Below, piece by piece: positions 1 through 64,000 of a stretch of DNA of 64,000 nucleotides. Within the stretch, counting starts at the first letter, position 1. Each line of letters begins with the position of its first letter. The position numbers and the translations under genes were made by a program. Below the pieces are notes generated by a model that was not told the origin of the DNA, ran no database searches, and saw only the letters and a list, made by a program, of their open reading frames with translations. Source of the stretch: Thermoanaerobaculia bacterium (GTDB lineage: Bacteria > Acidobacteriota > Thermoanaerobaculia > Gp7-AA8); NCBI GenBank assembly GCA_017883205.1, contig JADGNZ010000007.1, positions 1 to 64,000 of the forward strand, given 5' to 3'.

Positions 1-9305: not shown

Positions 9306-12227
9306 GTGCGCTCTCGTTCCCTTCTCCTCGTTGCTATCCTGATCCTCGTTCCCACCCTTCTCTTTGCCCAGACAAACGCCGGATCGTTATCCGGACACGT
9401 CACCGATTCGAGTGGCGCCGGGCTCCCAGGCGTCACCGTTACGGCCACGAACAGCGCCAACGGTTTCAACCGAAGTGTGGTGACGGAGGCGGATGGCTCC
9501 TATCGCTTCCAGTCACTTCCGGTCGGAACGTACGAAGTCACCGCCGACCTGGCTGGCTTCGGCGCGGTGACGACACGAAACGTAGAGATCAATGTGTCGA
9601 CCGATCGCGGGCTGAACGTGACGCTGAAGCAGGCCTCGGTGAAGGAACAGATCACAGTCACCGCCTCCTCGCCGTTGATCGAGACCACTCCCGCCATTGG
9701 AACGGTTGTCAGCCAGCGCGAGATCGCAAACCTTCCGCTCAACGGCCGTCAGTTCGCGAACCTCGGCTCCCTCGCGCCGGGAACGACGCTCTCGGTCAAC
9801 AGCGATCCGACCAAGCCGGGGCAGCTCACCATCGCCCTCGCCGGTGGCAGCGGACGCAACGTCAACTTCCTCGTTGACGGCGGTGACAACACCGACGACA
9901 CGATCGGCGGCGCCCTGCAGAACTACAACATCGAAGCGGTTCAAGAGTTCAACATCCAGACGCAGCAATACAAAGCCGAATACGGCCGCACCACGGGAGG
10001 CGTTTTGACCGTGGTCACGAAATCAGGAACGAACGATCTCGAGGGAAGTGCTTACGAGTTCTACCGCGACAAGAGCCTCAATGAAAAAACCGAGACCGAG
10101 AAACTGAACGGCAGCGCCAAGTCGCCGTACAAACGGGATCAATACGGGGCGTCCATTGGTGGTCCGATCATCAAAGATATGGTGCATTTCTTTGCGACCG
10201 CCGAACGGCTCGAGCGCCCGACCAGCTACGTCATCGACACAGGAGGGATCTACCCCAATTTCGATGGGAAGGCAGTTCCGACGCCATTCAAAGACAACCT
10301 GCTGACGGCGAAGGTGAGCGCCGACCCGAGCGCCACGCAGTTCCTGCAGGTGCGCTACGGCTACCAGCGCAACTCCGATATCTACGGCGCCAGCCCGATC
10401 ATTCTGCCGAGCGCGCTCGGAACGCTCACCAATGACTATCACTCCATCCTGCTCGGCCATACGTGGCAGATCGGGTCGAACAAAGTCAACGATTTCGTCT
10501 TCCAGGACACACACTTCAAGAACGCCATCCTGGCCACTTCGAGCGACCCTGCCCTCATTTATCCCAGCGGCGTCAGCATCGGGCAGAGCATCAATACGCC
10601 GCAAACGACCACGCAGATCAAGCGGCAGTACAAAGACGACTTTGCATGGTCATCGACACTGGGGTCGATGCGCAATGACTTCAAGGTCGGCGTGAACTAC
10701 ATCGATGAGCCGCTCCTCGGCGGCGACTTCTCCACGGGAACGTCGGGCCAGTACACACTGAAGAACAACGTTCAGGGCTCGCCTGTCATCGACATCGCCA
10801 TCTTCAGCGGCTTCGCCGGCTACAACACACCCATCAAGCAATTCAACTATTACGGGCAGGACGACATCTCCGTCAACCAGAAACTGACGCTCAACGTCGG
10901 ACTTCGTTACGACCTCTGGAAGGGGTTCGATCTCAACCAGACGGGGAACCCGATCTGGCAGACGCTCTCGACGCAGACGAAATACAACGATCCTTTCCTC
11001 AAGGATTTTCAAGGTGGTAAGGGCGGAAAGCTCAAGAACGACACCAACAACTGGGCTCCCCGCTTCGGGTTCACGTACGACCTGAACGGCGACTCGAAGA
11101 ACATCGTCCGCGGTGGTGCCGGCCGTTACTTCGACTTCCCTTATACGAATGCCACGATCCTCTTTCCGGCTGTCGCCATCCAGTCGACGTACGGTCAGAG
11201 CTACTCGAACCACGACGGCAACGGCATCAAGAACGCCAACGGCAGCTTCTTCCAGCCCGGCCAGCCACTGCCGCCGAATCAGCAGAGTGGGGGAACGGCC
11301 GTACCCAATCCCAACGAGGTCGCCTCACCGACGCTTGCCACTCCCTACTCCGATCAGGTCTCGCTCGGATATTCGTGGCAGGTCAATCCGTGGCTCGGGC
11401 TGAACATCGACGGATCGCATATCAATTACAAAGACATTCCGTTCCGATTCCGCGGAAATCCAATCGATCCGACCACCGGCAAGAACCGCTTTCCGGCCTT
11501 TGGCAGCTTTCGCATCTGGGAGGGCAACGGCTTCGCGAAGTACAACGGCGTGAACCTCGGCGGCCACGCGCGGCTCGGAACGAAGTTCGAGCTGCAGGGC
11601 TTCTACACGTACTCGCACACGACCGGCAACATTCTGGCCGGTGCGGACGAGTTCCGAATTACCGACGCTGGCCACCAGGGCGATTTGCGCACCGTGCGCG
11701 ATCAGTCCATCGACCCGTACGATCCTCTCTGCGGTGCCTGCACGGGACCTCTCAATACCGATCAGAAGCATCGCGTCACGCTCAGTGGCATCTACAAAGC
11801 GCCGTACGCCATCAACGTCGCCGGCATCTTCCGCTATCACTCGGGTACGCCGTACACAGAGTGGGCCGGTGCTGACATCAGTTGCGGACCGACGGGGACC
11901 GTGCTGCAGTGCAAAGACGGTTATAACTTCGATCTTGCGCCGGGCGTCTCTCACGTCAACAGCCTTCGCGGCAGTTCGTTCTCGCAGTTCGATGTCCGTC
12001 TGTCGAAGGACTTCAAGTTCTTCCACAACTACGGCGTGGAAGTGATCGGCGAGATCTTCAATCTCCTGAACGCAAAGAACCCTGCAAACTTCAACGGCAA
12101 CTGCGCGTTCGACACCACAACCAAGCAGTGCACCGTCACCCAATTCGGTCAGGCGAGCACATTCGCCGGCGATCCTGGACAAGGCGAACAGCGCCTGGCG
12201 CAGCTCGGTGTTCGCATCAGCTTCTAA
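9306..12227 (+). CDS. TonB-dependent receptor with carboxypeptidase regulatory-like domain (Oar-like)
   Basis: GSLSGHVTDSSGAGLPGVTVTATNSANGFNRSVVTEADGSYRFQSLPVGTYEV; FLVDGGDNTDDTIGG; YKAEYGRTTGGVLTVVTKSGTND; SD AAGGAGG upstream. Confidence 0.93.
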   Translation: MRSRSLLLVAILILVPTLLFAQTNAGSLSGHVTDSSGAGLPGVTVTATNSANGFNRSVVTEADGSYRFQSLPVGTYEVTADLAGFGAVTTRNVEINVSTDRGLNVTLKQASVKEQITVTASSPLIETTPAIGTVVSQREIANLPLNGRQFANLGSLAPGTTLSVNSDPTKPGQLTIALAGGSGRNVNFLVDGGDNTDDTIGGALQNYNIEAVQEFNIQTQQYKAEYGRTTGGVLTVVTKSGTNDLEGSAYEFYRDKSLNEKTETEKLNGSAKSPYKRDQYGASIGGPIIKDMVHFFATAERLERPTSYVIDTGGIYPNFDGKAVPTPFKDNLLTAKVSADPSATQFLQVRYGYQRNSDIYGASPIILPSALGTLTNDYHSILLGHTWQIGSNKVNDFVFQDTHFKNAILATSSDPALIYPSGVSIGQSINTPQTTTQIKRQYKDDFAWSSTLGSMRNDFKVGVNYIDEPLLGGDFSTGTSGQYTLKNNVQGSPVIDIAIFSGFAGYNTPIKQFNYYGQDDISVNQKLTLNVGLRYDLWKGFDLNQTGNPIWQTLSTQTKYNDPFLKDFQGGKGGKLKNDTNNWAPRFGFTYDLNGDSKNIVRGGAGRYFDFPYTNATILFPAVAIQSTYGQSYSNHDGNGIKNANGSFFQPGQPLPPNQQSGGTAVPNPNEVASPTLATPYSDQVSLGYSWQVNPWLGLNIDGSHINYKDIPFRFRGNPIDPTTGKNRFPAFGSFRIWEGNGFAKYNGVNLGGHARLGTKFELQGFYTYSHTTGNILAGADEFRITDAGHQGDLRTVRDQSIDPYDPLCGACTGPLNTDQKHRVTLSGIYKAPYAINVAGIFRYHSGTPYTEWAGADISCGPTGTVLQCKDGYNFDLAPGVSHVNSLRGSSFSQFDVRLSKDFKFFHNYGVEVIGEIFNLLNAKNPANFNGNCAFDTTTKQCTVTQFGQASTFAGDPGQGEQRLAQLGVRISF

Positions 12228-12253
12228 TTCCAACTTCATCGTCTGTCGACTAT

Positions 12254-12273
12254 GGGGCGCCGCGAGGCGCCCC
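12254..12273 (+). terminator. Putative terminator hairpin after TonB receptor gene
   Basis: GGGGCGCC-GCGA-GGCGCCCC followed by a short T-rich run (TAGTGTTTTAG). Confidence 0.55.
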
Positions 12274-12411
12274 GTAGTGTTTTAGTGACAGGGTGTCCCC
12301 GCCGGATGAATGCCGCGGCTGAGCCATTGCGTAAGTCGTTTGAAGTAAAGGGGGATTATGCTTTTCGTCGTGGCATATCAACGGCATGGCGGAACGGCGG
12401 AGAGGGAACCG

Positions 12412-12522
12412 ATGCGAAAAACCTTTGGTCTTGTGCTCGCGTTCGCGGCGACGTCTGCGTCCGCGCAGTCTCTCAGCGAGAAAATCGCGGTCTCGCCAGT
12501 CAACGCCGACCTTCGTTTCTGA
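12412..12522 (+). CDS. 36-aa signal-peptide ORF resembling the N-terminus of a VWFA-related protein (remnant or small secreted peptide)
   Basis: MRKTFGLVLAFAATSASAQSLSEKIAVSPVNADLRF*; ends 17 nt before the VWFA gene, whose own start has ...AQVSETIDVRIINVDVTV. Confidence 0.45.
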   Translation: MRKTFGLVLAFAATSASAQSLSEKIAVSPVNADLRF

Positions 12523-12539
12523 TTCTCCAGGAGTAGTCC

Positions 12540-14174
12540 ATGAAGTCCTTGATCGCATTAGTGGTAGCTCTCTGCGCGGCTACTCTTTCCGCGCAAGTCT
12601 CGGAAACGATCGACGTCCGCATCATCAACGTCGATGTCACCGTCACATCGAAAAGTGGCCCCGTTCGCGGTTTGACACGCGACGACTTCGAGATCTTCGA
12701 AGACGGAAAGCTCCAGCCGATCACGAACTTCTACGCCTCTGACGAGACACGCGCGGTTCCCGCTGCCGCCGCCCCCGGCGCTCCTTCCGTCGGGCCAGCG
12801 CTCGAGCAGCAGGACTTCCGCTTCCGGCGTAAGGTCCTCGTTCTCGTCGACAGCAGCCATGCCGTTCGCCAGTACCGCGATACAGCTTTGCGTGAGCTCG
12901 AGGCGATGATCACGGATCGCTTCCACGGCGACTACCAGTGGTCGATCGGCGTGATCGGCAGCGGCATCTCCCTCGTGCTTCCGCTTTCGTCCGACAAACA
13001 GGCCATTCATGAAGCGCTGGAGAGCATTCGTCTGAGCGGAGCGCGACGGGGGGATGCGGCAGTGTTCGCGGACGCCGTCTCTACGCGGGAAGGTGGCTCG
13101 CTGACGTCGAACCTCAGCCCGCAGCATCCTGGGCCGCTTGATAAGAACTTAGCGGAGAGGTCGGATCAGGATCGCGTGGAGCAGGCCCAAACGATGGACG
13201 ATGCTGAAAGAGTCATCGCCGCGAAGCTGACCGTGCCGGCGTATCTCGACGCCGTTCGTGGCTTCGCCAGCACCTCGGGGCGCAAGATCGTGCTGCTCCT
13301 GACCGGCGATCCAGGACTCAACGACATCGACATCTCCCCGCACGATCCCGGCAAAGGCGAATTCAGAAACGATCGTTCCACCGGACCGGGTGCCACCAAA
13401 GTCTGGCAGAATCAGCGGACGATTGAGGACTTGCGCCGATCGATCGTGCACGAAGCGAACGCATCCGACACCAGCCTCTACATCTGGAACGTTGATCGAC
13501 TGACCCCGAAGGGCGACTCGCGACCTGCCACCAATACTTCAGCACTGTACTGGCTAGCCAGGGAGACCGGCGGCAGGCTCGTGACTGGTAACGATGCTGC
13601 CCACGCCGTACAGGAGTTCGACACGGCCTCCTCGACCTTTTACTCGCTCGGCTATTCGCCGAAGCATGCGGACGATGGCAAGTACCACGCGATCACCGTG
13701 CGCATGAAGCGGCAGGGCGATTACTTCCTGGAGTACCGGACCGGCTATAGCGACGCCTCGACGGCGGTACAACTCGAGCGAGCCATGAAGTCACCAACTG
13801 CGGTGGCGATGCAGGTGAGCGCGCTGCCGGTAACGCTGGCCTTCGGTGCTCCGCAAACCGTCAGCAACGAAGTCACCGTGCCGATCGAAGTGGCCGTGCC
13901 GTTCCGCACGCTGCAGTTCCTGCCGGGGAAGAACGGCGTGGCAGCGAACGTCGTTATCTATGTCTCGGTCTTCGACGACATGGGCAAGAACGTCGCCGCC
14001 TCTTCGTTTGCTCTGACTCCGGGGTTCAAGTCAGGGACTCCCGATCCAAAAGGAACGCTTGTCTACCGCAACGCCATCAAGCTCCGCGGTGGTGAGCGCC
14101 ATCGAGTGGTCGTTGCCATTCGCGATACCGTCACGGACAACATCGGAATGGCCACCCAGGTTGTGAGGTTCTGA
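12540..14174 (+). CDS. VWFA-related domain protein (acidobacterial type)
   Basis: VSETIDVRIINVDVTVTSKSGPVRGLTRDDFEIFEDGKLQPITNFY; VLVLVDSSHAVRQYRDTALRELEAMI; signal peptide. Confidence 0.85.
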   Translation: MKSLIALVVALCAATLSAQVSETIDVRIINVDVTVTSKSGPVRGLTRDDFEIFEDGKLQPITNFYASDETRAVPAAAAPGAPSVGPALEQQDFRFRRKVLVLVDSSHAVRQYRDTALRELEAMITDRFHGDYQWSIGVIGSGISLVLPLSSDKQAIHEALESIRLSGARRGDAAVFADAVSTREGGSLTSNLSPQHPGPLDKNLAERSDQDRVEQAQTMDDAERVIAAKLTVPAYLDAVRGFASTSGRKIVLLLTGDPGLNDIDISPHDPGKGEFRNDRSTGPGATKVWQNQRTIEDLRRSIVHEANASDTSLYIWNVDRLTPKGDSRPATNTSALYWLARETGGRLVTGNDAAHAVQEFDTASSTFYSLGYSPKHADDGKYHAITVRMKRQGDYFLEYRTGYSDASTAVQLERAMKSPTAVAMQVSALPVTLAFGAPQTVSNEVTVPIEVAVPFRTLQFLPGKNGVAANVVIYVSVFDDMGKNVAASSFALTPGFKSGTPDPKGTLVYRNAIKLRGGERHRVVVAIRDTVTDNIGMATQVVRF

Positions 14175-14302
14175 GCCCTGCCGGTGAGGAATAAGGCCTC
14201 GCTCCTTCGCCGTTCACCCCAGTCCACGCCGCCGGACCGTCAAAAATTGACCGTCTGACGGCTGTGTGCTAGAAAGCGTGGTCTTTTTCCTGGAGGTCAT
14301 TC

Positions 14303-14620
14303 GTGTACGCCATCATCCGTTCCGGTGGAAAGCAGTATCGGGTCGCGCAGGGCGAGACCCTCTACGTCGAGCGCGACGTGCTCAGCAATGCTGATCAGGA
14401 AAAGGTCACGTTCAGCGAAGTCCTGATGGTCGGCGGCGATCAGCCGAAGGTCGGCGTTCCGATGGTCAGCGGCGCCTCGGTCATGGCCACCGTCGTCCGC
14501 GAGATGCGTGGCGACAAGATCATCGTCTTCAAGAAAAAGCGCCGCAAGAACCACACGAAGCGCAAGCACGGACACCGTCAGGATCTCGTCCAGCTTCGCA
14601 TTGACAGCATCAATCTCTAA
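14303..14620 (+). CDS. rplU: 50S ribosomal protein L21
   Basis: [24 protein letters not shown]...[22 protein letters not shown] signature. Confidence 0.98.
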
Positions 14621-14631
14621 GGAGACCAGCC

Positions 14632-14904
14632 ATGGCTCATAAAAAAGGACAAGGCTCCTCACGCAACGGCCGCGACTCGCAGCCGAAAATGCTCGGAGTG
14701 AAGCGCTTCGCCGGACAGTTCGTCACCGGCGGCTCGATTCTCGTCCGCCAGCGCGGAACGCGGTTTTATCCCGGCGTGAACGTCGGCATCGGCCGCGATC
14801 ACACGCTCTTTGCCAAGATCGACGGCATCGTGCAGTTTCATGACAAGGGCCAGCGCGGGCGCTACATCAGCGTTACCCCTGCAGCCACCGCGGCCGCCGA
14901 GTAA
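14632..14904 (+). CDS. rpmA: 50S ribosomal protein L27
   Basis: [65 protein letters not shown]. Confidence 0.98.
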
Positions 14905-14980
14905 ATCCCCCTCTTTGCCGTTGTGATGACGCCGCTCTTCGGAGCGGCGTTTTGTTTTGGCGCACCGTTCGCAGCAGAAC

Positions 14981-15054
14981 CGGGGGTCGTGGGTCGGGAG
15001 TCGTAGGCATCGCAGGTTTTGCTCCGACCCCCGACTCCCGATTCCCGACCCCCG
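14981..15054. repeat. Heptanucleotide inverted-arm element (GGGGTCG/GGGAGTC type), intergenic rpmA-obgE
   Basis: CGGGGGTCGTGGGTCGGGAGTCG ... GGTTTTGCTCCGACCCCCGACTCCCGATTCCCGACCCCC. Confidence 0.85.
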
Positions 15055-15064
15055 CGAGAGAGAA

Positions 15065-16114
15065 ATGTTCATCGATCAGGCAACCATCAAGGTCAAGGCC
15101 GGAGACGGCGGCAAAGGCTGTATTGCTTTCCGGCGCGAGAAGTTCGTGCCGAAAGGCGGCCCATCCGGTGGCGACGGCGGCAAGGGGGGCTCGGTTTGGA
15201 TTGTCGCTTCCCAGCGGCTCAACACGCTCTACCACCTGCAGTTCCGGCGCGAGTGGGAAGCCGGCCGCGGCCAGCACGGCATGGGCTCGAACTGCTCGGG
15301 CTTTGACGGAGACGACATCACCATTGATCTTCCGATCGGTTCCGTGGTTCGCGACAAAGCCACCGGCGATCTCGTCGCGGACCTCACGCACGACGGCGAG
15401 CGCATTCTCGTCGCCAAGGGTGGGCGTGGCGGGTGGGGCAATCAGCACTTCGCCACCGCCACGCGCCAGGCTCCGCGTTTCGCGCAGGATGGCAACGCCG
15501 GCGAAGAGCGCGAGCTCGCCATCGAGCTGAAGTTGATCGCTGACGTCGGTCTGGTCGGTCTCCCGAACGCCGGCAAATCGACGCTGATCTCCGTCATCAG
15601 CGCGGCCAAACCGAAGATCGCCGACTATCCCTTCACCACCCTGATCCCGAACCTCGGTGTCGTCCGCGCGGACGACACCGAGACCTTCGTCGTCGCCGAC
15701 ATTCCCGGACTCATCGAAGGCGCGCACGAGGGACACGGCCTCGGCGACCGCTTTCTTCGCCACGTCGAGCGCTGCACGGTTCTCGTTCACCTCGTCGATC
15801 TGGCGGCGAATGAGACTCCCGAGGTGGATGCTGAGGTCATCGCGAAGGAGTTGGAGCGCTACTCGGAGACGCTGGCGACGAAGCCGCGCTTCATCTGTGG
15901 ATCGAAACTCGACTCGGCGATTCCGGGCAACTCCGAAAAGCTGCGCGCGTACGCCGCGAAGAACGGTTACGACTATTACGAAATCTCGGCCGTCGCCGGC
16001 GAGGGCGTGCGCGACCTCGTGCGCGTCCTGGCCCGTTTCGTACGCGAGAACCGCGCCGAGCCCGAGCGTCATGAAGCGGAGGAAGCCCGAATCCTCCAGC
16101 GTCCCGCAATATGA
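15065..16114 (+). CDS. obgE: GTPase ObgE/CgtA
   Basis: MFIDQATIKVKAGDGGKGCIAFRREKFVPKGGPSGGDGGKGG; GLPNAGKSTLIS; DIPGLIEGAHEGHGLGDRFLRHVERC. Start trimmed from ORF start 14957. Confidence 0.97.
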   Translation: MFIDQATIKVKAGDGGKGCIAFRREKFVPKGGPSGGDGGKGGSVWIVASQRLNTLYHLQFRREWEAGRGQHGMGSNCSGFDGDDITIDLPIGSVVRDKATGDLVADLTHDGERILVAKGGRGGWGNQHFATATRQAPRFAQDGNAGEERELAIELKLIADVGLVGLPNAGKSTLISVISAAKPKIADYPFTTLIPNLGVVRADDTETFVVADIPGLIEGAHEGHGLGDRFLRHVERCTVLVHLVDLAANETPEVDAEVIAKELERYSETLATKPRFICGSKLDSAIPGNSEKLRAYAAKNGYDYYEISAVAGEGVRDLVRVLARFVRENRAEPERHEAEEARILQRPAI

Positions 16115-16755
16115 GAATCGGCATCTGCGGCGGCACGTTCGATCCCTTTCATCACGGACATCTCGAGCCTGTCCTTGCTGTCCGCGAGGAAATGCAGTGG
16201 GACCGCGTCCTCTACATCCCGGCCTGGCGCCAGCCTTTCAAAGCCGGGCGCATCGTCGCGGCCGGCTCACATCGATTCGCGATGGCGGCGCTGGCAATCC
16301 GCGATCACGATGCGCTCTATCTCTCGCCGATCGAGTTGGAGCGCGGCGGCATTTCGTACTCCGTCGACACACTCGAAACGCTGCACCAGCAGTACGAAGG
16401 CGCCTCGTTCGACTTGATCATCGGAGCCGATAATCTGGCCGATCTGCATCGTTGGAAGAGCCCGGAGCGGCTATTTCAGCTTGCGCGATTTGTAGTCCTG
16501 AAGCGGGGTGTCGCTGGTCGGGAGTCGGGAGTCGGAGAGAAGCCTGGCCTCTCGCCAGCTCCATCTCCGACGCCCGACGCCCGACACGCGACACCCACAC
16601 CCCGCATCGTCTTCGCCGCCAACGCCACCGTCCGCGTTTCTTCCACGGAAATTCGTGAACGCGTGCGGGCGGGGCAATCGATCGACGCGTTTGTCGATCC
16701 CCTCGTCTCGCGTTACATTCACCACTACGGCTTGTACAAAGAGGGTCAACCTTGA
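16111..16755 (+). CDS. nadD: Nicotinate-nucleotide adenylyltransferase (carries a repeat-derived in-frame insert)
   Basis: MRIGICGGTFDPFHHGHLEPVLAVREEM; FDLIIGADNLADLHRWKSPERLFQLARFVVL; VSSTEIRERVRAGQSIDAFVDPLVSRYIHHYGLY. Confidence 0.95.
   Translation: MRIGICGGTFDPFHHGHLEPVLAVREEMQWDRVLYIPAWRQPFKAGRIVAAGSHRFAMAALAIRDHDALYLSPIELERGGISYSVDTLETLHQQYEGASFDLIIGADNLADLHRWKSPERLFQLARFVVLKRGVAGRESGVGEKPGLSPAPSPTPDARHATPTPRIVFAANATVRVSSTEIRERVRAGQSIDAFVDPLVSRYIHHYGLYKEGQP
16508..16602. repeat. Heptanucleotide inverted-arm element inserted inside nadD
   Basis: TGTCGCTGGTCGGGAGTCGGGAGTCGGAG ... TCCGACGCCCGACGCCCGACACGCGACACCC; encodes GRESGVGEK...PTPDARHATPT. Confidence 0.85.
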
Positions 16756-17147
16756 ACGATCCCATCCAAAACCGCGTGCGTACCGCGGTCGCCGCAGCAC
16801 TCGATAAGAAAGCTCTCGATCTCCAGGTTCTTGCAGTCGGCAACGTCACTTCGATCGCCGACTACTTCATCCTCTGTTCCGCAACCTCGGAGCGCCAGGC
16901 TCAGGCCATCGCCGACAGCGTCGTCGATACGCTGCGCGACGAAGGCGTGAGACCGCTGCTCGTCGAAGGAGCAACGCCTGGCCGCTGGATTCTCGTCGAT
17001 TACGGCGATTTCATCTTCCACATCTTCACCGAAGACTGCCGCCGTTTCTATGGACTGGAGCGGCTCTGGGGCGATGCCCCGAACGTCACCGCGGAGCTCA
17101 GCGAGGAAGCAGCCCCGGCGCATGTCCGCCGCAAGAAAACATCGTAG
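16752..17147 (+). CDS. rsfS: Ribosomal silencing factor RsfS
   Basis: Protein LDLQVLAVGNVTSIADYFILCSATSERQAQAIADSV...GRWILVDYGDFIFHIFTEDCRRFYGLERLWGDA. Confidence 0.95.
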   Translation: MNDPIQNRVRTAVAAALDKKALDLQVLAVGNVTSIADYFILCSATSERQAQAIADSVVDTLRDEGVRPLLVEGATPGRWILVDYGDFIFHIFTEDCRRFYGLERLWGDAPNVTAELSEEAAPAHVRRKKTS

Positions 17148-18051
17148 TCCGGTCATCAAGGACTTCGTACGCACGAAGAGTCCTTCGATGCGGGCGCTTC
17201 TCCAGACGGTGGAGAAAGTCATCGACCACGACGTCAACCTCCTCCTCCTCGGCGAGTCAGGCTCCGGCAAGGACTTCCTCGCCGAAGCGATCCATGCTTG
17301 CGGCGGCAGGCGGCAAAACCCGTTCATCCGTATCGACTGCGCAAGCATCCCTGTCGAGCTTTTCGAGTCGGAGTTGTTCGGCTTCGAGAAGGGGACGTTC
17401 ACCGATGCGCACGCGCGGAAGCTCGGCAAGCTCGAACTGGTCAAGGGCGGGACGATCTACTTCGACGACATCGCTTCGCTCGCTCCCGCCCTGCAGGCCA
17501 AGCTGCTTCGCGCGATCCAGGAGAAACGGTTCACGAGGCTCGGCAGCAACCAGACGGTGGCGCTGGATGGCCGCGTCATCTCGTCATCGAGCGTGCCTGC
17601 CGAGGAGTTGGTGAATGAGCTGCGGCGCGATCTTTTCTACCGCATCAACGTCGTCACGTTTACGATTCCGCCACTGCGGGAACGGCGCGACGACATCCCG
17701 CAACTTGCCCGGTCGTTCCTGGCTCGAAGGAAGAGCGCCATCGACCGTGTCGCGATGGGCATGCTCGTCGAGCACGACTGGCCCGGCAACGTCCGCGAGC
17801 TCCGCAACGTAATCGACCGCGCGGTGCTGGTCGAAGAGAGCGATGTGCTGACGCCCTCGTCCCTACCAACGTTGACCAGCGATTTTGTCGCCGCAGCAAC
17901 CAGCCACCGCTGGACTCTCGATGAGCTGGAGATGCGCTACATTCGCGACGTCCTCCGCCAGACGAAATCGAACTACTCCCGCGCTGCGCAGATTCTCGGC
18001 ATCAACCGGAAGACGCTGCTGGAGAAGCGGCGAAAGTACGGGATTGAGTGA
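17122..18051 (+). CDS. Sigma-54-interaction-type AAA+ protein without receiver domain, Fis-type HTH; atypical GTFTDA loop
   Basis: Walker A GESGSGKD; FEKGTFTDAHARKLGKLE; GGTIYFDDI; LRRDLFYRINV; WPGNVREL; C-terminal YSRAAQILGINRKTLLEKRRKYGIE. Confidence 0.88.
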   Translation: MSAARKHRSPVIKDFVRTKSPSMRALLQTVEKVIDHDVNLLLLGESGSGKDFLAEAIHACGGRRQNPFIRIDCASIPVELFESELFGFEKGTFTDAHARKLGKLELVKGGTIYFDDIASLAPALQAKLLRAIQEKRFTRLGSNQTVALDGRVISSSSVPAEELVNELRRDLFYRINVVTFTIPPLRERRDDIPQLARSFLARRKSAIDRVAMGMLVEHDWPGNVRELRNVIDRAVLVEESDVLTPSSLPTLTSDFVAAATSHRWTLDELEMRYIRDVLRQTKSNYSRAAQILGINRKTLLEKRRKYGIE

Positions 18052-18192
18052 TTGGGGGTGGGGAGTGGGAGAGACGAAACTCATGCGATATAGGCTGACC
18101 AGCCCTACGAGCGCCTGCCCGCTCTTCCCTGACGACGCCGTCTCGGCGGTTTTCGCTCCCACCCCCCACCCCCTACACCCGACCCCCCAACC
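18052..18192. repeat. Heptanucleotide-type inverted-arm element between AAA+ gene and rlmH
   Basis: TTGGGGGTGGGGAGTGGGAGAG ... GGTTTTCGCTCCCACCCCCCACCCCCTACACCCGACCCCCC. Confidence 0.75.
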
Positions 18193-18663
18193 ATGAAATT
18201 TCACCTCATCTGGCCTCGTTCGAATGCCGACGCCGAGTTTGCCGCGGTCGTCGAGCGTTACTTCAACCGGATCAAGCATTTCTTCCCGATCGAGATCGTT
18301 GAGGTGACGTCGAAACGCGGTAGACAGAGCGAGAATGATGTGGCTATCATGCGCGCCGATTCGGCGCGGCTGCTAGCCGCGATTCCTGAACAAGGGTATG
18401 TGGTCGTCCTCGATGAGCGAGGGCGGTCAGTCGATTCTTTGAAGTTCGCATCGTGGCTGGAACGTCTCACGATCGACCAGCCACATGGCGTCACATTTGT
18501 AATGGGAGGGGACGTCGGTCTCGATGAGTCCGTCCGGCGTCGTGCCGACTACGTACTCAGCCTTTCCGCCATGACGCTTCCGCACCAGATGGCCCGCGCC
18601 GTCCTACTGGAACAGATCTACAGGGCCTGTACGTTGATGCGCAACATTCCGTACCACAAGTAA
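18193..18663 (+). CDS. rlmH: 23S rRNA (pseudouridine1915-N3)-methyltransferase RlmH
   Basis: VVLDERGRSVDSLKFASWLE; VTFVMGGDVGLDESVRRRADYVLSLSAMTLPHQMARAVLLEQIYRACTLMRNIPYHK. Confidence 0.95.
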   Translation: MKFHLIWPRSNADAEFAAVVERYFNRIKHFFPIEIVEVTSKRGRQSENDVAIMRADSARLLAAIPEQGYVVVLDERGRSVDSLKFASWLERLTIDQPHGVTFVMGGDVGLDESVRRRADYVLSLSAMTLPHQMARAVLLEQIYRACTLMRNIPYHK

Positions 18664-18693
18664 GGAGAGCCGGTCTCGAACAAGGCAAAAGCG

Positions 18694-19065
18694 ATGGCAA
18701 AAGCAAAAGTCAAAGAGCACCCATACCAGGAACATATCGATGCGTTACGTGCGAAGCAGACGCAAATCCACGACTCCTTCCAGCGTGACAAGGTCGACGG
18801 CAAAGCGCAGGCTGACGATGGCATTCAGGACCTTGCCGATAAGGCCGCCAGCGCGTACTCAAAAGAGCTGAACTTCTCGCTCTCCGACGGCGAGCGCAAC
18901 CTTCTCATGCAGATCGATGAAGCGTTCACCCGCCTCAAGAACGAGACCTACGGCACCTGCACAAACTGCGGCGCCACGATCGGCGAGAAGCGGCTGGCCG
19001 CGGTCCCCTGGACGCCCTACTGCATCGACTGCCAGGAGCTCCAGGAAAAGGGACTTCTCACCTAG
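18694..19065 (+). CDS. TraR/DksA-family zinc-finger protein
   Basis: YGTCTNCGATIGEKRLAAVPWTPYCIDCQE; coiled-coil N-terminal half. Confidence 0.9.
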   Translation: MAKAKVKEHPYQEHIDALRAKQTQIHDSFQRDKVDGKAQADDGIQDLADKAASAYSKELNFSLSDGERNLLMQIDEAFTRLKNETYGTCTNCGATIGEKRLAAVPWTPYCIDCQELQEKGLLT

Positions 19066-19075
19066 AAAGCAATGA

Positions 19076-19138
19076 ACCACAGGGGCGCAGAGATCGCAGA
19101 GTTGGCTCTGTGCTCTGTGACCTCTGCGCCTCTGTGGT
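19076..19138. repeat. Inverted repeat of ACCACAGAGGCGCAGAG family
   Basis: ACCACAGGGGCGCAGAG (19076-19092) vs CTCTGCGCCTCTGTGGT (19122-19138): 16/17 complementary. Confidence 0.85.
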
Positions 19139-19148
19139 GTCAGCAACC

Positions 19149-21884
<2,736 letters not shown>

Positions 21885-21893
21885 TGCGCGCGA

Positions 21894-23111
21894 TTATCTC
21901 CGAACTTCTACCTCGACGCTGCTGTAGACCACGCGGGCGATATCGCTTTCGGGCTTTTGGCGCGGATCGTCGCTTCCTGCCGCGCGGAACGAGATGCGCG
22001 ACATGTCAGCGCCGAGGCTCACGAGTGCGGCCTTTAGGGAATCGATTTCACGCTGCGCGACGTCTTTGTTGCGCCGCGCATCGGGTTGACGGAACTCATG
22101 CGCAACGATGTCGATTGGTGGCGCCGCGCGAATGATCTTCAGAAGCGACTGTAATTCCTCGCCGCTGGGAAAGCGGAGGAGGTTGCCCGATGTATCGAAC
22201 TGCAGCCCGAACAGCGCGACCCGGTTGGCGCGGTGAAGCAACGCCAGTCCGACATCGTTCCGCAGAACGGAAGCGGCGCAGGTTGTCCGTTCGCCGAACC
22301 ATGGCATCCCGCGAAACAGGGGAATGGCTTCTTCATGCCATTCGATGCCGCTGAAGTGTTTGCCGTCCGGTGAGACTGCGAGTGCGGCATAACCAAAGTC
22401 GTTGCCGTGAGTCCAATTGAATCGCCAGACTCGTCCCGTCGTGCCCCCTTCGAGAAAGTCCGGCTGTGCGCCCCGCATCAGAACGCCGGTCGCGCCAGCA
22501 CCGTGTTGCACGAATGTGGCGGCGCTGCCGTTGATCGACCAGCAGCCATCGATGGGTCGATCGACGCGAGGCGCGATCTCCGCGCCGCGAGCGTAGATGG
22601 AGTGGAGGCGAGCATCGTGTCCGGCAGTTGCCGGCGCCGGAATGTCGACGCGCAGATACGAGGCGGTCGTTGGCGCTACGTCCAGCCACTGCGCCAGTTC
22701 GCTCCGCTTCGGTGTGATGGTCGCGAGCGGTCGCCAGGTCGTGCCGTCGAGCGAGCTTTCGAACGGAACATTTTTCGGCTCGAAGCCTACTTCCAGCGAA
22801 CGGATACCGATTCGATCGATACGGCTGGGTGCGCCGAAGGCGATGACGATTGACTGCGGAAAATCGTGAGGTGGAGTCTGCCAGAACGTGCCGATGTCGC
22901 CGTCGATCGTGCTGACGGCGGACACGGGCAGCATCGTCTCACCGGTCCTTGAAACGATCGTGGCTCCTCGGGAGAGATCGAGAAGACTTGACTGCTCATT
23001 GATGATGTCGATGGGCAGTGCACCCGGCTCATTCGGCTTCGCAGGACGTTCAGGAGCCGCGCGCGAGCAACTCGCGAAGAGAAGAAGCGCGAGGAGCAGG
23101 CGTGTTTTCAC
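21894..23111 (-). CDS. Lipoprotein with discoidin-like (F5/8 type C) domain and OmpA-like C-terminal region
   Basis: Lipobox-like LLLFASC; TIDGDIGTFWQTPPHDFPQSIVIAFGAPSRIDRIGI; C-terminal PPIDIVAHEFRQPDARRNKDVAQREIDSLKAALVSLGADMSRISFRAAG. Confidence 0.65.
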   Translation of the reverse strand: MKTRLLLALLLFASCSRAAPERPAKPNEPGALPIDIINEQSSLLDLSRGATIVSRTGETMLPVSAVSTIDGDIGTFWQTPPHDFPQSIVIAFGAPSRIDRIGIRSLEVGFEPKNVPFESSLDGTTWRPLATITPKRSELAQWLDVAPTTASYLRVDIPAPATAGHDARLHSIYARGAEIAPRVDRPIDGCWSINGSAATFVQHGAGATGVLMRGAQPDFLEGGTTGRVWRFNWTHGNDFGYAALAVSPDGKHFSGIEWHEEAIPLFRGMPWFGERTTCAASVLRNDVGLALLHRANRVALFGLQFDTSGNLLRFPSGEELQSLLKIIRAAPPIDIVAHEFRQPDARRNKDVAQREIDSLKAALVSLGADMSRISFRAAGSDDPRQKPESDIARVVYSSVEVEVRR

Positions 23112-25297
23112 GTCCGATACTCGCGCCGGTCGACAACGATCTTGGTGACGTCAGCGATGCCGGCCACGGCACCGCCGATCTTGTGCAATAACGCCATCCG
23201 GTTTCGCCGCAGTGTTTCATCCTCGACCATGACCATGACTTCGTCGAAGAATGTCTCCAGCTCGGGCGCCATGGCCGCGAATGTCTCGAGAGCGCGCTTG
23301 TAATCGCGCTCCGCGATCATCTCCTCGATCTGTGTGCTGACGGCCGCGGCAAGGCTGGCCAGGCGGCGCTCGACATCATTCTCCAGCTTCGACGGATCGA
23401 CGCTCGCCGCAATCTGCTGGCCGGCGGTGATGTTGGCGATCCGCTTGGCAGAGTCGAGAATCGAGAGGAAGTTTGGTTCGTTGCGCATCGCCTTCACCGC
23501 GCCGATGCGATCGACGAGATCGGTGAGCGACGATGCCCATCCTGTTTCCATTGCCGCGGCGATCTCGTCGTAGGCGAATCCGTAAGCGGATACCTCGAGT
23601 AGCGTGCGAATACGCTCCGCGAAGAAGGCGAGGAGATCGGGCTTGAGTTGCTGCGTCGCTGGGTTGCCTGGTTGCTCATGTGCTTGGAGCGCGACATCGA
23701 TCAGTTTGTCGATGCCGATCTTCACGCTCCGCTTGTCGCGGTTGAGCAGAATCTGCACGACGCCCTGTGCGGCGCGGCGAAGAGCGAACGGATCTTTCGA
23801 GCCGGTTGGTCTCGCTCCAACCAGGAAGAATCCAACAAGTGTGTCGATCTTGTCGGCGAGCGAGACCACGGCGCCGCTGCGTGTGCGAGGCAGCGCGTCA
23901 TCGATGTTGATGGGAAGGTAATGATCGTAAACGGCCTGCCACGTGTTCTCCGGCATGCCTTCTTCGCGAGCGTAGATGCCGCCAATGTTTCCCTGCAGCT
24001 CGGTGAACTCCTTCACCATTTCGGTGACGAGGTCGGTCTTGCAAAGGCGCGCGGCGGCGAGTGTCTCGGGATCGTCGGTGATGGCGGCGGCGACCTGTTC
24101 GATGCGATCGGTCTTCTGCAGGTAGTTTCCCAGCTTCTCCTGGAACTGCAGATGGGAGAGCTGATCACGGCGCGATACGAGTGTTCGTTTGCGGTCGGTC
24201 TCGTAGAAGAACTTCGCGTCGGCGAATCGGGCGTTGGTGACGAACGAGTTGCCGTACGCGGCGTTGCCGTCAGGATCACCATCGTTGTCGAGAACGGCGA
24301 GGAATGAGCTCGTGAGCTTTCCGGCCGTGGTGCGAATCGGCAGCTGCTTCTGGTGGACGCGCATCACCGTGACGAGCACCTCTTCGGGTAACGCCAGGTA
24401 GTCGCCGCCGAACTCGGCGCGCACGACGCCGGGATATTCGGTGAGGTACTGCCACTGAGACCAGATCGAAGCGTCGATTGCCGGCGCTCCTCCGGCCTCA
24501 TTGGCGAGGATACGCGCACGCTCGGCCATGACGTGGCGGCGGCGCTCGGCATCGATGACGACGCGGTTCAGCTCGAGCTGGGTGACGTAGTCGTTGTACG
24601 AAGTCACCTCAATCTTCTGCGGCGCAAGCGTGCGATGACCGACCGTCGTCGTTCCCGACGGGAGGCCGAAAATCGTGATCGGCAGATGCTCGCCGTCGAG
24701 CACGGAGACGATCGAGTGAATCGGGCGGATATAAGAATGCTCGCCGTTTCCCCATCGCATCATCTTCGGCCAGCGAAGCGATTCAACGATCTGCGGAATG
24801 CGTTGCTGCAGGATCTCACCCGCGGCGCGGCCTTTGATCTGGCGTCGGATGCGGATGTAGTTGGTGCGGGTGTCGGGTGTCGGGGGTGGGGTGTCGGAGC
24901 CCTTATCGGTGCGTGTTTCGGAGGCTACGCCACCTTCTTCTTTCCGACTCCCGACCCCCGACAAACGACCCTCGTCGATCACATCCTCGATCGTGGCGGC
25001 ATTCTTTTTCAGGAATCCGAGCAATGCCTGTGTTGGCTTCCCCTCCGCGTCATACGCTGCTTTGATCGGCGGGCCCTTGACTTCCTCTTCGCGGTCGCTC
25101 TCGCGCAGGGGGATACGGGAGAGAAAGAAGATGATGCGGCGCGGCGTGCTGTTGACGATGACGGGGTTGCGGTCGCCGTCAGGCTCGCCGAGGTCGTGGG
25201 TTAGTTTCGTCAGTTGCTGGAGCAGGACAGCGTGCGCGGCCTCGTGCATCCACGCGGGAATCTCTTCCGTGAGCAACTCGAAGAAGTACTCGGCCAT
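23108..25297 (-). CDS. glyS: Glycyl-tRNA synthetase beta subunit (carries a repeat-derived in-frame insert)
   Basis: [97 protein letters not shown]. Confidence 0.96.
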   Translation of the reverse strand: MAEYFFELLTEEIPAWMHEAAHAVLLQQLTKLTHDLGEPDGDRNPVIVNSTPRRIIFFLSRIPLRESDREEEVKGPPIKAAYDAEGKPTQALLGFLKKNAATIEDVIDEGRLSGVGSRKEEGGVASETRTDKGSDTPPPTPDTRTNYIRIRRQIKGRAAGEILQQRIPQIVESLRWPKMMRWGNGEHSYIRPIHSIVSVLDGEHLPITIFGLPSGTTTVGHRTLAPQKIEVTSYNDYVTQLELNRVVIDAERRRHVMAERARILANEAGGAPAIDASIWSQWQYLTEYPGVVRAEFGGDYLALPEEVLVTVMRVHQKQLPIRTTAGKLTSSFLAVLDNDGDPDGNAAYGNSFVTNARFADAKFFYETDRKRTLVSRRDQLSHLQFQEKLGNYLQKTDRIEQVAAAITDDPETLAAARLCKTDLVTEMVKEFTELQGNIGGIYAREEGMPENTWQAVYDHYLPINIDDALPRTRSGAVVSLADKIDTLVGFFLVGARPTGSKDPFALRRAAQGVVQILLNRDKRSVKIGIDKLIDVALQAHEQPGNPATQQLKPDLLAFFAERIRTLLEVSAYGFAYDEIAAAMETGWASSLTDLVDRIGAVKAMRNEPNFLSILDSAKRIANITAGQQIAASVDPSKLENDVERRLASLAAAVSTQIEEMIAERDYKRALETFAAMAPELETFFDEVMVMVEDETLRRNRMALLHKIGGAVAGIADVTKIVVDRREYRT
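24865..24970. repeat. Heptanucleotide inverted-arm element inserted inside glyS
   Basis: GCGGGTGTCGGGTGTCGGGGGTGGGGTGTCGGAG ... CTTTCCGACTCCCGACCCCCGACAAACGACC; encodes RLSGVGSRK...PPPTPDTRT. Confidence 0.85.
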
Positions 25298-26217
25298 TAC
25301 GCGCGCTCCCTGATCAGAGGATTGACCAGCGGATTGGCCATCGGATTGAGTAGGGGAAATCCGAGCGCCTCGCGCGACGCCAGGAATTGATGCGCACAGC
25401 TGACGGCGAGATCACGAACGCGCTTCATCACGCCGACGCGCTCGGTCACGGATACCGCGCCGCGTGCATCGAGTGTGTTGAAAACGTGCGAGCACTTCAG
25501 CGTCCATTCATAGGCGGGGAGCACAAGCGATTCATCAAGGCAGTGTTGCGCTTCCTTTTCGTACAACTTGAATAGCTGCCAGTGCATGTCGATGTCCGCG
25601 GTCTCGAAGTAGTACTTCGAAAACTCGTATTCATCCTGCTTGCGCACGGGCCCGTAGCCGAAGCCTGCTCCCCATTCGATGTCGTAGATGCTCGCCTGGC
25701 GTGACAGGAACATCGTCAGGCGCTCCAGCCCGTAGGTGATCTCCGCGGAGATGGGCGACAGATCGATTCCTCCGGCCTGTTGGAAGTAGGTGAACTGCGT
25801 GATCTCCATGCCGTCGAGCAGAATCTGCCAGCCGACGCCCCACGCGCCGAGTGTGGGAGCCTCCCAGTTGTCCTCCTCGAAGCGGATGTCGTGGCGGGTG
25901 AGGTCGAGGCCGATCGCGCGCAGTGAGTCGAGATAGAGATCCTGCACGTTCAACGGCGAGGGCTTGAGGACCACTTGAAATTGATAGTGCTTGCCGAGGC
26001 GGAAAGGGTTGTCTCCGTAGCGTCCGTCGGCAGGGCGGCGCGACGGTTGTACGTAGCCGACGTTCCAGGGCTCCGGCCCCAGAACGCGCAGGAAGGTGGC
26101 GGGGTGCATCGTGCCGGCGCCGACTGCGACGTCGAGCGGCGTTTCGAGCATGCAGCCCTGTTCGGCCCAGAAGGTCTGGAGGCGAAGGATCAGGTCTTGA
26201 AAGGAAAGGCGCGGCAT
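25297..26217 (-). CDS. glyQ: Glycyl-tRNA synthetase alpha subunit
   Basis: [85 protein letters not shown]. Confidence 0.97.
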
Positions 26218-26278
26218 CGGGCGCGCATTCTAACGTGGGAGTGGAGCGTCGGGGGTGGGGAGTCGGAGAACGAGTGAA

Positions 26279-26890
26279 CTATCCCTGAGTGCCGGTCGTG
26301 TCTGTGGGCGGCGGAGGTGGTGGAGGCTGCTGCTGGTCCTCTGGCTTCTTGCCAACGTTATTTTTCTTCTTTGGCGCGGAGGACGTCGTTTCCGGCTCGG
26401 CCGATGGGGTGGTGGCCGTATCGGATGATGCCGTCGTTGTGTCGGCGTCGGAGTCCGAGCGCGGCTTCGTGCCGGTCTCCTTCGCCATCGGCGGCGTCGT
26501 GACACCAATCGTGTCGATCACGATGGGGGCGCTGGAACTGGCCATCCCGTTTGTGTCCGTGCGGGGTTGGGATACGCGGCGGACGGGGGTGGTGCTCGCG
26601 CCGGCCGGGTAGCTCGGAGTTGACGGCAGCGTTCCTGCGATGCTCGTGCCGGCAGTCTCGTTGCCCAGCGGATTCGGATTGTTCGGGAGCGTGAAGTTCG
26701 TCGTTGTGTCGGCGTTTGTATCTGTTACGGGAGCGGGCTTCTCCCCCGGACCATTGATCGTTGACGTGACTCCGTCCGCCGAACCCTCAGAGACAACTTC
26801 GTAGTTCGGTGTCGCTCGCTTGGCATGATCCTGACCCCGGCAGGTCACCAGGGCGAGCGCGACGATAAGCGCGAAAGATCGGTTGGTCAT
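26279..26890 (-). CDS. Thr/Ser/Pro-rich secreted or lipoprotein, unknown function
   Basis: N-terminal MTNRSFALIVALALVTCRG (lipobox-like), then low-complexity T/S/P/D-rich sequence. Confidence 0.5.
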   Translation of the reverse strand: MTNRSFALIVALALVTCRGQDHAKRATPNYEVVSEGSADGVTSTINGPGEKPAPVTDTNADTTTNFTLPNNPNPLGNETAGTSIAGTLPSTPSYPAGASTTPVRRVSQPRTDTNGMASSSAPIVIDTIGVTTPPMAKETGTKPRSDSDADTTTASSDTATTPSAEPETTSSAPKKKNNVGKKPEDQQQPPPPPPPTDTTGTQG

Positions 26891-26921
26891 TGCCAGGATC
26901 TATCGCATCGAGCATGCCAAT

Positions 26922-26956
26922 AAAAAACCCCTTGCGTCACGCGACGCAAGGGGTTG
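26922..26956 (-). terminator. Rho-independent terminator
   Basis: AATAAAAAACCCCTTGCGTCACGCGACGCAAGGGGTT: stem CCCCTTGCGTC/GACGCAAGGGG with T-tract on the minus strand. Confidence 0.9.
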
Positions 26957-26978
26957 AGGTTAGGAAACGGGAGCGAAA

Positions 26979-27902
26979 TTACTGAGGTGCGACGATGTTC
27001 GTTACCGAGTTACCGCCGGCGTTCCCCTCGATCATGTTGCTGGTGAAGCCGCGGACGGTGCCGCCATTCAGGAAGACGCCGTTGGTCGTGTTGCCGGTGA
27101 TCGTGCAGTTGGTCAGGCGGATCATCGGCGTGCCGCCGTTGCCGGCGAAGATGCCCTGCTGGTTGAAGTTCAGGTCGCAGCGGTCGCAGTCGACTTCGAC
27201 CGTCCCCTGCGAGGCGAGGATACCTGCATTGTTGTGGTTCATGCTCGTGCCGACAATCGATGCCTTGGTGCGATTGTCCAGATTCACGCCCCAGAGGGTG
27301 TTCCCGTCGATCTTGGAATTCTCGATGTGCAGGCCGACCTGACCGGCGGTCGGGACGGAGCCCACGCCTTCGTTGCAGACCCGGACGGTCGTGTTGCGAA
27401 TGAAGACGTTCGCCGTGGCGCTCGTTTCGATGCTGATGCCGCGGGTGGAGAAGTTTTGGATGACGCAGTCCTCGACGTGCACGTTGACCGTCGCGCCTGC
27501 ATTCGTGAGGACGCGGACGCCCGTGATACCCAGGGTTGTTCCGGCCCCGTTGATGGAAAGGCCGCGAAGAACCACATTGCTGTTGGCGACCCCCGAATTG
27601 ATCGTGAAGCCGAACGTAGCGGAAGCCAGGGACGAGGCAAACGTTCCGGTGCCGTCGATGGTCATCGGTTTCGTGATCGTGAGCGCCCCGAACCCGCCCG
27701 GATCGAGAACATCGATCTCACCGCCGGATGCCGTCTTCGAGATCGCGCCCGCGAAGGTCTTGCAAGGCGCGGTGCGGCTGCACGGGTTGACGTCGTCACC
27801 GACGCCGGAGACCCACGTACGCGTCGCCTGAGCGGAAGCGGACATGGTGACCAGCGAGAACATGAGTACGAAAAGAGAAAGCCGGGTAACCATTCTGTTC
27901 AT
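26979..27902 (-). CDS. Secreted right-handed parallel beta-helix protein
   Basis: Signal peptide MNRMVTRLSLFVLMFSLVTMSASA; GVGDDVNPCSRTAPCKTFAGAISKTASGGEIDVLDPGGFG; repeated solenoid-like rungs. SD AGGAGGAGG before ATG at 27902. Confidence 0.75.
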   Translation of the reverse strand: MNRMVTRLSLFVLMFSLVTMSASAQATRTWVSGVGDDVNPCSRTAPCKTFAGAISKTASGGEIDVLDPGGFGALTITKPMTIDGTGTFASSLASATFGFTINSGVANSNVVLRGLSINGAGTTLGITGVRVLTNAGATVNVHVEDCVIQNFSTRGISIETSATANVFIRNTTVRVCNEGVGSVPTAGQVGLHIENSKIDGNTLWGVNLDNRTKASIVGTSMNHNNAGILASQGTVEVDCDRCDLNFNQQGIFAGNGGTPMIRLTNCTITGNTTNGVFLNGGTVRGFTSNMIEGNAGGNSVTNIVAPQ

Positions 27903-28163
27903 AGCGATACCTCCTCCTGAATCCTGATTGTTAGATGTATATCGAGCGGTGACGCCACGCCACCGCAACCGGGCTGGTGTTTTGGTTGTGGGAATGTAAG
28001 TGTCTTGCAACCATCGTCCTGTGATTCCAGTCACGATCCCAAACAAGGATCAGTCGCTCATCGCTGATTGAGGTTCGATCAATTTAGCACAAAAAAGTCT
28101 CGCATGAGTACCACATTTGCCCGTTGGGGGAAGGCGTGGGGCTTCTTGGTGGTTGTGGATACC

Positions 28164-28178
28164 GTACCGGAGTGGTAC
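28164..28178. promoter_or_regulatory. Candidate Rrf2-family operator upstream of the SUF operon
   Basis: Perfect dyad GTACC-GGAGT-GGTAC, about 25 nt before the regulator ATG at 28204. Confidence 0.4.
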
Positions 28179-28203
28179 TGTTTCGCTCCCTTCGGGAATC
28201 GCG

Positions 28204-28673
28204 ATGCTGAAAATCTCCAAACTTACCGACTACGGACTCCTCGCCGCCGTCTATCTCGCCCGGCATAACGGCGAGGTGGCCTCCGCGCGTGAGATCGCCG
28301 GGTTTTACCACTTGCCGGTTCCGATGGTTACGAAAGTGCTGAAGATGCTTCACCAGAGTGAGGTCATCGAATCGCAGCGCGGTGTCGGCGGCGGCTATTC
28401 GTTTCGCGGCGATTCCGAGTCGGTCACGCTCGGATACCTGATCGAGGCGCTCGAAGGTCCCTGGGATCTCGTCGAGTGCGAGACGACGGACGACCAGGGC
28501 CATGCCGCCTGCGCGATTCGTGTAGCGTGCCCGTCGCGCCGCTTCATGTTCGGCATCAACCGCGCGGTAAAAGGGGCGTTCGAGCAGGTCACGCTCGGCG
28601 ACCTCACCCGAGGGGTCATGCCGGTGGCACAGATCGACAAGCCAATGTTGTCAACGAGAGCTGAGAGTCAACT

Positions 28674-28677
<4 letters not shown>
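28204..28677 (+). CDS. Rrf2-family transcriptional regulator of the SUF operon (probable Fe-S sensor)
   Basis: [49 protein letters not shown]; three Cys ([23 protein letters not shown]). Confidence 0.88.
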
Positions 28678-30861
<2,184 letters not shown>

Positions 30862-30865
<4 letters not shown>

Positions 30866-32190
30866 GCAGCGTTCTTGATCGCGAAATCCCGCTCTCTGCC
30901 ATCGAGCCGGAACACATCGATGGCGAGCCGGAGCGCGTCCGCCACATCCGTTCGCAGGCAGCGGAGCGCTTCAACGCACTCGGCTGGCCAACCACGCGGC
31001 TCGAGGAGTGGAAGTACACCTCGCTTGCGGCGCTCGCCAGCAACGATTGGAAATTCGATCGGAAGCTGCCGAACGACCGGACGGGAACCTCGCCATTCGG
31101 TGAGAAGGCGGCTGCTGAGCTGATGTTCGTCAACGGAATGCTCTACGCGAACCGTGCCTCGCTTGCGAACGAGCATCCCGGAATCAGGATCGTACCGATG
31201 CGCGAGGCGATGGATAGCGAATTATTTGCGCAGCATTTCGCGCGCTATGCCGACTACGAGAAGCACGCCATGACCGCGCTGAACACGGCGCTGTGGCAGG
31301 ACGGCGCCTACATCGAGATCGCGCCCGGAACCGTTGTCGAAGGCTTCATTCACATTTGTTCCATCTCCGGACCCGTCAAGGAACATCCGGTGATGACGCA
31401 ACTGCGCAACCTGATCGTAGCCGGACGCGGAAGCCAGATCACGGTCGTCGAAACGTTCTTCGGCGCGGGGCCCTACTTTACGAACGCGGTTACGGAGATC
31501 GTCGCCGGCGAAGGCGCCGTCGTCGATCACTACAAATACGAGAACGAATCGCTCGACGCCTTTCACATCGGCACGGTGCAGATCCACCAGGAGCGTTCGT
31601 CGAACGTCACGTCCCGCACGATCGCCCTCGGCGGGGGTCTGGTTCGCAATGAGATCAACGCGGCGTTGGCCGGCGAAGGAGCCAGCCTTTCGATGGAAGG
31701 GATCTTCGTTCTCTCCGGCCGCCAGCACGTCGACAATCACACCGTGATCGATCATGTTGCGCCGCACTGCGACAGTGTCGAGCTCTTCAAAGGCGTCCTC
31801 GACGAGAACGCCCGCGGCATCTTCGACGGCCGAATCATCGTCGAGCCGGACGCGGTGAAGACCAATTCGCGGCAGACGAACAAGAACCTGCTGTTGTCGG
31901 AGACCGCCGTCATCGATTCGAAGCCGTCGCTGGAGATCCACAACGACGACGTGAAGTGCAACCACGGCTCGACGATCGGACAGCTCGACGAAGAAGCGCT
32001 TTTTTACCTTCGCTCGCGCGGGATAGGCGCCGAGGAAGCGCGCAATTTGCTGGTGTATGCATTCGCCAGCGAGATCGTCGAGCGGATGAAGGTCCCCGTG
32101 GTGCGCGAGACCGCCGCAGGCGCGTTGTTCCTGCGGATGCCGGGCCGTATGGCGGAGAAGCTGGGACGAACCGAAGAGGTGATCAATTGA
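30862..32190 (+). CDS. sufD: Fe-S cluster assembly protein SufD
   Basis: LGWPTTRLEEWKYTSLAALA; NHTVIDHVAPHCDSVELFKGVLDENARGIFDGRIIVEPDAVKTNSRQTNKNLLLSETAVIDSKPSLEIHNDDVKCNHGSTIGQLDEEALFYLRSRGI. Confidence 0.96.
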
Positions 32191-33461
32191 TGAGCGCCGC
32201 TACGGAAACGCAAGCGGGCCCATCGTCTCGCATCGTTGACTTACTCGACGTCGAACGCGTCCGCCGCGACTTCCCGATCCTGCACCGGACCGTGCGCGAA
32301 AACCGCAAGCTGGTCTATCTCGACAACGCCGCGACGACACAGAAACCGCAGCAGGTCATCGATCGCATCGTTCGTTACTACACCGAAGAAAACTCGAACG
32401 TGCACCGCGGCGTTCACTACCTCAGTGAAGTTGCCACGGCCGCCTACGAGAATGCGCGCACGACCGTGAAGCGATTCATCGGCGCGCGCGACGAAAAAGA
32501 GATCGTCTTCACGCGCGGCACCACCGAGGCGATCAACCTCGTCGCGCAGACGTGGGGACGCAAGAACGTCGGCGCCGGTGACGAGGTACTGATCACCGCG
32601 ATCGAGCATCACTCCAACATCGTGCCGTGGCAGATGCTCTGCGACGAAAAGGGAGCGCGCCTGCGCGTCGCGCCGGTCAACGACGCCGGCGAGGTTCTCA
32701 TTGACGAGTTCCAGAAGTTGCTGACCTCGCGCACGAAGCTCGTCGCCTTCGGCCACGCTTCCAACGCCCTCGGCACCATCAATCCGATTCGAAAGATGAT
32801 CACTCTGGCGCACGCCGCCAGCGCGGTGGTCCTGATCGACGGCGCACAGGGTGTTCCGCATCTTCGCGTCGATGTTCGCGAGCTCGACTGCGACTTCTAC
32901 GCGTTCTCCAGCCACAAGATTTACGGTCCGACCGGCGTCGGCGTGCTGTACGGGAAAGAAGCGATCCTCGATGCCATGCCTCCGTGGCAGGGCGGCGGCG
33001 ACATGATCCTCTCGGTCAGCTTCGAGAAGACGACCTACAACGCGCTCCCCTACAAGTTCGAGGCGGGGACGCCGAACATCGCCGGTGTCATCGGCATGGC
33101 CACTGCCATCGACTACATGGATTCGATCGGGATCGAACGAATCGCCGCGCACGAGCAGAATCTGCTTCACTACGCGACGAAGCGGCTTCTCGAGATCGAC
33201 GGCCTCCGCATCATCGGCACCGCGGCGGAGAAAGCCTGCGTCATCTCCTTCGTGCTCGAAGGCGTTCACCCCCATGACATCGGAACCATTCTCGATGAAC
33301 AGGGGATCGCTATCCGCACCGGCCATCACTGCGCGCAGCCGCTGATGATGCGCTTCAATGTGCCCGCGACGGGTCGCGCCTCCTTCGCGATGTACAACAC
33401 ACGAGATGAGGCCGATGCGCTCGTTGCCGGTCTCGAAAAAGTCATCGAGGTATTCCGCTAG
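32190..33461 (+). CDS. sufS: Cysteine desulfurase SufS
   Basis: RRDFPILHRTVRENRKLVYLDNAATTQKPQQVID; FYAFSSHKIYGPTGVGVLYGKEAILDAMPPWQGGGDMI; GIAIRTGHHCAQPLM. Start trimmed from 31956. Confidence 0.97.
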   Translation: MSAATETQAGPSSRIVDLLDVERVRRDFPILHRTVRENRKLVYLDNAATTQKPQQVIDRIVRYYTEENSNVHRGVHYLSEVATAAYENARTTVKRFIGARDEKEIVFTRGTTEAINLVAQTWGRKNVGAGDEVLITAIEHHSNIVPWQMLCDEKGARLRVAPVNDAGEVLIDEFQKLLTSRTKLVAFGHASNALGTINPIRKMITLAHAASAVVLIDGAQGVPHLRVDVRELDCDFYAFSSHKIYGPTGVGVLYGKEAILDAMPPWQGGGDMILSVSFEKTTYNALPYKFEAGTPNIAGVIGMATAIDYMDSIGIERIAAHEQNLLHYATKRLLEIDGLRIIGTAAEKACVISFVLEGVHPHDIGTILDEQGIAIRTGHHCAQPLMMRFNVPATGRASFAMYNTRDEADALVAGLEKVIEVFR

Positions 33462-33464
33462 AAC

Positions 33465-33914
33465 ATGTCCGACCTTCGTGAGCTCTACCAGCAGGTCATC
33501 CTCGACCACAACAAGAACCCTCGCAATTTTCACGAGCTGGCACATCCGACGCGAACCGTCGATGGCTACAACCCGCTCTGCGGCGATCACTACACGATCT
33601 TCGTGGAGATGGATGGGGAGACGATCAAAGACATCGGCTTCACCGGCAACGGATGCGCGATCTCGAAAGCGTCAGCGTCCGTGATGAGCTCGACGCTGAA
33701 AGGGAAGACCACACAGGAAGCGCATCAACTCTTTGATGTTTTCCACAAGCTCGTGACCGGCGAGCCCAGCAGCCTCAGCACGGCAGAACTTGGCCGCCTG
33801 GCCGCGTTCTCCGGCGTGTCGGAGTTCCCGGCGCGCGTCAAATGCGCCTCGCTGCCATGGCACACGCTGAACAGCGCGATCGAAGGGGATAAGGAAGTGG
33901 TAAGCACGGAGTAG
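33465..33914 (+). CDS. sufU: SufU-type Fe-S scaffold/sulfurtransfer protein
   Basis: LRELYQQVILDHNKNPRNFHEL; GYNPLCGDHYTIFVEMDGETIKDIGFTGNGCAISKASASVMS; FPARVKCASLPWHTL. Confidence 0.95.
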   Translation: MSDLRELYQQVILDHNKNPRNFHELAHPTRTVDGYNPLCGDHYTIFVEMDGETIKDIGFTGNGCAISKASASVMSSTLKGKTTQEAHQLFDVFHKLVTGEPSSLSTAELGRLAAFSGVSEFPARVKCASLPWHTLNSAIEGDKEVVSTE

Positions 33915-42972: not shown

Positions 42973-44229
42973 TCACAGTTGCGGCCGAAACACCTCGGCC
43001 ATCTTCTCTTTCAACTTATCCAGCCAGCCGCGCTTGAACCACTTGCGCAGAAGGACCTCTTCGCAGTGTTTCAGATCTTCGTGGAACATCACCTCCATCT
43101 GCGCGGCGATGTCGTCGTCGTAGACGTTGACGTTCACCTCGTCGTTGAGGCGGAAGCTGCGGTCGTCGAAGTTTGAGGATCCGATCGTCGTCCAGACTCC
43201 GTCGACTACCATCGTTTTGGCGTGCATCATCGTCGGCTGGTACTCGAAGATGCGGATACCGCGGCGCAGGAGGAGCTCGTAATGCCAGCGGCTGGCCTGG
43301 CGGGCGATGGGAATGTCGTTGTCTTCGCCCGGCACGATCACGCGCACGTCGACGCCGCGGCGCACCGCTCCTTCCAGCGCGCGCAACGTGTCTTTGTCGG
43401 GCACGAAGTAGGCGTTGCTGATGTAGATCGACTTCGCAGCGCTCACAATCGAGATGATGTAGAGCAGCTTCACCATCGAACTCCCCTCGGTCGGCGAGGA
43501 CTTGAGCACTTGCGTGAGGTGCGAGCCGCCCCGAGGAACTTCCGGGAAGTAATCGAGGCCGGTGAGCAGCTCGCCACGGCTCTTGATCCAGTTGTCCATG
43601 AAGGCGAACTGCATCTGCGTGACGACAGGGCCTTCGACGCGGGCCACCGTGTCGCGCCAGTGCTCTTTCGAATCGGCATCGCCGAGCCAGGTGTCCGCGA
43701 TGCCCACGCCGCCCGAAAAGCCGACGCACCCATCGACGATGAGCAGCTTGCGGTGCGTGCGGTGGTTGAATCTGGCGAGCATGTACCAGCGCAGCGGGTG
43801 ATACCACTCCAGATCGATGCCGTTGCGCGTCAGGAAGTCGATCAGCGATTGCGACATCTGCGCGGAGCCGACGGCGTCGAGAATGATTTTGATTTCCACT
43901 CCGGCGCGCGCCCGTTCGGCGAGAGCTTCAGCAAACTTGCGGCCGATCTCGCCATCCCAGTAGATGTAGAACTCGAGATTGATCGTCCGTTTCGCGGCCC
44001 GGATCGCGGACAGCATTGAAGGGAAGATCTCGACTCCGTTCTTCAGAATGGTGACGACGTTTCCCTGCGACATCGGCGCGCCGGTCAGCGCGTGCATCGT
44101 CTGCAGGAAGGCGACGTCGCCCACCCCGAACTGATGCTTCATGTGATAGCGAACGGGCAGCCGCCGCCGGATGATCGGCAACTGCGGGCGCCGCGGGTAG
44201 CGATGGGCCTTTTGCTTGCGGAAGAGCAT
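42973..44229 (-). CDS. cls: Cardiolipin synthase-like phospholipase D family protein
   Basis: Two PLD motifs: HRTHRKLLIVDGCVGFSGG and HAKTMVVDGVWTTIGSSNFDDRSFRLNDEVN. Confidence 0.93.
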   Translation of the reverse strand: MLFRKQKAHRYPRRPQLPIIRRRLPVRYHMKHQFGVGDVAFLQTMHALTGAPMSQGNVVTILKNGVEIFPSMLSAIRAAKRTINLEFYIYWDGEIGRKFAEALAERARAGVEIKIILDAVGSAQMSQSLIDFLTRNGIDLEWYHPLRWYMLARFNHRTHRKLLIVDGCVGFSGGVGIADTWLGDADSKEHWRDTVARVEGPVVTQMQFAFMDNWIKSRGELLTGLDYFPEVPRGGSHLTQVLKSSPTEGSSMVKLLYIISIVSAAKSIYISNAYFVPDKDTLRALEGAVRRGVDVRVIVPGEDNDIPIARQASRWHYELLLRRGIRIFEYQPTMMHAKTMVVDGVWTTIGSSNFDDRSFRLNDEVNVNVYDDDIAAQMEVMFHEDLKHCEEVLLRKWFKRGWLDKLKEKMAEVFRPQL

Positions 44230-44732
44230 CAGCGCTTCGAAGCGATCCAGATGATGGCCGCGACGACGGCGGCGAGCATGAGCATGGAGAAGCCGAGGAT
44301 CACCACCAGAATGATCACGGCCGCGCCTGCGATCGCCTTGAACGACCGCGGCGGACGCGTGCGGTCACGGTGCAGCAGCAGCGCGTTGAGGTTGATGATG
44401 TTCTCTTCGAATAACCAGTCGAAGACGGTGCCAACAACCGGAATCGATCCGATGGACATGTCCAGAAGGATATAGAGGACCATCCGGCCGATGCGGATCA
44501 ACGGCACGCGGTGCCGCAGCGCGCCGACGATGATCCAGGTGGAAAGCACCGCGCCGATGACTTCCCCGACGCCGGGAATGAGACTGAGTCCCGCATCCAG
44601 CCCGATGCGCTTCTTCATTCCCGGAATCGGAACCGCCTCGTCCATGAGCCGCGCGAAGTGACGAAGCGCGACCAGATCCGCCGGAAGCTTCTCGTCCGGC
44701 TCGATCACTTCGGGGATGAAGATGTGGGGCAT
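44229..44732 (-). CDS. DUF4112-type membrane protein
   Basis: MDEAVPIPGMKKRIGLDAGLSLIPGVGEVIGAVLSTWIIVGALRHRVPLIRIGRMVLYILLDMSIGSIPVVGTVFDWLFEENIINLNALLLHRDR. Confidence 0.85.
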   Translation of the reverse strand: MPHIFIPEVIEPDEKLPADLVALRHFARLMDEAVPIPGMKKRIGLDAGLSLIPGVGEVIGAVLSTWIIVGALRHRVPLIRIGRMVLYILLDMSIGSIPVVGTVFDWLFEENIINLNALLLHRDRTRPPRSFKAIAGAAVIILVVILGFSMLMLAAVVAAIIWIASKR

Positions 44733-44764
44733 GCTTAGCGGTCAATGCAACCTATGGCCCAGGC

Positions 44765-44862
44765 AGCACAGACAAGAGTGTCTGTGCCACACAACCACTG
44801 CTTCCAGGGTTGCATGCGGCACAAGCCAAGGTCCATGTGGCACAGACACTCTTGTCTGTGCT
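44765..44862. repeat. 26-bp perfect inverted-repeat pair, each arm itself hairpin-forming (BIME-like)
   Basis: AGCACAGACAAGAGTGTCTGTGCCAC (44765-44790) = reverse complement of 44837-44862. Confidence 0.93.
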
Positions 44863-44869
44863 GGCTTGA

Positions 44870-47428
44870 TCACTCTCGCGGAAAACTCGGCGAATACAGC
44901 ACCGCGTTCATGAACAGGGGCAGCGTTCCGCGCCAGAAAAGGCGGAAGTGCGGCTCGTCGGCGAAGGTGATGACCTGGCCCCTTCCGTACGGCTCGCTCA
45001 CGAGGTAGATCGAGCCTTTCAAGCGGTCGAGCGACTCGTTCCAGGCCACGCCAGCGACGAGCGGCTTCTCCTTTTCGATCGTCACCACGTTGTCGACCGT
45101 GTGGCTGACTTGCAGAAACGCGTGCGAGCCTTCGATCAACACGAACGGGCTGCGAGGGACGCCGAAGGTCAGGTACGAATGGCTGTTCATCGCCGTGCGA
45201 AACGTCGCGCCGGGCACGCGGTAGTCGTTGTACATCTCCGGCGTTGAGGGCGACTTGTCCTTCTCCTTGTCGTCGTCCTTTTTCTTCGGCGCCTCCCATG
45301 GCTTGAGCTTCGAGATCTCGACCTCTTTCTCGCGCAGGAAGCTGCTGGCACCTTTGATGACGACGAGCGTGCCGCCGCCGTTGAGCCAGCTCTTCAGCTT
45401 CTCCGCGTTCTTGCCGAAGCGGTCGCCGTAATCGCCGTCGGGAAGGACGATCACACCGAACTTGGAGAGGTCGATATTGCGAAGCGACTCGGCCGAGAGG
45501 TTCGTGTGCGGCAACGGCGTGTCAATGTCGAGCGTGTGCCACAGCATGCCGTACGACGGCGCGCTGACCTTCTGCCCGCCGACGAGAGCGATGCGAGGAT
45601 CTTTTACGAAGTGAATCTTCGACGAGCCGAAACTCGTGGCTCCTGTCCAGCCGGAATCGACCGGCAGCACGGCGACGCCGGTATCGTGCACGAGGCGCTC
45701 GAGCGCGGCATCGACATCCGGCTTGTTGTTTCCTTTGAGGACGACCAGCGAGCCGCGCGCGAAGTTGCGGTCGTTCACGGTGAGCGCGTCATCGCTGACG
45801 TTGAAACGGACGCTGTCGCGCAGCATGCGGCCGGCGGCGCGGTAGACGTTCGGGTCGTTGCCATCGATTAGGTAGCCGTACGGCGCAGCGCGGAAAGCGG
45901 GGATTGCACTCGCGGCGTATGGATGCGTCTCGCCAGTCACTGGCGCTGCCGTCACCCAGGCCTCGACGTTCATCGCAAGCGGGAGCGACCACGACGTCAG
46001 GTCGTAGAACTCATCGGGCTCGTCGGAATGCGTCCGTTTCTGCTGCTCCTCGACGTAGCCTTTGGTGAAGACGGGCGACTTTTCGAGCAGCGTCTGGGCG
46101 AGTCCGCCGAGGGGCTGACGTGTGCTGACGAGGACGGTGCCGGCGGGGAAGAGATGCGATTCGGCGGTGTCGCCGTCGATCCGCGTCGCCTTCAGCGTCA
46201 CCGGCGCGTTGAGTTGCGACAAGGCGATCTTCTGGCGCTGGAGCATCTCGACGAGCGGCTGGAAGTTCGGCGCATTCGGAACGAGCAGATACGTGTTCTG
46301 CCCCGAAGCGATCTGCTTGCGCATCATTTCGTAGGTGTAAGAAAGCAGACCTTCGCGGTTCTCCGATGCCGTGCGCAGCGTCGCCATCGACGTCGTGTAG
46401 TGCCGTGCGATACGGTCGGCGAGCGTGTAGACATTGCCGTCGTCGCGCAGGACGGCCGACCCGCCGCGGCCGCCGCCTCCGACCTCATAGGTCATCCCGA
46501 TCGCACCATGCAGCGCCGGCCATGAATCGCCGTAGCCGGGATAAAAGAGGTCGAACTCCTCGCCGACGAAGAACGGCCACCCCTTTTTCGTGAAGGCGCC
46601 GGCGTTGGCGCGGCCGAATTTCTCCAGCCACGTGTCGACGTCCGCGGGGAGGTTGGCGTTGACCGGCCGCGCGTCGGGAGGGAAGAAGTACGACGACTGG
46701 TAACCCATCTCGTGAAAGTCGACGAAGACCTGCGGGTTCCAGGTACGGTACAGCGCCACGCGCGCGAGCGTCTCGCGCTGCGACGTCCAGGTCCAGTCGC
46801 GGTTCATGTCGACGAGGTAGTGATTGAATCGGCCGCCCGGCCACGGTTCGGCGTGCTCGAACGCATCGGCATTCGGATCGGCGTCGGCGCCGCGCGTGCG
46901 GATGAACCACTGCACGTAGCGCTCGCGCCCGTCGGGGTTCTGCAGCGGATCGATGAGAATGACCAGGTTGTCGAGCAGCGGCGCCGACTGCGGATCGCTC
47001 ACCAGCGTGCTGGCCACCTGCATCGCCGCCTCGGATGACGACGACTCGTTCCCATGCACGCCGTACGCGAGCCAGGCGATGGCCGGCGAGGTGTGGGCAA
47101 TCTCGTTCGCGCGCGCCTGCGTCGTGGCGCTCGGATCGGTGAGCGCGGCGACGTTGGCGCGAATGGCGTCGAGCGCGGCGCGGTTCTTCGGCGACGTGAT
47201 CACCGCCAGCATGAGCGGCCGGTGCTCGTACGTCTCGCCGAACTGCTGCATCGTGATCAGATTCGATCGCGTCGCCAGCAGTTGGAAGTAGTCGAGAATG
47301 CGCGCGTACGGCGTGAAGCGCTCGCCGAGCGGATACCCGAGGAACTGGTCAGGCGTCGGAATCGCAGTCTGGGCCTGAACGGCAACTGCGAAGAGCAGAA
47401 CGAAAAGGCAGAGAGTGAGTCGTCTCAT
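44870..47428 (-). CDS. Secreted M14-family zinc carboxypeptidase-like protein
   Basis: Signal peptide; QQFGETYEHRPLMLAVITSPKN; IAWLAYGVHGNESSSSEAAMQVA; DMNRDWTW. Confidence 0.88.
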   Translation of the reverse strand: MRRLTLCLFVLLFAVAVQAQTAIPTPDQFLGYPLGERFTPYARILDYFQLLATRSNLITMQQFGETYEHRPLMLAVITSPKNRAALDAIRANVAALTDPSATTQARANEIAHTSPAIAWLAYGVHGNESSSSEAAMQVASTLVSDPQSAPLLDNLVILIDPLQNPDGRERYVQWFIRTRGADADPNADAFEHAEPWPGGRFNHYLVDMNRDWTWTSQRETLARVALYRTWNPQVFVDFHEMGYQSSYFFPPDARPVNANLPADVDTWLEKFGRANAGAFTKKGWPFFVGEEFDLFYPGYGDSWPALHGAIGMTYEVGGGGRGGSAVLRDDGNVYTLADRIARHYTTSMATLRTASENREGLLSYTYEMMRKQIASGQNTYLLVPNAPNFQPLVEMLQRQKIALSQLNAPVTLKATRIDGDTAESHLFPAGTVLVSTRQPLGGLAQTLLEKSPVFTKGYVEEQQKRTHSDEPDEFYDLTSWSLPLAMNVEAWVTAAPVTGETHPYAASAIPAFRAAPYGYLIDGNDPNVYRAAGRMLRDSVRFNVSDDALTVNDRNFARGSLVVLKGNNKPDVDAALERLVHDTGVAVLPVDSGWTGATSFGSSKIHFVKDPRIALVGGQKVSAPSYGMLWHTLDIDTPLPHTNLSAESLRNIDLSKFGVIVLPDGDYGDRFGKNAEKLKSWLNGGGTLVVIKGASSFLREKEVEISKLKPWEAPKKKDDDKEKDKSPSTPEMYNDYRVPGATFRTAMNSHSYLTFGVPRSPFVLIEGSHAFLQVSHTVDNVVTIEKEKPLVAGVAWNESLDRLKGSIYLVSEPYGRGQVITFADEPHFRLFWRGTLPLFMNAVLYSPSFPRE

Positions 47429-47430
47429 AA

Positions 47431-47555
47431 GAAGAGTGAAGAGTGAAGGGTGAAGAGTGAAAAAGGAAGAGGAAAATGAAATTTGAAGAGTGAGGAGTCA
47501 AGAGGGAAGGTCCGGCTCTGTTTCACACTTCACTCTTCACACTTCTACCTCTTCC
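47431..47555. repeat. Heptanucleotide element (GAAGAGT)n/(ACTCTTC)n between peptidase and regulator genes
   Basis: GAAGAGT GAAGAGT GAAGGGT GAAGAGT GAAA ... TTTCACACTTCACTCTTCACACTTCTACCTCTTCCTC. Confidence 0.8.
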
Positions 47556-48940
47556 TCAACCGGCGCATTCGACTTCGTGTGGATGCCGAGGCGTTTCATC
47601 ATCTCGTTCAGGGTGGAGGGCTTGAGTTGCAGCAGCTCGGCGGCGCGTTTCTGGACGCCGTTGGCCATCTCCAGCGACTGGAGGATCATGCCGCGCTCGT
47701 AGCGGGAGACCGCGTCTTTGAGCGAGATGCCGTCGGATGGGACGATCATGGCTGGCTGGTCGGTCTGCACGGGGAAGCGGAGATAGTCGGGGAGGAGCTC
47801 AGGGCCGATGTGGTCGCCGGTGCAGAGGACGACGGCGCGCTCGATCGTGTTCTCCAGCTCGCGCACGTTGCCGGGCCACATGTGGTCGAGGAGGATGCGC
47901 ATCGCGTCCGGAGTCACTTCGCGCACTTTTCGTTTGTTCTCTTCCGCATACTTTTCGAGGAAGTGAGCGACGAGTAGAGGGATGTCTTCACGCCGCCTGC
48001 GTAATGGCGGAAGCGGGAAGGTGATGACGTTGAGCCGGTAGTAGAGATCTTCGCGGAAGCGGTTCTCGGCCATCAGCTTGTTCAGGTCTGCATTCGTTGC
48101 GGCGATGATGCGCACGTCGACTTTGATCGTGTCGACGGATCCGAGGCGCATGAATTCTTTTTCCTGGATCACGCGGAGGAGTTTTGCCTGCGTCTCCAGG
48201 TTGATGTTGCCGATCTCGTCGAGGAAGATCGAGCCGCCGTCGGCGACTTCGAACAGTCCGCGCTTCGTGGCGATGGCGCCCGTGAATGAGCCCTTCATGT
48301 GGCCGAAGAGCGACGACTCCAGAAGCTCGGGAGGCAACGAGCCGGAGTTCACGGTGACGAAGGCGTTGCGCGCGCGCGGGCTGGCGTGGTGGATCGCTTT
48401 GGCGACGAGCTCTTTGCCCGTGCCGGACTCGCCGGCGACGAGGATGTTCGATCGCGACGGCGCAGCCAGCCGGATCAGTTCGTACACCTTCTTCATCGGC
48501 TCGGACTTGCCGATGATGTTGGCGTAGGCGTACTTCTCCGACAGCTCCGATTTGAGCCGCTCGTTCTCCCGTGACAGGCGCCGCTGCTCCAGCGCTTTGT
48601 TGACAGTGAGGATGACCTCTTCGTTCTTGAACGGCTTCGGAACGTAATGAAACGCGCCGTGCTTCATCGCTTCGATGGCGCCGTCGATCGAGGAGAAGGC
48701 GGTGATGATGATGACGGGCAGGGTGGGGTTGGAGATGCGGATGGCGCGCAGCGTGTCGATGCCGCTGATCCCGGGCAGCATGATGTCGAGGATGACGAGG
48801 TCGATGTTGTCGTCGACATCGAGCACCGAAAGAGCCTCTTCGCCGCTCGAAGCCATAGCCACTTCGAACCCTTCGCGGCGCAGAACGGCATCGAGCACGT
48901 CTCGCAGGACTTCTTCGTCGTCGACGATGAGGATTCGCAT
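47537..48940 (-). CDS. NtrC-type sigma-54-dependent response regulator
   Basis: Receiver (RILIVDDEEVLRDVL, LVILDIMLPGISG), AAA+ GESGTGKE, GSFTGA, GGSIFLDEIG, Fis-type HTH. Confidence 0.95.
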   Translation of the reverse strand: MRILIVDDEEVLRDVLDAVLRREGFEVAMASSGEEALSVLDVDDNIDLVILDIMLPGISGIDTLRAIRISNPTLPVIIITAFSSIDGAIEAMKHGAFHYVPKPFKNEEVILTVNKALEQRRLSRENERLKSELSEKYAYANIIGKSEPMKKVYELIRLAAPSRSNILVAGESGTGKELVAKAIHHASPRARNAFVTVNSGSLPPELLESSLFGHMKGSFTGAIATKRGLFEVADGGSIFLDEIGNINLETQAKLLRVIQEKEFMRLGSVDTIKVDVRIIAATNADLNKLMAENRFREDLYYRLNVITFPLPPLRRRREDIPLLVAHFLEKYAEENKRKVREVTPDAMRILLDHMWPGNVRELENTIERAVVLCTGDHIGPELLPDYLRFPVQTDQPAMIVPSDGISLKDAVSRYERGMILQSLEMANGVQKRAAELLQLKPSTLNEMMKRLGIHTKSNAPVEEEVEV

Positions 48941-49063
48941 GTGTAAGTCAGAGATCAGAGATCAGTGGATCAGCGATCAGCGGTTCTCCGGTTATTGATC
49001 CTTTCGTGTGTTTGTGTTTCGGCACTCAGCAACCTGGCAGCTTAGCAACCCAGCAACCAGTAA

Positions 49064-51889
49064 TCAGTGGACTAGCGGATCGAAGCCGGCAACAACTGCA
49101 TCTTCTGGTTCTGATCCACGAATCGACTGCTCCACTGATCCATTGTCATTGCGCGGCAGTGTAATCGTGAATGTGGCGCCGGCGCCGGGTGTGGACTCGA
49201 CTGTCACGACTCCGTTTGCGGCGTCGAGGATGCGCTTGGTGATGGCGAGGCCGAGTCCGGTCCCTCCCTGGCCGCGGCGCGTCGTCACGAGCGGTTGGAA
49301 GATCCTGCTGATGATGTCAGCCGGAATGCCTTTGCCGTCATCCTTGATGCGGATCGAGATGTTCGTCTCGCATTCTTCGGCGGTGATCCAGATGTTGCCC
49401 CCGTCCGAAACGGCATCGCGCGCATTGAGGAGGATGTTGGTCAGAACCTGCTGCAGATCATGGAAGTTGCCCTGGACTCTGGTGTCCTCCATCGGTGCAA
49501 CGTGCACGCGGATGTTCTTGGGCTTGAAAAGGTCTTCGTGGAGTGCGACGGTTGCGTCGATGAGCTCCCGAATGTTGACGAACTCCCGGGAGCGCGGACG
49601 GTTGGCGATCAGATCGAGGAGATTGTTGACGAGAGCCGAGGCGCGGAAGGACTGCGCTTCCATTTTCTTGAGCAGCCGGTAGCGCGGATCGTCGGGCTTC
49701 GTGTCGGCTAGAAGGAGCTGCGCATACGATGAGATGCCGGTCAGCGGCGTGTTGACCTCGTGCGCGACGCCGGCGGCGAGGAGTCCCAGCGACGCCAGAC
49801 GCTCTTTGTCCTGCAACTCGCGCTCGAGGCGCACGCGGCCGGTAATGTCGCCGATGACCAGAACGCGCGCGCCGTCCGGCTCATCTGCATTCAGCGGGCT
49901 GGCGGTGATCGTGACTTCCTTCTCCTCGCCGTTCCGGTTCTCGAAGTTGGTGGTGATCGAGCGCGCTTTGGTGCGGCGCATTTCGTCGTATGGTGGAAAG
50001 AGCTCGCTCATCGGCTCCTCCGTCGCCTCGAGCGGGACCGCGGCCGGTCCGACGCCGCCGATGAGCTCCCAGAACGCGTGATTCGCGGTCAGTACCGTGC
50101 CGTCCGAGGCGACGACAGCGATGGCCGATGACGACGATTCGATGATGTTCTCGTTGTACTCCTTGAGTGCGCGAATCTCTTCGAGTTGCCGTCGCAGGCG
50201 GCTGTAGAGGCGGGAGTTCTCGATCGCCAGCGCCACCGGCGCGCAGAGCGACTCGACGAGGTGCAGGTCATCGCGCGATAACGGCTCCTCGTTGCGCTTG
50301 GTGCCGAGAAGGAGGAGGCCCTGAAGCTCGCCGCGGTTCCGCAGCGGAAAGAGGTAGCGATATCCCGTCCGCAGCAACTGCCAGGGGAGGTCGCTTCCTT
50401 CGGGCAGCCGCGGATCAGTGAGGACGAGCGGTCCCTCGGACGGCATGGCCCCGAAGTCGACGATCGTGGCCCGGCGCGGGATGCCGGCCTCGGCGTCGTA
50501 GATGACGAGCGACGCGCCCTCGCGCGTGAAGAGGTTCATGCGCTGAAGACCGAGCGCGTCGCGCAACCTTTCGCGCATCATCGAGATCAGCTCGTGCACA
50601 TCGTGGAACGTGGCCAGTTCCTGCGCGAATTCGGCGATCGCCCGGCGGTGCTTGTAGCTATCGCGGTAGACCAGCATCTCGATGACCGACTCGATGCGGC
50701 CTTTGACGGGAATCAGCACGCCGGCGATCAGGAGTCCCGAGGTGAAGGCGAGGAAGTTGCGCTCGAGTGCGGACCGCTCTTCGATGACGTGCGAGAGAAT
50801 CAGGTTGATCGTCGAAAAGGCGATCATGCCGAAGATGAACGTCACCGAGTACGCCAGGATCTCCTTGATGACGACTTCGACATCCCACAGTTTGTATTTG
50901 AGGATCGAGACCGCGAACGCGAGCGGAATCAGCGCCAGCGGCAGGATCGAGATCGTCGAGTAAATCGGTTTCACCGAACCGATCACCAGGTACGGCACGA
51001 GGTAGACGAGCAGGAAGGGCACGAAGCCGAGCGACATGCCGAGGTAGATCCACTTGATCTGCTTCTTGCCGACCGCCGCTGCCGTTCGGTACGTGTAGGC
51101 CAGTGCCACAACTGCCAGCGTGAAGTAGATGGCGAAGTGGACGAGCTCCCAATGCTGAATGAGGAGGAGCGAGCGGTACGGAGCGGCGATAGCCAGGCGG
51201 TTGCCGAGAACGAGGAGATCGAAGTCCCAGGCCGCGAGCAGGGCAGGCGGGATGTACATCGCGGCGATCAGACGCCGGTAGCGAACGATCGGGCGCGGGA
51301 AGACGAGAAAGAAGTTCAGCGTCAGCGGCGGAAGAAGGATCGTGGCCAGCTCTTCGACGAGCTGCAGGACTTTGTAGGTGAAGTCGATATCGCCCGCCGG
51401 CGTGTAGACGTAGACGATGAACGACAGCACAGTAACGAAGAAGAAGAGGGTGGACTCGCGACGGCCGCCGCGGAAGAGTGTGAAAAGGCCGATGGCGAGA
51501 TACAGGAAACCAATGAAGCTGAGGATCAGGTAGGCGTAATCGATCTTCAGCTCGGGAACGAGATAGGTGAGGCGAAACGTCTGCCCGCCGCGGGCGATGA
51601 CCATCGGCACTTTCTGGCCGATACGGCGAAGTGTTTTCTGCAGGCCCTCGATCTCGTTGGAAGGTGTGTCGCCGATGAGCCAGATCTGGTCGCCGGTCCG
51701 CAGTCCGCTCGTTTCGGCGCCACTGCCGGGGTCGACTGCCTTGACGACGACGACGCCCTTGTCGCGGATGAAGGTGAAGTCGATCCGCTCAAAGGAGGAG
51801 CGTTTTCGCTGGAATGATGCGAACGCACCGGCAACGATCGCCACCGTCACGGCGAGGATCACCAGGTTCGTGAGGAAAGAGCGGCGCAT
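49064..51889 (-). CDS. Membrane sensor histidine kinase (PDZ-like, multi-TM, GAF, PAS, HisKA, HATPase)
   Basis: VVKAVDPGSGAETSGLRTGDQIWLIGD; AAGVAHEVNTPLTGISSYAQLL; LLNARDAVSDGGNIWI; GQGGTGLGLAITKRILDAANG. Confidence 0.93.
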   Translation of the reverse strand: MRRSFLTNLVILAVTVAIVAGAFASFQRKRSSFERIDFTFIRDKGVVVVKAVDPGSGAETSGLRTGDQIWLIGDTPSNEIEGLQKTLRRIGQKVPMVIARGGQTFRLTYLVPELKIDYAYLILSFIGFLYLAIGLFTLFRGGRRESTLFFFVTVLSFIVYVYTPAGDIDFTYKVLQLVEELATILLPPLTLNFFLVFPRPIVRYRRLIAAMYIPPALLAAWDFDLLVLGNRLAIAAPYRSLLLIQHWELVHFAIYFTLAVVALAYTYRTAAAVGKKQIKWIYLGMSLGFVPFLLVYLVPYLVIGSVKPIYSTISILPLALIPLAFAVSILKYKLWDVEVVIKEILAYSVTFIFGMIAFSTINLILSHVIEERSALERNFLAFTSGLLIAGVLIPVKGRIESVIEMLVYRDSYKHRRAIAEFAQELATFHDVHELISMMRERLRDALGLQRMNLFTREGASLVIYDAEAGIPRRATIVDFGAMPSEGPLVLTDPRLPEGSDLPWQLLRTGYRYLFPLRNRGELQGLLLLGTKRNEEPLSRDDLHLVESLCAPVALAIENSRLYSRLRRQLEEIRALKEYNENIIESSSSAIAVVASDGTVLTANHAFWELIGGVGPAAVPLEATEEPMSELFPPYDEMRRTKARSITTNFENRNGEEKEVTITASPLNADEPDGARVLVIGDITGRVRLERELQDKERLASLGLLAAGVAHEVNTPLTGISSYAQLLLADTKPDDPRYRLLKKMEAQSFRASALVNNLLDLIANRPRSREFVNIRELIDATVALHEDLFKPKNIRVHVAPMEDTRVQGNFHDLQQVLTNILLNARDAVSDGGNIWITAEECETNISIRIKDDGKGIPADIISRIFQPLVTTRRGQGGTGLGLAITKRILDAANGVVTVESTPGAGATFTITLPRNDNGSVEQSIRGSEPEDAVVAGFDPLVH

Positions 51890-52151
51890 GAGAGTGAGAA
51901 CCGACGCGGTGCAATTGCATTCAACGGGAGTGCCGCCGCAGAATTCAATCTAAATCATTGAACGCAAACGTCCGGCGCGTTGAATTGACGCTGGCATCAT
52001 GCCTCCATTCTCCAAGGGAGCGAATTTGGAGAGCAGATATTTGGAGGATCGGCACCCTCCAGCCATGAAACCGTTTGCGTAATTCGGAGATCGGTTTTGC
52101 CATCGGGCCGCTCGCCGCTGCCAAACCCGGAGTCCGCGCTAGACTCCGTCG

Positions 52152-54107
52152 ATGTGCGGACTCACTGGATTCGTAGCGCCGTCGTCGAAAACTTCAGACG
52201 AGCTGGTTGGCGTTCTGCGGCCGATGTGCGAGGCGATTGCCCATCGCGGGCCTGATGATTCCGGCGAGTGGATCGATCCCGAGCTCGGGGTCGCCCTCGG
52301 ATTCCGGCGGCTGGCCATCATCGATGTTTCGCCGGCTGGGCATCAGCCGATGGTGTCGGCGTCGGGACGCTATGTCGTCACGTTCAACGGCGAGATCTAC
52401 AACTTCGAGGCGCTTCGGAAGGAGTTGCGTGAGGCTGGGCTGGCGCCGCTGTTCCGCGGGCATTCGGACACCGAGGTGATGCTGGCGGCGTTTGAGGCGT
52501 GGGGTGTGGAGGCGTCCGTTCGACGCTTCAACGGCATGTTCGCCATCGCGTTGTGGGATCGCAAGCTGCGCCGGCTGTACCTGATGCGCGACCGGATGGG
52601 CGTGAAGCCGCTCTATTACGGTTTTGCGGGACAGACGTTCCTCTACGGATCGGAGTTGAAAGCACTGCGGCGGCATCCGGACTTCGACCGGACGATCGAC
52701 CGCGGGGCGCTCGGTCTCTACTTTCGCTTCCTCTACGTGCCGGCTCCGTACAGCATTTACGAAGGTATCCGCAAGCTGATGCCGGGCACGATCCTCACGT
52801 TCGATCCGGCAACGAGGGAGATGGAGACGACGACGTACTGGTCGGTGTCAGACGCGGCGGCTCGCGGGATGGAGCATCGTTTTCAGGGCTCGGAGGAAGA
52901 CGCGTCGCGCGCAGCCGAGGAGTTGCTTCGCGACGCTGTGCGCATCCGGATGATTGCTGACGTCCCGCTGGGCACTTTCCTCTCCGGCGGTATCGATTCC
53001 TCGCTCATCACGGCGCTGATGCAGGCGGAGAGCTCCACGCCCGTTCGCACATTCACGATCGGGTTCACCGAGACCGATTACAACGAGGCTCCCTACGCCG
53101 CGGCCATCGCCCGTCACCTCGGCACGGACCACACCGAGCTTTACATGACGCCGGACGACGTTGTGAACGTCATCCCAAAACTGCCGGCCATGTACGACGA
53201 GCCCTTTGGCGACTCCTCGCAGATTCCGACGCATCTCGTGGCCATGCTGGCGAGGCGGCACGTCACGGTCAGCCTCTCCGGCGACGGCGGCGACGAATTG
53301 TTCGGAGGCTACACGCGCTACTTCATCGGCCAGCGCCTGTTTCGCCGTTTGGCTGCATTGCCGGTTTGGACCCGTCCGGCGATCGGGCGAGCGCTCGCTT
53401 CACTTTCACCGCGCGGGTGGGACCGTCTTCTCGCCCTCGGGCGTCCGTTGTTGCCGTCGTCGCTTCGGCAGGCGAATCCCGGACAACGAATTCACAAGGT
53501 TGCGCGCGTCATCGCGGCGAACGATCAGGATGCGATGTACTTCGAGTTGGTCTCCCACTGGTCGAATGTCGTCCTTCGGGCAGGCGATGCCGAAGCGCCG
53601 GTGACTTCGCAGGCGGCACGTCCGCGAATCACCGATCCGGTGGAGCGCATGATGTATTTCGACCAGATCTCGTATCTGCCGGACGACATTCTGACGAAGG
53701 TGGACCGGGCCAGCATGGCTGTGTCGCTGGAATCGCGCGAGCCGCTCCTCGACTACCGGCTCGTCGAGCTCGCCTGGACGTTACCGCTGTCGATGAAGGT
53801 GCAGAATGGCCAGGGGAAACGCGTGCTGCGTCGCGTTCTCGACCGCTACGTGCCGAAGGCTTTGATCGATCGCCCCAAGATGGGATTCGGCATTCCGCTC
53901 GAGTCGCTGCTCCGAGGCCGCCTGCGCGACTGGGCGGAGTCGCTCCTCGATCCTTGCACGATGCACGCACAGGGGTTCCTCGACACGGCAATGGTGCAGG
54001 CGCGATGGAAGGATCACCTCGACGGCAAAGACCAGTGGAAGTTCCACCTGTGGGGAGTGCTGATGTTTCAGCAATGGCTGCAAAGCGAATTGACAATGGA
54101 CAATTGA
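52152..54107 (+). CDS. asnB: Asparagine synthase (glutamine-hydrolysing), AsnB type
   Basis: MCGLTGFVAP; AIAHRGPDDSGEW; FNGEIYNFEALR; PLGTFLSGGIDSSLITALM. Confidence 0.95.
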   Translation: MCGLTGFVAPSSKTSDELVGVLRPMCEAIAHRGPDDSGEWIDPELGVALGFRRLAIIDVSPAGHQPMVSASGRYVVTFNGEIYNFEALRKELREAGLAPLFRGHSDTEVMLAAFEAWGVEASVRRFNGMFAIALWDRKLRRLYLMRDRMGVKPLYYGFAGQTFLYGSELKALRRHPDFDRTIDRGALGLYFRFLYVPAPYSIYEGIRKLMPGTILTFDPATREMETTTYWSVSDAAARGMEHRFQGSEEDASRAAEELLRDAVRIRMIADVPLGTFLSGGIDSSLITALMQAESSTPVRTFTIGFTETDYNEAPYAAAIARHLGTDHTELYMTPDDVVNVIPKLPAMYDEPFGDSSQIPTHLVAMLARRHVTVSLSGDGGDELFGGYTRYFIGQRLFRRLAALPVWTRPAIGRALASLSPRGWDRLLALGRPLLPSSLRQANPGQRIHKVARVIAANDQDAMYFELVSHWSNVVLRAGDAEAPVTSQAARPRITDPVERMMYFDQISYLPDDILTKVDRASMAVSLESREPLLDYRLVELAWTLPLSMKVQNGQGKRVLRRVLDRYVPKALIDRPKMGFGIPLESLLRGRLRDWAESLLDPCTMHAQGFLDTAMVQARWKDHLDGKDQWKFHLWGVLMFQQWLQSELTMDN

Positions 54108-54579
54108 CAATTGACAACGGGGTCACAGGAACCTGCGATCTCGCTCGCCGCTCGGACAGCTCGCCTCTCCTCCTGCGCCGGTCGGACTGAGATCGGGGGG
54201 TAGGTAGCTTCGGGTGCCCGCTGCCTTGCAACGACTGGCCACAACCGGTGGCGAGATATCCAAGATTTTAGTTGTCGATCTCGATAACGGTAGCGACAAT
54301 CTCGATATCGTTATCCAGAATCTGGAGATCTTCATCCAGAATCTGGATATCGATATCTAGGAATCCAGATATTGATATCGAGAATCTCGATGTCAATGGC
54401 AAGAATCTGGATATCGATATCTAGAATCCAGATATCGATAGCGAGAATCTCGATGTCAATGGCGAGAATCTGGATCTCGATAGCGAGAATCTCGATGTCG
54501 TCAGCGACTATTTCGATGATCTTGATGCTAAATTTGGTCGAGCGACCCGTTGTCAATTGTCAATTATCAATTGTCAATT
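54088..54579. repeat. Segment bounded by 33-bp inverted heptanucleotide arms (31/33 match) enclosing 21-bp array 3
   Basis: AATTGACAATGGACAATTGACAATTGACAACGG (54088-54120) vs reverse complement of 54547-54579. Confidence 0.85.
54262..54525. repeat. 21-bp-period array 3 (about 12 degenerate units)
   Basis: AGAATCTGGATATCGATATCT / AGAATCTCGATGTCAATGGCG / AGAATCTGGATCTCGATAGCG in 21-nt register; palindrome GATATCGATATC. Confidence 0.92.
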
Positions 54580-54591
54580 AGGACTGCCGCC

Positions 54592-55470
54592 TCAGCGCGC
54601 AAACGCGCGTGTGGCGATTCGCACCGGATACGCGGCGAAATAGCCGAGGTTGCCAGGGTCGTAGCGAAGGCTCTTGATCATGTGCTTGAAGAACTGCCGC
54701 GGCTGGTGCAACTGGAAATAGCAGCCGGCCAGCACGCGATGGATGCGCCCGTAGGAGTGATTGCGAAGCGACTGGACTGTTGGATCCAGGAATGCCTTCT
54801 CGAGCGCTCGCAGCATCGAAATCTCCATCCGGCCTACATTCAGATGAAGGCCGCCGCCGTGCAATCGATACGTGAGCAGAGGCTCGCGGATGTATCCGGC
54901 GCGGTAACGGACAGCGATGCGATAGCAGAAGTCCCAATCCTCCGACGGTTGCAGGCTTTCATCGTAGCCGCCGATCTCCGCGGCCACCCGCTTCGGCACC
55001 ATGATCCCGCTGCCGGGCGTTCCGATGACTTCGCGGTCGAGGCGCAATAGCTCCGTCGCCACCCACCCTTCCATGCCGTTCAGCGATACCGAGAGCAGTT
55101 TTCCGTCGCCGTCGACCGATTCGGCGGCGCAGTGAACGAGACCCAGGCTCGGATCAGCGACGAAACGCGCGATCTCACGCTCGAGGGACTGCGGCTTCAG
55201 TATGTCGTCGGAGTCGAGAAAGGCCAGATACTCACCGCGGGCCGCCGCAGCGCCGCTGTTTCGCGCCGCGCCGACTCCGCGGTTGTCCTGACGAATGACA
55301 CGGATGCGCTCGCCGTACGTGGCCAGGACTTGCGGCGTGTCGTCGGTCGAGCCGTCGTCGACGACGATGACCTCGATTGGACGATATGTTTGCGCGAGCG
55401 CGCTATCGATCGCATCGCGCAGGAACCGGCCGTAGTTGTACGTCGGGATGATGACCGAGACTGTATTCAC
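54592..55470 (-). CDS. Family 2 glycosyltransferase
   Basis: VSVIIPTYNYGRFLRDAIDSALAQTYRPIEVIVVDDGSTDDTPQVLATYG; GEYLAFLDSDDILKPQSLEREI. Confidence 0.93.
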   Translation of the reverse strand: MNTVSVIIPTYNYGRFLRDAIDSALAQTYRPIEVIVVDDGSTDDTPQVLATYGERIRVIRQDNRGVGAARNSGAAAARGEYLAFLDSDDILKPQSLEREIARFVADPSLGLVHCAAESVDGDGKLLSVSLNGMEGWVATELLRLDREVIGTPGSGIMVPKRVAAEIGGYDESLQPSEDWDFCYRIAVRYRAGYIREPLLTYRLHGGGLHLNVGRMEISMLRALEKAFLDPTVQSLRNHSYGRIHRVLAGCYFQLHQPRQFFKHMIKSLRYDPGNLGYFAAYPVRIATRAFAR

Positions 55471-55512
55471 GGATGCGCCTTTGTGCCACGAGTCCGCTCC
55501 GATGTAAACAAG

Positions 55513-57126
55513 TCAGTGATCGGAGGAATCTCTGCGTCGCAGGGGCATGGGCAGCAATCGCCGGAGGGCCTTCCTCTCATCACCTTTGAGGACGCGCGTC
55601 AAAATCAACAGGGCATACGTGGCGACGGCGACGGCTGCGACGACGGCGTGTAGCATCGCGGAGCTTGTGAGGATGGCGACGATCGGAACGGGCAGCAGCA
55701 GAACCGCCGCGGCGGCGAGATACGCCTGTCTGTTGTCCGGCCACGGTGCGTACGCAAAGCCTGACGTGCGTTGGGCGAAGTATGCAAGCGCGACCGCGCC
55801 AGTCAGCGTGCGAAGACTCCACGCGATCGCTGCTCCGACCGCGCCGAACTGATGGATGAGGACGGCGGAGAGGATTACGTACGGGATCACGAGCGACAAA
55901 TTGAGGCGGGCGATGATGTCGGTGCGCCCAAGCGCGATCAGCAACGCGTAGGGAACGTACGTCATGATCTCGGCGACCACGCCGCCCATGAGCAGGTAAA
56001 GCGGCAACGTGCTCTCGCGCCCGAACTCGGCGCCGGCCCAGACGGTGAAGAACGGCTGTGCCACCGCGCAGACGAACATCGCCGCCGGCACGGCCCAGAA
56101 CAGCATGCCGTGGAGCGCGCGCCGGTAGAGCAACTGCATCGCCTCGAGGTCGGGGCGCATGTGGAGCTGCGAGAAGGCTGGCACGAGTGATTGGACGATC
56201 GTCGCCGGCAACTGCGTCGGCATGTAGGCCAGCGTGAACGCGATCGAATAAAACGCCAGCGCCTGCACCGAGGCAAAGCGTGGGAGCAGGACCTTCTCTG
56301 AGTTCGCGAGCAACGTCGCGGTCATCGAGGAAACCACCAATGCTCCACCGAATCTCGCAAGCGGCTTCAGAAGAGCGCGGTCGACATGAGGCTGCCGCAG
56401 GCTGGGCAGCAGCTTCACTCCAACGATCGCGTACAGCAGCGCGGTTGCGATCGCGGCGCTTGCGATCACCATCACGGCGGAGGTCAGCCCGCCACCCAGC
56501 AGTAGAACTACCGGGATTAGCAGGATCTGTCCGGCTGCGGTGCCGGCGGTGATGAGCGCCACGAGATCGATTCGCAGGCGCACGAATGCCGGTGTGTTGA
56601 AAACCCCCGCCACGGCCCGTGCGAGGAATCCGACGGCGGCCAGGCGCATGGCCACAATCGCGGCCGGTCGCAATGACAGAGGAAGGTGGAGCCCATGCTC
56701 GACGAGCAAGGGCGCACCAAACATCAGCAGGATTGCCAAGGTCGTTGCAGGGATCACCGCGAGGGCGAGCGCCGACCAGATCGCGGTTGCCTCGCCGCGC
56801 TCGTCACCGGCGGCGTAGGCGTGGGAACCGAATCGCGTCGAAGCCGTTCCCATCCCCAGGTCGCCAAAAGAGAGATAGCCGATCAGGACATGGACGAGCG
56901 TCAGGACGCCGTAGCTCTGCGCGCCGAGGAGTCGGATCGTAAACGGCGTCGCCACGAGCGTCGCCAGCATGGTCACGCCCTGGCCGCCGAGGTTCCAGAA
57001 GCTGCCTTGCACGACGCGGGAAGTCAGCCCCGCTCCGAAGCGCGGCGCACCGGCTTGTGCGAGATCGCTGAGCGGCGCGCCGACGCTCAGGTCATCGAGA
57101 GGGTGCAGCGATGGATCGTCAGTCAT
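55513..57126 (-). CDS. Polysaccharide flippase (Wzx/MATE-like)
   Basis: VVQGSFWNLGGQGVTMLATLVATPFTIRLLGAQSYGVLTLVHVLIGYLSFGDLGMG; about 12 hydrophobic segments. ORF extends to 57186. Confidence 0.88.
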   Translation of the reverse strand: MTDDPSLHPLDDLSVGAPLSDLAQAGAPRFGAGLTSRVVQGSFWNLGGQGVTMLATLVATPFTIRLLGAQSYGVLTLVHVLIGYLSFGDLGMGTASTRFGSHAYAAGDERGEATAIWSALALAVIPATTLAILLMFGAPLLVEHGLHLPLSLRPAAIVAMRLAAVGFLARAVAGVFNTPAFVRLRIDLVALITAGTAAGQILLIPVVLLLGGGLTSAVMVIASAAIATALLYAIVGVKLLPSLRQPHVDRALLKPLARFGGALVVSSMTATLLANSEKVLLPRFASVQALAFYSIAFTLAYMPTQLPATIVQSLVPAFSQLHMRPDLEAMQLLYRRALHGMLFWAVPAAMFVCAVAQPFFTVWAGAEFGRESTLPLYLLMGGVVAEIMTYVPYALLIALGRTDIIARLNLSLVIPYVILSAVLIHQFGAVGAAIAWSLRTLTGAVALAYFAQRTSGFAYAPWPDNRQAYLAAAAVLLLPVPIVAILTSSAMLHAVVAAVAVATYALLILTRVLKGDERKALRRLLPMPLRRRDSSDH

Positions 57127-57199
57127 GCCATGATTGCGCTCAGGGGCCGGACGCGGGAGCGTACCTTCCCCGCGCACCTCCAGCAACTTCCTCGGAACG

Positions 57200-58429
57200 A
57201 TGACGACCGGCGCTCGCGCTCTCTACCTCTGTTACTTCGGTCTGCGCGAGCCACTCGTCCAGACGCAGGTTCTCCCTTATCTGCGCGAGCTGGTTGCCGG
57301 AGGCGTGAGCATGTCTCTGCTCACGTTCGAGCCCGAACCGAAGAAGCGCTGGACGAAAGAGGCGATCGAGGAGTGGCGGGAGCGGCTGCGGCGTGACGGG
57401 ATCGAATGGTACATGTTGAAGTACCACAAACATCCGTCGTTGCTGGCCACGCTCTTCGATGTGATCCGAGGCGCGCTCCTGGCCGTTTCCATTTCGCGCA
57501 AAGAGCGCATCAACCTGTTTCACGGCCGTAGTCATGTCGGTGCGGCGATTGGAGCGCTGGCGAAGTGGATGACTGGCGCGCGCCTTCTGTTCGATATTCG
57601 CGGCTTTCTCGCCGACGAGTATGTCGATTCGGGCAACTGGCGCGCGGGCGGGCTGCTCTTCTCGATGACGAAAGCTGCCGAGCGCTGGCTTTGCCGGGCC
57701 AGCGACGGTTTCGTTGTCCTTACCGAGAGCGCGAAAGAGACACTGTTTCCGGGTGGCGCCGGCGCGAAGCCTTTGGAGATCATCCCATGCTGCGTCGGCG
57801 AGGAGCGGTTCGCGGCCGCTCTTCGCAGCGATCGTGAAACCACGCGCGCCGAGCTTGGTCTCGCCGGCCGGACTGTCTTTGTCTACGTCGGCGCATTGGG
57901 CGGCTACTACCTGACGCGTGAGACCGCCGGCCTGCTCGCGGCCGCACGGCGGAGGGATTCGAGCACGTATGCGCTCGTGCTGACGGCGACGGCGTCAAAT
58001 GCGATGGCCGAAGAGCTCGAGCAGCGCGGCTTGACGAAAGATGACTATCGCGTAACAAAGATCGATCCGGGAGAGGTCCCGCGGTATCTGCGAGCAGCCG
58101 ATGTGGCGCTGGCGATCATGCGTCCCTCGTTCGCGCGGAGATCGACGTCGCCGACAAAACTGGCGGAGTATTTCGCCGCGGGGCTGCCTGTCATCGTCAC
58201 CGCCGGAATCGGCGACGTCGACGCGCATGTCGCAGAAAGCCGGGGAGGCGTTCTGCTTCGGAGCTTTGACGAAGCTGCGTACAACGAAGCGCTCGACGCG
58301 ATCGAAGAGCTTCGCCGCGACCCACGCCTTGCGGCGCGCTGTCAGGCGGAAGCGCGCCATCGCTATGACCTCGGTGCGGTCGGAGGCAAGCGCTACCTCC
58401 GGCTCTACGAAGCAATCCTTCGCCCATGA
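57200..58429 (+). CDS. Glycosyltransferase (GT4-like)
   Basis: ALYLCYFGLREPLVQTQVLPYLRELVAGGVSMSLLTFE; EIIPCCVGEERF; SPTKLAEYFAAGLPVIVTAGIGDVDAHVAESRGGVLL. Start trimmed from 57134. Confidence 0.87.
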   Translation: MTTGARALYLCYFGLREPLVQTQVLPYLRELVAGGVSMSLLTFEPEPKKRWTKEAIEEWRERLRRDGIEWYMLKYHKHPSLLATLFDVIRGALLAVSISRKERINLFHGRSHVGAAIGALAKWMTGARLLFDIRGFLADEYVDSGNWRAGGLLFSMTKAAERWLCRASDGFVVLTESAKETLFPGGAGAKPLEIIPCCVGEERFAAALRSDRETTRAELGLAGRTVFVYVGALGGYYLTRETAGLLAAARRRDSSTYALVLTATASNAMAEELEQRGLTKDDYRVTKIDPGEVPRYLRAADVALAIMRPSFARRSTSPTKLAEYFAAGLPVIVTAGIGDVDAHVAESRGGVLLRSFDEAAYNEALDAIEELRRDPRLAARCQAEARHRYDLGAVGGKRYLRLYEAILRP

Positions 58430-59535
58430 TTCTCGCAACTCCGGAACGACGCCTCCGTGTTCTCGCATTGGCCTCGTATCCGGAGGAGGCTGCCTCGTCG
58501 CGATACCGCCTCGTGCAATACATCGAGCCCCTTGCCGCGCGCGGGATCGACGTCACGTTCTCGCCGTTTCTCGACGCGCGGCTTTTCGCGGTGCTCTACA
58601 AACCAGGGAAACTAGTCGGCCGGTTGCCTGCGCTGGTGTTGCGTACGCTGGCGCGAATCGGCGCTGTGATTGGTGCGTGGCGCGCCGACGTCGTCTTCGT
58701 GCAGCGCGAGGCCATGTTGTTCGGCCCGCCGCTGATCGAGTGGATCGCCACGCGCTTGCTCCGTCGTCCGCTTCTCCTCGACCTCGATGACGCCACGTGG
58801 GTTTCGTATGCGAGTCCGGTCTATGGACGCTTGGCCACGCTTCTGAAGTGGCCTTCGAAAACGAACCGGCTCATTCGATGGGCGAGCGCCGTCGCGTGCG
58901 GCAGTCCGAACGTCGCCAGCTACGCCCGTTCCCTGGGCGCATCAGCCACGCTCGTTCCGACGACGGTCGATACGCGCGTTTTCCGTCCTGCCCGCAACCC
59001 CGTCGCGCGCGTGCCTGTTGTGGGTTGGGTCGGTACGCATGGGACCTACGCTTATCTGGAGCGGCTCTTTCCTCTCCTCCAGCGGCTGAGGCGCGAGATC
59101 GAGTTCCGATTGCTGATCGCCGGCGCCGGACGCGACGTCATCGACGTGCCGGGAGTCGAGACGATCACGAGATCGTGGAGTCTGGAGAGCGAGGTTGCGG
59201 ATTTTCAGTCGCTCGACATCGGGCTCTATCCGATTGCCGAAGACGAATGGAGCGCGGGAAAGTCCGGACTCAAAGCCGTGCAGTACATGGCCTGCGGCGT
59301 GCCGTTCGTCATGAGTCCAGTTGGTGTTTGCGCGACGATGGGCATCGCCGGCGAGACGCATTTTGCAGCCACCACCGACGATGACTGGTACGGCCATCTT
59401 CGTGCGCTGCTGACGGACGGGAAACTTCGCGAGCGAATGGGCGCGAGCGGACGCGCATTCGCGGAGACGCACTGCGGCATCGAAGCCAGCGCCGATCTGC
59501 TTTCTGACCTTATTCGCACTGTCGCACGAACGTGA
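58426..59535 (+). CDS. Glycosyltransferase (GT4/GT1-like)
   Basis: ASSRYRLVQYIEPLAARGIDVTFSPFLD; LIEWIATRLLRRPLLLDLDDATW; LYPIAEDEWSAGKSGLKAVQYMACGVPFVMSPVGV. Confidence 0.87.
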   Translation: MILATPERRLRVLALASYPEEAASSRYRLVQYIEPLAARGIDVTFSPFLDARLFAVLYKPGKLVGRLPALVLRTLARIGAVIGAWRADVVFVQREAMLFGPPLIEWIATRLLRRPLLLDLDDATWVSYASPVYGRLATLLKWPSKTNRLIRWASAVACGSPNVASYARSLGASATLVPTTVDTRVFRPARNPVARVPVVGWVGTHGTYAYLERLFPLLQRLRREIEFRLLIAGAGRDVIDVPGVETITRSWSLESEVADFQSLDIGLYPIAEDEWSAGKSGLKAVQYMACGVPFVMSPVGVCATMGIAGETHFAATTDDDWYGHLRALLTDGKLRERMGASGRAFAETHCGIEASADLLSDLIRTVART

Positions 59536-59550
59536 GACACTGCGCCGCCG

Positions 59551-61182
59551 TTGATGATTCTTGACCTGCTTCACATCCCCCTTGCTGTCGCCGCATGCTT
59601 TGCCCTGTGGAAGCTCTGGGCCTCGCTCGCAGGACGTGGCCGTGCATCGCTCATCATCACCTTCGGCTTTCTGATTCGCGCCTTCGGCGGCGAGATCCTC
59701 TTCTGGATCTCGTATCTGAAACTGCCGGTCGCGAGGTCGTTGCAACTCGGCGACGGCTTCTGGTTCTTTGCCGTCGACGGACCAGGGATGCTTGGCTACG
59801 CGCGGGAGTTGATCCCGGGTGGTCCGATCGCGCTCTTTCTGACCGGGCGAGTGATACCTTCGCATGCGTTCATCCAGGTGTTCACCGCGTTTGCCTGGAC
59901 ATTCGGAACGTTTGCGTCGGTCGCGATCCTGCTCAACTGTGCATCCTTTCTCGCCACGTGCGCGATCATCCTGCGGCTCGGCGAATACGGCGCGCGCGGT
60001 GAGCGACTGCGCCTCGTCGCCCTGGCGGCCATGGCCTTCGGCCCGGGGACGATTCTCTGGTCTCTGCAGCTTCTCAAGGACACGCTCTTCATTTTCCTGA
60101 TCGCGGCGATGATCGCCAGCTGTTTCTCCTGGCAGGAGCTGTGGCGCGGCGCCCTCACCAACTGGCGAAAAAAACTCTTCGCGGCCGGCGCGATGCTGGC
60201 CGTTCTGTACACGATGGCTGGCATTCGGTGGTACCTCGCCGTTTTCTTCTGGGGTGCATGGAGTGTGTTTGGACTACTTACAACACTGGCGGCCAGGAAG
60301 AAGCTCGTGGCAATCCCCGCCAATGTGTTCCTCTTCGTGCTGCTCGCCCAAGCAGTGCGCCTCGGCGGCGGCTACGACGTGCCGTCATCGATCCGGCGCG
60401 TCCTCGATCCGCGCCCTTCGATTGCCGCAACGTTCCGGCCGTCAGTCCTGACGAAGGACCTCAGCGTCCGACGCTACGGATTCGAAAAGACGCCTGGAGC
60501 GACCACGATCATTGCCGGCCGCGCGCTCGAGTCGAATAACCCCCATAGCAGCGAGACTGCGAAACAGCAGCCCGCGCAGCTCGCCTTGCCCGCGCCGTCC
60601 GTGCAGCCCGTGCAGCCCGCGCAGCCCGCGCCGTCCGCACAGCTTGCGCCGTCCGCCCAGCTTGCGCCGTCCGTGCAGCCCGCGCCGTCCGTGCAGCCCG
60701 CGCCGTCCGTGCAGCCCGCGCCGTCCGTGCAGCCCGCGCAGCCCGCGCAGCCAGCGCCGTCCGCCCAGCCCGCTTGGTCCGTGCAGCCCGTGCAGTCCGT
60801 GCAGCCCGTGGACAAGACGACAGACCAGCATCCCATCGCGAAGACGATGGCCGGGTTGGCGGCGGAGTTCCTTCCGCGCAGCATCGGCCAGGCTCTTGGC
60901 CTTCTCCGCATCGGCGGCGGACGGGGCTTCTGGCTTTTCGCCGAGCTCGATACGCTCGTCCTCGATGGCTTGCTGATCTTCTCGATCGTCGTCTGCGCGC
61001 ACAGTCTTCGCACGCACAGCCGCATAACGCCGCTCTTCGTGTTGCTGCTGATCGTCTTCCTGGCGACGGCCGGACCGCTGGCCTACACGGTCAACAATTT
61101 CGGCACGCTCTTTCGACTGCGCCAGATGCTGTACGCGATCCTCGCGTTCTTGCCGCTGACACTGCGAGCTCGCGCGAATTAG
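59551..61182 (+). CDS. Polytopic membrane protein of the exopolysaccharide cluster with a Pro/Gln/Ser hexapeptide repeat loop
   Basis: Many hydrophobic helices; internal (PSVQPA/PSAQLA)n between predicted TM regions; downstream of the glycosyltransferases. Confidence 0.75.
   Translation: MMILDLLHIPLAVAACFALWKLWASLAGRGRASLIITFGFLIRAFGGEILFWISYLKLPVARSLQLGDGFWFFAVDGPGMLGYARELIPGGPIALFLTGRVIPSHAFIQVFTAFAWTFGTFASVAILLNCASFLATCAIILRLGEYGARGERLRLVALAAMAFGPGTILWSLQLLKDTLFIFLIAAMIASCFSWQELWRGALTNWRKKLFAAGAMLAVLYTMAGIRWYLAVFFWGAWSVFGLLTTLAARKKLVAIPANVFLFVLLAQAVRLGGGYDVPSSIRRVLDPRPSIAATFRPSVLTKDLSVRRYGFEKTPGATTIIAGRALESNNPHSSETAKQQPAQLALPAPSVQPVQPAQPAPSAQLAPSAQLAPSVQPAPSVQPAPSVQPAPSVQPAQPAQPAPSAQPAWSVQPVQSVQPVDKTTDQHPIAKTMAGLAAEFLPRSIGQALGLLRIGGGRGFWLFAELDTLVLDGLLIFSIVVCAHSLRTHSRITPLFVLLLIVFLATAGPLAYTVNNFGTLFRLRQMLYAILAFLPLTLRARAN
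60590..60815 (+). repeat. 18-bp in-frame coding tandem repeat (hexapeptide PSVQPA)
   Basis: GTGCAGCCCGCGCCGTCC-type units repeated with substitutions (CACAGCTTGCGCCGTCCG etc.). Confidence 0.9.
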
Positions 61183-61381
61183 GAGTGCGGGCGTCTTCGC
61201 CCGCGGGCACTCGGGCGTCCCGCCCGAGTGCTTGGGGCGGCGGGAATGATCGGGCCGATGACGCTCTCCGGTAACGCTCGATTGGTCGTTCGGCCGCCTC
61301 TTTGTCCAGCCTCGTCAACCCCCAAAACAAACCACCGGGCGAGGACGCCCAGTGGCCGCGGGCGAGACGCCCTCACTCCTC
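61182..61381. repeat. REP-like paired element, copy A, upstream of the transposase gene
   Basis: GGAGTGCGGGCGTCTTCGCCCGCGGGCACTCGGGCGTCCCGCCCGAGTGC ... CCACCGGGCGAGGACGCCCAGTGGCCGCGGGCGAGACGCCCTCACTCCT. Confidence 0.9.
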
Positions 61382-61494
61382 TGTGTAGACTTTTTCGCGT
61401 CCGAGGGCCATTACTTTGCTCTCTCCCTGCTTAGCGAGCCTACATATTGTGGAGTTCGCGATTCGCGGAAGTGGGCCGAGGTAGCCTCGGATGC

Positions 61495-62141
61495 ATGAGA
61501 AAAACGACGACGCGGTACGACCTCGGGGCCGTCGAAGTTCGCAAGCGTTCGCATCTGCCTCACTGGGATGTGGAGCATGGCATCTACTTCGTCACTTGGA
61601 ATCTGATCGATGCCATTCCTGCCTACGTACACGAACAACTTCGCATGCAACGAGCCTACGAGATGGAACGGCTTCGAAGCCTTCGAGGCGATTACTCGAT
61701 TGGTGAGAAGCACGCGATCGAGGCGGCGATTCGGCGTGCATACGAGGAGCAACTCGATAAGGGTGAAGGCCAGTGCCTGCTGAAAGATCCGCGATGCGCG
61801 AAACTTGTCGCGGATGCTCTCGAATATTTCGATGATGTAAAGTGCAGGCAATACTGCTGGTCTGTGATGCCAAACCACGTGCACACGATCTTCACCTGCG
61901 TTCCGCCCTACGCGGTCGACGAGGTGCTCCATTCGTGGAAGAGCTACACGAGCAAGGAGATCGGCAAGATTCTCGGATTGCGCGGAACAATTGGCAAGCC
62001 GAGTATTTCGATCACTCCATCCGCGACCCCGGCGAACTGCAAAGAACCGTCGAATACGTCGCGCAAAATCCGGCAGCCGCCGGCCTTCGCGACTGGCCGT
62101 GGTCGCGCGTCTACCCCGACCGCATCAACGCGGTTGTGTAA
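61495..62141 (+). pseudogene. REP-associated tyrosine transposase (RAYT, Y1_Tnp/TnpA_REP family), frameshifted near 61.97-61.99 kb
   Basis: Frame 1: MRKTTTRYDLGAVEVRKRSHLPHWDVEHGIYFVTWNLIDAIP...CWSVMPNHVHTIFT (HUH-containing motif); frame 2 continues with NNWQAEYFDHSIRDPGELQRTVEYVAQNPAAAGLRDWPWSRVY. Confidence 0.85.

Positions 62142-64000: not shown

Follow-up and report, generated by a model that had tools for sequence, protein, structure and literature searches.

The 492-bp segment between asnB and a glycosyltransferase gene in this Thermoanaerobaculia genome is probably one non-autonomous member of an S23/IVS-type family of mobile elements, armed at both ends with tandem heptamers, with an independent 21-bp repeat array in its loop. 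Complete members of such a family would carry an S23/IVP gene (four-helix-bundle protein, PF05635) between inverted heptamer arrays, and the AATTGAC family of this genome would comprise a single copy with S23, alongside about 20 short ones located between genes. The window analyzed covers the initial 64 kb of contig C82 (163,413 bp), part of a 6.37-Mb draft genome (G000), and the features of the locus are as follows (window coordinates).

52152-54107, + strand: asnB, asparagine synthase (PF00733, PF13522), with its 3' end inside the left arm
54088-54579: whole segment, 492 bp, filling the gap between the convergent asnB and glycosyltransferase genes
about 54088-54121, + strand: left arm, (AATTGAC)4 including one AATGGAC unit, then AACGGG
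about 54122-54545, no strand: loop between the arms, holding the 21-bp array
54174-54277, + strand: array leader, also present in C2:185521-185849
54278-54507, + strand: array of 21-bp period, 10.9 copies (about 11), with a 63-bp higher-order unit
about 54508-54546, + strand: array trailer; homology to the C2 copy runs as far as the right arm's inner edge
about 54546-54579, - strand: right arm, inverted, reading inward (AATTGAC)4 including one AATTGAT unit, then AACGGG
54592-55470, - strand: family-2 glycosyltransferase (PF00535), with its stop codon 12 bp beyond the right arm

The original prediction had described a segment of about 490 bp at this position, bounded by 33-bp inverted heptamer arms, and on both counts it was accurate: the domain matches (PF00733 and PF00535) and the convergent orientation agree with the genes named, the inverted repeats (54088-54120 and 54547-54579) match at 31 of 33 positions with two mismatches, and Tandem Repeats Finder calls a period of 7 in each arm (54088-54117 and 54550-54579). 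The motif AATTGACAATTGAC, allowing up to two mismatches, occurs seven times in the window, always within the arms, against 0.22 expected from shuffled sequences. When the segment is treated as RNA, the arms are paired with each other in the predicted fold (-224.9 kcal/mol, z = -9.4). The loop contains no match to S23. A known RNA was rejected as the identity of the array, since comparison with Rfam gave only miRNA and sRNA models that scored far under their gathering scores.

The closest relatives of the glycosyltransferase outside this genome are from Acidobacteria MAGs, and the best match carries the label gp7 AA8. The left arm encodes the last codons and the stop of asnB (ELTMDN*), and these follow the conserved C-terminus of the protein, indicating that the arm gave the gene a new stop codon. 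In genome G008 the orthologs of asnB (75% identity) and of the glycosyltransferase gene (66%) overlap by 83 bp, and those of G004 are only 41 bp apart, compared with 484 bp here; judged from these distances, the 492-bp segment was most likely gained relative to the relatives, and empty sites, which the original prediction had suggested looking for, were found in both genomes. These sites are about 75% identical to the present locus and therefore too diverged for the exact junctions to be read, which counts against the proposed element. Two genomes of the same genus, G001 and G002, were dropped as guides to the junctions because their best asnB matches (56–58% identity) have no glycosyltransferase gene beside them.

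The arms recur throughout the genome. Three tandem AATTGAC units, with up to three mismatches, have 60 matches per strand in G000, a reversed control had none, and both same-genus siblings also have none. They form 21 pairs, all in the convergent order AATTGAC...GTCAATT, all intergenic and near gene ends; the reverse order is seen only between the inner arms of the two pairs that flank an S23 gene. The inward end of most arms, on both sides, is AACG and usually AACGA. The left gene has its stop codon within the left arm in 10 of the 21 pairs, and the right gene within the right arm in 6. The segment at 54088-54579 shares with convergent heptameric pairs of the STRR/GGGAATC type its tandem heptamers, convergent arrangement and intergenic position. 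Its loop, at about 436 bp, is the longest of the 21, the others ranging from 34 to 273 bp, and none of the other 20 loops holds a 21-bp array, so that the suggested recurrence of the same arms around other arrays was not seen. Target-site duplications, also suggested, were not found either: there is none around the arms of the present segment (flanks CTGCAAAGCG and AGGACTGCCG), and over the 21 pairs there was one compared with 1.3 expected, a result that weighs against the proposed element.

The S23/IVP protein is known from 23S rRNA intervening sequences. On contig C48 of G000, a gene of this family (PF05635, 23S_rRNA_IVP; 8155-8460) lies between two AATTGAC pairs with the inner motif AACGA, and this copy (C48:7964-8649), the one S23-bearing AATTGAC copy in the genome, has the same termini as the segment under study. 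The solved-structure relative of its protein is 2rld. G000 has four S23 matches (C48, C66, C35 and C44), of which three adjoin heptamers, each of another type. Across the Acidobacteriota, inverted heptamers within 350 bp enclose 35 of 49 S23/IVP loci (the top match of each genome and 19 others picked from the match list), compared with 4 of 254 short genes in a control set taken from one genome, G000 (Fisher p = 5e-30). Most of the heptamer segments lie no more than 200 bp from the S23 gene, and the heptamer varies among loci. The remaining 14 loci were not enclosed by the criterion used, and these count against the proposed element. No relative of S23 was found in the viral contigs searched.

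Plasmid-borne S23 genes, mostly cyanobacterial, give a similar picture, with 9 of 16 enclosed by inverted heptamers, including one case in Azospirillum. They are often situated inside functional gene sets such as cas6/cas4, cas10/cmr3 and nrdB/nrdA; at the plasmid loci L267-L282, the CRISPR-Cas and nrdB/nrdA neighbors are apparently unbroken. Trichormus plasmid C carries an S23 element that is missing at the same place from relatives of about 97% identity, Nostoc 7120 plasmid beta among them. Picosynechococcus 7003 and 7002 (91% identity) likewise differ in the presence of an S23 element, with an empty site in 7002, and further related plasmids show the same kind of difference. The Trichormus insert has GTAAT on both sides, a sequence that is single in the empty site; this is a possible 5-bp duplication, although one AT-rich case is not proof of general duplication, and no clear duplication was seen at the remaining plasmid S23 junctions. 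The S23 copies of Nostoc 7120 plasmids alpha and gamma were rejected as guides to the ends of the element, because the segment they have in common is larger and reaches into a transposase gene.

The dispersed heptamer of each genome tends to match the arms of its own S23 gene. AGGGATC has 80/80 matches in G018 and few elsewhere, and TTAGCTC is common in G008 (19/26); the S23 gene of each genome carries the corresponding heptamer. AGTGCTG is common in G003, G004, G005, G010, G012 and G014, low in G013 and practically absent in seven others, and S23 genes with AGTGCTG were found in G003, G005, G010 and G012, with a variant in G014. An exception that counts against the proposed element is G004, with 102 matches to AGTGCTG, yet its one detected S23 gene carries GGACTGA. 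The heaviest heptamer loads seen were those of G010 (518/496 AGTGCTG matches) and of G013, which has about 391 matches per strand of a CAGTTAA-like heptamer and an S23 gene with CCGTTAA arms. In 400 kb sampled from ten genomes with S23 there were 60 heptamer segments, 16 of them paired, against 5 segments and no pairs in 384 kb from genomes without S23, a correlation confounded by phylogeny since most of the S23-bearing genomes sampled belong to one family.

G000 has other heptamer families as well. A sample of 903,617 bp from five of its contigs, with genes called by a simple codon-usage script, contained 189 seven-periodic segments, compared with 0–74 at any other lag between 5 and 13. A downstream inverted partner accompanies 71 of the 189, and in 66 of these 71 pairs the purine-rich heptamer comes first. 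For the families AGAGATC, GAAGAGT and GGTTGTC no S23 copy was identified in G000, which again counts against the proposed element. Further inverted heptamer pairs in the window itself (GGGAGTC, GGGTGTC, AGAGATC and GAAGAGT) are at 14984-15053, 33918-34148, 34021-34084 and 47431-47537.

The 21-bp array appears to have a different origin. The same sample holds 42 arrays of period 21, nearly all intergenic, and a family of small proteins without a Pfam match. An array lies within 2 kb of 11 of the 13 family members in the sample, always upstream. This looks like a second system of repeat plus protein that is independent of the heptamers. Matches to the small-protein family number 36 in G000 and 30 in G002, with few outside the genus; arrays and small proteins alike are concentrated in these two genomes, whereas the heptamer arms are spread over the whole taxonomic family and beyond. 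Members of the small-protein family occur in the window at 2-370 and 36161-36829 (both - strand), and in the sample also on C1, C2, C16 and C17. Four 109-bp direct repeats (315-751 in the window) extend over the start region of the gene at 2-370 and duplicate it, and 60588-60808 has 12 copies of an 18-bp tandem repeat within a predicted gene. As originally predicted, no small-protein gene adjoins the array at 54278-54507. Relatives of this array are found at C2:185521-185849, C17:29578-29735, C1:226959-227247, C89:24689-24799 and C81:22302-22691. The C17 relative is 844 bp upstream of a gene for one of the small proteins, and the array at 54278-54507 may therefore be an orphan of the array/small-protein system. 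The original prediction had also tied the 7-bp and 21-bp repeat classes together through 21 = 3 x 7, an idea that was rejected: across 40 arrays there is no autocorrelation at 7 or 14 bp (both 0.24, equal to background), and the relation looks like a numerical coincidence.

In the mechanism proposed here, copies would insert at gene ends, where an arm would often provide the stop codon. In the transcript, the arms would pair into a long stem like those that RNase III excises in 23S rRNA intervening sequences, and with a stop codon in the arm and a stem of this removable kind, insertions between genes would be tolerated; RNase III cutting of the stem may be what makes them tolerable. S23, a pentameric ring by homology, would bind the heptamer stem as RNA or as single-stranded DNA, and by recognizing it would promote copying in trans. 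To our knowledge, S23 has no recognized nuclease or transposase motif, which counts against such a role, and a second enzyme would thus be needed. The independent 21-bp array element would either have landed in the loop or have been there before the arms arrived. Extended to bacteria at large, the proposal would make dispersed heptamers the non-autonomous offspring of S23/IVP elements, with each S23 recognizing and mobilizing the copies that carry its own stem, in rRNA and in intergenic gaps alike; we put this wider proposal at about even odds.

A less probable account, though one that deserves some weight, is that nothing here is mobile: the arms would be home-grown simple repeats, produced by slippage and template switching and kept as terminator-like or RNA-stabilizing hairpins, and S23 would merely sit among them. 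Heptameric repeats are over-represented in the intergenic DNA of many bacteria (PMC4692102), and the gene-end position, the strong pairing of the arms, the absent target-site duplication and the very variable loops would all suit this origin. Harder to reconcile with it are the AACGA motif recurring at both inner ends, the presence of one heptamer at dozens of sites while it is absent in siblings, the strong enclosure of S23 genes, and the clean presence and absence of S23 elements in near-identical plasmids. Mobilization by a RAYT (Y1) transposase, as for REPIN/BIME-type elements, is very unlikely. The paired inverted short repeats in gaps resemble REPINs and G000 has 15 matches to Y1_Tnp (PF01797), but the arms are tandem heptamers with no internal palindrome of the REP type, and this reading was rejected because Y1 counts do not track AATTGAC counts (G011 has two Y1 matches and 33 forward AATTGAC matches; G018 has eight and none).

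The original prediction favored a single cassette in which arms and array move together as one non-autonomous unit. The array does fill most of the loop, its homology goes no further than the right arm's inner edge, and three more of the sampled arrays (C1:287275-287887, C2:159926-160862 and C16:51575-52517, from the 0.9-Mb sample) are bracketed by heptamer arms. The four bracketed arrays, this one included, have arms of four different heptamer families, however, the C2 relative at 185521-185849 has the leader and trailer in common with the array of the window but no arms, and 20 of the 21 AATTGAC pairs are without an array. In gaps of at least 300 bp, the excess of heptamers beside arrays over length-matched gaps was only marginal (14/39 against 22/110, p = 0.053). 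Arms without array and array without arms are the very pattern that the original prediction had set as the test of its cassette, which was rejected on these grounds and is left with a slight chance, little above that of the RAYT explanation. What stands of the predicted non-autonomous element is an added segment with recurrent termini; the array as its cargo does not. Arms and array probably arrived in separate events, since elsewhere each occurs without the other.

The heptamer-armed S23 element preferred here is closest to the 23S rRNA intervening sequences with an S23/IVP ORF in Coxiella and Leptospira, which are alike in their terminal inverted repeats, long stem and, in complete copies, S23; the present copies differ in lying between protein genes rather than in an rRNA helix, and most are without S23. 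In Coxiella, tandem heptamers precede the S23 gene of the intervening sequence, which has a 28-bp terminal stem that is cut by RNase III (PMC4990558). Apart from these heptamers, no published link between heptamers and S23 was found in the open-access literature. The GGGAATC pairs of Xanthomonas, and in the same class the heptamer repeats of Nostoc and Calothrix, resemble the arms in being tandem heptamers arranged as intergenic, close, convergent inverted pairs; the Xanthomonas authors reported generally no association with mobile elements and did not mention S23 (PMC4692102), whereas the arms described here bracket S23 genes and mark insertions. REPIN/RAYT systems share the short paired inverted repeats spread across gaps and a helper gene lying between copies of those repeats, but the repeats here are heptamer arrays instead of REP hairpins, and the candidate helper is a four-helix bundle instead of a Y1 transposase. 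The segment is also MITE-like, with terminal inverted repeats, a length under 600 bp, no gene and, as expected of a MITE, orthologous sites free of the insert (G008 and G004), and a Porphyromonas gingivalis MITE is described as holding a minisatellite (PMC4596501), an internal tandem array like that of the segment. It differs from MITEs in having no target-site duplication and no identified transposase partner.

Both the heptameric repeats and S23/IVP have lacked a function, and can now be seen as the termini and the gene, respectively, of a single family of insertions. An early description of the repeats came from the cyanobacterium Calothrix, and the link to S23 suggests an explanation for a repeat class that has gone unexplained for decades. 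The family spans Acidobacteriota, Cyanobacteria and Azospirillum, its components recur in the intervening sequence of Coxiella, and the questions of what the heptamers are and what S23 does become testable together. If the proposal holds, it would define a class of very small mobile elements whose helper has about 120 residues and for which no transposase is known.
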